Assembly: GCA_945870455.1 (NCBI GenBank)
Contig: CAMBSL010000019.1
Span: 1-43,095, forward strand
Reading direction: 5' to 3'
Origin: Pirellula staleyi DSM 6068
GTDB taxonomy: Bacteria; Planctomycetota; Planctomycetia; Pirellulales; Pirellulaceae
DNA length: 43,095 bases
Part shown: piece after piece, positions 1-43,095 of the stretch
Layout: each line of letters opens with the position of its first letter
Position numbering within the stretch: the stretch's first letter is position 1
The notes under the pieces: model-generated
Databases searched by the model: none
What the model was told of the DNA's origin: nothing
The model's input: only the letters and a program-made list of their open reading frames with translations
Translations under genes and position numbers: made by a program

Positions 1-422
1 TCCGAACTAAATCCGCCCAAGAAAAAAACCAAAGCCTCGGCCGGATCCATCACCCTTCCCGCACCTGCATAGTCGTTATGGATGTATGCATAAGTCGCAC
101 TATTGGCCGGATTGAGCAGATTCAACTCACTGATGAGGATGTTCGGAAATGCCTTTCTCAAGTGCGCTTCCATGACCGGCCAGGAACTGCCGTCTGCCGG
201 ATAGTCGCCGTACTTGGATCGGTATTTCTCAACCGCGTCCGAGAGCGCGTTGACCTCGAATTTACACGCAGCCCTGTTGAACACACCGAGCGCAGCGAAT
301 ACCGCAGGGATGGTTAGCCCCACCAGCAAGCCAATAATAGCGACCACCACAAGAAGCTCGACCAAGGTGAATCCAGCTCGGATTCCCCTCACTCGCTTTC
401 CGTTCGACCCTGTTTGATGCAT
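1..422 (-). CDS. Type IV pilin / type II secretion pseudopilin, 3' end cut by window edge
   Basis: The frame reads leftward from ATG at 420-422 and stays open to base 1, so about 140 residues of the N-terminal part are present. After a short basic leader (MHQTGSNGKRVRGIRAG) comes the prepilin peptidase site and helix GFTLVELLVVVAIIGLLVG, with the Glu at +5. The following stretch (NALSDAVEKYRSKYGDYP) resembles the alpha-helical part of GspG-like major pseudopilins. A GGAGG-like site lies about 12 bases upstream. It is the last visible gene of the minus-strand secretion/pilus set, 315 bases after the PilC/GspF gene. It would be inserted in the inner membrane and processed by a prepilin peptidase, which is not in this window. 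A DUF1559-type protein is less likely because the post-helix region lacks that family's pattern. Confidence 0.82.
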   Translation of the reverse strand, partial: MHQTGSNGKRVRGIRAGFTLVELLVVVAIIGLLVGLTIPAVFAALGVFNRAACKFEVNALSDAVEKYRSKYGDYPADGSSWPVMEAHLRKAFPNILISELNLLNPANSATYAYIHNDYAGAGRVMDPAEALVFFLGGFSS

Positions 423-569
423 TTCCCCGTCCTCCACCTTGTGTGTCTTTTTGCTGACTAAAACCAAAACGGCGCCGCTCGCCTTGTGTGACCCAATTTT
501 TTAAAACAATTTGAAAATTATTCTTGGGCGAATGCCACTTCCTTCAACGCCCACGATTCGATTCTTACT

Positions 570-613
570 CCCTTCTCCCCGGTACTCCGGGGAGAAGGGC
601 TGGGGATGAGGGG
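570..613 (-). repeat. REP-like palindromic element, copy 1
   Basis: A perfect 13-bp stem (570-582 with 587-599, CCCTTCTCCCCGG) closes a 4-base loop. It is followed by a G-rich tail ending GATGAGGGG. Read on the minus strand it follows the same pattern as copy 2: CCCCTCAYCCC, then a C-rich spacer, then YTCTCCCCGG. The two copies face each other across 47 bp, as in REPIN-type repeats. Confidence 0.7.
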
Positions 614-660
614 TTGAGAGCATTGGGATCGCGATTATAGCCTGGATATCTAACGTTTTT

Positions 661-708
661 CCCCCTCACCCCCCAACCCCCTCTCCCCGGCGTACCGGGG
701 AGAGGGGG
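661..708 (+). repeat. REP-like palindromic element, copy 2
   Basis: A C-rich head (CCCCTCACCCCCC) is followed by a perfect 14-bp stem (677-690 with 695-708, CCCCCTCTCCCCGG) and a 4-base loop CGTA. It is inverted relative to copy 1 and lies 29 bp from the PilC stop codon, so it could also act on the 3' end of that transcript. Confidence 0.7.
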
Positions 709-737
709 AGAAAATGCTTCGTCTCAGTCCCTCTCCC

Positions 738-2204
738 CTAGCTCAAGCTGGTGATGAGTGAGATCAACGGCATGAACAGCGATACCACGATGAAACCGAC
801 CGCTACCCCGAGGAACACGATCAACATCGGCTCAATCAATTTCGTTAAGCCTTCCGTCATGACCGCCACTTCTTCGTCGTAGTTGTCTGCGATCTTGTAC
901 AACATCGTGTCCAACTCGCCCGTTTCTTCACCCACGTCAATCATGTTGACCACCAAGTCGTCGATGACCCGCGATCGCATCTTCATCATGTACAGCATCG
1001 CGCAAACCAACACGCCGATCACCATGGCGCCGACGGCAACCATAATGAGCTGCCCGTCTGCCGATGCTCCTGATGTTTTGGAGGTCTTTTTGCCACCCGT
1101 CTTGACCCCACGCCCCGCCGTCAAGGCAACGGACATTACCATGATCCCAGGGAACAAGCCCATCCAAATCCAATAAAACAGCGCCAAAGGATGAAAGCCG
1201 GGCGTCGAATGCTCCTTCATCGGTTTGGCGATAACATCCCCCTCCCGGATAGCGTCATTCACCTTGCTGAAAATTCTCTCGAACATCGCGTTACCTGAGG
1301 TCTCGCGAGTAATGTTGATGGCTTCCAAAATCGGCACACCCGAAGTGATCAGCGTTCCAAGCGTCCGTGTCGTTCGGGCCAAAATGTTCTTTTCGATCAA
1401 GCCACCGAAAATTGGGACCTTCAACATAAACATGTCATATCCCATCCGCCCGTGCTTGAACTTGCGAATGATTTTGCCCACCAGCCAAACGCAGATCGGG
1501 ACCAAGAACATCAGCCAGTAGTAGTACACGACGTAATCGCTCATGGCCATCAACAGCAGTGTTGGGGCCGGCAGTTTCAATTCAAACTCGTCGAACATCT
1601 TCTTAAACGTCGGAACGATGAAGAACATAATCCCTGCCAAAATCCCGATCGCGACGATCACAACCGCGACAGGATAGATCATCGCTCCTTTGACTTTTCG
1701 CTTGAGCGATTCCGACCGTTCGAGGAACTCAGCCAAGCGTTGCAAAATGGTTTCCAACGCACCGCCCGCCTCGCCCGCTTTCACCATGTTCACGTACAAA
1801 CGGCTAAAAACCTTTGGGCACTTGGACATCGATTCTGACAGGGTCGAACCCGTCTCAATCTCATCACATACGTCCATCAACGCGTTCTTGAGCTTGCCCG
1901 GCTTTGAGTTGTTCTCCAGAATTTTGAGGGAACGCAAAATGGGAAGACCCGCGTCTTGCAAAATCGACAACTGACGTGTGAACGTGCAAATGTGCTTGGT
2001 CTTGGCACCACCCATGGTGAACGAGCGTTTGCGCTTTTTACCAACCGCAGCCTTGGCAGCAACCCCTTTTTTGAGCGACAGCTTGGTTACAAAATAACCC
2101 ATCTGCCGAATGGTATTCTGTGCCTCTTCTTCCGTCGGCGCATCGATGACGTCCCGGATTTCTTGACCGGTTCGATCCATGGCTTCGAATTGATACATTG
2201 GCAT
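738..2204 (-). CDS. PilC/GspF-family inner-membrane platform protein with inserted two-helix segment
   Basis: The 488-residue protein matches the T2SF architecture twice. The first repeat (about 70-200) has FTRQLSILQDAGLPILRSL, then NMVKAGEAGGALETIL and the helix MIYPVAVVIVAIGILAGIMF. The second repeat starts at ARTTRTLGTLITSGVPILEA (276-295) and continues with MIDVGEETGELDTML (421-435) and the C-terminal helix. Such proteins form the membrane base on which PilB/GspE-type ATPases act. Usual length is about 400 residues; here about 80 extra residues (about 334-412) interrupt the second repeat just before VVNMIDVGEETGELD. They comprise two hydrophobic helices around a Gly/Lys/Ser/Thr-rich linker. 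The gene lies 126 bp after the second GspE-type ATPase on the same strand. Confidence 0.93.
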   Translation of the reverse strand: MPMYQFEAMDRTGQEIRDVIDAPTEEEAQNTIRQMGYFVTKLSLKKGVAAKAAVGKKRKRSFTMGGAKTKHICTFTRQLSILQDAGLPILRSLKILENNSKPGKLKNALMDVCDEIETGSTLSESMSKCPKVFSRLYVNMVKAGEAGGALETILQRLAEFLERSESLKRKVKGAMIYPVAVVIVAIGILAGIMFFIVPTFKKMFDEFELKLPAPTLLLMAMSDYVVYYYWLMFLVPICVWLVGKIIRKFKHGRMGYDMFMLKVPIFGGLIEKNILARTTRTLGTLITSGVPILEAINITRETSGNAMFERIFSKVNDAIREGDVIAKPMKEHSTPGFHPLALFYWIWMGLFPGIMVMSVALTAGRGVKTGGKKTSKTSGASADGQLIMVAVGAMVIGVLVCAMLYMMKMRSRVIDDLVVNMIDVGEETGELDTMLYKIADNYDEEVAVMTEGLTKLIEPMLIVFLGVAVGFIVVSLFMPLISLITSLS

Positions 2205-2330
2205 GTTGGAGTCCCTGTTGTGTTAGGCAGTCGGCAGTGGGCAGCCGGCAGTACGAATCTCAAATTTCAAGTTTCAAATCTCAAATCTTAGGTCTTAAGC
2301 CTTAAGCCTTAAGCCTTAAGCCTTCTTTCA
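2205..2330. repeat. Short tandem repeats in the gspE-pilC spacer
   Basis: This spacer is simple sequence. It holds four perfect copies of the 7-mer CTTAAGC (2294-2321), preceded by repeated TCAAATTTCAAGTTTCAAATCTC-like words and by GCAGTCGGCAGTGGGCAGCC near the pilC start. No ORF is seen. The repeats separate two genes that would otherwise be closely linked. Confidence 0.6.
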
Positions 2331-4046
2331 TCATGCATCGTGGACGGTTTCCCGGACCACTTCGTCTGCGGTCGTGAATCCGTCAAATACGAATTGCTTG
2401 CCATAATCTCGGAGGGTGATCATGCCGTAGGTTACAGCTTTGGCGCGCAAATCATCCGTCGTCGCATTCTGCATGATCATGTCCCTCAATTCGTCGTTCA
2501 TGACCATCAGTTCGAACAGTCCGATCCGCCCCTTGTAACCCGTGTTATTGCACAAGTCGCAGCCTTTGCCACGGAAAAATTTGTATTGGGATCTGGTCTC
2601 TTCGGTGACCCCAAGATCCATCAAAACTTCCATGCCGGGATCGGTTTCCTCGCGGCACTTGCTGCAAATACGACGAACAAGTCGCTGCGCCAAAATCGCT
2701 TCGACCGTGGCGGTGATCAAGAACGTCGGAATACCCATATCCTTCATCCGTGTGATCGTGCTCGGCGCATCGTTGGTGTGAAGGGTGCTAAAGACCAAGT
2801 GGCCCGTCAGCGACGCTTGAACTGCAATCTCGGCCGTCTCCAAATCGCGGATCTCGCCCACCAAGATGATGTCGGGGTCCTGTCGCAAAATGGCTCGCAA
2901 ACACGATGCAAACGTAACGCCAATATCATGATTGATCGGAATCTGAACGATGCCGTCGATGTCGTATTCAACCGGATCCTCGGTCGTGATGATTTTCTCT
3001 GTGATCTCGTTCATCTCGGACAACGCCGAATACAACGTTGTCGTCTTGCCTGAGCCTGTCGGACCTGTCACCAGCACGATTCCGTTCGGACGCTTCATCA
3101 CCGTTCGAAAGCCTTCCATGGTGACTGCATCCATGCCTACCTTGGTCAACGACAACGAGACGACCGAGCGGTCCAAAATCCGCATAACGACGCTCTCACC
3201 GAACATCGTCGGCAGCACGGAAACTCGCAAGTCGACTTGGTGACCGCCCACCATCAACTCGATTCGACCGTCCTGAGGCATCCGGCGTTCTGCAATGTCG
3301 AGGTTCGCCATAACCTTGATCCGCGTCGTGATGGCGAATGCAAGGTGACGAGGCGGTGGCACCATTTCATAGAGAACACCTTCGGCTTTGATCCGAATCT
3401 TGAATTCGTCCTCGAATGGTTCAAAGTGAATATCGCTGGCGTGATCTTTGATGGCTAGCAACATGACCAGGTTCAGCAGCTTGCGAACCGGAGCGCTATC
3501 GGCCAACGCTTCGGCTCCGTCGAGATCGAACTTGTCCCCCATCAGCATGCTAGCTTGCTGGAACAAGGTATCGTCGGCCTCCAATTCCTTGACGATCTTT
3601 TCAACGCTCAAGCTCTCGGACGAATAGAATCGCTCGATCGATGCTTTGATCTCGCGCTCGGTTGCGACCACCATTTCGATATCGATACCGAGGAACGTTC
3701 GCAGTTCATCTTGAATGGACAGATTCTGCGGATCGCAAGTGGCAACTGTCAGTGTATGCCCGTCGTACTTCACCGGGATAACGCGATAAAGCTGTGCCAT
3801 TGTCTCGGTGAGCTTCTCCAGCAACTCTGGAGCAATGGGTGCGTCTCCCAACGACACCACCTTCATGTTCTGTTGTTCGCCGAGGGCTTGGGCCAATTGA
3901 TCATCGGTGATCAACGACATGTCTTCGGCCAGTTTGCCAAGCAATGCACCTGGCTGCTGCTGTTGTTCATCCAGCAGCAATTGCAGTTGCTCGTCGGTCA
4001 CGAAACCCATGTCGACAAAGATCTGGCCTATACGTCGCGAACTCAT
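2331..4046 (-). CDS. GspE/PilB-family secretion/pilus assembly ATPase
   Basis: The 571-residue protein has two N-terminal T2SSE_N-like segments (MSSRRIGQIFVDMGFVTDEQ and a second copy about 30-60), then the hexameric ATPase. Visible motifs are HASDIHFEPFE (202-212), Walker A GPTGSGKT (328-335), the Asp box EDPVEY (356-361), Walker B IILVGE (393-398) and a zinc-binding four-cysteine set (C461, C464, C496, C499). It would power pseudopilin or pilin polymerisation through the PilC/GspF protein. Start ATG at 4046 is 19 bp after the pilT-type stop, so the two are likely co-transcribed. It is a paralogue of the gene at 5528-7282, not a duplicate: the N-terminal halves diverge strongly. Confidence 0.94.
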   Translation of the reverse strand: MSSRRIGQIFVDMGFVTDEQLQLLLDEQQQQPGALLGKLAEDMSLITDDQLAQALGEQQNMKVVSLGDAPIAPELLEKLTETMAQLYRVIPVKYDGHTLTVATCDPQNLSIQDELRTFLGIDIEMVVATEREIKASIERFYSSESLSVEKIVKELEADDTLFQQASMLMGDKFDLDGAEALADSAPVRKLLNLVMLLAIKDHASDIHFEPFEDEFKIRIKAEGVLYEMVPPPRHLAFAITTRIKVMANLDIAERRMPQDGRIELMVGGHQVDLRVSVLPTMFGESVVMRILDRSVVSLSLTKVGMDAVTMEGFRTVMKRPNGIVLVTGPTGSGKTTTLYSALSEMNEITEKIITTEDPVEYDIDGIVQIPINHDIGVTFASCLRAILRQDPDIILVGEIRDLETAEIAVQASLTGHLVFSTLHTNDAPSTITRMKDMGIPTFLITATVEAILAQRLVRRICSKCREETDPGMEVLMDLGVTEETRSQYKFFRGKGCDLCNNTGYKGRIGLFELMVMNDELRDMIMQNATTDDLRAKAVTYGMITLRDYGKQFVFDGFTTADEVVRETVHDA

Positions 4047-4065
4047 TAGCTCTAGTCCCTGTTAG

Positions 4066-5181
4066 CTAGGAATTGTGATCAAATTCTTCTTTTGGCTCTT
4101 CTTCGTCGAGGCCCCGTCTGGCATCTACGATTCGCTTGGCAAGATCGTCTGGGCGATGCGCCTTGGCCAAAATGTCTTCCACGGTGGCTCGACCTCCCTT
4201 CCAATGCTGAAACAGAGCGTCATCCATCAATTGCATTCCAAACTTGGCACCGGTCTGAATGGCCGAACCAATACGAAACGTTTTGTTTTCACGAATCAAG
4301 TTCGCGATGCCGGACGTAACAATCAAAATCTCATAAGCGGCCACTCGACCGCCACCGATCTTGGGAATCAGCGTCTGAGCAACCACGCCGAGCAAGCTGG
4401 TTGACAACTGCGTTCGAATTTGGTCCTGCAAGTTCCCCGGGAACGCATCGATCAACCGGTTTACGGTACCCATCGCACTATTGGTGTGCAGTGTTCCGAA
4501 AACGATGTGACCTGTTTCCGCCGCACTGATCGCAGCGGAAATCGTTTCCAAGTCCCGCATTTCACCCACCAGAATCACATCGGGATCCTGACGCAACGCA
4601 CGACGAATGGCTTCCGAGAAACTCGGAACATCCACCCCTACCTCGCGTTGATTGATGGTCGACTTTTTGTGCTCATGATAAAACTCGATCGGATCTTCGA
4701 TCGTGATGATATGGTGGTCGTGTCCCTCATTGATGAAGTTGACGATGCTTGCCAACGTGGTGCTTTTACCCGATCCGGTCGGCCCAGTCACCAACACCAG
4801 ACCTCGCGGCCGCAAGCACATTTTGATCACCGACTCAGGCAGTCCGAGCTGCTCTGGCGTCAACTTGTCGTTTGGAATCTGTCGGAGCACCATCGAGATG
4901 CAACCGCGCTGTTTGAAAATGGAAACTCGAAACCGGGCCAATGTTCCAAATGCAAACCCAAAGTCGGAACTACCCGATTCTTGAAGTTCGCGTTGGCACC
5001 GTTCGGGCGCAATGCTCTTCATCAACTGAACCGTATCGTCTGCCTCCAATACTTTCGTTTCAAGCTTTCGCATGCGACCATGCAAACGAAAGACGGGTGG
5101 CTGGCCCACCACGATGTGAATGTCGCTTGCCCCCTGCTTAATCGCAGCCTGAAGTAATTTGTCTACGAGGACTGTTGCCAT
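4066..5181 (-). CDS. PilT-family retraction/twitching ATPase
   Basis: The frame extends to a TTG at 5238, but ATG 5181 gives the family's usual N-terminus (MATVLVDKLLQAAIKQGASD, then the IHIVVGQPP segment). The 371-residue product has Walker A GPTGSGKS (133-140), Asp box EDPIEF (162-167), the AIRRALRQDPD motif (191-201), Walker B ILVGE (203-207) and a C-terminal GIANLIRE (291-298), which corresponds to the PilT signature AIRNLIRE. No zinc-finger cysteines are present, as expected for PilT rather than PilB. Length fits PilT (about 350-380). It would depolymerise pilin subunits in opposition to the neighbouring assembly ATPases. It is followed 19 bp later by the GspE/PilB gene. Confidence 0.93.
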   Translation of the reverse strand: MATVLVDKLLQAAIKQGASDIHIVVGQPPVFRLHGRMRKLETKVLEADDTVQLMKSIAPERCQRELQESGSSDFGFAFGTLARFRVSIFKQRGCISMVLRQIPNDKLTPEQLGLPESVIKMCLRPRGLVLVTGPTGSGKSTTLASIVNFINEGHDHHIITIEDPIEFYHEHKKSTINQREVGVDVPSFSEAIRRALRQDPDVILVGEMRDLETISAAISAAETGHIVFGTLHTNSAMGTVNRLIDAFPGNLQDQIRTQLSTSLLGVVAQTLIPKIGGGRVAAYEILIVTSGIANLIRENKTFRIGSAIQTGAKFGMQLMDDALFQHWKGGRATVEDILAKAHRPDDLAKRIVDARRGLDEEEPKEEFDHNS

Positions 5182-5527
5182 AAACGATCGGTAGAACGCA
5201 CGAGGCGTCTTGTGTTGAAAGAAAAGAGATGAGGTCAAATTGACGACAGGGAAAATTAGAAATTTATTTCCCGTGCCAAACTGATTGTAGTCACGACATT
5301 AACGCGGAGAAAATTTTGCTTCGTTAATTTCACCGGTTTGCCAGAAAAGCCCAGGGCGTATTCCGAAGATCTCGGCGTCCCTAACGAGTCTTTGGGGGAA
5401 ATGCCCGGCCATAAAAGCCATGAGGTGCCTGAAAGCAGCACATGCCATCTGCCCAACGCGTCAGCGGTCCACGACCCCGAATCCGTACGTACCGAGCACG
5501 ATGGACGGGTCGGATGGGTCGAGACAA
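5182..5527. other. Intergenic spacer between pilB-type and pilT-type genes, no gene seen
   Basis: This 346-bp spacer interrupts the otherwise dense minus-strand pilus set. It is AT-rich near the pilT start (AAATTTATTTCCC around 5260-5270) and GC-rich towards pilB. Short frames exist but show no coding pattern or ribosome-binding site. A promoter for the pilT-gspE-pilC part would be expected here, but no clear -35/-10 pair can be assigned. Confidence 0.5.
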
Positions 5528-7282
5528 TTAACCCATGAATTCCTTGATGACTTTCTCGATGGCGATGTGTTCTTGCTCCGTCTTTTTGGCGGTGCGGTAA
5601 ACCTCATCCAAAGTGGTAATGCCCGTGAGGACTTTTCGCAACCCGTCGCAGTAAAGCGTTGTCATACCTGAGTTTATGGCCTCCGTTCGGAGATCGGCTG
5701 ACGACCGTCCTGCAAACATTTTCTCGCGCAGGCGACCGTTCACGATCATCAATTCGTAAATGCCGATTCGTCCTCGATAGCCCTTTTTTTGACAATAGGG
5801 GCAGCCTTTTCCCTTCGAGAATTTGGCGAATGGAACGATTTCCTTGGGCAATCCAGCGTCCTCCAAAACGGAATCGGACAGGGTTACAGGGACCTTGCAG
5901 CGGGTACAAATTTTGCGGACCAAACGCTGAGCCAGAACGGCGATCACGCTGCTGGCGACCATGTAACCGGGCACACCCATGTCGGTCATTCGAGTTACAG
6001 CGCTGGGTGCATCGTTTGTGTGCAGCGTACTAAATACCAAGTGTCCAGTCAGACTGGCTTGGATACCCATCTGAGCGGTTTCCGTATCTCGCATTTCCCC
6101 GACGAGGATGATGTTGGGTGCTTGACGCAACATGGCCCGAATAATTCTCGCAAAATCGAGCCCAATGTTGTGTCGCACTTCGACTTGATTGACGCCCGGG
6201 AGGTAGTACTCGACAGGGTCCTCGGCGGTGATGATCTTTCGGTCCGGTCGATTCAGGGCGTTCAGGGCGGCGTAGAGAGTAGTGGTCTTTCCGGAACCCG
6301 TTGGGCCGGTTACCAGAAAAATACCGTTGGGTCGCTTGATCAAGCCTGCAAACAATTTGAAGTCACGTTCGGCCAGGCCAAGCTGTTTGACCCCAACTTT
6401 GATGTTGTCTTTGTCAAGGAGACGCATAACGGCCGACTGGCCGTGGTTGGTCGGGATAATGCTGACCCGAAGATCCAGCTCCTTCTCGCCTACGGTGATC
6501 TTGATACGACCGTCTTGAGGTCGTCGCCGTTCGGCGATATCCATTTTGGCGAGGATCTTGATCCGAGAGAGAATGGCGTTGAGTAGTCTCCTAGGGGGGC
6601 TATCTCGCTCAACCAGGACGCCGTCAATTCGATAACGGATTCGGACTCGCTCTTCGAACGGTTCTACGTGAATGTCTGATGCTCGCAACTGGACCGCTTC
6701 GCCGATCATGTATTGAACGAGACGGACAACCGGGGCACTATCGTCTCCCCCGTCCTCGTCCTCCCGCATCTTGTCTTCTTCGGTTTCGGTGAAGTCGATT
6801 TGCGTGTCGGTGAATTCCTGCAACATCGAGTCAGCGGATTCACCCTCAACCTGGCCATAATATTTATTAATAGCTTCTTGGATGTGTTCTTGGGGTGCGA
6901 GTGCCGTTTCCACTTTGCGATTCAAAATGAAACGCAATTTTTCAATCGTTTCGATATCGAATGGGTCGGAAACGAGGACCTTGATGGTCTCATCTTCGTC
7001 GGAGATGGGGATGATTTTGTTTTCGCGGGCGACCGACTCGGGCACGAGCTGGATGACGTGGTCTGGAATCCGGATGACGCTCAAATCAACATATTCAAAC
7101 TTGTAGAATTCGGCGAGCGCTTGGGTAACCTCTTCGCCGGTGGCGTAGCCCAGTTTGACGAGGCATTGTCCGATGGACGTATCCTCTCTTTTCGAAATTC
7201 CTTTGGCTTCGGACAATTGCTCCAGGGCGATAATGCCGCGAGTGAGCAAAAGGTCGGTAAAATCGCGCATCGGCTGGTCCAT
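5528..7282 (-). CDS. PilB/GspE-family pilus assembly ATPase
   Basis: The 584-residue protein has an N-terminal T2SSE_N domain (about 1-145), an acidic linker (about 150-182, EETEEDK/EDEDGGDD) and the ATPase core. Motifs are RASDIHVEPFEE (200-211), Walker A GPTGSGKT (326-333), Asp box EDPVEY (354-359), Walker B IILVGE (391-396) and four zinc-binding cysteines (C459, C462, C494, C497). It is the first gene of the minus-strand pilus/secretion set and sits 346 bp before pilT. ATG 7282 is used; ATG 7270 (MRDFTDLL) is also possible. A near-consensus -10 (TATAAT on the minus strand, 7419-7424) lies upstream without a well-spaced -35. Confidence 0.94.
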   Translation of the reverse strand: MDQPMRDFTDLLLTRGIIALEQLSEAKGISKREDTSIGQCLVKLGYATGEEVTQALAEFYKFEYVDLSVIRIPDHVIQLVPESVARENKIIPISDEDETIKVLVSDPFDIETIEKLRFILNRKVETALAPQEHIQEAINKYYGQVEGESADSMLQEFTDTQIDFTETEEDKMREDEDGGDDSAPVVRLVQYMIGEAVQLRASDIHVEPFEERVRIRYRIDGVLVERDSPPRRLLNAILSRIKILAKMDIAERRRPQDGRIKITVGEKELDLRVSIIPTNHGQSAVMRLLDKDNIKVGVKQLGLAERDFKLFAGLIKRPNGIFLVTGPTGSGKTTTLYAALNALNRPDRKIITAEDPVEYYLPGVNQVEVRHNIGLDFARIIRAMLRQAPNIILVGEMRDTETAQMGIQASLTGHLVFSTLHTNDAPSAVTRMTDMGVPGYMVASSVIAVLAQRLVRKICTRCKVPVTLSDSVLEDAGLPKEIVPFAKFSKGKGCPYCQKKGYRGRIGIYELMIVNGRLREKMFAGRSSADLRTEAINSGMTTLYCDGLRKVLTGITTLDEVYRTAKKTEQEHIAIEKVIKEFMG

Positions 7283-7711
7283 GAAAAGCCTTCAGCAAAA
7301 AGCAACTGAGACGAGTGGAAAACGTGGGTGGTTTATCTGGGGGTAGATCCAACACTCAAGTATATCGCACGCCCAGTTCCTTCAACAAACACCTTTCCGG
7401 AACTTTCAACTCCTTTTCATTATAAAAAGGGTAGATTCGGGCTATTAGGCGCATCGTCAATTGTTTTTCAACCCAATTAGCCGTTGGGCGATAGCCCCGG
7501 TTTTCCAATGGCTCGACATTCGTCGAGAACCGGGGCTATCGCCCATCGGCTGTCAGTTTGTTTCACGCGAAGACTCAACCCGATGCGCTTAACCTGCCTA
7601 AGGCGAGCGGCGGGGCGTCGACTATTTAGCCGATAATTAGCCGAAAAACCTGAACCAACCGCAGCTCAAGGCTGCGGGATTCCAATGAAATACCGCAGGC
7701 TCGACCTGCTA
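7283..7711. other. Intergenic region carrying a 148-bp structured element and small hairpins
   Basis: This 429-bp gap lies upstream of the pilB-type gene and downstream of the TIM-barrel gene. It contains the dispersed element at 7445-7592 (listed separately). Nearer the TIM-barrel stop is the hairpin CCGCAG-ctcaagg-CTGCGG (7658-7676), plus GCAGG-ctcga-CCTGC just past the stop codon. Both could end the TIM-barrel transcript, though neither has a clear T-tract on the minus strand. No ORF is credible. Confidence 0.55.
7445..7592 (+). repeat. Dispersed structured element, copy 1 (TIR plus long internal hairpin)
   Basis: The ends are inverted repeats: TTAGGCGCATCG (7445-7456) and CGATGCGCTTAA (7581-7592). 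Inside is a long hairpin whose 17-bp perfect core GGGCGATAGCCCCGGTT (7486-7502) pairs with 7528-7544; it extends outward with one mismatch to CCG/CGG (7481, 7549). Bases 7465-7594 align without gaps to 33140-33269 with 8 differences (about 94% identity by eye). It carries no ORF, which suggests a MITE-like or RNA-structured repeat. Confidence 0.8.
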
Positions 7712-8653
7712 CTAGGCGACGTCCATGACCATTGCACCGTGACGGAACGACCGAACCGGATCCTTCCAAGTGGGAATAAACTCTTGAGCGACGAAGCCTT
7801 GGTAGCCGGTCGCGAGGATGGCTTTCAAGATGGGGGGATAGTTGATCTCTTGCGACTCGTCCATTTCAGCCCGACCTGGATTGCCGGCGGTGTGATAGTG
7901 CCCGATCAAGGGATGATACTTTTCGATCCGGCGAATGACGTCGCCGTTCATGATCTGAACATGATAAATGTCGAAAAGCAGCTTGAAATTGGCTGAATCC
8001 ATGCGTTTGACTAAATCAATGCAGCGTTCGACATCGTCGCCGAAATAGCCTGGATGCCCCTTCATCGGGTGAGAGTCATCGCGTGAGTTTAGGTGTTCGA
8101 GGACCAAGGTTATGTTGTTCTTTTCGGCATGCTCGATGACTTTCTTCCAGCAATCGAGGCAGTTCGCTTCTGCGGTTGAGTCGAGCATGTTGGGACTACG
8201 CATTCCGGTGAACGTGATGACGCTAGGCGCACCAAACTGGACAGCCAAGTCGATACTTTGGCTCAACTTATCGATACACTCGCGGTGGTTGGCTGGGTTC
8301 ACTGGACCTGTTGCGAAACCATGGCTTCCGACCAATGCAATTTGGAGTCCCTTGGCTTTCGCCAGCGGGTAGAACTTGGCATCGATTCCCTCGATGGCCT
8401 CCAGGCCAATCTCAACGCAATGATCGATTAGTTCCGACTCGGGCATCGGTTTGAAGCACCAGCCCATAACCGATTGTCGGATGCGGCGATTCGTAATTTT
8501 AAAGCGGTCCGGAACGGAATCTTGAGGAACTTGAATTGGCATTGCTTGAATTGGTTTCGCATTCGTGGATGCCAACGTCGTGCCTGCCAGAACTGCGGCG
8601 CTGGCAAGGAGACTTCGACGTGATAATTGGCTGGGTTGCGGATTGGTTTGCAT
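7712..8653 (-). CDS. Tat-exported sugar phosphate isomerase/epimerase (hydroxypyruvate-isomerase-like TIM barrel)
   Basis: The reading frame opens at 8695, but ATG 8653 (MQTNPQPSQLSRRSLLASAA) puts a twin-arginine signal near the N-terminus; either start keeps the signal. The mature part is an AP-endonuclease-2-type TIM barrel. Likely metal ligands of this family are visible as LVLEHLN (Glu), LLFDIYHVQ (Asp/His), IGHYHTAGNPGR (His) and VAQEFIP (Glu). Known relatives isomerise hydroxypyruvate or epimerise small sugars; the substrate here is unknown. Planctomycetes hold many Tat-exported members of this family. Neighbours give no pathway hint: a pilus operon downstream and an unknown large protein upstream on the same strand (about 100 bp away). 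Confidence 0.85.
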   Translation of the reverse strand: MQTNPQPSQLSRRSLLASAAVLAGTTLASTNAKPIQAMPIQVPQDSVPDRFKITNRRIRQSVMGWCFKPMPESELIDHCVEIGLEAIEGIDAKFYPLAKAKGLQIALVGSHGFATGPVNPANHRECIDKLSQSIDLAVQFGAPSVITFTGMRSPNMLDSTAEANCLDCWKKVIEHAEKNNITLVLEHLNSRDDSHPMKGHPGYFGDDVERCIDLVKRMDSANFKLLFDIYHVQIMNGDVIRRIEKYHPLIGHYHTAGNPGRAEMDESQEINYPPILKAILATGYQGFVAQEFIPTWKDPVRSFRHGAMVMDVA

Positions 8654-8751
8654 GAGGGGACTTGTGGGGCTGAGTCGACGGATTGACTTTCGCATCCCAA
8701 TGTAGTGCGAGCAGGATCACGGAACAAGCAGCGGAGCAGCGTGCGCGAGAC

Positions 8752-10470
8752 CTAGACTTGTGGGTCCATCGCTTCGTCCGCAAGCTTTGAAAGTCTCGCC
8801 ACTACGTCTCGCTCCTCGAATAACACAAAAGAGTATTCACGTGACTTGCGGATCTTGTCCTGTTGTCTTTCCCGCAACAGCCTTTCATGATTCGAGAACG
8901 CCAAACGTTTTGGATCGAGGATGGCGTCTTCAATGCGGTGCTTGATTTGCACCATCTGTTGATGCCACGGTCGCTTGTTGCCTCGCGGCGGTATTTTCGA
9001 AAGCAATTGGGCATGTTCCTCGAACAGTCTACGGCACGGATCCAAGGATCGATCTAAAAACCGTTCAGGGGCCGAGCGAATCAATTGCAACTCTCGGAGA
9101 TTCTCCAACCAATCGCCATCGAATGACTCCTCCGACCGATCTTCTAACGGAAGATGTAGCGACGCCGAGCTGGTTAGGTAAACCGGCGCTTGGTGTATGC
9201 CTAACCATCGCGCGATGATTGCGTCTGTCAATTCGTCGTAGGTTCCACCACCTATTCCATGCACAAATAAATCCGCCACGAAACAACGGAGATACATGGT
9301 AGTCATCAACGCACGCGGTCGAATACAGATGCCGCTGTCCGCGATGTCCTGCCACACCGAGGTCAGTTTCGATTCATCCAGAGGCAACTCGACCGTGATC
9401 GTTCGCCGGTCCGGTACGGCATGATTGCATAGAATCAGCGACTCTCCACTGCCCTGAGCGATCCACAGACGTTGGCGATCAACCAAGGCTTCGCCCCCTT
9501 CGCGATAGATCCAAAATGGCAATTCGATGCAATGCCTTTCACGCTGCAACTCGATCACCGGCTGGACTGGATTGCGGATTCCGTGCCGCTCTCGATAGGC
9601 TGTTCGGCATTCATTGTAGGACAACCAAAGGTCCTCCGCATTTCGAACGCAATGGTGAACGAACATGCCAAAGGCGGGCTCCTGGCAAAGCCGCCCGAGC
9701 GGCACTTCCAAGTTGTGAATTCCATTATCGAGTTCGATGAGATGCCGAAACCGAGAGAAAGCGTCACTGAAATTCACGCAGTCGCGAATGCAGGTCTCCA
9801 ACAGCCTGGACCTTTCCACCAGTATCGATGTTTCCAATCCGCAACTCTCAAGCGATTCCGAAATCTGACGCTTCGTTTCTTGCCAAGCTTCGCTGCTCGA
9901 AAACTGTGTTCGAGTCGCATGCCATGACATCCTTGGTTGTGAATCCATTCGAATCGGCAACGGAACTGATTTTTGGAAATACTGTCGATGCGTTCGACCG
10001 TTGCTCATGGCATTGCTGCTACTCGGAACCCGCAAAGAATCGGAGCGAGCTGTGTCGTGGTCGATGATGACATGCAAGCTGGTCGAGCCCGTTTGTTGAC
10101 CAATTTTGGCAAGCAGGAAATTCTTGAACCAAACGCCGGGATGAAAGAGCTCGGGTTGATGCCCACCCAAAATGAGCTGTGACCTTTCTAACTCCACGCG
10201 TGTGTTGGAGCCAATCCGCGATGCCGCGAATCGCGATGCCGCAAATTCGGAGGTGTATTCGGAGGTGTATTCGGTGGCTGCTCGGATTGCCTCGTGTCGG
10301 GCATGATGGCGCAGGCGGATAACCCATTGGGGCGTGCCGGGGCTTTTGAAGATGGCGAGATTGCCGTCGATCAGGACTTGGGACTCTTTCGCCGATGGCC
10401 AACAAAGAAAGCGATTATTCTCTTTCGGAACTTTGAAGGACCGCTGGCCATTTCGGGCCAAGATAGACAC
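8752..10470 (-). CDS. Large protein of unknown function, faintly BshC-like
   Basis: The frame is open from 10554, which would overlap the preceding glycosyltransferase by 83 bp. I prefer GTG at 10470: it starts directly after that gene's stop, with GGGGA about 10 bases upstream, and gives 572 residues. No signal peptide or membrane helix is evident. Segments such as LGGHQPELFHPGVWFKNFLL, an Asp-His pair in VIIDHDTARSD, and PRALMTTMYLR followed by FVHGIGGGTYDELTD recall the layout of BshC, the proposed cysteine ligase of bacillithiol synthesis. The similarity is weak and length is near BshC (about 540). The C-terminal third has charged helices (LLRERQQDKIRKSREYS). It is probably translationally coupled to the glycosyltransferase. 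The function is unproven. Confidence 0.75.
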   Translation of the reverse strand: MSILARNGQRSFKVPKENNRFLCWPSAKESQVLIDGNLAIFKSPGTPQWVIRLRHHARHEAIRAATEYTSEYTSEFAASRFAASRIGSNTRVELERSQLILGGHQPELFHPGVWFKNFLLAKIGQQTGSTSLHVIIDHDTARSDSLRVPSSSNAMSNGRTHRQYFQKSVPLPIRMDSQPRMSWHATRTQFSSSEAWQETKRQISESLESCGLETSILVERSRLLETCIRDCVNFSDAFSRFRHLIELDNGIHNLEVPLGRLCQEPAFGMFVHHCVRNAEDLWLSYNECRTAYRERHGIRNPVQPVIELQRERHCIELPFWIYREGGEALVDRQRLWIAQGSGESLILCNHAVPDRRTITVELPLDESKLTSVWQDIADSGICIRPRALMTTMYLRCFVADLFVHGIGGGTYDELTDAIIARWLGIHQAPVYLTSSASLHLPLEDRSEESFDGDWLENLRELQLIRSAPERFLDRSLDPCRRLFEEHAQLLSKIPPRGNKRPWHQQMVQIKHRIEDAILDPKRLAFSNHERLLRERQQDKIRKSREYSFVLFEERDVVARLSKLADEAMDPQV

Positions 10471-10471
10471 G

Positions 10472-11224
10472 CTATGGACACTCCCCACCGCAATTGCTGG
10501 CTGGCTTAGGTAATGTGAAGCCTTGCGCGAGCATCGCCTGAACACTTTCGTCAATCACTTTGTTGTAATACGCGAGCCGAACACCACCATCGTCGAGTGC
10601 TCCGCCAAAGGATCGCTTCTCGTCTAGGTAGATCAGCGGTACCGGGACTTCCAATATCTTCATTCCCAGCATTGCCGCTTGAGCCCATAGCTCCAATGGC
10701 ATGGCATAGCCGTCCACCGTGATGTTAAATTGCTTCAACGAGGAAGTTCGATATGCTTTGAACCCGCAAAATGTATCGGTCAAGTTCCAATGGAACAAAT
10801 CGTTGATCGTCTTGGTAATTTGTTTGTTGATGAAGAGGCGTTGAGCGGGCGGGACACTATCTCCGTCATAGGTCTTCAAATAACGCGAACCCGACACGAT
10901 GTCCGCATTTTGACATGCGGAAACGAACCGAGGAATTCGCTGGGGTTGATGCTGCCCATCGCAGTCGAGTGTGACGACAAATTCGTAGCCCTCGTCGATC
11001 GCATATTGGAACGCGGTCCGCAGGGCAGCTCCGTACCCGCGATTCTTGTCATGATGAACCACTGCGATATCGGTGCGTTCGTCGAGCAATTCGCCAGTTC
11101 CATCGTTGGACCCATCGTCCACAGCTAGAACCTTGGGCGCGTACTTTAGTACCTCGTCGAGGACTTGGTCGACGTAGCCCACCTCATTATAGACAGGTAG
11201 TGCTGCTAACCATTGTTTACTCAT
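10472..11224 (-). CDS. Family 2 glycosyltransferase, dolichyl/undecaprenyl-phosphate mannose synthase-like
   Basis: ATG 11224 starts a 250-residue GT-A protein preceded by GAAGAAG; the frame also extends to a TTG at 11257. Motifs are LPVYNE (9-14), VDDGSNDGT (35-43), HHDKNRGYGAALRTAF and the metal-binding DxD in LDCDGQHQP (86-94), followed by SGSRY and CGFKAYR. These are typical of DPM1/DpgS-like enzymes that move a sugar from a nucleotide donor to a polyprenyl phosphate, or of related GT2 enzymes. No C-terminal membrane helices are present, so it is a soluble or peripheral form. The stop at 10472 abuts the GTG start of the next gene, suggesting a two-gene unit. Confidence 0.9.
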   Translation of the reverse strand: MSKQWLAALPVYNEVGYVDQVLDEVLKYAPKVLAVDDGSNDGTGELLDERTDIAVVHHDKNRGYGAALRTAFQYAIDEGYEFVVTLDCDGQHQPQRIPRFVSACQNADIVSGSRYLKTYDGDSVPPAQRLFINKQITKTINDLFHWNLTDTFCGFKAYRTSSLKQFNITVDGYAMPLELWAQAAMLGMKILEVPVPLIYLDEKRSFGGALDDGGVRLAYYNKVIDESVQAMLAQGFTLPKPASNCGGECP

Positions 11225-11257
11225 CTTCTTCACGTGCCCTAGACCCCCAAAGGTCAA

Positions 11258-11422
11258 ATCTACAGATTGCTTCGACAGGATTATCTGTTCATCAGGTCAA
11301 AAAGGCCTTTTGAACAGTGGCATTGTAGACCGAGGCAAGTTAAGGTCAACGATTTAGGGTTCAGACGTGGAAAATCATAGGTCGCAACTTATTCAAATTG
11401 CGGACTAGCCAAGCTTTTCGGG
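11258..11422. other. Short intergenic spacer
   Basis: This 165-bp gap separates two minus-strand genes. TTTTTGACCTGATG-like sequence read on the minus strand around 11292-11306 could be part of a promoter for the glycosyltransferase, but no full -35/-10 pair can be defended. Confidence 0.3.
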
Positions 11423-11797
11423 CTAGAGAGCTGCTGAGATTTTTTCGTCCATTGCGTCAATTGCATCGATTAATGCCACGGCGCTCGCATTTCGATCCGG
11501 CCGCGAGTATCCCAAGTCGCGGATAACTTCCAGTATTTCACTACAAGTAGGGAACATTCGGCCATTTTGTCTTTTGTAGGCGTCCATGGCTTGCATGAAC
11601 TCCACCTCGTCGCCTGAGTAATCCCGTTCGCAAGTGGTTGGGTCGATTTGGCGGCGGCGTTGTGTCTTGAGGTTTTTCTTTTCTTGAGCGATTATTGCTC
11701 GAACTTGCGCTTCATTTGCATCCGCCATCGTGCGACGATTGCCTCGGCGCCGGTCGACTGCAACGATTTGATCCCCTGCGTTTTCCGTTTTTGCCAT
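11423..11797 (-). CDS. Small hypothetical protein of a planctomycete type
   Basis: ATG 11797 (MAKTENAGDQ) gives 124 residues; an ATG two codons upstream (11803) is equally possible. The N-terminus is basic (VDRRRGNRRTMADANEA) and a charged helix follows (IAQEKKNLKTQRRRQ). The C-terminal half has a compact motif, MDAYKRQNGRMFPTCSEILE, then VIRDLGYSRP. I associate this KRxNxRxFPTxSExLEVxRxLGY pattern with short planctomycete hypotheticals often encoded singly. It is highly charged and has no cysteines beyond two and no membrane segment. The function is unknown; the basic N-terminus might bind nucleic acid. Confidence 0.75.
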   Translation of the reverse strand: MAKTENAGDQIVAVDRRRGNRRTMADANEAQVRAIIAQEKKNLKTQRRRQIDPTTCERDYSGDEVEFMQAMDAYKRQNGRMFPTCSEILEVIRDLGYSRPDRNASAVALIDAIDAMDEKISAAL

Positions 11798-12167
11798 TTT
11801 CAATACCCCGGATTTGCGAAAGCGAAGACTCCCACTTGGCAGTCTTCTCTGCCATTGAAATTCTACGCTAGCTTTCGACGCAACACCGGAAATCTTACCC
11901 AGGCCGCAAGGATTGCCAATGCTTTTGGCGGATTATGCGGATTGTGCAGGCCGAGTCATTTTGCCTAAAGGTTCCCAGCCGCGAATCGCTTGCCAATTCA
12001 GGAGAACTGGGAGTTTGCGATGACTGCAAAGTCTTTGACGGATAGACCGAAAGATCTGAGGGTTCCGCCACTTACGGTTCGATCAATATTTCTGAGTAGC
12101 GAAACAAACCGGCCAAAAGAAGCGTCGACGCTCGTTGCCACCGAGACTTGCTAAAGGAAATGTATTC
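11798..12167. other. Divergent intergenic region, no gene seen
   Basis: This 370-bp gap lies between divergently transcribed genes and so should hold both promoters. TTTGACGGATAGACC (around 12035) contains a possible -35, but spacing to a -10 is unclear. The only clear regulatory sequence is AAAGGAAATG just before the start at 12168. No RNA gene or repeat was recognised. Confidence 0.4.
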
Positions 12168-13238
12168 ATGCCAGCGATAGCCAATTCGACTCAAGCACCC
12201 AATAGAGCGACTTTTGCGAAAACGCTTACCCGAATGTACTTCGGCTTGAGCTTAGCTGCTGGAGTCCTCTGCTGCCCACTCAATGCTCTTGGGCAGCAAT
12301 GCGACCGATGCGCTGCGCTTCAAACCGGAACGCTTGACCCTAGTTGCGGTTGCGAGCCATCTGTCCCGGCCGGCAACTCCCACACCAGATGCGCCGTCCA
12401 GTGCGTCCCAAAATCTTCGTTTGCCGAAAAATTCTTGAAGCGTCTGGACGAACTAGGCGACAGCATGGAAGGAAGGAGCATGCAGTCTGGCCGACAATGC
12501 AATCGCATCCATGTTAGATCGAATTCCGACTGCGCACCGGCCGCGGCTCCCGCGTCAAGCTGCTGTCAAAACAACCGCTCAAATCCAGACGCTGCTTATC
12601 TCTATCCAGTCAATCCGAACAAGCATGCGAATGGTTCCTTGGGTGATCAACAAGCTGTACCGCCGACCACCGAGACGCCGATTGCTCCTTCAACGGATTG
12701 TCCGCAAGCAGGCGTCCCAGCGGAAAAGGCTCCCGCAAACAATTCATTCGATTTAAAGTCTCTCCCAACTCCTCCAAGGCGTCTGCCAGCGGACGACCAC
12801 GTCCCGTCCATACCAACTCCGTCGAACGCGTTGCCTGGACTTGATAAGTCATCGCTCCCGGATGTCTTGATCGATCCTTTCAAAGACGACCCGAGCGCCG
12901 CACGGTCGCTCCGAAAACGTGGCGTGTCGTTGACGAGCGACATGCAATCGGCAAAATCTTTCGTACTCGCGCGGGGAAAAAAGCCGCTCAACCAGAATTC
13001 TGCGATTTCCCAATCCGAAGCCCCCGCTAAACTCACTGCGGAACAGCGCACCGCACCAAGCATTCAATTCGAAGCGATGGAACCCGTCGCGACGACATCC
13101 AACGAGGCTCCCACGGTTGAGCCGACTTCGTTTTGGGATTTGCGTCCCTTAGTCATATCGCCTCGTCGCGATGTCCGATCAACGGATCAAGAAAACGCAC
13201 CGCGCGTTCGAAGAACACAAGTTCCGCAAAAGCGATGA
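12168..13238 (+). CDS. Secreted Cys-rich hypothetical protein
   Basis: ATG 12168 follows a purine-rich AAAGGAA site; the frame is also open back to 12135. The 356-residue product has a signal peptide (basic start, then MYFGLSLAAGVLCCPLNALG) with cleavage probably near GQQ. A cysteine cluster follows (CDRCAALQ, then DPSCGC, then CAVQC, residues about 45-80), with another pair in PASSCCQNN. The rest is Pro/Ser/Ala-rich and probably disordered, with patches such as SLPDVLIDPFKDDPSAARSL. No family is recognised. Its neighbour is the convergent MoxR gene. It may be a cell-surface or periplasmic protein; the cysteines suggest disulfides or metal binding. Confidence 0.75.
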   Translation: MPAIANSTQAPNRATFAKTLTRMYFGLSLAAGVLCCPLNALGQQCDRCAALQTGTLDPSCGCEPSVPAGNSHTRCAVQCVPKSSFAEKFLKRLDELGDSMEGRSMQSGRQCNRIHVRSNSDCAPAAAPASSCCQNNRSNPDAAYLYPVNPNKHANGSLGDQQAVPPTTETPIAPSTDCPQAGVPAEKAPANNSFDLKSLPTPPRRLPADDHVPSIPTPSNALPGLDKSSLPDVLIDPFKDDPSAARSLRKRGVSLTSDMQSAKSFVLARGKKPLNQNSAISQSEAPAKLTAEQRTAPSIQFEAMEPVATTSNEAPTVEPTSFWDLRPLVISPRRDVRSTDQENAPRVRRTQVPQKR

Positions 13239-13305
13239 CAGTGACGGAGCTGTGCGCCGCGAATCAAATGAAATCCTTGGAGTGCACTTGCTAGTTTCCA
13301 GCGAC

Positions 13306-14262
13306 TCAAGCTTTCGGCTCTTCGAGAGTTGGGACCGCAATCTCGGCAACGATACTATCCAAGATTTGTTCGCTTGTCATTCGACGCAACCGGCTCTCCG
13401 GCCTCAAGATCAATCGGTGAGCCATGACAGGTGCCAGGATCTTCTTTACGTCATCGGGTTGAACATAGTTGCGGCCGCGAATCGCCGCCATGGCCTGCGA
13501 CGCGCGAAAGATGGCAATCGTGGCGCGCGGTCCTCCACCCAACGCCAAGTCGGAATGCGACCTGGTTTCATGCACGATCTGCAACATGTATTGCCGCACC
13601 TTAGAATCGACGTAGACTTGTTTAACAAGCTGTTGCACTTGAACGATTTCATCCACGCCAATGACACTGGTCAACGAATGGATGGGGTGTTCACGTTCGA
13701 GCATCTGCAACATTTTCAGCTCTTCCTCCATGGATGGGTAGCCGAGCGTGAACTTCATAAAGAATCGGTCGAGTTGGGCTTCCGGCAACGGAAAGGTCCC
13801 TTCGTGATCGATCGGGTTTTGTGTCGCAATGACCAAGAATGGATTGGGAAGCTTGTGCGTGACCCCATCAATTGTCGCGCACGATTCGGCCATCGCTTCG
13901 AGCAACGATGATTGCGCTCGCGGTGTGGTTCGGTTGATTTCGTCCGCCAACAGAATATTGGTAAACAAAGGACCGGGTCTAAATTCAAACTCGCTCGACT
14001 TTTGATTGAAGATGGCTGCCCCAGTGATGTCGCTCGGCAAAAGATCCGGCGTACATTGGACTCGCTTGAAAATGCAGCCAACACTGGCCGCCAGCGCTCG
14101 TGCCAGCATCGTCTTGGCGACTCCAGGCACATCTTCGAGCAGGATGTGTCCGCCGGAAAACCAGGAGACCAAGGACAAAACAAGTTGTTTGCGTTTGCCG
14201 ACGATCACCTTCTCAATGTTGGCGATGATTCGCTTGGACGATTCGTGAACCAATTGCGACAT
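13306..14262 (-). CDS. MoxR-family AAA+ ATPase
   Basis: The frame opens at 14346, but ATG 14262 (MSQLVHESSKRIIANIEKVI) gives the family N-terminus and 318 residues. Motifs are VGKRKQL (21-27), Walker A as GVAKT within LLEDVPGVAKTMLARALA (41-58), LLPSDITG (74-81), Walker B LLADEIN (104-110), the sensor ATQNPIDHEGTFPLPEAQLDRF (147-168) and a C-terminal lid with ATIAIFRASQAMAAIRGR. MoxR ATPases act as chaperones that mature or regulate partner complexes, often with DUF58 and von Willebrand factor A proteins encoded next door. No such partners are adjacent here: tsaE lies upstream and a convergent secreted protein downstream. Confidence 0.93.
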   Translation of the reverse strand: MSQLVHESSKRIIANIEKVIVGKRKQLVLSLVSWFSGGHILLEDVPGVAKTMLARALAASVGCIFKRVQCTPDLLPSDITGAAIFNQKSSEFEFRPGPLFTNILLADEINRTTPRAQSSLLEAMAESCATIDGVTHKLPNPFLVIATQNPIDHEGTFPLPEAQLDRFFMKFTLGYPSMEEELKMLQMLEREHPIHSLTSVIGVDEIVQVQQLVKQVYVDSKVRQYMLQIVHETRSHSDLALGGGPRATIAIFRASQAMAAIRGRNYVQPDDVKKILAPVMAHRLILRPESRLRRMTSEQILDSIVAEIAVPTLEEPKA

Positions 14263-14367
14263 GCGTCGATAACTCAACCAAAAAGGAAAAGGGGGCGTGA
14301 AAGCGAGCGACCGTAAAGTCTGTACCGGTAATCTGCCAACAAGCATAAACCAAGCGAACTGCCGTTT

Positions 14368-14877
14368 CTACGACCCTATGGCGATCCATTCGCGGAGAAT
14401 CGCCTGAGCGCGCTGACCGCTTGCCTCACACTGGATCTTCCTTGCAGCCTGATCGTTAGCGACTTCGAAGTGCAAACGGAGCGTATTGCGTGGCAGTAGC
14501 GCTGGAAAACGGTCCGCCCATTCTAGGATGGTCACGGCTTCTGAATCCATCATTTCTTCGATTCCAAGCTCAAGCATTTCCTCCTCGTCGCCGATGCGAT
14601 AGGCGTCTAGATGAAAGATCGGAGGTTGGCTTGCATATTGATGAACGAGCATGAACGTCGGGCTGCTAATCGTTTGTCCCGGCGCACCCAGCGCCATCGC
14701 AAAGTAACGTGTCCATTGCGTTTTGCCAGCCCCTAACGTGCCGGACAAGGCGATCGTCAACGGCGTTCGAACCATCGATGCCAGTTGCTCTGCGAACGCT
14801 TGACAGTCCACCAAGTCATCGATCGAAATCTCGGCAACGTGAAGTTCAAGGTTGGATGAGACAAGTTGAATGGACAC
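14368..14877 (-). CDS. tsaE: tRNA threonylcarbamoyladenosine biosynthesis ATPase TsaE
   Basis: The 169-residue protein matches TsaE (YjeE) in length and motifs. Walker A is GTLGAGKT (46-53), followed by the switch-like TISSPTFMLVHQY (69-81), the conserved HLDAYRI (89-95) and the E(L)GIEEMMDSEAVTILEWADRF stretch with its catalytic-type Glu/Trp (EW, about 118-119). TsaE works with TsaB and TsaD to make N6-threonylcarbamoyladenosine at A37 of ANN-decoding tRNAs; tsaB and tsaD are not in the window. It reads on the minus strand between the ABC-F gene and moxR, about 105 bp before the MoxR start. Nothing suggests loss of function. Confidence 0.93.
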   Translation of the reverse strand: MSIQLVSSNLELHVAEISIDDLVDCQAFAEQLASMVRTPLTIALSGTLGAGKTQWTRYFAMALGAPGQTISSPTFMLVHQYASQPPIFHLDAYRIGDEEEMLELGIEEMMDSEAVTILEWADRFPALLPRNTLRLHFEVANDQAARKIQCEASGQRAQAILREWIAIGS

Positions 14878-14896
14878 GATATTTTTCTAGAACGCG

Positions 14897-14926
14897 TTGC
14901 TCCCCTCGCTCCGAATCGGGGCGAGG
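14897..14926. repeat. GC-rich hairpin between ABC-F and tsaE genes
   Basis: CCTCGCTCCGA (14904-14914) pairs with TCGGGGCGAGG (14916-14926) with a single T/G wobble. The 15-mer TTGCTCCCCTCGCTC at 14897-14911 recurs exactly on the opposite strand at 22206-22220, beside a REP-like element. No T-tract follows on the minus strand, so it is better seen as a repeat than a canonical terminator. Confidence 0.5.
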
Positions 14927-14979
14927 AGGAGAAAAATCTGGGCGCTTGCTCGCAAGCCATATGGCATCGGGGTGACTCT

Positions 14980-16866
14980 TCAAAATCCTTCTAATTGTTC
15001 TTGCAGTTCGGACCAACGCATTTCGGCGGACTCCAGCTCGGTCGTCACTTGCGTAAGCTCCTCGTGCAATTTCATAGCCGCGATCGCTTCGGTCGAATGC
15101 ATCAATTGTTCGTTAAGTGTCTTCTTCTGCGCATCGAGTCTGGCAATTAACTTTTCTAACTGGTTCACTTCTTTTTTGATGACGCGTTCGTCATTTGCCA
15201 AGATATCTTGCTTTTGTGCGGAAATCTTGCCTCGATCTTTACCGGTTGCGTTTGGCTTCGCACTGGCGATTGGCTTCGCACTGGCGATTGGCTTTGCGAT
15301 GGCGTTTGGCTTTGCACTGGAACTTGCGGGCGCTTTGCTTGGGCTGCGAGCACCCGTCCCTTTCCGTTCGTTTTCGACGGCGTCGATTTCTTTGTTGACC
15401 ATATACAAATAAGCGTCGTAGTCGCCGCGATAATTGACGACGGTTCCGTCCTTGACTTCGACAATGCTGGAGGCCACTCGCTTCATGAAATGCCGATCGT
15501 GCGATGTAAAGATGACGGTCCCCTTGTAGTCGATGAGGGCGTCAGCCAACGCTTCGACCGTCTCGACGTCCAAGTGATTACCCGGTTCGTCGAGCACGAG
15601 GATATTGCATTTACCGAGCAGCAGCGTTGCCATACAGAGTCTTGCGCGTTCACCTCCGCTCAAAACCGAAATCTTTTTTCGCACCGCTTCGCCGCGAAAG
15701 AGCATTGCACCTGCCACATCTAAAACGGTTTGAGTCTTGGTGCCCGGGACCGCTTCGTATTCAAGATACTCCAAGACCGTTTTCTGATCTGGCAAACTCG
15801 TGTAAACGTGCTGTGCGTAAGTTCCGATTTCGCAGCCGAATCCCCACCGAACATCACCGCCGACGGGTTGCAGCGACCTGACCAACGTTCTCAGCAAGGT
15901 CGTTTTTCCTTGACCGTTGTCACCCACGATCGCAGCTCTCGAACCATGTTCAATCTCCAAATCGATTCCCTTGGCGACAGCTCGATCGTCGTAACCGATA
16001 GCTAGATCCTTGCAACGAACGGCTGGCCCTTTCCGCGGTTCGACCATCGGAGCGCGGATTGTGGCTCGCGCTTGCTCGGCTTGGATATCGATGAACTCCA
16101 AACGATCGAGCATCTTGCTCTTGGACTTTGCCCGAGTCGCGGTGCTAGCTCGGGCGCGGTTCTTGTCGACGAACTCTTGAAGCTGCTTTCGCTTGACTTC
16201 CGTGGCAGCGTTGACGCGTTGGTTATGCTCCGCAAGTTCGGCTTGATAGACCAAGAAGTCATCGACCTTGCCTGGATACATCGTCAATTTACCCGACGAC
16301 AAATCGAGCGTTGACTCACAGGTTGCACCTAGGAAGGCTCGATCGTGGGAGACGATCAAACAAGCCTCTCGGAAGTCTCGCAGGAAATGCTCGAGCAGAA
16401 TCTGCGTTCGCAAGTCCAGGAAGTTGGTCGGTTCGTCTAGCAGCAGCAAATTCGGCTCGTGCAAAAGCAACGCAGCGAGCTTCACCCGAGTTTGCCAACC
16501 ACCGGAAAGTTCACCCACCGGTCCGTCAAGGTATTTTCCCTTGAGTTCGAACTGACCCGCAACTTCGCCACACTTCCAATCGGGCTGTTCGCTGTCCCGC
16601 ATCAGAAACTCCAGTGAAGTCTCGCCTGGCAAGAATGGGTCGTGCTGCCGAAGATAACCCAACTTTAGCTTCGGGTGCCGGATGATCGTGCCGGTGTCGA
16701 GTTCCTCGTCTCCCAAGATGCATCGAAGCAAAGTGGACTTGCCCGCACCGTTTCGGCCCATAAATCCAACTTTGGTATCGCTGGTGATGGTGCACTCTGC
16801 GTTGTCTAGCAAAACTTGGTCGCCGTAGCGTTTGTTGGCATCGCGAATCTGCAAAAGGACGGACAT
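14980..16866 (-). CDS. ABC-F family ATPase (ribosome-associated, Uup/EttA-like)
   Basis: The 628-residue protein contains two ABC domains without membrane segments. The first has Walker A GRNGAGKST (37-45), signature LSGGWQTRVKLAALLL and Walker B LLLLDEPTNFLD. The second has GDNGQGKTTLL, signature LSGGERARLCMATLL and LVLDEPGNHLD. Between them is the charged linker typical of ABC-F (about residues 215-275, EVKRKQLQEFVDKNRARAST). A C-terminal coiled coil (KKEVNQLEKLIARLDAQKK) resembles the Uup/YbiT C-terminal domain. ABC-F proteins act on stalled or specialised ribosomes. A low-complexity tract (ASAKPIASAKPNATGK) before the coiled coil is encoded by direct repeats near 15245-15320. It is divergent from recR. 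Confidence 0.92.
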   Translation of the reverse strand: MSVLLQIRDANKRYGDQVLLDNAECTITSDTKVGFMGRNGAGKSTLLRCILGDEELDTGTIIRHPKLKLGYLRQHDPFLPGETSLEFLMRDSEQPDWKCGEVAGQFELKGKYLDGPVGELSGGWQTRVKLAALLLHEPNLLLLDEPTNFLDLRTQILLEHFLRDFREACLIVSHDRAFLGATCESTLDLSSGKLTMYPGKVDDFLVYQAELAEHNQRVNAATEVKRKQLQEFVDKNRARASTATRAKSKSKMLDRLEFIDIQAEQARATIRAPMVEPRKGPAVRCKDLAIGYDDRAVAKGIDLEIEHGSRAAIVGDNGQGKTTLLRTLVRSLQPVGGDVRWGFGCEIGTYAQHVYTSLPDQKTVLEYLEYEAVPGTKTQTVLDVAGAMLFRGEAVRKKISVLSGGERARLCMATLLLGKCNILVLDEPGNHLDVETVEALADALIDYKGTVIFTSHDRHFMKRVASSIVEVKDGTVVNYRGDYDAYLYMVNKEIDAVENERKGTGARSPSKAPASSSAKPNAIAKPIASAKPIASAKPNATGKDRGKISAQKQDILANDERVIKKEVNQLEKLIARLDAQKKTLNEQLMHSTEAIAAMKLHEELTQVTTELESAEMRWSELQEQLEGF

Positions 16867-16975
16867 GGCAACCGGTGAAAAAGGGACAGTTCAGGAAAAG
16901 TTTGCTTAGCGTTCAAAATCGCTTGTGATATGTTATCAACACACGCGACGGTTACCAAGGAGAACTTTGCACGAC

Positions 16976-17575
16976 ATGACAGAGATATCACAATCGGTTA
17001 CGGAATTGATCGATCAATTGGGCAAATTGCCCGGCATTGGCCGCAAGACTGCCGAACGGCTCGCATATCACCTGCTCCGCGTTCACGAAACGGAAGCTTT
17101 TGCGCTCTCGGACGCCATTCGTAGCGTGCGCGAAAACGTTCGCTACTGCGATACCTGCTACAACTTGGCCGAAGGTGAGCTATGCAATATTTGCATGGAT
17201 CCTCGCCGGGACACATCGCTGATTTGTATCGTCGAACAGCCCAGGGACCTGATCGCTCTCGAGCAAGCGGGAGTGTTTCACGGACTTTATCACGTCTTGT
17301 TGGGACGAATCGCCCCGTTGGAAGGCATCGGTCCAGATCAATTGACGATCGATGCGCTAGTCGATCGAGTGCGTGCAGGGAATTTTTCCGAAGTCATTAT
17401 GGCCACCAATCCCAACGTCGAGGGGGATGGAACGGCCCTTTTTATCTCCAACCAATTGGCGGAGTATCCGGTTGCTCTGACCCGACTGGCTCGCGGTGTC
17501 ACAAGCGGCAGTGTCCTAGAATTTACCAATAAAGAGATCTTGGCGGACGCCTTGAGCGGACGTCAAAAGCTCTAA
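16976..17575 (+). CDS. recR: Recombination mediator protein RecR
   Basis: ATG 16976 lies downstream of CAAGGAG and starts the typical MTEISQSVTELIDQLGKLPG N-terminus; the frame is open back to 16925. The 199 residues match RecR length. Features in order are the helix-hairpin-helix (LPGIGRKTAERLAYHLL, 18-34), a C4 zinc finger (C58, C61, C70, C73), the Toprim domain (ICIVEQPRDLIALE to VIMATNPNVEGDGTA) and a C-terminal Walker-B-like stretch. RecR works with RecF and RecO to load RecA at gaps. It is divergent from the ABC-F gene. The more common neighbours dnaX and ybaB are absent. Confidence 0.96.
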   Translation: MTEISQSVTELIDQLGKLPGIGRKTAERLAYHLLRVHETEAFALSDAIRSVRENVRYCDTCYNLAEGELCNICMDPRRDTSLICIVEQPRDLIALEQAGVFHGLYHVLLGRIAPLEGIGPDQLTIDALVDRVRAGNFSEVIMATNPNVEGDGTALFISNQLAEYPVALTRLARGVTSGSVLEFTNKEILADALSGRQKL

Positions 17576-17589
17576 TGCGACTAGCCCTA

Positions 17590-17694
17590 CTAGCCGTCGG
17601 AACGGCCCTGCTAGCCGTCGGAACGGCCCTGCTAGCCGTCGGGATGGCCCTACTAGCCGTCGGGATGACCCTGCTAGCCGTCGGGATGATCGAG
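17590..17694 (+). repeat. Tandem array of five 21-bp units at the 3' end of a nucleotidyltransferase gene
   Basis: Units begin at 17590, 17611, 17632, 17653 and 17674. Each has the form CTAGCCGTCGG followed by RAYGRYCCTR or similar. The last unit is the actual 3' end of the minus-strand gene: its CTA is the stop codon and CCGTCGGGATG encodes the final H-P-D-G. The array therefore looks like serial duplication of that gene's end outward. A degenerate unit (CTAGCCCTA) precedes it at 17581. Confidence 0.8.
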
Positions 17695-18267
17695 TAATTC
17701 CTTGAGTCGTTCTTGGAGTACCGGGTGAAAACGCTCCAACCAGGACTCGTCGATCATTCCAATCGAAATCATGTCTCGAACGTGAACTCGATCTTTGTCT
17801 CGAAAGGAGGTTAATTTCATTCGCACAAGCGCTTCCAGGGGGAGGGTTCTAGCCTCCTGCATCATCGCGTAGTCATCAATGGACGGCACCGGTTCAACAT
17901 ACGTATCCCGCACTTTCTCACCAGCAAAGACGACATGGACTGCGTCGCGGGCCTTAGCGTCCGGACCATCTAAAAACATCGTCACGCCAGCGGATTGTCG
18001 AAAAATAAACCCGACTGGCTCCAACGCTTTTATCGCAGCTGGAAGATCGCTTCGATTCAAAATGATATCGACATCGCGGGTGTTCCTGACGACAGATTCG
18101 TCCACCTGAGCCACCCAATGTTGAACCGCATTACCGCCAATTACTGCGTACGGAACGTTCGCGCTATTTAGCGACGTTGTTACCCGCCGCATGCGATCCT
18201 TAACGATTTCCACAGCTCGCTCAATCCTGGCCCAAAGGGCATCTCCAACAAATTTTATTTCGACCAT
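17674..18267 (-). CDS. Nucleotidyltransferase-fold protein (MNT/AbiEii-like)
   Basis: The 197-residue protein has an N-terminal helix, then VPYAVIGGNAVQHWVAQ (38-54) and NTRDVDIIL (62-70). These are the GG...DxD elements of the nucleotidyltransferase superfamily, as in MNT antitoxin-type or AbiEii-like proteins. After them come a central sheet (FLDGPDAKARDAVHVVFAGE) and a helical C-terminus (EALVRMKLTSFRDKDRVHVRDM). The last Asp needed for catalysis may be in DAVHVVF. No toxin partner is adjacent, so a role in defence, or a maintenance module with a distant partner, is only a possibility. The C-terminus (SWLERFHPVLQERLKELLDHPDG) is repeated as a relic at 20445-20519. Confidence 0.8.
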   Translation of the reverse strand: MVEIKFVGDALWARIERAVEIVKDRMRRVTTSLNSANVPYAVIGGNAVQHWVAQVDESVVRNTRDVDIILNRSDLPAAIKALEPVGFIFRQSAGVTMFLDGPDAKARDAVHVVFAGEKVRDTYVEPVPSIDDYAMMQEARTLPLEALVRMKLTSFRDKDRVHVRDMISIGMIDESWLERFHPVLQERLKELLDHPDG

Positions 18268-18428
18268 TGATCACCTCAACCTTGATTCTACCATCAATTG
18301 CTAGGGCAGTTGCTACTTCCAGCGATCGGCTCTCTCCAGTTTTCCCAAGCTACTGTACAATTCTGGGCAATCGTGGCTGCGGATCGGTTTTACTAAGGCG
18401 AGTCGTAGACTGAAATCTACCAGCCCAC

Positions 18429-18494
18429 GGTTCCAACGGGGGTTCTCATAGTTCCAACGGGGGTTCCCACGGTTCCCACGGTTCCAACGGGGGC
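18429..18494 (+). repeat. Tandem GGTTCCAACGGGGG repeats
   Basis: GGTTCCAACGGGGG or close variants occur three times (starting near 18431, 18451 and 18480), joined by TTCTCATA and TTCCCAC spacers. The unit length is irregular (about 20 and 29 bp). It lies directly before the 16-bp hairpin. Confidence 0.6.
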
Positions 18495-18496
18495 GG

Positions 18497-18541
18497 GAGA
18501 GGCGCCTGCCGAACCAATGCCAAGATCGGCAGGCGCCTCTC
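18497..18541 (+). promoter_or_regulatory. Perfect 16-bp stem-loop upstream of a small ORF
   Basis: GAGAGGCGCCTGCCGA (18497-18512) pairs perfectly with 18526-18541, leaving a 13-base loop. The stem ends 47 bases before the ATG of the 65-residue ORF. It has no T-tract, so it may be a leader structure or another dispersed palindrome. Confidence 0.5.
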
Positions 18542-18588
18542 ACTCCCCGGGTATCAACATCACTGCCGCTCGCCTCAAAGGACGCAAC

Positions 18589-18786
18589 ATGCAACAAGTC
18601 AAAATTTTTAAGAGTGTCGATAACGAATTGGGCGAGATGGAACAGCAAATCAATAATTGGATTGCCGAGAGCAAGGCCAAGATCCTCTCGATTCATGGCA
18701 ACATCTCGCCGCAAGCGGGCAAGCACGGGCTTCAAGGCTCGTTCAGTGCTGCCGATGTTCTGATCATTGTTCTTTATGAAGTCTAA
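18589..18786 (+). CDS. Small 65-residue hypothetical protein
   Basis: ATG 18589 follows AAAGGACGCAAC, a usable ribosome-binding site. The upstream frame to 18517 runs through the hairpin and is not used. The product, starting MQQVKIFKSVDNELGEMEQQ, has a charged amphipathic helix (INNWIAESKAKILSI) and a C-terminal strand (SAADVLIIVLYEV). The pattern KIFKSxxxExxxLExxINxW...I..I.GNI.PQ...DVLI.VLYE reads like a sporadic small bacterial family I have seen as hypothetical. It has no signal peptide or cysteine. It precedes the ABC ATPase by 70 bp on the same strand and could be co-transcribed. The function is unknown. Confidence 0.7.
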   Translation: MQQVKIFKSVDNELGEMEQQINNWIAESKAKILSIHGNISPQAGKHGLQGSFSAADVLIIVLYEV

Positions 18787-18856
18787 ACGTGGCTCGATTT
18801 CATTTTGTAGAACACTCGCCCCAGTTGTTTCGTAGTTCATTAGAAAACATTTGCAC

Positions 18857-19780
18857 ATGAACTCGCTTGCCGTCGAACTTCGAGGAGTTTCCAAAAAGTT
18901 TGGGAATCACCAAGCGGTCCATCCGATGGATTTGTCGGTGCCAACGGGGTCTATCTACGGGTTCATCGGACCGAATGGTTCCGGCAAGACAACGACCATG
19001 CGCATGATCCTTCGGATCTACAAGCCGGATACCGGCGTTGTGCATGTGCTTGGTAGCGACCACGGAGACTGCGCCGATGATCGGGTTGGCTACCTACCGG
19101 AAGAGCGTGGCCTCTATCGACGTATGACCGTGCGCCGTGTTTTGAGGTACTTCGCTCGGATCAAAGGGGTCAAGCGGCCAGATGAGAGCATCCTGCGGTG
19201 GCTCAAGGAGCTCGGTGCAGACGATTGGCAAAACAAGCGAATCGATCAATTATCCAAGGGTATGGCTCAAAAAATCCAATTCATCAGCGCCGTCGTTGCA
19301 AACCCTAAACTGCTCATTTTGGATGAACCATTTACCGGTTTGGATCCTGTGAACATGGAGGTATTACGCGACGCCGTGCTCCGGCTGCGCGACGAGGGGA
19401 CGACGGTGCTTTTTAGCACGCATGATATGGCCATGGCCGAACAGATGTGCGACCGAGTCTGCATGATCTTTAAAGGCAATAAGGTCCTTGACGGTTCGCT
19501 GGAGCAAATCTCGGCTCAATACGGCGAACCCCGTTTGAGAATACGACTCAGCCGAGCCGACAGTATCCCTTTCTTGATTCCTGGAGTGGAGGAACAAATG
19601 GTTCGCGGGCGTTTTATGGACTTGGTCTTGTCGAAAGAAGCGAACCGACGCGAGATCCTTCAATCGCTCATGGCGGCCGGAGAAGTCGAGCATTTTGAGA
19701 TGGTGAAGCCATCGCTGCACGATATCTTTGTCGCGATTGCAAAACCGACAACGATCGAAGACTCAATAGGAGCCGGATAG
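18857..19780 (+). CDS. ABC transporter ATP-binding protein (NatA/CcmA-like)
   Basis: ATG 18857 is used; a TTG two codons earlier (18851) is possible. The 307-residue protein has Walker A GPNGSGKTT (38-46), Q-loop area GYLPEERGLYRRM (78-90), signature LSKGMAQK (132-139), Walker B LLILDEP (152-158) and switch His in STHDMAMAEQM. The EERGLYRRM and C-terminal domain (LRIRLSRADSIPFLIPGVEE) fit the NatA-like exporters. The usual membrane permease gene should follow, but the next gene is thymidine kinase. Its TTG start abuts this gene's TAG, so the two are translationally coupled. The permease is either distant or lost. Confidence 0.9.
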   Translation: MNSLAVELRGVSKKFGNHQAVHPMDLSVPTGSIYGFIGPNGSGKTTTMRMILRIYKPDTGVVHVLGSDHGDCADDRVGYLPEERGLYRRMTVRRVLRYFARIKGVKRPDESILRWLKELGADDWQNKRIDQLSKGMAQKIQFISAVVANPKLLILDEPFTGLDPVNMEVLRDAVLRLRDEGTTVLFSTHDMAMAEQMCDRVCMIFKGNKVLDGSLEQISAQYGEPRLRIRLSRADSIPFLIPGVEEQMVRGRFMDLVLSKEANRREILQSLMAAGEVEHFEMVKPSLHDIFVAIAKPTTIEDSIGAG

Positions 19781-20392
19781 TTGGCGAAGCTTTTTTTTTA
19801 CTATTCTACGATGAACGCTGGCAAGTCGACGATCTTGCTCCAGTCCAGCTACAACTATCGAGAACGCGGAATGAACACGCTCGTCTTCTCGCCCGAAATC
19901 GATGATCGGTTTGGCGTTGGGAAGATTAGCTCTCGAATTGGACTGCAAGCGGACTCGATCGCGTTCTCGCACTCAGTCAATTTGTTTCGTTCCATTCAAA
20001 AAGAGCACGCGAAGAAAACCGTCCACTGCGTGCTCGTCGACGAATCGCAGTTCTTGACTCGCCAGCAAGTGCGACAATTGAGCGATGTTTGCGATGACCT
20101 GGACATCCCGGTTTTAGCCTATGGACTCAGAACCGATTTTCAAGGGAATTTGTTTGAGGGTAGCCAACATTTGATGGCTTGGGCCGATACGCTCAACGAG
20201 ATCAAAACCATTTGCCACTGCGGACGCAAGGCAACCATGGTCCTGCGAATCGACGGCAGCGGAAAACCAGTTCGAGAAGGAGAACAAATCCAAATCGGTG
20301 GCAACGAACGCTACGTCTCCGTCTGCCGAAAGCATTTCAAAGATGGACTCGCGGAAAGAAACTCACAAGATTTACCGTTCGAAGATCTCTAA
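19781..20392 (+). CDS. tdk: Thymidine kinase
   Basis: The 203-residue protein matches class II thymidine kinase. It has the P-loop STMNAGKST (9-17), the catalytic/Walker-B DESQF (87-91), the lasso region [15 protein letters not shown] (145-159) and zinc ligands C145, C147 and C182 with H185. It phosphorylates thymidine in nucleotide salvage. Start is TTG at 19781, immediately after the preceding TAG, with AGGAG about 10 bases upstream inside the ABC gene, so translation is coupled. The TAA stop (20390-20392) is the first three bases of a 14-bp tandem array. Confidence 0.95.
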
Positions 20393-20459
20393 CCGTCGGG
20401 CACTAACCGTTGGGCACTAACCGTCGGGCACTAACCGTCGGGCACTAACCGTCGGGATC
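20390..20459 (+). repeat. Tandem array of five 14-bp units starting at the tdk stop codon
   Basis: Five contiguous units (20390, 20404, 20418, 20432, 20446) read TAACCGTCGGGCAC, with one C-to-T variant and the last ending ATC. The first TAA is the tdk stop. Read on the minus strand, the last unit holds the stop and final D-P-D-G codons of a nucleotidyltransferase relic. The core TARCCGTCGGG is the same as in the 21-bp array at 17590-17694. Confidence 0.85.
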
Positions 20460-20519
20460 GTTCAGCAATTCCTCTGGTCGAAGCCGTAGTTCAGGCGAGA
20501 ATCGCTCGAGCCAACTCCC
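20445..20519 (-). pseudogene. Relic of a nucleotidyltransferase C-terminus
   Basis: Reading leftward, 20519-20445 encodes GSWLERFSPELRLRPEELL, then NDPDG and a TAG stop. This aligns residue by residue with the C-terminus of the gene at 17674-18267 (SWLERFHPVLQERLKELLDHPDG). No homology is visible further upstream, so about 24 codons remain. It is likely the end of a deleted or recombined paralogue. Confidence 0.6.
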
Positions 20520-20685
20520 TTGCCCAGCTTGGGAACGAGAGCTTTTCTACCGACAATTTCCATCAAAACCCGTCTGACTTAGCCACTATCGATTGAATTG
20601 GTTGGCGGTCTGGGGATAGGATAGTGGAATTCGTTTGACGAATTTGAGAACGAACCTTTCTCCACATCCCCTCGAGATACTCACG

Positions 20686-21930
20686 ATGCCTACTACATAT
20701 CGGTGGCCCCTAAGTCGTTGCGTAGCCTTTCGCGCTACGATGTCGCTGTCATTGGCAATTCCAATATCGTTGCCCTTTGTTGCCATGAGTCCACAGGATT
20801 CCATGGCTCAAGAAAAATCGGCGATCACGCAAAGTTGGACGGACAGTACCGGCAAGAGAACGATCGAAGCCGAGTTCGTCAAGTTGGACGGCGTGCAGTT
20901 GTTGTTGCGGAAAACGGATGGCAAGGAAGTAACCCTCCCGCTTTACAAACTAGACGACAAGAGCCGGCTCCTAGCTCGATCGATTGCCAAACACGGGCTT
21001 TCGAGCCCAGCAGCTCCTTCGGAGCCTGCAAAAGTTGTAGAATTTCCTTCGACCGCGACGGCGGTCGAATTCAAGGACATTATTCTACGGGAGCTAAACA
21101 ATAAGAACCCGATGGTTTTGTGGGATGCACTCCCGGCAAGCAAACAAAAGCAAGTGGAAGACCTAGTGCAACTTGCGTCGACACGCATCGAACAGCGAAC
21201 GCTGGACTTGATCAAAAACTTTCGCAAAACCTTGCTCGAAACGCTCACGAACAAGAAGCAGTTTGTTCTCAATAGCAAGGTATTACCGATCCCTCCGGAT
21301 CAACGACCGCTCCTTGAAAAGTCCTACGACTCCATGGTTGCGTTGGTTGAGGCCATGGTTCCGACCGAGTTTCTCGAAGTCAAAATTCTTCAGGAAACAA
21401 GTGTGAGAGACCTGCTCGGCGGTTATGTCGCTAATGTTGCTACGAAATCAGATGCGTTGGATCGAATTATTCCGGCGGATAGCCCATTGAAGGCGGTAAA
21501 CACCCTCGTTCCGGCGGATGTCCCAATCGAGAATATCTCGGCAAGCCAAGTGATGGTGCCCGGGATGGGGAAATTCGTCTTGTCGGAAGGCCGATGGTTG
21601 CCGGAGGAAATGCTCAAATCGTGGAATCAGGGGATGGGGCAAGCGACACAGGCAGTTCAATCCGCCGACCCTAAAGCCATTCACAAAGCGGTAGCTCAAG
21701 GGATGTTCGCAACGAATGTTTCCCTGGGTGCATTCTTCGCCGCTGAAACACAACAGGACTTCGACGAGGCAATGGAACAAATCATGAACATAGGAAATGT
21801 GTTTATGCAAAGCGCCAGGCAAGCGGCGAGGGCAGCCGCGCAGGGTGGTCCAGGTCCAGGCGGATTTGGACCAAGTCCGGGAGGTCCAGGAGGTTTGAAA
21901 AAGCAGGGGGGACTCGGTAGTCCGGACTAG
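20686..21930 (+). CDS. Secreted SHD1-domain protein
   Basis: ATG 20686 (MPTTYRWPLSRC) is preferred over the TTG at 20635, since it puts a signal peptide (FRATMSLSLAIPISLPFVAM) near the N-terminus of the 414-residue product. An SHD1 (SLA1 homology domain 1)-like module follows: SWTDSTGKRTIEAEFVKLDG, then VQLLLRKTDGKEVTLPLYKL. That domain is greatly expanded in planctomycete exported proteins. The remainder is helical (KQKQVEDLVQLASTRIEQRT; QQDFDEAMEQIMNIGNVFMQ) and ends in a Gly/Pro-rich tail (GPGPGGFGPSPGGPGG) coded by GGTCC-rich repeats. The role is unknown; it may be a periplasmic or surface binding protein. Confidence 0.85.
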   Translation: MPTTYRWPLSRCVAFRATMSLSLAIPISLPFVAMSPQDSMAQEKSAITQSWTDSTGKRTIEAEFVKLDGVQLLLRKTDGKEVTLPLYKLDDKSRLLARSIAKHGLSSPAAPSEPAKVVEFPSTATAVEFKDIILRELNNKNPMVLWDALPASKQKQVEDLVQLASTRIEQRTLDLIKNFRKTLLETLTNKKQFVLNSKVLPIPPDQRPLLEKSYDSMVALVEAMVPTEFLEVKILQETSVRDLLGGYVANVATKSDALDRIIPADSPLKAVNTLVPADVPIENISASQVMVPGMGKFVLSEGRWLPEEMLKSWNQGMGQATQAVQSADPKAIHKAVAQGMFATNVSLGAFFAAETQQDFDEAMEQIMNIGNVFMQSARQAARAAAQGGPGPGGFGPSPGGPGGLKKQGGLGSPD

Positions 21931-22343
21931 TCTGAGTGCGGGTAGATTCACGAACAACTCTTAGCGGAGCGGCAGACTGAAACTACCAATCATAACCCGA
22001 TACGTAGCGGCTTGTTGCTTTAATGGATTGTGAGACGGGGTATTCCAAAGTGGCATGGGCTCGATCGCGCTCATCTTCACCCACAATTCGAAGCAAGCCA
22101 GACTCGAAATCCCAATGGATTTGCGTGATCCCAGCGCATTTTCTCCCCCTCGCCCCGTTTTCGGCGTTTTCGGGGAGAGAGGGTCGGGGGGTGAGGGCAA
22201 TTACAGAGCGAGGGGAGCAAGATCAAAAGATATGGGTAAAGATGAGGCTGGAAGCGCTGGAAGCCTATGTCACACTGAACAACAGATTGCATTTTCCGCG
22301 CGATACTTGACAACAAGAAATTGGATTAACGTTTAACACTTCG
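21931..22343. other. Intergenic region with a third REP-like element
   Basis: This 413-bp gap contains a palindromic element at 22141-22200 (listed separately) and the 15-mer GAGCGAGGGGAGCAA (22206-22220), which is shared with 14897-14911. A minus-strand frame (21961-22200) ending MIGSFSLPLR is open but lacks a credible start or family. TTGACAACAAGAAATTGG at 22306 offers a possible -35 for the downstream gene; a -10 is unclear. Confidence 0.5.
22141..22200 (-). repeat. REP-like palindromic element, copy 3
   Basis: Read on the minus strand it starts CCCTCACCCCCCGACCCTCT and continues CTCCCCG, matching the element at 661-690 with a few differences. It then forms an imperfect hairpin (CTCGCCCCG against CGGGGAGAG) around a TTTTCGGCGTTTT loop. 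Confidence 0.65.
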
Positions 22344-23729
22344 ATGAACAGAAAAACAATTAAAATGCAACGTCGAGATTTACTGAAAGCCGGTGTCGGT
22401 ACAGCTGCAGCTGCAGCTGCGAGTGTGGCTGCGTTAGTTACATCCGAATCCAACGGCTCAAGGGCAACAGACAGAGGGTTCCTCGGGCAACGTCATCAAG
22501 CCAACCGGCTTTCCGGCGAAAAACCTCCCGCCCGTTCGCGAGACGATAAAGCCGTTGCAACTCTCCGACGAGCTGGTTTGCACTACACCCCAGACAGTCT
22601 ATCTGCTGCCGCGCGATCACAAGTTCCACGCTGGCGGATTCTACGCTTGCAATGAGTTTTGGGAGTGGCACTACTTCTCAGGCTTCGCAAAGGACAAGGA
22701 GGGGAACGAGTACGCGCTGTTCTTCGGCACCGACCCAGTCGGTTACAACTCAGAAACGGGCGGTTACGCATTCTTGCCCGCCATTATTTCCATCTCGCCA
22801 ATCAAAGAAGGTAAGAAATACGCTTACTCTTTGGCAACTTCCCGGTGTTCGAGCCGCAGCGTCCCGCAGACAGTACCTCACCTGCCGATTTCCAATACGT
22901 GTTGCGGAATGACGATGCCGGCTGGTCCATCGACGAGCGTTACTATGCCAACGACGAACGCTGGGTCTTTCGAATGAAATCGAAGAATCCAAAAGATCCA
23001 TGGTGCGATCTTGACATCCGTCTAGGTGCACCGGGTTACATTCCGCGTACGCCGACAGGGATCGAAGAAGAGGGCTTCAACGACCAAGGGCGCTACAATC
23101 CGCAAACGATGCATGGTCTTTCCTATTACTACATCGCACCGAATATGCCATTCACTGGCAAGTTTGGTTTTGACGGGCGGGTCGTTGAGCTCACTGGAAG
23201 CGTCTGGCTTGAACACCAGTGGGGTAACATCAAGGGAATGGACCAGGAGAACTGCCGCTGGCGTTGGTTCAGTTTTCGTTTTGATGACGGACGAATGTTA
23301 GCCTTCCGTCACTGGGTGACATTGCCCGACAACATGCCGGTACACGAGCGGAACCACTACTGCATGATTCACCCGGATGGCAGAATCGAATACGGATTTC
23401 CCAACCGCGACTTTCGCTTTACGCCAACCCGAACATTCAGTGTTCCGGGGGTTGAAGCCCAGTGGAATCCGGAAGGGTTAATGGAAACCCCGTTCGGAAA
23501 CTTTTTCCTCAAATCGTTAGTAGATGACTCGGTATACGTTAGCAAAAGCGGCATGACTTTCTGGGAAGGTCCGATGTCGATCCATAAAGACAATTCGGCC
23601 GGCGAGCGTACAGGCACGGCTTACGTCGAGCAGTACTTTCAACCGCGTGGAGGCCCAAAGATCATGCGAACAGGCCCCGAGCAGGATTTGGCTAGAGAGT
23701 TGCCAAAAGCCGGAATCACGCCACGATAG
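22344..23729 (+). pseudogene. Tat-exported CrtC/AttH-like (carotenoid 1,2-hydratase-type) gene broken by two frameshifts
   Basis: The frame starts at ATG 22344 with a Tat signal (MQRRDLLKAGVGTAAAAAAS). Coding then moves to the +1 frame near 22438-22470 (GNVIKPTGFPAKNLPPVRET, FYACNEFWEWHYFSGF, GTDPVGYNSETGGYAFLP). It returns to the first frame near 22825-22835, where YAYSL joins FGNFPVFEPQRPADS, and runs to TAG 23729. The assembled product would be about 460 residues. GFDGRVVELTGSVWLEHQWG and RWRWFSFRFDDGRMLAF resemble CrtC/AttH lipocalin-like proteins, which include carotenoid hydratases and exported binding proteins. The two shifts compensate in frame. Either the gene is a recent pseudogene or the two sites are sequencing errors. 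It is 38 bp before a CruF-like gene. Confidence 0.75.
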
Positions 23730-23767
23730 GAAACCATTAGCGCAACGCGACGATTGATATTCTCAGG

Positions 23768-24487
23768 ATGGGTCCGAAAACAACGTGGCGTCTGCCGGTG
23801 CTCGACCCGTTCACTCGCATTCTGCTAGAGCAATCGTTGCTGACGGCTTTCTTCCTGATACATGCCCTAGGCCAATGGCGCGGTCGGGAACTCGCAGCCT
23901 TTGCACTTGTGTGCTTTGTCATCAGTAACCTGTTCGAGAACCTGAGCGTGATGTACGGTTTTCCGTTCGGCGGCTTCCATCATTCCGAGGCGACCGGCCC
24001 GCGTCTGTTCAACATCCCTTTGCTGGCAACACCGACGTACATGGCCATGGGCTACATATCTTGGTCTGTCGCGCAGGTGCTGGTGGGCCGAACGCAGCCT
24101 GCGCGGTGGCGCAACCGAGTGTGGTCGGCAGCGATCATCGCGGCCTTCGTGTTCACGATGTGGGACTTTAGCAATGACGCGGTCTTTCATACCATCAACA
24201 AGGCGTTCTTCTATGACCATCCGGGTCCATGGTTCGGTGTTCCGGTCAGCAATTTCGCGGGCTGGCTGCTCACGACAGTCCTGATCTACGGGGCTTTTGG
24301 CGCGTGGCTGGCGCACGAAGCGAAGCGTGAATTGCCGAACCGCTCCCTGCCCGGTCGCGTGTACTGGCAGCAAGGCATTGCGATGTATGCCTTGGTTGCG
24401 CTCGGCGGCATCTTCCGCAACCTGACGGGCCCCGCGATGGATATCACGCTACCCAACGATGTAGCCCAGAATGATGTTGAAATCTAA
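23768..24487 (+). CDS. Carotenoid biosynthesis protein, CruF/DUF422-like membrane protein
   Basis: ATG 23768 starts a 239-residue integral membrane protein with about six hydrophobic segments (for example LLTAFFLIHALG, LAAFALVCFVISNLFENLSV, VWSAAIIAAFVFTMWDF, GWLLTTVLIYGAFGAWL). The diagnostic stretch is MYGFPFGGFHHSEATGPRLF, followed by NIPLLATPTYMAMGYISW, and later MWDFSNDAVF. This matches the DUF422 family that includes CruF, a carotenoid 1',2'-hydratase, and bisanhydrobacterioruberin hydratase. The exact substrate is unknown. It overlaps or nearly touches the following outer-membrane gene, and the upstream gene is of the unrelated CrtC type. No crtB, crtI or crtE-like gene is in the window. 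Confidence 0.85.
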   Translation: MGPKTTWRLPVLDPFTRILLEQSLLTAFFLIHALGQWRGRELAAFALVCFVISNLFENLSVMYGFPFGGFHHSEATGPRLFNIPLLATPTYMAMGYISWSVAQVLVGRTQPARWRNRVWSAAIIAAFVFTMWDFSNDAVFHTINKAFFYDHPGPWFGVPVSNFAGWLLTTVLIYGAFGAWLAHEAKRELPNRSLPGRVYWQQGIAMYALVALGGIFRNLTGPAMDITLPNDVAQNDVEI

Positions 24488-24503
24488 CTGGAAAGTTCCA
24501 TTG

Positions 24504-25412
24504 ATGCTCAGACAGTTATTGCGCCTCCTAGCATCCGTGGTTTGCGGTTTTTACACCATTGCCTGCGGCGCCGTATACGGTCAAATTGCGGGGTCATACC
24601 TGAATGCACCTCAGGGAAATTTGGTAATGTACTCGTACAGCGGAGTGCGTTCCAATACAGGTGGCGTTGAAAGTTTGCCCATTCCGTTGACGGAAACCCG
24701 TTTGCAGACTCAGTCGCTGATTTATTCGAGAATCATGGACATAGGTGGACGAACGGGTGGCTTGGGAGTGGTGCTGCCGTTTCAAGATCTATTGAGCTAC
24801 AACACCCAGTCGAACGTTGTGACCGCGAGGGAAGCAGGGTTTGGGGATCCTTCGGTCACCTTCGAAATGAATTTGTTTGGTGCACCGGCATTGCAGCGAG
24901 AAGAAGTGAAGGACTGGACGCCGGGCGATTACTGCGGTCTGCATTTTCTGTTCGGACTGCCGCTGGGACAGTATGATCCGAACTCGGCAGTGAATCTGGG
25001 CGCCAACAGATTCACGTTCCGCCCACTTCTGAACTACAGCATCACACGCGACGAAGGCAAAACGTGGCTCGACTTTTATACAAGCGTCGCTTTTTACTCC
25101 GCAAACGAGGAGTCTCTGGGGAGCAATGTTCTCAAGCAATACCCTTTGACGGACATTGAACTTCATTACAGTAGAATGGTCTATGATCGATTGTGGGCGG
25201 GAGTGGGTGTGGTGGGTTTGTTCGGTGGTAGAGTGGAAGTGAACGATTTGGAAACCACATCCACTCAACACATTGGCCGATTGGCAATCACCGCTGGCAC
25301 TCCCATGTTCAAAGGATCCACAGCTATATTCGGCTACAACAATACCTTTGCACGCAGCGTTGGTGCGGCGGATGCAAACTCCTTCATCCTTCAACTCATC
25401 TATCTGTTTTAG
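24504..25412 (+). CDS. Outer-membrane beta-barrel of the phenol-degradation MetA-type transporter family
   Basis: ATG 24504 follows GGAAAG and gives a classic signal peptide (MLRQLLRLLASVVCGFYTIA); ATG 24471, overlapping the upstream stop, is an alternative. The 302-residue product reads as a transmembrane barrel, with alternating strands such as TRLQTQSLIYSRIMDIGGRT, then GLGVVLPFQDLL. The motifs GFGDPSVTFEMNLFGAPAL, FGLPLGQYDPNSAVNLGANR and the final aromatic FILQLIYLF are typical of the PF13557-type family. Such proteins are proposed to move hydrophobic compounds across the outer membrane. Its tight linkage to the CruF-like gene suggests a joint role with a hydrophobic product, which is an inference. 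Confidence 0.85.
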   Translation: MLRQLLRLLASVVCGFYTIACGAVYGQIAGSYLNAPQGNLVMYSYSGVRSNTGGVESLPIPLTETRLQTQSLIYSRIMDIGGRTGGLGVVLPFQDLLSYNTQSNVVTAREAGFGDPSVTFEMNLFGAPALQREEVKDWTPGDYCGLHFLFGLPLGQYDPNSAVNLGANRFTFRPLLNYSITRDEGKTWLDFYTSVAFYSANEESLGSNVLKQYPLTDIELHYSRMVYDRLWAGVGVVGLFGGRVEVNDLETTSTQHIGRLAITAGTPMFKGSTAIFGYNNTFARSVGAADANSFILQLIYLF

Positions 25413-25415
25413 TCT

Positions 25416-25511
25416 GGCTTCGTTCCAACTCACGCGCTTAGCGGGAAAGTCCACGCCTTCTTTCGTGGAGTCCTGGCCCTTCCACGGTTCGGTTTTCATC
25501 ACTGTTTCCAT
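25416..25511 (-). pseudogene. Relic of a formylglycine-generating-enzyme-type (FGE/SUMF1) domain
   Basis: Reading leftward from about 25511, the frame encodes METVMKTEPWKGQDSTKEGV, then DFPAKRVSWNEA. This matches the FGE-sulfatase family pattern Y(E)xVMxTxPWKG...VKEGxxYPAxxVSWxDA, which sits in the middle of the domain. Neither the preceding EVT segment nor the following FC.KL segment is present, so about 32 codons remain. It lies directly 3' of the outer-membrane barrel gene on the other strand and suggests a deleted neighbour. Confidence 0.55.
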
Positions 25512-25718
25512 ACCGATTGAGTGACCTCGCATTTGGCGAGCCAATAGCTTTCGTCAGGAAGTCCTTCACTGGCGTGATTTTGATCTTCCGTCGCGGCTCG
25601 GCAACGGTTACCGAGAACCGGTGAGCACCCACAATTTCGTTCGGAATTTTTCGCTGGCGTGTAGCGGATGAATGGCCAATAGGTCTAATCTATACTCCCG
25701 AAACGCAATTTTTCTCAA

Positions 25719-25745
25719 TTGACCGTATACCGTATCCGATATACG
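25719..25745 (+). promoter_or_regulatory. Promoter and palindromic operator of the HigBA-like pair
   Basis: TTGACC (25719-25724) is a good -35. CGTATA (25724-25729) and TATACG (25740-25745) form a perfect inverted repeat with a 10-bp spacer; the right arm coincides with where a -10 would lie. Binding of the HTH antitoxin here would block RNA polymerase, as is usual for self-repressed toxin-antitoxin modules. Confidence 0.5.
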
Positions 25746-25760
25746 CTTAGGGAGGTGGAG

Positions 25761-26150
25761 ATGCCACGGAAAACGAAGACGGAGTCGCTGGAGACTAGCG
25801 TTCCGGAAAGAAAGCCGCTGGTTTGGCTGAGCGGTGAAGTAAAGTCGCCACCTTTTACTGCTGAAGGTCGAATGGAAGCAGGTGAGTTGTTGCGAGCGTT
25901 ACAAGAAGGGCAAGTCCTCAGCATGCCTCATGCGGAGACGCTCCCTAGCGTAGGTGCGAGATGCGGTGCATTGCGAGTTCGTGATGCTGGACAAAACTGG
26001 CGAATCATGTATCGGCTCGACAAAGATGCAGTTGTGATTTTGGAGGTCTACGGCAAGAAGACCCGAAAGATCCCTGACGAGGTGATCGATCGATGTAAAG
26101 ACCGTTTAAAGACGTACGACGCGATCGTAAAGTCAACAAAAACCAAGTGA
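25761..26150 (+). CDS. RelE/HigB-type toxin (Gp49-like)
   Basis: ATG 25761 is preceded by GGGAGGTGGAG; the frame is open back to 25719 through the operator. The 129-residue product carries the core of the phage-derived Gp49-like/HigB family: LVWLSGEVKSPPFTAEGRME (20-39), then LRVRDAGQNWRIMYRLDKDA (71-90) and VVILEVYGKKTRKIP (91-105), ending in a helix. Family members are ribosome-dependent mRNA interferases; candidate residues are the Arg in NWRIMYR and the Lys pair in YGKKTRKIP. The gene is followed by an HTH antitoxin after 9 bp. Toxin-first order is typical of HigBA. An unusual feature is a roughly 20-residue N-terminal extension. Confidence 0.88.
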   Translation: MPRKTKTESLETSVPERKPLVWLSGEVKSPPFTAEGRMEAGELLRALQEGQVLSMPHAETLPSVGARCGALRVRDAGQNWRIMYRLDKDAVVILEVYGKKTRKIPDEVIDRCKDRLKTYDAIVKSTKTK

Positions 26151-26159
26151 GAAATTTCG

Positions 26160-26546
26160 ATGGATGCTGTTAAACGAAAAGTACTAGCTGCCGCTGGTTG
26201 GACTGTTGGAGATGCCGCTGATTTCTTGGAGATGAGCGAAGCAGAGCAACAGTTACTGGATGCTCGTACGCAAATGGCCGCCGCAGTTCGCGAAGCTAGA
26301 GAAAGCTCGAATCTTTCACAGAAGGAACTTGGGCAACGTCTCAAGACTAGCCAGCCGCGAATCGCAAAAATTGAGCGAGCCGCTTCTGATGTATCGTTGG
26401 ACCAACTTGTTCGTGCATTTGTTGCCGCAGGTGGACGATTTGTCGTTAAATCAAAGGCAGTTACTTCGAAATCTGCGAAGAGAAAGCCAATGCATGCCGC
26501 TAAGGCTGCTAAGCGAGTCGTTTTAGAAGCCTCAGCTTCCAAGTGA
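26160..26546 (+). CDS. HigA-type antitoxin with XRE-family HTH
   Basis: The 128-residue protein has an N-terminal helical region, then an XRE/Cro HTH at about 36-90 (AAVREARESSNLSQKELGQR, then LKTSQPRIAKIERAASDVSL). The C-terminal tail is rich in Lys and Ala (SKSAKRKPMHAAKAAKRVVL), which may add DNA contact. The N-terminal pattern (VGDAADFLEMSEAEQQLLDA) is common in antitoxins paired with Gp49-like toxins. It would neutralise the upstream toxin and, through the HTH, bind the CGTATA/TATACG palindrome. Start ATG 26160 is 9 bp after the toxin stop. Confidence 0.9.
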   Translation: MDAVKRKVLAAAGWTVGDAADFLEMSEAEQQLLDARTQMAAAVREARESSNLSQKELGQRLKTSQPRIAKIERAASDVSLDQLVRAFVAAGGRFVVKSKAVTSKSAKRKPMHAAKAAKRVVLEASASK

Positions 26547-26853
26547 AAACGACGTTTAAGCACAGCCGCTTGTTCTCTTTCCGATCGATTCGGAGCGGCA
26601 ATCTTATTGAACTCGAGAAATGCAAGCTGGCGCAGAAATTTCGATCTCGCCCATGAGACCAACTACCCCAAATCAGAAGCAATAGTATTATGGTCTAATC
26701 GGAATAGAGGGCAGGAACGTTGGCAAATTAGCTACAATGGCCGACTCGTCCTGTTGCTTGGGACCGTTTGCCCCAAGCTTACAAAGAACTCGGAATGGTC
26801 GGGGTATTGTTCCCAGCCTACATTTTTTCGAAAACTAGGAGAGAAAACTAACA
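26547..26853. other. Intergenic region, no gene seen
   Basis: This 307-bp gap separates the antitoxin gene from the methyltransferase gene. It contains a short dyad AGACCA...TGGTCT (about 26656-26696) with no obvious role. AGGAGA just upstream of 26854 is the ribosome-binding site for the next gene. Confidence 0.4.
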
Positions 26854-27546
26854 ATGCAGCGATCGGCAATAGCATCGGCACTTTTGGGCTTTTCAGTCTT
26901 CGCATCCTCTATTCTGGCCCAAGAAAAAAGTGTTCGCCCGGGCATCAACGACTCCTTTCGAGATCCAAAAGTCAGCGAATTCCAAGAGAAATTTGAAATC
27001 GAGAGCCGAGAGGTTTTTGCGAAACGGAAAGAGATTGTAGAGGTATGCAAGGTCGCTCCCGGAATGACGGTGGCTGATATTGGTGCAGGGACCGGAGTTT
27101 TTACTCGACTGTTCTCCGAGGCTGTTGGTCCCAAAGGACAAGTGTTGGCCGTAGATATCGCTTCGAACTTCCTAGATCACATCAACAGCACCAACCGAGA
27201 GGCCGGTCGGAAGAATGTGCAAACGGTTCAATGCTCTCCCGACACAACCAAGCTGGAACCGGCGACCGTGGATGTTGCCTATATCTGCGACACCTATCAT
27301 CACTTTGAGTTTCCCTTGAAGACCATGAGTTCGCTTCACGCGGCGCTCAAACCACGCGGGCGATTGTTCCTCCTCGACTTTAAACGTGTCGAAGGCGAAA
27401 GTACAGATTGGACGATGAAACATGTTCGCGCCGGCCAAGAAGTTTTTGAAGCAGAGATTCTGTCCTGCGGCTTCAAGAAGGTACGCGAACATTCGGACTT
27501 ATTGAAGGAAAACTATTTCATCGAGTTTGAACGAGTTGCACCGTAG
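26854..27546 (+). CDS. Class I SAM-dependent methyltransferase with a signal peptide
   Basis: ATG 26854 follows CTAGGAGAG. The 230-residue protein begins with an apparent Sec signal (MQRSAIASALLGFSVFASSI, then LAQ/EK as the cleavage area). Rossmann methyltransferase motifs follow: motif I VADIGAGTGVFTRLF (73-87), acidic loop VLAVDIASNFLDHI (97-110), and motif IV-V DVAYICDTYHHFEFPLKTM with LKPRGRLFLLDFKRVEGES. It resembles arsenite/ubiquinone-type small-molecule methyltransferases (UbiE-like), but the substrate is unknown. A methyltransferase outside the cytoplasm would lack an obvious SAM supply; this start has a strong RBS, so a secreted or membrane-anchored product is the simplest reading. 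It is monocistronic and followed by a terminator-like hairpin. Confidence 0.85.
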   Translation: MQRSAIASALLGFSVFASSILAQEKSVRPGINDSFRDPKVSEFQEKFEIESREVFAKRKEIVEVCKVAPGMTVADIGAGTGVFTRLFSEAVGPKGQVLAVDIASNFLDHINSTNREAGRKNVQTVQCSPDTTKLEPATVDVAYICDTYHHFEFPLKTMSSLHAALKPRGRLFLLDFKRVEGESTDWTMKHVRAGQEVFEAEILSCGFKKVREHSDLLKENYFIEFERVAP

Positions 27547-27575
27547 GATGGGACCATCTGTCCCGTCCGAAAGTA

Positions 27576-27658
27576 CACGTAGCACAGGCTGCTAGCGCTG
27601 CTAGCCTGTGCTTTTTAGACTATTACAGGCTGGCAGCGCTGGCAGCCTGTGCTACGTG
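27576..27658 (+). repeat. 83-bp inverted repeat made of two nested palindromes
   Basis: The left arm (27576-27609, beginning CACGTAGCACAGGCTG) and right arm (27625-27658, ending GCCTGTGCTACGTG) are 34-base inverted repeats with two mismatches around a 15-base spacer. Each arm is itself nearly palindromic (ACAGGCTG...CAGCCTGT). It follows the methyltransferase stop by about 30 bp. Confidence 0.8.
27581..27617 (+). terminator. Terminator-like hairpin after the methyltransferase gene
   Basis: AGCACAGGCT pairs with AGCCTGTGCT around a 12-base loop and is followed directly by TTTTT (27612-27616). It lies about 35 bp past the stop codon, as expected for intrinsic termination. It is also the left part of the larger 83-bp inverted repeat. 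Confidence 0.55.
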
Positions 27659-27733
27659 GCAGTTTTTCCTCTCCCGATCGCCTAAGAAGGCGAAGCTGAG
27701 CTTGTGAATGTGATGCCAGTACTCTAACTCGGA

Positions 27734-28957
27734 TTATTGAAACCCATCGTTGCGTGGCCCGTCATTGCGTGGCCCGTCATTGCGTGGCCCATCGTTGCGT
27801 GGCCCGTCATTGCGTGGCCCGTCATTGCGTGGCCCGTCATTGCGTGGCCCGTCATTGCGTGGCCCGTCATTGCGTGGCCCGTCGTTACGTGGCCCGTCGT
27901 TACGTGGCCCGTCGTTACGTGGCCCGTCGTTACGTGGCCCGTCGTTGCGTGGCCCGTCGTTACGTGACCCATCGTTGCGTGGCCCGTCATTACGTGGCCC
28001 GTCATTGCGCGGCCCATCGTTATTTCCTCTGAGATTTGGGCCCCCGAATTCCGGTCTGAAATTGCGAGGTACTTGTCCTTGTTGCATTCTTGGGTTTGGC
28101 CTGCCTTGCATTAGATTCATGGCTGGCATGGGTGGCATTTGGCCAAGGTTGGGCATATTGCGATCGGGTCCGCCAGGACTTCGCTGTCGTTCTGCTCGCT
28201 CCATTGCTTGTTTTTCTCGCATCATCGACTCGATCGACTGAAGCGATCGATTGATGTTTCTAAGCAACTCCAAACTTTCAGCATGGTTGGCAGATTCTTG
28301 AGCCGCGTGATGTAAGTTTTGACCTTGCATCGGTGAAGGTGTAGGCATTTGTATTGGGTAGGGCATGTGCATTGGGGAAGGTGCAGGCATTTGCATCGGC
28401 GGCATTTGCATTCCCGGCACTTGGTTTCCCGGAATTTGTAGGTGCATTGTGGAATGTGCGGGCAGCATCGGCACTCTAGGGGATGGCGCATTCATTTTCG
28501 GCATTTTTATTGGGGATTTGGCATTCTTATCGCTTTTCTTACGATCGACATCGTCGTCGTCTTCATCGTCGTCGTCTTCATCGTCCTCGTCTTCATCGTC
28601 CTCGTCTTCATATCGCGACTTTACACTCTGCTTTTTGATCTGGGCGATCAAGTCATTGACGCGTTGAATGTCTCCCTTTTTACCCTTGGTGATAACCAAC
28701 CCCATCTCGGGTACGAACGAAATGTCGACATCGCCGATGAGGCCACTTTCCGCCGCTAACGCGTCAGGAGAACGAACGATAGTAGCACGCAAAGTGCCGT
28801 TATTCTCAGACGCTTCGACGGTTACGGTCGTGGTCTTGTCCTGTTCGGTTGGCTCTTGGTAAGTCGCCATTGCGTTCGAAATCGCTAGCAAACAAGCCAC
28901 TAGGGGGAAAACAATCAGAAAACAATGTTGCATTGTTCTTGGCATGATCTTGTCCAT
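27734..28957 (-). CDS. Secreted repeat-rich protein with a secretin-N-like segment, an acidic run and a C-terminal NDGPR array
   Basis: The frame is open from 29080, but that would overlap the glycosyltransferase; ATG 28957 (MDKIMPRTMQHC) or 28945 places a signal peptide (CFLIVFPLVACLLAISNAMA) correctly and gives about 407 residues. The order is: a short fold, VDISFVPEMGLVITKGKKGD plus IQRVNDLIAQIKKQ, that resembles the N-domain of secretins; an acidic run of about 22 Asp/Glu; a Met/Pro-rich region (MQMPPMQMPAPSPMHMPYPI); a coiled-coil-like helix (LELLRNINRSLQSIESMMRE); and 19 units of the five-residue repeat NDGPR to the C-terminus. The whole reads like an exported, largely disordered protein. 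Its function is unknown. Confidence 0.8.
   Translation of the reverse strand: MDKIMPRTMQHCFLIVFPLVACLLAISNAMATYQEPTEQDKTTTVTVEASENNGTLRATIVRSPDALAAESGLIGDVDISFVPEMGLVITKGKKGDIQRVNDLIAQIKKQSVKSRYEDEDDEDEDDEDDDDEDDDDVDRKKSDKNAKSPIKMPKMNAPSPRVPMLPAHSTMHLQIPGNQVPGMQMPPMQMPAPSPMHMPYPIQMPTPSPMQGQNLHHAAQESANHAESLELLRNINRSLQSIESMMREKQAMERAERQRSPGGPDRNMPNLGQMPPMPAMNLMQGRPNPRMQQGQVPRNFRPEFGGPNLRGNNDGPRNDGPRNDGPRNDGSRNDGPRNDGPRNDGPRNDGPRNDGPRNDGPRNDGPRNDGPRNDGPRNDGPRNDGPRNDGPRNDGPRNDGPRNDGFQ
27737..28021 (-). repeat. 15-bp coding tandem repeat, 19 units (NDGPR)
   Basis: Nineteen contiguous 15-bp units (285 bp) on the minus strand encode NDGPR, with one NDGSR and a terminal NDGFQ. Units vary only at synonymous positions (AAT/AAC, GAC/GAT, CGC/CGT), mostly in blocks, so the array grew by local duplication under purifying selection on the peptide. 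Confidence 0.9.
28547..28613 (-). repeat. GAC/GAA codon-run coding the acidic stretch
   Basis: Trinucleotide repeats (GTC/TTC/ATC on the plus strand) encode an uninterrupted run of about 22 Asp/Glu residues in the secreted protein at 27734-28957. It is a slippage-prone tract that could vary in length without breaking the frame. Confidence 0.7.
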
Positions 28958-29024
28958 TGTCAAAAAAGAGGATGCGGGTATGGGGTCGCTACGGATATAG
29001 GCAACTACATAGTACTCTAGAGAC

Positions 29025-30104
29025 TCAACCCCAGAACAGGGGAATAGTTTCTCGCTGCAATCGCTCGTAAATTGCTTCAAGCCGATTGGCGAAGTTCTCA
29101 GGAGAGCATATTTGTCGAACTCGGGCTTGAGCTGAGGCTCCGTACGATTCGATCAAGTTGCGGTCGCCGTGGAGTTGGATGATTGAATCGCGAAGAGCGG
29201 AAAAATCCTCAGACGGAAAAACGAGACCATCGACACCATGGCGAACCATTTCCTTCATGCCGCCAGCATCGCTGACGAGGGGGCAAATCGACTGGTCCAT
29301 CGCTTCGAGAAGAGCTCGACAAAGTCCCTCACGCCGCGATGGCATGACGAATACATCGAAAATCGGCATCATCCTTTGAGCGTCAATCAAATGACCCGTC
29401 AATTTCACTCGATTTCTGAGACGGTTGTCCCGTGCAAGCTCAGCCACGTGTGGATCTCTCTGTTCGCCAAAAACCAGGAAATGAATCTTGGGCAAGGATG
29501 CGCACTCGGCGGCGGCCCGCATGAAGATGTCAATTCCCTTGACCGGGCGAATGCAAGCGGCAGTTCCAACCACAAACGCGTCTGCGGGAATGTCAAATCT
29601 CTGCCGCAGATCGGCTCGTTTCTCGAGCGATTGGGCTGGAACCACGCAATTGTAAATCACTTCACATTTTTCGTTCGGAACTCGTCCCCGGGTCATCGCC
29701 TGTTTCACGGCCTCCGATTCGCAAGCATGAGTGTCTACTCTCGGCGAAAGATAAGTGATCCAATCCGCAGGATCAAACGGGGAAGGCACTCGCGTTATCC
29801 CAAGGAAAGACATGATGATTGGTCGTGGCTTCAAACCAATACATCCGATCACGGATTGAGCAAGCGAGGCTGGTAAAAATGCGTGAATCAAATCTGGTTT
29901 GAAGCGCTGAACCGTTTGTCGCAACAATCGGATAGCTGCCGAATCGATCTTTTTTCTCCCTCGAAATTGCAGAAACTCGCAACGTGGGTGCTTCAGTTCT
30001 GCTTCGATATGCGAAACCTCGCCGTCCGCAATAAGCAAATCGTGATCGCGACGACTCATCTCGCGTACAAAACCATGCGGTGCGTTGATCAGAAGTAGTC
30101 GCAT
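29025..30104 (-). CDS. Family 4 glycosyltransferase
   Basis: The 359-residue protein has a GT-B fold. The N-terminal domain begins MRLLLINAPHGFVREMSRRD and includes FKPDLIHAFLPASLAQSVIG. The nucleotide-sugar domain has VVGTAACIRPVKGIDIFMRA, LVFGEQRDPHVAEL, LTGHLIDAQRMMPIFDVFVM, then the EGLCRALLEAM and GMKEMVRHGVDGLVF stretches with the Glu-x7-Glu pattern of retaining GT4 enzymes. It would transfer a sugar from a nucleotide donor to a glycan or lipid; the acceptor is unknown. The start at 30104 is 18 bp after the stop of a small upstream frame. It is tail-to-head with the repeat protein downstream. Confidence 0.9.
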   Translation of the reverse strand: MRLLLINAPHGFVREMSRRDHDLLIADGEVSHIEAELKHPRCEFLQFRGRKKIDSAAIRLLRQTVQRFKPDLIHAFLPASLAQSVIGCIGLKPRPIIMSFLGITRVPSPFDPADWITYLSPRVDTHACESEAVKQAMTRGRVPNEKCEVIYNCVVPAQSLEKRADLRQRFDIPADAFVVGTAACIRPVKGIDIFMRAAAECASLPKIHFLVFGEQRDPHVAELARDNRLRNRVKLTGHLIDAQRMMPIFDVFVMPSRREGLCRALLEAMDQSICPLVSDAGGMKEMVRHGVDGLVFPSEDFSALRDSIIQLHGDRNLIESYGASAQARVRQICSPENFANRLEAIYERLQRETIPLFWG

Positions 30105-30122
30105 ACAGTAAGTCGCATACAG

Positions 30123-30281
30123 TTAGTCGCGACCGTCGAGTGCGACAATGAAGCCCTCCAAACCTCCCAGCTTTCCAAGCTGAACGACTGGCAGTTTAAA
30201 TCTTTGCGCAAGATTCGACAATATCAACATTGCATCGCCATCCCGTTCATCCACTGACCAATCGATTGGATCGCTTGTCAA
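30123..30281 (-). CDS. Possible 52-residue ORF upstream of the GT4 gene
   Basis: Reading leftward from TTG 30281, the frame encodes a coherent segment LTSDPIDWSVDERDGDAMLI, then LSNLAQRFKLPVVQLGKLGG and LEGFIVALDGRD before TAA at 30123. It is open up to 30308 with no ATG except an internal one at 30230. The composition looks protein-like and the stop is 18 bp from the GT4 ATG. It may be a small coupled gene or a remnant of a larger one. No family is recognised and no ribosome-binding site is clear. Confidence 0.3.
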   Translation of the reverse strand: MTSDPIDWSVDERDGDAMLILSNLAQRFKLPVVQLGKLGGLEGFIVALDGRD

Positions 30282-30319
30282 TCTTGCTTTGCCGATTCTA
30301 AATTGGTATTACGAACTTC

Positions 30320-31264
30320 ATGAGTTTCGGCATCCCTTTCTATTCAGACTTTCACCGCAGTATTTTGAGCTCGTTATTGCGAGCCTTTGGGCTTTCGCGT
30401 CTTGATAGGTCAGCGACGTGCAACACAGTAGCGTTCGTTGCAGTCATCTGCTTAGGAACTGGATGCAATCGCAGCAATCCCTACTTAACAGCGAGCCCAT
30501 CCGGTTTCTCTGGACCTGGCGCCTCGGCCAATGTCGCGAGCCCGCAGCTCACTGCCCAGATCAACGAACTTGAACGAAGGGCGAAATTGTTGGACGACAA
30601 CAATCGACAGTTGACCACTCAACTTGCCCAGTCGCAGCAGCAAATGCAACTGTTCCAAGAACGCTCGGAACTGATGCAGCGCCAGGCTCAAGATATGAGC
30701 AACCAATTGCAGCAATCAAGAATCGCCAACGCGCAATCGAGTCAACAAATGCGAGGCTTGGCCGACCAAGTGCAAAGCGTTCAGACCAATCAACAACGCC
30801 GCGGTGGTGCCAAGCTGACAGCCAACACGAGCAATCGGTTGGCCAGCGAACCGCTGAGGGATTTAGGATACACGGTCGAGGATGAAGGGGGAGTGATTCG
30901 ATTGCGAGTGCCAGCCGATCAACTTTTTCAGCCCGGCACCGCACAGCTTTCACCCTCTGCGTCCGGGATCCTCGATCGCATTGCAGACGCGATCAAGCGA
31001 GGCTATCCTCGGCAACGCATCGCCATCGAAGGACACTCCGACAACACACCCTTGTACGGTGGCGCGTTTGCCACAAATCATCAATTGTGCGCCGCCCAAA
31101 GCAACGCAATTCTCGAGCATTTTACGAAACGAAACCAAATGCCAATCAGTCAACTTTTCACGTTGGCACACGGCGAAAACTATCCGATTGGGGACAACCA
31201 AAGTCCCGCTAGCAGATCCGTTAATCGCCGCATCGAGTTTGTTGTCTACCCAGAAACGTTTTAG
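30320..31264 (+). CDS. OmpA-family peptidoglycan-binding lipoprotein
   Basis: The 314-residue protein starts at ATG 30320. A hydrophobic segment with a lipobox (VICLGTGC/N, residues about 41-49) predicts acylation at the Cys. Next is a Gln-rich coiled coil (ELERRAKLLDDNNRQLTTQL, QLAQSQQQMQLFQERSELMQ). The C-terminal OmpA/MotB domain follows: GVIRLRVPADQLFQPGTAQL, then IAIEGHSDNTPLYGG and SPASRSVNRRIEFVVYP, with the Asp and Arg that contact diaminopimelate peptidoglycan (GHSDN and NRRIE). It would tether the outer membrane to the wall. Start alternatives inside the first 30 residues are possible. It is monocistronic and divergent from the GT4 gene. Confidence 0.9.
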   Translation: MSFGIPFYSDFHRSILSSLLRAFGLSRLDRSATCNTVAFVAVICLGTGCNRSNPYLTASPSGFSGPGASANVASPQLTAQINELERRAKLLDDNNRQLTTQLAQSQQQMQLFQERSELMQRQAQDMSNQLQQSRIANAQSSQQMRGLADQVQSVQTNQQRRGGAKLTANTSNRLASEPLRDLGYTVEDEGGVIRLRVPADQLFQPGTAQLSPSASGILDRIADAIKRGYPRQRIAIEGHSDNTPLYGGAFATNHQLCAAQSNAILEHFTKRNQMPISQLFTLAHGENYPIGDNQSPASRSVNRRIEFVVYPETF

Positions 31265-31316
31265 GGGCGTTCGATATTTAACTGTCGGGAATCGAGTGTG
31301 GCTTAGAGACGCTTTT

Positions 31317-31661
31317 TTAACCTGGCGGCCAGTCCATCGCGCGGCCGCCGAGCAGGTGATAGTGGATGTGGCCGACCGATTGCCCTCCGTCGCGTCCGCA
31401 ATTCATGATGACTCGATAGCCAGACTCGTGAATACCAAGTTGGCGGGCAACTTGCTGGATAACGATTTGCAAATGACCCAACAAGCTCGCATCTTCCTCC
31501 GATGCATGCTCAAGCGAATCGATTTGACGCTTTGGGATGATCAACACATGCACGGGTGCTTTTGCGTTGAGGTCATGGAACGCCAAACTCCATTCATCTT
31601 CGAAAACGATTTTTGCGGGTATCTCTTTTCGAACGATTTTGGAAAAAATAGTTTCAGGCAT
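31317..31661 (-). CDS. HIT-family nucleotide-binding hydrolase (HINT-like)
   Basis: The 114-residue protein is the size of HINT proteins. It has the N-terminal TIFSKIVRKEIPAKIVFEDE, the central HVLIIPKRQIDSLEHASEED and the histidine triad as HIHYHLLGG (HxHxHxx). Catalysis uses the middle His to hydrolyse purine nucleotide phosphoramidates. Start ATG 31661 is used. It is convergent with the OmpA gene (52 bp between stops) and divergent from the RNA methyltransferase gene, so it has its own transcript. Confidence 0.94.
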   Translation of the reverse strand: MPETIFSKIVRKEIPAKIVFEDEWSLAFHDLNAKAPVHVLIIPKRQIDSLEHASEEDASLLGHLQIVIQQVARQLGIHESGYRVIMNCGRDGGQSVGHIHYHLLGGRAMDWPPG

Positions 31662-31837
31662 AGCGTTGGTCTCGATAACGCTTCAGCGGGCGGAAGCGTA
31701 TTTTTGCAGGTCGGATTTCCGTCGAAACCCAATTGTATTGCTTTTCCACCGTTAAGCCACCTACGCCGTCCTGACTATCCTCGCATTCTTTCAACCTTGT
31801 CGCATCGGATCGCGGTTTTTTTGCTTAGAATGAACTC

Positions 31838-32698
31838 ATGGCAAAGCAACACTACGGCAAAAAACCGCGAAAAAGCGTCTCGGCAGGCAGTCATCAAGCC
31901 AACTGGCTTTGGGGACAACAGTCGGTTATCGATACACTCGAGGCAGATCGATGGCGAGTCTATGAACTCTTCGTGACACAGGAAGTGTTTGAGCAACACG
32001 CAGATTTGCTGCAAGCCAAGCAGAAACAAGGAACAGAGCTGGAAATCGTATTAACAGCTCGGCTCGATGAACTGTCTCGAACCTCGGAGCATCAAGGGAT
32101 TGTCGCGCGGGTCTCTAAATACCCCTACCAAACAACGGATGAACTCGGAATCCAATTGCGTCTGGCTCAGGAAGATACGAGCACTCCGAAACTCTTACCG
32201 CTCGTGGTTATTGTCGACCGCATCCAAGACGCCTTTAACTTCGGTGCGATCCTGCGTTGCTGCGAGAACGCAGGTGTGTGCGCCGTGATCATTGGCGAGC
32301 ATTGTCAAACGCAAGTTACACCGCAGATTGCTCGTTCATCCTCTGGAGCCGTCAATCACATTTCGATTGTTAAAACTGACGATTTGGTTAGCGCCGCGAA
32401 ATTCTTGCAAGAGCTTGGCCTGAAGCTGGTAGCAGTAGAAACAGACGCAAGTCAAATCGTTTGCGATACCCCTTTGAACATGCCAACTGCGTTGATTATC
32501 GGCAGCGACAACCATAGCATTGAGCCTCATCTTCTCGAGCTATGCGAGCAACGTATCAGCATTCCGATGCAAGGCAAAATCCGCTCGCTCCCGTCCTCTG
32601 TTTTGGCTGGAATCATGTTGTACGAAATTCGACGTCAGCAACATTCGACGTCAGCAACATTCGACGTCAGCAACAATGACCGCTGCCAACTAACTTGA
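31838..32698 (+). CDS. TrmH/SpoU-family RNA 2'-O-methyltransferase (RlmB-like)
   Basis: The 286-residue protein has a basic N-terminus (MAKQHYGKKPRKSVSAGSHQ), a substrate-binding domain starting NWLWGQQSVIDTLEADRWRV, and a SPOUT knot. Motif 1 is VDRIQDAFNFGAILRCCENA with the catalytic-type Arg. Motif 2 is ALIIGSDNHSIEP and motif 3 is ISIPMQGKIRSLPSSVLAGI. Both deviate from the usual GxExxG and SLNVSVA, so activity or specificity may differ. RlmB-type enzymes methylate G2251 of 23S rRNA. The C-terminus is odd: a 16-bp sequence is repeated three times (32627-32674), so the last 20 residues read through it in all frames. Confidence 0.88.
   Translation: MAKQHYGKKPRKSVSAGSHQANWLWGQQSVIDTLEADRWRVYELFVTQEVFEQHADLLQAKQKQGTELEIVLTARLDELSRTSEHQGIVARVSKYPYQTTDELGIQLRLAQEDTSTPKLLPLVVIVDRIQDAFNFGAILRCCENAGVCAVIIGEHCQTQVTPQIARSSSGAVNHISIVKTDDLVSAAKFLQELGLKLVAVETDASQIVCDTPLNMPTALIIGSDNHSIEPHLLELCEQRISIPMQGKIRSLPSSVLAGIMLYEIRRQQHSTSATFDVSNNDRCQLT
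32627..32674 (+). repeat. Three perfect 16-bp tandem repeats at the 3' end of the RNA methyltransferase gene
   Basis: ATTCGACGTCAGCAAC occurs three times in direct, contiguous repeat. Because 16 is not a multiple of three, each unit is read in a different frame (IRRQQ, then HSTSAT, then FDVSNN). The duplication therefore created the present C-terminal tail and brought the stop to 32698. Confidence 0.85.
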
Positions 32699-33106
32699 TT
32701 CGCGGAATGCGGATCGCACTATTTCTGGGATCTCCGTTAACTTGAGGGTGGCGAGATCTACGAACACCCAACGGGTTTCTGCCAATGCGCAGGTTCGGCC
32801 GTCCGATTTTCGCACAATTTCGTATTTCCGAAGCGAAGAGACTTTCTCAAGGTCTTCGATCCAGGTTCGAATCTCGATCTGGTCCCCCAGGATTGCCGGG
32901 ACTTTGTAAGTGATCTGATGCGATCGAACAATCCAACTTGCACCCAATTCGCGATACCGCTCCGATGGCCAGCCCACATTGCGAGAGTGTTCTGACGCAG
33001 CTTTGAGCGTCCATCTCAAGTATTGCAGGTTATTGACGTGATTCATTTCGTCCAAATCCTCGTGGCCAACCATGCGTTCCACGATATAGATTTTGCTGTG
33101 AGCCAT
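32690..33106 (-). CDS. Acyl-CoA thioesterase, 4HBT/YbgC-like hotdog fold
   Basis: ATG 33106 (MAHSKIYIVERMVGHEDLDE) gives 138 residues; the frame extends to 33130. The hotdog signature is HEDLDEMNHVNNLQYLRWTL, with the Asp of the family's active site in the position of D-xx-NHVNN. It is followed by the strand WIVRSHQITYKVPAILGDQI. The family hydrolyses acyl-CoA thioesters, and YbgC-like members often sit in lipid pathways; the substrate is unknown. Its 3' end overlaps the convergent RNA methyltransferase gene by about 9 bp. A 147-bp dispersed element lies just upstream (33121-33267). Confidence 0.88.
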   Translation of the reverse strand: MAHSKIYIVERMVGHEDLDEMNHVNNLQYLRWTLKAASEHSRNVGWPSERYRELGASWIVRSHQITYKVPAILGDQIEIRTWIEDLEKVSSLRKYEIVRKSDGRTCALAETRWVFVDLATLKLTEIPEIVRSAFRESS

Positions 33107-33120
33107 TTTGGTTCCTTTGT

Positions 33121-33267
33121 CTAAGCACATCCGGATATGTTTTCAACCCAATTAGCCGTTGGGCGATAGCCCCGGTTTTCCAATGGCTCGACATTCGTCG
33201 AGAACCGGGGCTATCGCCCTTCGGCACTCAGTTTGTTTCACTCGAAGACTCATACCGATGTGCTTAG
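33121..33267 (+). repeat. Dispersed structured element, copy 2 (supplies the ppc stop codon)
   Basis: The ends are CTAAGCACATCC (33121-33132) and CGATGTGCTTAG (33256-33267), an 11-bp perfect inverted repeat. The internal hairpin has the same 17-bp core GGGCGATAGCCCCGGTT as copy 1 (7445-7592). Compared with copy 1, the TIR differs by G-to-A on the left and C-to-T on the right, which restores pairing. The right end contains TTA (33264-33266), the TAA stop of ppc on the minus strand. Confidence 0.8.
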
Positions 33268-36056
33268 CCGGTGGTTCCCAACCCGCTGGCGATCGCGTTA
33301 ACGGTCAAGAGAAGCTGCGGAACGAGCGACTCGGCGGATTGGGGTTGGCCCATTTTATGATAGCTACGCCACATCTTTAAAAGGGAAATTTGCTGACGGT
33401 GCAGAACTCGAAGACCGCTGGCTCGCAGTTGCATCATCCGTTGAATGTTCGGTCGCCTTTCTGCCAGCGGGCCACCGTAAATGCGTTCTATCATCTGCGT
33501 GGTGCGATTCAACTCCGCTTCGATTGGATCCATGCACGATCGACGCAACGCGACATCCTCGACCATTTCGGAATACTCGCGCATGATCTCAAGATCGGTC
33601 GCAGCAATCGAGGTCGCTACGTTGCTGATCAAGTAATGCAAAGGAGCCCATTGCTGCAGCACTTTTGACAATTCGAGAAACTGCTTTTCGTCTTCGTGCA
33701 GGAGACGCTCCAAAGCAGAGCCAACGCCGTACCAACCCGACAAGAAAAAGCGTGCCTGCCCCCAACTAAAGACCCATGGGATTGCGCGAAGATCTGAAAG
33801 TGATTGCTTACCGGTCCGGCGCGATGGCCGCGATCCGATACGGCTCTGTTCGATCGCATCAATCGGAGTTGCCGTGCGAAAGAACGCAACAAATCCGTCT
33901 TGATTTAGTAGCCCGGTGTACGAATCGCGAGCCCACGTGGCCATGTGATCGAGAGTTGCATCCAGTGGATGGTCATGGACTTCGCTGACTTGGTCTAAAA
34001 GCGTTTTGCGTGTAACACCAGCCAAAAACAACTCCAAGTTATACATGGCAGTCGATTGATGTGCGTATTTCTGCGGAATCGTTTCTCCTTGTTCTGTCAC
34101 TCGCAAGTCACCACGCAATGTCTGGTTCTCAAGAGACTTGATGAAGCGATGCGTTGGACCTGCACCGCGACTGATTGTTCCACCTCGTCCGTGAAAGAAA
34201 CGAACTCGGACTTGATGCCTTCGTCCCACCGTTGCCAGTGCTTTCTGAGCCTGACGGAGATTGACCAAACTCGCGAGAATGCCTCCGTCTTTGTTGCTGT
34301 CGCTGTATCCAATCATGATTTGCCCAATGGCTTCACCCGAACCGTCTCGGATTTGGATCGATCGCAGGGTTCGTTGGGTTACTGGGTGCGACAAGAAAGA
34401 ATCAAAGATCGCCGGGCTCCCCTTCAAATCGTCGACCGTTTCAAACAACGGTACAACGGGCAACAGACATTGCAATCCACTGGCTGTCTCCTCCATCAAT
34501 CCGACTTCTCGGGCGAGCAAGTAGACAACTAATAGGTCCGAGGTATTGCGAGTCATGCTGACAATGAGCGAACCGAGCCCATCGGAGCCGTATGCATGAT
34601 AGTGCTCCTTGACGACACGTAGCGCAGATAAGACAGCATCTGCTTCTGCTCCCACGGAAACCTCCGGTCGGGCAAATGGGCGACGCGATTCAAGCTCTCT
34701 CTCCAAAAGTGCCAGCCGTTCTTTTTCGCCCCACTGGGAAAAATTGCTATCTGGGAAACCGGCTGCTGCCAGCAGTTGATCGACTGCTTTGTCATGAAAG
34801 GAACTGTTCTGCCGAATGTCCAGGACCGCGAGATGAAACCCAAATGTTTGAACGACCCGCATCAATGGTTGCAGCGCGTAGTCGGCCGGTCGACGCATTC
34901 CCGCAGCAATGAGCGAATCATACAACAATCGCAAATCGACTAGCAACTCGGACGAACGTTGATAGGTGGGCGGCGGTTGAAAAACGACACGATCCGAAGG
35001 TGCGTCCGAAGCTGGCAATCGAACAATCATAGTATTGATGAACTGCCGCCAAGGTTCGTTTGGATTGCGTTCAATGGCTTTTTTTCCTTCTGGTCCAAGC
35101 CTGTCGGCGATACTCGCCAAGGCTTGAAGGAACTCAGGTTTGGGCCGTTGCCAGTAGGCCGAAAGGCTCAGCAATCTCGCCAATTGCTGAAGTTGTCGCG
35201 TTACCAATCCGAGTGCGCTACGACGCATCTCTAGCAAACTTGTCCGGGTCACATCTGCGGTCACCAATGGATGCCCATCGCGATCCCCACCCACCCAGGT
35301 TCCAAACGTTAGTTTTGGGAACACCAACGGATCATCAAAAACACAAGGGTCCAATCCAACTTGGGTCCACGCGCGACGAAGACGTTGATCGAGTGGACGC
35401 AACACCGACGGAAAAACTTGTGTCAGGTAGTCGAGTACGTTGCGTCGTTCCGATTGGATATCGGGCTTATCTAGGTAAATTTCTCCCGTCCGCCACAGAA
35501 TCGCTAATAACGCCCGGACAGCGAAATCGTTATCTTCTTGTTGTGGATCGCAATGCCGATGCAATGGTTCTTGGGCAAGCTTTTGAAGCGAATTGGTTTG
35601 AAAGCGTTCAAATAGCCGGCGATGATGAGCCAGAACGGTTGCGCGTTTGGCTTCGGTTGGGTGGGCGGTTAGCACAAGCTCTACCTGCATGTTTGGCAGT
35701 TCTCGCGCGATCTGCTCCGAAGTCCAGCCAGCGTCCTTCAATTGCTTCAACGAGTCCCCCCAAAGCGCGGGCAGTGCATCCATACCCGACACTTGCTCGA
35801 TCGATTTCCGAAATTGATCTGCTGCATTCTGCTCGGCCATCCCAAGCAATTGAAAGGCGATTGAGTATGCCTGGGTAAGATGTACCGAATCGGCTAATAC
35901 TTCGCCAGCAACTTGGATATCTCCGCCGGTAGGCAAGGCAGCGGCCAAATCGGCCGCCCCCGATTCTACAAGCACGTCTTTTAGGCAGCACAGGATCCAA
36001 TTCCATTGTCCCAACAAACTCGTTTCGTCGAGTGCAAGTACGCTTTCAGCAACCAT
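33264..36056 (-). CDS. ppc: Phosphoenolpyruvate carboxylase
   Basis: The frame opens at 36128, but ATG 36056 (MVAESVLALDETSLLGQWNW) gives a cytosolic N-terminus and 930 residues. Signature motifs are VLTAHPTEAKRATVL with the catalytic His, GTWVGGDRDGHPLVT, MIGYSDSNKDGGILAS, and FFHGRGGTISRGAGPTH with the catalytic Arg/His loop, then LRVTEQGETIPQKYA. The C-terminus ends in GLGTTG; most PEPCs end in (R/Q)NTG, so the last residues differ slightly. The enzyme makes oxaloacetate from PEP and bicarbonate to feed the TCA cycle. It is a lone gene. Its stop codon lies inside the right end of the dispersed element at 33121-33267. Confidence 0.95.
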   Translation of the reverse strand: MVAESVLALDETSLLGQWNWILCCLKDVLVESGAADLAAALPTGGDIQVAGEVLADSVHLTQAYSIAFQLLGMAEQNAADQFRKSIEQVSGMDALPALWGDSLKQLKDAGWTSEQIARELPNMQVELVLTAHPTEAKRATVLAHHRRLFERFQTNSLQKLAQEPLHRHCDPQQEDNDFAVRALLAILWRTGEIYLDKPDIQSERRNVLDYLTQVFPSVLRPLDQRLRRAWTQVGLDPCVFDDPLVFPKLTFGTWVGGDRDGHPLVTADVTRTSLLEMRRSALGLVTRQLQQLARLLSLSAYWQRPKPEFLQALASIADRLGPEGKKAIERNPNEPWRQFINTMIVRLPASDAPSDRVVFQPPPTYQRSSELLVDLRLLYDSLIAAGMRRPADYALQPLMRVVQTFGFHLAVLDIRQNSSFHDKAVDQLLAAAGFPDSNFSQWGEKERLALLERELESRRPFARPEVSVGAEADAVLSALRVVKEHYHAYGSDGLGSLIVSMTRNTSDLLVVYLLAREVGLMEETASGLQCLLPVVPLFETVDDLKGSPAIFDSFLSHPVTQRTLRSIQIRDGSGEAIGQIMIGYSDSNKDGGILASLVNLRQAQKALATVGRRHQVRVRFFHGRGGTISRGAGPTHRFIKSLENQTLRGDLRVTEQGETIPQKYAHQSTAMYNLELFLAGVTRKTLLDQVSEVHDHPLDATLDHMATWARDSYTGLLNQDGFVAFFRTATPIDAIEQSRIGSRPSRRTGKQSLSDLRAIPWVFSWGQARFFLSGWYGVGSALERLLHEDEKQFLELSKVLQQWAPLHYLISNVATSIAATDLEIMREYSEMVEDVALRRSCMDPIEAELNRTTQMIERIYGGPLAERRPNIQRMMQLRASGLRVLHRQQISLLKMWRSYHKMGQPQSAESLVPQLLLTVNAIASGLGTTG

Positions 36057-36296
36057 AAATATTAGAAACGGCAAACAGTGGGTTGATACGCCCCGAAGAG
36101 CTTTTTGGTGCCGCATTCTGAGAGACACACGAGAGGATCCGCATAGCCTAAACTCAATTACCGATTGCCGCTACTTCGTTTGTCAGCTCGCAACGAAACT
36201 ATTTCAACCTGCTTTCCAACCACTTGACCGTTACCAACGGTTATAATACGGTTTTCTTGCAACCGAACATTCACCCCCTTTTTGAAGGGCCCCACC

Positions 36297-37637
36297 ATGT
36301 TAAGCCGTGATTCAAACCGTCGATCGTTCCTGATTCAAAGCGCCAGTGCCGGAGCCATGCTACCGGCAATCGGATTGTCTGGAGTCTCCAAGGCGTCCGC
36401 AGTCGATCGATTGCGATTGGCAAGTATCGGTGTGGGCGGCATGGGAGCGTCGGATCTGGGCTCGCTAAGCTCCCACCGAAACGTGGAGGTCGTCGCGTTG
36501 TGCGATGTCGATAGCAACAACTTAGCTGCCGCCGCGCAAAAGCATCCCAAAGCAAAACTGTTTTCGGACTTTCGTAAGATGTTCGATGCGATGGCCAAAG
36601 AAATCGATGCGGTCAATGTAGCAACACCCGATCACACTCACGCTGCGGCTGCAATGACGGCCTTGAATCAGGGCAAGCACGTCTACTGCCAAAAGCCGTT
36701 GACGCATGACGTTCACGAATCTCGACAACTGAGAATTATTGCTGAGAAGACAAAGCTCGTGACTCAAATGGGGACTCAAATTCATTCGACCAGACCGTAC
36801 CGAACTGCAGTCAAACTGGTGCAAAGCGGGGTTATCGGAAAGATCCGAGAAGCACATTCATGGAGCAACAAAACTTGGGGATACGAAGGACCCTATCCCG
36901 AGTCCTCGCCCGTACCTTCGAACTTGGATTGGAACCTGTGGCTGGGCACAGCAAGACTTCGCGAATTTTCGAAGGATCAATTTCATCCCGGGAACTGGCG
37001 TCGTTGGTACGACTTCGGTTGCGGCACGATGGGAGATATGGCGATTCATATCTTGGACCCAGTCTTCACTGCACTGCGTCTCGCTTCGCCAACCAAAATA
37101 ATCTCAAGCAGTCCGCAACCCCCTGAGCTCAGTTATGGGCTCAAGAACCAATCGCGTTTTACGTTCCCCGCGAGTGAGTTCACAACCGACGGCTTTGTGC
37201 TGACTTGGAGCGATGGCGGGACGATGCCAGATACGTCGACCTGGCCGCTCAATGGATTGGATGGTAAACAAATGCAATTGCCCGATCAAGGCTCAATGTT
37301 TGTCGGGGAAAAAGGTTACATCCTATTGCCGCACGTTGCGATGCCTACGTTGCTTCCGGCCAATCAGTTCGCAGATACAAAGATCGAGCCAGCTCCGGAC
37401 GGAAACCACTACCATCTCTTCGTGGATGCATGCCTCGGTGGGGCACCCACAACGGCCCATTTTGGATATGCCGGACCGCTTACCGAAGCGGTGCTGCTCG
37501 GTACCATCGCGAATCGTTTTCCCAAGCAAGAGCTGTTGTGGCAAACCAACGCGATGGCGATCCCCAATCACGATAAAGCCAATGCTCTCCTGCGAAGAAC
37601 CTATCGCAATGGCTTTGAAGTTGAGAATCTCTCGTGA
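36297..37637 (+). CDS. Tat-exported Gfo/Idh/MocA-family oxidoreductase
   Basis: ATG 36297 (MLSRDSNRRSFLIQSASAGA) carries a twin-arginine signal; AAGGG lies upstream, and the frame is also open to a TTG at 36282. The 446-residue protein has an NAD(P)-binding Rossmann fold (LRLASIGVGGMGASDLGSL; VVALCDVDSNNLAAAA), the VNVATPDHTHAAAAMTALNQ stretch, and the catalytic-type GKHVYCQKPLTHDVHES with Lys. The second domain includes GNWRRWYDFGCGTMGDMAIH, with the His that is usual here. Planctomycetes hold many such secreted members, often linked to polysaccharide breakdown. The substrate is unknown. Its 3' end overlaps the convergent membrane-protein gene by 37 bp. Confidence 0.9.
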   Translation: MLSRDSNRRSFLIQSASAGAMLPAIGLSGVSKASAVDRLRLASIGVGGMGASDLGSLSSHRNVEVVALCDVDSNNLAAAAQKHPKAKLFSDFRKMFDAMAKEIDAVNVATPDHTHAAAAMTALNQGKHVYCQKPLTHDVHESRQLRIIAEKTKLVTQMGTQIHSTRPYRTAVKLVQSGVIGKIREAHSWSNKTWGYEGPYPESSPVPSNLDWNLWLGTARLREFSKDQFHPGNWRRWYDFGCGTMGDMAIHILDPVFTALRLASPTKIISSSPQPPELSYGLKNQSRFTFPASEFTTDGFVLTWSDGGTMPDTSTWPLNGLDGKQMQLPDQGSMFVGEKGYILLPHVAMPTLLPANQFADTKIEPAPDGNHYHLFVDACLGGAPTTAHFGYAGPLTEAVLLGTIANRFPKQELLWQTNAMAIPNHDKANALLRRTYRNGFEVENLS

Positions 37638-38140
37638 TCTTCATTGATCTGTTGGAACAGCAAGTCGCATTCGGCTCGTAGTTGGATCATCTGATCCGAG
37701 CTCCATTGCTGCCCGATGCGACTTACGAGATGGAGAGTTGCGATTCCGGCGATGGCAAGCAACGGAACAACCCCCATCCAACTTGATTTACCTAACCACC
37801 AGATCGAGAAAACGAAAATCGAAGAGAAGAACGCTACAAACGTTAGCGCAAGATAAATGAACCAAACCAGAGTCCACACTTCTTGCCTTGGGGCAAAGCG
37901 TCCGAGAACGCGAGTCCCATCTGCATCATCATCATCGAGATGAAGTGACAGGTGAGGAGACCAGTATCGGATCTCTGCTTTGGGAACATGCAATTCGGAA
38001 TAACGATCAAACGACTGACAATGATTGCTCCACTCAGAACCCTTGAGAACCTCTTGTACTTGTCGATTTACCGCATCGCAGGGGTAGGGGAGATGAAGCT
38101 CAAACGTCGGTCTCAGTGAGGTGAAGAGCATCTTTTCCAA
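37601..38140 (-). CDS. Two-helix membrane protein of unknown function
   Basis: The 179-residue protein has an N-terminal soluble part (MEKMLFTSLRPTFELHLPYP; a run of Asp in LHLDDDDADGTRV), two adjacent transmembrane helices (VWFIYLALTFVAFFSSIFVF, and MGVVPLLAIAGIATLHLV), and a charged C-terminal helix (DQMIQLRAECDLLFQQINED). The layout, a cytosolic fold followed by two helices and a coiled tail, recurs in unannotated planctomycete proteins, but I cannot name a family. The 3' end overlaps the oxidoreductase gene. A GAACGGG-type site is not obvious upstream; the ATG at 38140 is the first available. Confidence 0.7.
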   Translation of the reverse strand: MEKMLFTSLRPTFELHLPYPCDAVNRQVQEVLKGSEWSNHCQSFDRYSELHVPKAEIRYWSPHLSLHLDDDDADGTRVLGRFAPRQEVWTLVWFIYLALTFVAFFSSIFVFSIWWLGKSSWMGVVPLLAIAGIATLHLVSRIGQQWSSDQMIQLRAECDLLFQQINEDHERFSTSKPLR

Positions 38141-38502
38141 TCCTATCCATTTCGATTGTTCTAAGTCCGGGATTGAGCCCCCGACCGGCTAGTCTGGTGA
38201 ATGGTTGTGCTGTTTAACGGTTCGCCGACGGCGTCCGTGCGTACACAAACGGTCGCCGCTGGCTTGCCGTTAAACGAATACGATCCCCGGCAAGACAAAA
38301 TCAAGAGGCCCCAAACACGATCAGATCCAGGTTAGCTCCGATTTACAAGCCCCATTCCGATTGGTTTTTTCGCGATTCCTCCGCTCCGACGGCCTTCCTG
38401 CTCTTTTGGGCTGGCGATGCCCAAACCATGCCATGAGAATGGATAGCCAACTCAATCCGTCGACATTAACTAGCTTGAATTCGAAACCAAAGGAGTCCGT
38501 CC
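38141..38502. other. Intergenic region with a long imperfect hairpin before prfC
   Basis: This 362-bp gap lies between divergently transcribed genes. GTTTAACGG (38212-38220) pairs with CCGTTAAAC (38267-38275). Inside, GCCGACGGCGTCCGT faces ACGGTCGCCGCTGGC with 12 of 15 pairs. AAAGGAG (38489-38495) is the ribosome-binding site of prfC. No ORF is present. Confidence 0.55.
38212..38275. repeat. 64-bp imperfect palindrome
   Basis: An outer 9-bp perfect stem (GTTTAACGG/CCGTTAAAC) encloses a GC-rich inner stem. GTTTAACGG-type palindromes are, as far as I recall, frequent between Pirellulaceae genes, so it is probably one more dispersed element. Confidence 0.6.
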
Positions 38503-40122
38503 ATCACATCTTTTGATCTTGAACGTCAGCGTAGACGCACTTTTGCCATTATTTCTCACCCGGATGCGGGCAAAACGACTCTTACCGAGAAACTCCTGCT
38601 TTTTGGCGGGCAGTTGGAAGTCGCAGGCGCAGTCAGGGGGAGAAAGACTCAAAAATCGGCCACTTCCGATTGGATGGAATTGGAAAAACAGAGAGGGATT
38701 TCCGTCAGTTCGACGGTGTTGACGTTTGAATATGCAAACTGTCAAGTGAACTTGCTGGACACACCAGGACACCATGATTTCAGTGAAGATACTTACCGCA
38801 CATTGATGGCGGCGGATGCAGCCGTGATGGTGATCGATCTTGCCAAGGGGATCGAGTCGCAAACCGAGAAACTCTTTCGTGTGTGTGCACTTCGGAAAAT
38901 TCCTGTGATGACATTCGTCAACAAAGTGGACAGGCCTGGCCGGTCACCTTTAGATATCATCGATGAGATCGAGCGAAAATTTTCGATCGAAGCGGTGCCT
39001 CACAATTGGCCGCTTGGCACCGGTCCAGAACTCAGCGGTATTGTCGACTTGCTGGAAAACAATATCCACTTGTTCAATGATCGGAGCAGTGATCGGAGAA
39101 TCGCGTCGTCGGTTGTTTCGTGGGACGAGCTTTCGGGCTTGCCCGAGGAACTTGTGGAAAAGGTTCGCGAAGAAGTTGAATTGGTGCGAATGGCTGGCGC
39201 CCAGTTGGACTACGCTCGGTTTATGAAAGGAGAGCAAACGCCGGTTTACTTCGGCAGCGCGATGACCAACTTCGGGGTCGAGCATTTTCTCAACGGCTTT
39301 CTGAAACTGTGCCCACCGCCGGGTGCTCGGTTGAGCAACATAGGATTCGTGGCAGGTAACAGGCCAGAATTCTCTGGTTTCGTTTTTAAGATTCAGGCTA
39401 ACCTAGACCCGCGTCACCGGGATCGCGTTGCGTTTTTGCGAGTCTGTACTGGTAGGTTTCAACGCGACATGGAAGTCACAGTGACGCGGAGCGGCAAGAG
39501 ATTGCGTTTGCCAAGAGCCTTGCGCATCTTTGGTCAAGAGCGCCAAACAATGGATGAGGCATATCCAGGCGATATCATTGGCATTGTTTGCCCTGGAGAG
39601 TTTCGACTGGGGGATACGCTTTGCGAAGGGACACCGATCCAGTTCGAACCGCTACCGCAGTTCTCTCCCGAGTTTTTTGCAGTGCTGGATTGTCCAGACT
39701 CTTCGCGGCGAAAGCAGTTTGATCGTGGTCTAGCGCAATTGGTCGAGGAGGGGGCTATCCAAGTGTTTTACGATGCGCGAGCGACGCGACGCGAAATGAT
39801 TCTAGCCGCAGTGGGTGAATTGCAATTTGATGTCGTTCAGTTCCGAATGCAGTCCGAATACAACGTACCCACCAAAGTAAACTGGCGTCCGTACAAGATG
39901 GTGCGTTGGTTCAATGTCTCGGACGAGGTAAAGGAAGAGATCAAGTTGCCATACATGGCAAAACTCGTGCGAGACCAATTTGGGCACGATGCCATGCTAT
40001 TGCAATCCGAGTGGGATGAAAAAGTGCTCGAGCGAGAGAATCCCAAAATTAAATTCCACGCGATCCGGCTCTCGAATTTCGAAGAGAACAGCGAAATGGA
40101 ACCAATGAGTCAAACGACGTAG
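38503..40122 (+). CDS. prfC: Peptide chain release factor 3, apparent ATC start
   Basis: The frame encodes SFDLERQRRRTFAIISHPDA, then GKTTLTEKLLL, so the conserved N-terminus and P-loop HPDAGKTT lie upstream of the first ATG/GTG/TTG (TTG 38614). In-frame upstream sequence runs back only to TGA 38476-38478. The only plausible start is ATC at 38503, seven bases after AAAGGAG, giving 539 residues (E. coli RF3 is 529). Further motifs are LLDTPGHHDFSEDTYRTL and MTFVNKVDRPGR, then RF3 domains II-III (NRPEFSGFVFKIQANLDPRH; VGELQFDVVQFRMQSEYNVP). RF3 is the GTPase that recycles RF1/RF2. A non-standard start, as in infC, could be regulatory, or the ATG has been mutated or misread. Confidence 0.9.
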   Translation: MTSFDLERQRRRTFAIISHPDAGKTTLTEKLLLFGGQLEVAGAVRGRKTQKSATSDWMELEKQRGISVSSTVLTFEYANCQVNLLDTPGHHDFSEDTYRTLMAADAAVMVIDLAKGIESQTEKLFRVCALRKIPVMTFVNKVDRPGRSPLDIIDEIERKFSIEAVPHNWPLGTGPELSGIVDLLENNIHLFNDRSSDRRIASSVVSWDELSGLPEELVEKVREEVELVRMAGAQLDYARFMKGEQTPVYFGSAMTNFGVEHFLNGFLKLCPPPGARLSNIGFVAGNRPEFSGFVFKIQANLDPRHRDRVAFLRVCTGRFQRDMEVTVTRSGKRLRLPRALRIFGQERQTMDEAYPGDIIGIVCPGEFRLGDTLCEGTPIQFEPLPQFSPEFFAVLDCPDSSRRKQFDRGLAQLVEEGAIQVFYDARATRREMILAAVGELQFDVVQFRMQSEYNVPTKVNWRPYKMVRWFNVSDEVKEEIKLPYMAKLVRDQFGHDAMLLQSEWDEKVLERENPKIKFHAIRLSNFEENSEMEPMSQTT

Positions 40123-41162
40123 TTCGCCGCACCTTTTGACCATGTGGCCGACGGCCTTGGCTTCGCGAACTTGGACTCACCCATCTTTGAGACGTCAGTC
40201 TCCGGTTCAGTGGTTTGTTCACGCTTCTGAAACCAGAATGGAAACAGCGCAAAACCCCTCTCCCTTCTAAAAGAGACTGCTGATTTAATCCGCATTAATC
40301 CCAACCCGACGCGTTAGCGAGGGACGGTCTGCCCCTCGCTAAGGCAAATCTTTGCGTCTTTGCGTCTTGGCGTGCGTCGCATTTCTGATTTGAGAACGAC
40401 CGGCATTACCGAGGACGAGGAGTTGACTCAACGCAAGTCAAAAACGGCTGACCGAGTGCTTCGCGTGCGTACCATTGTTATCGGCCTTCCCGTCGGCACT
40501 ATCACCGGTAAAAGCCATTTTGCAGGTCCGCTAGGATCGGGTACAATGATCGGCAATGAGGAGATTATCATGACCATAGACGTTCCGCAAGAATTTCAGT
40601 AATCGATGGTACAGCATTGGCTTTGCCGATGTTTTGGTGCGTCACTTCTTTACCTTTGTCTTCTCGAACAACGTCGCTCAGCAAGCTCTCGAGAGGTTCT
40701 TCACACTTACCTGCCCGCAATCATGGGCCACTCTTACGACATTTGAACGACGCTTTGTTCGTTCTGCGTGGAAGGACTGTACCGAGGTTGGAAACAAGGC
40801 TAACATTGGCTCGCGAGCAACCATAACGGTGACACGATCAAAGACAGAATCGACGAGACTCACCGTACGAGACATATGCAAACTCTACCGCCCGATGTTA
40901 AGAGCAAGCCAACAAGCCAATGGTAGGGAAGTGCAAGGAAGCAAAACCCTTTAGCAAACCGAGTACCAACGAGCATCAAAGCAGCCAAGCTGGCGCGGTA
41001 AGGGGCATCCCTAGCGAATCAAGAACTGCCGCTTGGGCTTCTCGAACATGGGATTAAATTCTGGCTAACTTCTTAAGTCCCAAAACAGAGATCGGGCAAT
41101 TGACCGCAGTCCAGGCCGCGTACGTCCCTAGAACAACGACGCAGAATCTAATCCTTTATATG
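40123..41162. other. 1-kb gene-poor region
   Basis: Several short frames exist (for example 40360-40602 and 40634-40954), but none has family features, and their codon use and repeats look non-coding. A truncated antitoxin-like start (MTIDVPQEFQ, 40570-40602) with a GAGGAG site is the only recognisable part. The rest may be degraded genes. No RNA gene was seen. Confidence 0.45.
40570..40602 (+). pseudogene. Truncated ParD-like antitoxin start
   Basis: GAGGAG seven bases upstream is followed by ATG and the ten codons MTIDVPQEFQ, then TAA. This looks like the first residues of ribbon-helix-helix ParD-type antitoxins (MTI.IP.EFE...). The rest of the gene is not recognisable downstream, so a remnant is suggested. 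Such a short match can arise by chance. Confidence 0.25.
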
Positions 41163-41627
41163 TTATCGCGATTTTCTTTTAGCGTGGCGTTCTAGCACAG
41201 CATCTGCCATGAGGTCTGGGGTAAGTTCTCGTTGATTGTTGCCGTCACCAAAGTACTCGCCGGGCCAAAACACCAAATCAGAAATCTGAGTGTCTCCAAA
41301 AGTCTTCTTGATTGTAGAAAACACGTATTGAAGGTACGCATTATCGCATGGGTCGGCAAGCACCTTGGCAAACATTGTCGTCAATCCATCGCGATCTAAG
41401 CCTGGCGAAACTTCGGTTACCCGATCCGTCAATACGCGACGAACATAGTCGATGTGTTCTTCCGCGCCGTAGATTCCCTGAAATTCCGAAAATGGTATGT
41501 CCGTGCCAGCCAATTGATTGAACTCGGCGAGCAGCGAAGCGTCGGAAAATTCGTCTCCACCGTCTAGGCGTGAGGCAATTGTCGCTAGACGTTGCACTAG
41601 TTCTTCATCGAGATTCGGTTGCGGCAT
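41163..41627 (-). CDS. Small acidic hypothetical protein, possible partner of the lectin gene
   Basis: ATG 41627 (MPQPNLDEELVQRLATIASR) gives 154 residues; the frame is open to 41723. The protein is acidic and appears all-helical in its first half. The C-terminal half, VLADPCDNAYLQYVFSTIKK, TFGDTQISDLVFWPGEYFGD and GNNQRELTPDLMADAVLERH, is distinctive, but I cannot assign a family. There is no signal peptide or membrane segment. It lies 92 bp after the bulb-lectin gene on the same strand. A cytosolic acidic protein directly after an exported-type lectin would fit an immunity protein, but this is inference only. Confidence 0.7.
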   Translation of the reverse strand: MPQPNLDEELVQRLATIASRLDGGDEFSDASLLAEFNQLAGTDIPFSEFQGIYGAEEHIDYVRRVLTDRVTEVSPGLDRDGLTTMFAKVLADPCDNAYLQYVFSTIKKTFGDTQISDLVFWPGEYFGDGNNQRELTPDLMADAVLERHAKRKSR

Positions 41628-41719
41628 GATTCGAGGAATTGAAAGCGATAACGGCCGCCGTAACCGGGCGGCGACGAAAGATTGTCCAATGTAAATCCGG
41701 CCGCCTTCGCCGCTCCGGT

Positions 41720-42754
41720 TCACGGCGTGGTTATGCCGCGTTCTGCAGAAGCATCGCGTGGGGTAACACGCGTCATTTCAGCCGCACCGATAGAGGAACA
41801 CCAAACTTTGCCGTCTCGCGTATCAATTATGTATACGCAGTGTTCGGATCCACCATCAGAGGATACGTGATGGAACTGGTATCGTCCGATTTCACTAGAC
41901 AGCTTTTCAGAAGCAGGTTCCAAGATATCCTCGATTTCGACCCGTGGACGTGTTACCCACGGGATTGAAGGTCCACCCGGTATTGGAATTCGGTCTGGTG
42001 GTCCCTCGTGCCCAGGGTCGCGGTCACCACCTGGCTCCGGATCTCCAGGACTCGGTGTTGGATTAACCGGTGTTGGATCAACCGAACCGGTTCCAGATGA
42101 TTGAAAGACGGCACTCCATCCCGGATCCGGTGACGCTGAGAGCCATGTACCGCCGGTGACGCTTTGAAAGGTCGAAAAATGCCGGAAAACAGGAACATGC
42201 GTTTGGATATTCGCGTCAGTGACGGTAACGCCAACATGATCGTATGTTTTGTATACTTGGCGTTGACGTAGATGGGGTGCTGCAACGCCATCATGGCGAC
42301 CAGCGTACGCCCCCCCCGGCCGCACCGCTACACTGGCACCGTTACCCTCTGGCTTTACGTAGATCGTATGGCTCGATTGGTTGTCTACAACAAAACTGCC
42401 AACCTGAAGTGCTTGATCGGGAATGCGCGTGCGAGAGTTCCAAAGTGCTCCACCGCTACCGTAGATTACTAAGTTGCCATCATTCTGAACGATTAACCAC
42501 GCCCCCGTTTTTCCATGTGTTGAAGTATGCCAAAGAGCGCCGGCGTCACCATACAAAACAAAATTGCCATCGCCTTGCATGATAGCTGAATGCGCTCGCT
42601 TTCCGCTTGTGCCCGTTGCCCAGAGAGGGCCAACGCCACGCCAATACAAAACGAGATTATCGTCGCTTTGGAGAATAAGTTCGAATCGTCCATCCGACGA
42701 CCGAAGAGACTTTCCAGGTGAAAGTAGTTGTCCCGGCATTAATCGATCGGACAT
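41720..42754 (-). CDS. Bulb-type mannose-binding lectin domain protein (lectin-like bacteriocin candidate)
   Basis: The 344-residue protein begins at ATG 42754. Residues 1-108 are a B-lectin (GNA-type) domain with three intact mannose-binding motifs QxDxNxVxY: QSDDNLVLY (29-37), QGDGNFVLY (60-68) and QNDGNLVIY (90-98). Next comes a beta-rich module (SSHTIYVKPEGNGASVAVRP, then RQVYKTYDHVGVTVTD), a Pro/Gly/Asp-rich linker (about 225-265) and a C-terminal segment ending GRYQFHHVSSDGGSEHCVYI and IDTRDGKVWCS. No signal peptide is visible. Similar lectin domains occur in LlpA-type bacteriocins, but the C-terminus does not look like a known toxin. A run of eight G at 42310-42317 (on the minus strand) lies in the VRPGGAY codons. 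Confidence 0.85.
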   Translation of the reverse strand: MSDRLMPGQLLSPGKSLRSSDGRFELILQSDDNLVLYWRGVGPLWATGTSGKRAHSAIMQGDGNFVLYGDAGALWHTSTHGKTGAWLIVQNDGNLVIYGSGGALWNSRTRIPDQALQVGSFVVDNQSSHTIYVKPEGNGASVAVRPGGAYAGRHDGVAAPHLRQRQVYKTYDHVGVTVTDANIQTHVPVFRHFSTFQSVTGGTWLSASPDPGWSAVFQSSGTGSVDPTPVNPTPSPGDPEPGGDRDPGHEGPPDRIPIPGGPSIPWVTRPRVEIEDILEPASEKLSSEIGRYQFHHVSSDGGSEHCVYIIDTRDGKVWCSSIGAAEMTRVTPRDASAERGITTP

Positions 42755-43095
42755 AAAGGAAACTCCAAGTAGTAGGGGACATCTAATGGCATAACGATTA
42801 AGTTCACCTGTTTCGCGGAAGTGAACTTGGGTATGGTACCTTGGGCTGATCGCGAAATCAGGTGCAACTTCTGGTTGAACGGTGTTCCATTCGCAACCTC
42901 GCTCGGCACTCCGTTGCTCCTTAGGATTTTACCACAGGCCCATTTACCCGTGGGACGCTTGGCTATCCTTTTTTTACGTTTCTAGTCCGCGACGGAATCC
43001 AATGTGTGCGGACCTTCGGTGTTCTGGGTGGCGTGCCTGTTGATCCTTGGTCGGTTCACGAAGTCGCTTCATGCTGCCTCCGTTTGGTTCGGTAA
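42755..43095. other. Upstream region of the lectin gene, with an attC-like hairpin
   Basis: This 341-bp edge region has no ORF of note. A hairpin at 42790-42835 resembles an integron attC fold (listed separately). The rest reads as non-coding, GC-balanced sequence. The window stops before any further gene can be judged. Confidence 0.45.
42790..42835 (+). other. attC-like hairpin
   Basis: CATAAC (42790-42795) faces GGTATG (42830-42835) with one mismatch. AAGTTCAC (42800-42807) pairs perfectly with GTGAACTT (42821-42828). The GCATAACGA...GTTCAC order matches what I recall of planctomycete attC sites, but the right-hand GTTRRRY core is degraded (GGTATGG). Confidence 0.3.

Follow-up and report, generated by a model that had tools for sequence, protein, structure and literature searches.

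A multicopy family of probable IS630-type MITEs with a palindromic core in Pirellula-like planctomycetes

Introduction

Among the short repeats of bacteria, RUP and the Correia elements duplicate a TA dinucleotide, and IS630, to go by the title of a paper from 1991, reportedly inserts preferentially at TA within CTAG. Duplication of TA together with defined tips is not a known trait of REP sequences.

RUP of Streptococcus pneumoniae is described as a short, gene-less, high-copy element with terminal inverted repeats (TIRs) like those of a resident IS630 element (PMC3049150). For the Correia elements of Neisseria a length of ~100–200 bp, 26-bp TIRs, more than 120 copies lying mostly beside genes, and promoter, IHF and RNase III functions are given (PMC10969869, PMC3049150). 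For Nezha, a miniature inverted-repeat transposable element (MITE) of cyanobacteria, mobilisation in trans by way of TIR likeness has been proposed, with an ISNpu3-like partner (PMC3049150). IS630 elements duplicate TA on insertion (PMC2170065), and REPs are sequences of 20–40 bp with a GTAG or CGTC tag (PMC3733652). In the open-access literature we found no paper on a MITE family of the kind reported here in planctomycetes, and the string "planctomycet" is absent from a MITE review of 2024 (PMC10969869).

Here we analysed a contig of 43,095 nucleotides (C19, below called the window) from a draft genome of Pirellula staleyi DSM 6068 (G000; 5.84 Mb, 386 contigs, 92.5% complete). It contains two copies of a repeat which very probably belong to a family of non-autonomous MITEs of the IS630 (Tc1/mariner) type in Pirellula-like planctomycetes, designated family A. 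The family is new as a family; the IS630-type MITE itself is a known kind of element. Compared by description, RUP (107 bp, with ends like those of IS630-Spn1) and family A are both short, gene-less and high-copy; they differ in host, and the IS630 element with ends matching family A was found only in a sister species, not in the host draft. With the Correia elements, again as described, family A has in common a length within 100–200 bp, TIRs, many copies and TA duplication; it differs in that its TIRs are imperfect, about eight bases at the tips being well conserved, and in its long palindrome at the centre. Nezha and family A, to judge from the description of the former, are alike as bacterial MITEs with proposed trans-mobilisation.

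Results

With both TAs included, copy 1 occupies positions 7446–7591 of the window on the + strand (TA 7446–7447, element 7448–7589, TA 7590–7591) and copy 2 positions 33122–33266, also on the + strand (TA 33122–33123, element 33124–33264, TA 33265–33266). The left TIR tip of copy 1 (7448–7455, +) reads GGCGCATC, the family consensus being AGCACATC, and its right tip (7582–7589, −) is GATGCGCT as read on the + strand. In copy 2 the left tip (33124–33131, +) is AGCACATC and the right tip (33257–33264, −), as read on the + strand, is GATGTGCT. The two copies align without gaps over 130 nt (7465–7594 and 33140–33269) with eight differences (94% identity), and their TIRs are GCGCATC/GATGCGC (copy 1) and GCACATC/GATGTGC (copy 2). 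The palindromic core, to which no strand was assigned, extends over 7479–7551 in copy 1 and 33154–33226 in copy 2. It contains a perfect 17-bp inner stem (7486–7502 with 7528–7544; 33161–33177 with 33203–33219), and in copy 1 also a foot (7479–7483/7547–7551) and a small hairpin (7512–7527). Alignment and folding thus bear out the preliminary description of these two copies, in which their similarity, the TIRs and the inner stem had been noted.

Single-strand folding of both copies, as DNA for the + strand and as RNA for both strands, gave z-scores of −8.1 to −9.4 against shuffled sequences, and none of 200 shuffles was equally stable. As RNA, the two strands folded about equally stably. A 26-nt arm pattern with at most three mismatches was found three times, against 0.00 expected by chance.

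The neighbours of copy 1 are a gene for a type II/IV secretion ATPase (T2SSE, MshEN; 5528–7282, −) and one for a xylose isomerase-like TIM barrel protein (7712–8695, −). Copy 2 is bordered by a PEP carboxylase gene (33264–36128, −) and, on the other side, by a gene for a thioesterase-like protein (32690–33109, −), the start of which was set at an ATG outside the copy. The stop codon TAA of the PEP carboxylase gene (33264–33266) is composed of the TA duplicate and the last base of copy 2. No promoter-like or terminator-like site had its body inside either window copy, and a promoter or terminator role was rejected on this ground; the tail of one weak terminator-like site (stem 33100–33114) extends to the edge of copy 2.

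Other repeats were observed in the window as well. Tandem arrays of 21-bp and 14-bp units (CTAGCCGTCGGG.. and CTAACCGTCGGGCA) at 17584–17688 and 20389–20458 resemble the core arm; a long array of 15-bp units at 27683–28072 (18 overlapping 135-nt matches) overlaps an ORF at 27734–29080; and another palindromic repeat, CCCTCACCCCC..CTCTCCCCG in type, is dispersed, with occurrences at 570–717 and 22136–22197.

Family A elements are ~142 bp long, or ~146 bp with the duplicated TAs, have the layout TA-AGCACATC...GATGTGCT-TA and code for nothing. BLAST revealed at least 40 full-type matches in the host genome with 87–100% identity, 40 of 115 initial candidates having been scored, and a covariance model built from 30 copies (R1) gave at least 140 matches, both strands counted, from the 150 of 3254 initial candidates scored; a cmsearch on 94 host loci yielded 113 matches at E 1e-9. 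Leaving out opposite-strand matches, four duplicate loci and two damaged or other-type loci (L218, L219), at least 84 distinct copies are present, of which 81 include both ends and three (L197, L216, L217) are partial, which disposes of the earlier reservation that only two copies might exist.

Among the 68 of 84 copies compared at their tips, the left consensus tip was exact in 41 and the right one in 37. Exactly 146 bp in length are 45 copies, and the 44 of these that lie within 25 differences of the consensus deviate from it at 8.2 positions and from one another at 14.4 positions on average. This near-star pattern suggests spread from few source copies.

TA was found at both ends of 54 of the 81 end-to-end copies; its lack at one or both ends of the other 27 is read as decay. 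The context C-TA...TA-G was shared by 26 of the 54 TA-bounded copies, compared with 72 of 1127 TAs in the flanks (6.4%; binomial p 3e-17).

The decisive case for mobility of the family is copy 2, whose locus is uninterrupted in a close relative, G016: TTTGTC-TA-GCCGG is found there, and TTTGTC-TA-element-TA-GCCGG in the window. The flanks align in two pieces (1–524 and 666–1201, 94% and 97% identical) that overlap by two bases, a clean TA duplication. At this empty site the PEP carboxylase stop codon is TAG, so the insertion of copy 2 turned it into TAA and left the protein unaltered. In G009 the element is also absent from the copy 2 locus, where other sequence is present. Copy 1 is absent from the orthologous site in both G016 and G009; the right-hand sequence differs there and the junction is not clean. 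The empty sites in relatives that had been proposed as a check thus exist, cleanly for copy 2 and with an unclear right junction for copy 1. Joined flanks were also used to look for paralogous empty sites within the host genome: 15 rows spanned the junction, some of them being self-matches of the element, with one fair case (L184 versus L058, 90 nt at 84%); other cases, at 74–78%, are weaker and are given no weight here.

These data bear on whether the repeat multiplied because larger segments or genes were duplicated, and not by transposition, a reading that we consider extremely improbable. Three host copies (L016, L164, L204) have flanking sequence common to all three; this locus was probably duplicated along with its element, and in some copies, then, element and surroundings did travel together. 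Against the reading as a general one, copies 1 and 2 have different neighbour genes, and the 18-nt flanks of other copies look unrelated by eye. For copy 2 the exactly empty site in G016 refutes it.

The copies lie between genes. A stop-free frame of at least 200 codons spanned none of 29 family A empty sites but 93 of 116 control positions, and one of at least 100 codons spanned 7 of 29 compared with 110 of 116; the 29 are those of the 84 copies that have long flanks on both sides, and the controls were placed 600–900 bp away.

In 40 genomes (the host and 39 relatives) R1 gave matches in 11. Judged from two or more matched loci per genome, family A ends occur in at least seven of 25 same-genus genomes, namely G000, G009, G016, G020 and G023 and, in diverged form, G002 and G003. 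Family A end fragments together with a core of another type were found in G024; in the loci read from G021, G022 and G039, the R1 matches were confined to the core. Planctomycete MAGs, Pirellula sp. Tobar2m-G36 and "Pirellula staleyi" MiH-22jul19-314 among them, contain a 28-base stretch of the core without mismatch, and all 80 loci among the matches listed, with at least 84 stretches, belong to such MAGs. The plasmid collection searched contained no match. Taken with the TA duplication, the orthologous empty site and the CTAG preference, this patchy presence between species upholds the MITE-like mobile repeat that had been offered as one of two explanations.

A source of transposase was also sought. 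The host has two DDE_3 fragments, both at contig ends; one runs off its contig and the other has different ends. Where an end could be read, it was CTAGTGTTCTGTCC, which agrees with family C (see below) and not with family A, and the fragment was rejected as the family A parent. No transposase with family A tips was found in the host draft, with its 386 contigs, 92.5% completeness and one fragment off-contig. Altogether 18 DDE_3 matches were obtained across nine genomes, and one of them (L111, on contig C51 of G016) lies in an IS630 element of 1180 bp with the tips TAAGCACGTC...GACGTGCTTA and with C and G outside; at none of the other DDE_3 loci was the transposase bracketed by a pair of such tips. 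The protein encoded at L111 (P0001, 338 aa) scored 178 bits with the NCBIfam IS630 transposase model (cut-off 100) and 99 bits with DDE_3.

Family A and the L111 element share nine of ten terminal bases at each end, TA included. Their likeness is limited to the outer ~8–12 bp, which makes L111 kin at best; CGGATATG is a further stretch common to copy 2 and the L111 element, displaced by two bases. Among 27 same-genus genomes P0001 was found only in G016, and it had no match in the host. Two proteins of G006 are 44% identical to it and are associated with different tips, TAAGCAGGTG; weak partial matches of 25–30% occur in G006, G012, G013 and G018. On the strength of the tips, the L111 element is a plausible candidate for kin of the family A mobiliser, and the tip likeness would fit trans-mobilisation by an IS630 enzyme of the L111 clade. 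TA duplication is common to family A and the IS630 family (ISY100, IS630), and the CTAG preference is as reported for IS630; the G016 element carries a transposase between near-identical tips, whereas family A is non-coding.

Long TIR pairs were also considered as candidate autonomous elements, and 10 spans of 200–2500 bp were obtained, among them L111 and including L013, L094, L128, L129 and L218. Several loci were rejected as autonomous elements. L279 and L277 represent ends of separate copies or chance pairs. L353 (184–708, G016) is a family A element holding nested repeats, including a family B-like end pair. In L286 (2412–4613, G016) a group II intron interrupts a family A copy at the hairpin foot; the insert has an RT/maturase gene at 3208–4509 (TIGR04416, 395 bits, cut-off 300, plus RVT_1 and GIIM), and an Rfam search of the insert gave no intron match at threshold.

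The core arms, AGCCGTTGGGCG(A/C)TAGCCCCGGTT and their complement, recur in repeats with other ends. Family B, with the ends GGAGACTGCTGATTTAG/CTAAATCAGCAGTCTCC, comprises L219 and L349 in the host and L089, L090, L109 and L110 in G022/G024; at L219 and L349 a different palindromic repeat (CTCTCCCCG type) appears to hold it within its loop. Family C was found at nine host loci (L221–L223, L345–L348, L350, L351), with the right part only at L221 and the left only at L351; at the other seven (L222, L223, L345–L348, L350) it is a repeat of ~130 bp with CTAGTGCTTTGTC-type ends, the same core and a short loop. Aligned over 31 columns with four gaps, the end of family C and that of the IS630 fragment on host contig C225 agree in 25. 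Two further host loci with one loop type are bare cores, L220 (79 nt) and L352 (75 nt), and no TIRs were seen by eye within 70–75 nt of their flanks. More distant cores occur in G021, G003 and G039.

A model of the core (R2) was run on 119 genomes across the phylum, with stricter filters and 41 candidates scored per genome, and gave matches in seven, the host included. Those in G065, G089 and G110 appear to be bare hairpins between genes, and their loops differ; weak matches in G085 and G122 look unrelated. The bare cores L259 and L256 of two related species (G089, G110) have matching surroundings and near-unchanged arms, while the loop is largely replaced. Separately, in G023 the central hairpin loop of L107 (and also of L134) has the opposite orientation to that of L087, as though the palindrome had been turned round.

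Throughout the shared cores, pairing is kept although the loops differ. One reading, which we put forward tentatively and hold to be somewhat less probable than not, is that the core is a portable module: homologous 24-nt arms would be present in at least three families with unrelated ends, either captured repeatedly by transposons or itself mobile. It covers family A with AGCACATC tips, family B with GGAGACTGCTGATTTAG, family C with CTAGTGCTTTGTC, the two bare cores and low-copy cores of other planctomycete genera.

The bare cores also recall REP/REPIN-type palindromes moved by a RAYT (tyrosine) transposase, for which the TIR-like ends would be incidental. L220 and L352 share a loop and lack TIRs visible by eye, bare-looking cores are present in other planctomycete genera, the palindromic core is long, and both REPs/REPINs and family A are high-copy intergenic palindromes. 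Family A differs from them in length, however, being outside the range of 20–40 bp, and has TA duplication and defined tips, and no GTAG/CGTC tag was seen in it; already weak for family A, this explanation is highly unlikely.

The preliminary description had taken the TIR difference between the window copies as a sign that the fold is under selection. Over the 30 family A copies, 95.0% of cells in the named structure are paired, compared with 94.9% in shuffles; three cells show double changes (2.2 in shuffles), as do three pairs (mean 1.9). At the eight terminal pairs, scored in 68 of the 84 copies after a filter on the last two bases had dropped 16, there were seven double changes against 5.3 expected (p 0.28). 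At the TIR position in question, copy 1 is the only clear pair-keeping double change. The family consensus has GCACATC, which makes an A-T to G-C change in copy 1 the better interpretation, and, with no excess of covariation within the family, a single event; selection on the fold, as claimed from the TIRs, is not supported.

A different result was obtained with cores from families with different ends. Here 14 double-change cells were counted against 4.2 (0/500 shuffles), with a covariation score of 0.076 against 0.035 (0/500); pairs with a double change numbered 4 against 2.0 (18/500) and further pair types 9 against 7.1 (56/500). The alignment consists of 32 chosen rows, 30 of them distinct, picked via a hairpin-model match, and related rows inflate the counts. 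The inner palindrome thus has an excess of paired changes across families, though not on every measure, and none was found within family A. The alignments are suggestive of a palindromic core that is maintained across families.

The other explanation offered at the outset was a structured RNA. According to it, the repeat would be a non-coding RNA or a regulatory hairpin whose RNA fold is maintained by selection, with its spread secondary. The very stable fold of the copies, their intergenic position and the 14 double-change cells across families (0/500) are in its favour; yet the excess covariation is absent within family A, and the measures least prone to relatedness (4 versus 2.0 pairs; 9 versus 7.1 pair types) are weak. 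Moreover, both strands fold about alike, the bodies of promoter- and terminator-like sites lie outside both window elements, and orthologous presence/absence with TA duplication is the mark of a mobile element. Rfam gave no match at the gathering threshold in the window; the sub-threshold matches, MIR4359 (30 bits, E 0.00045, cut-off 75 bits) and mir-1490 (14.7 bits), seem to be hairpin mimics. Given the lack of within-family covariation and of an Rfam match at threshold, we rejected the structured RNA as the main reading and regard it as unlikely.

Discussion

As a non-autonomous IS630-type MITE, family A would most likely be mobilised by an IS630-family (Tc1/mariner) DDE transposase made elsewhere, which would bind the tips and cut and paste the element. 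Copies would build up through re-insertion after excision or replication, and selection would remove those that land in genes. Mobility can be accounted for without the inner palindrome, which is carried along with the element and probably behaves as a strong hairpin when the DNA is single-stranded or when it is part of read-through RNA.

With family A, the planctomycetes gain a MITE family with a target site, an empty site and a candidate IS630 relative. Its approximately 84 very stable intergenic hairpins differ between sister species, which makes them a natural source of differences in expression. A question posed by the shared core is why the same palindrome is found in transposons with unrelated ends. 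If the portable-core reading is true, the core may help transposons, e.g., through transcription insulation or through hairpin extrusion during replication.
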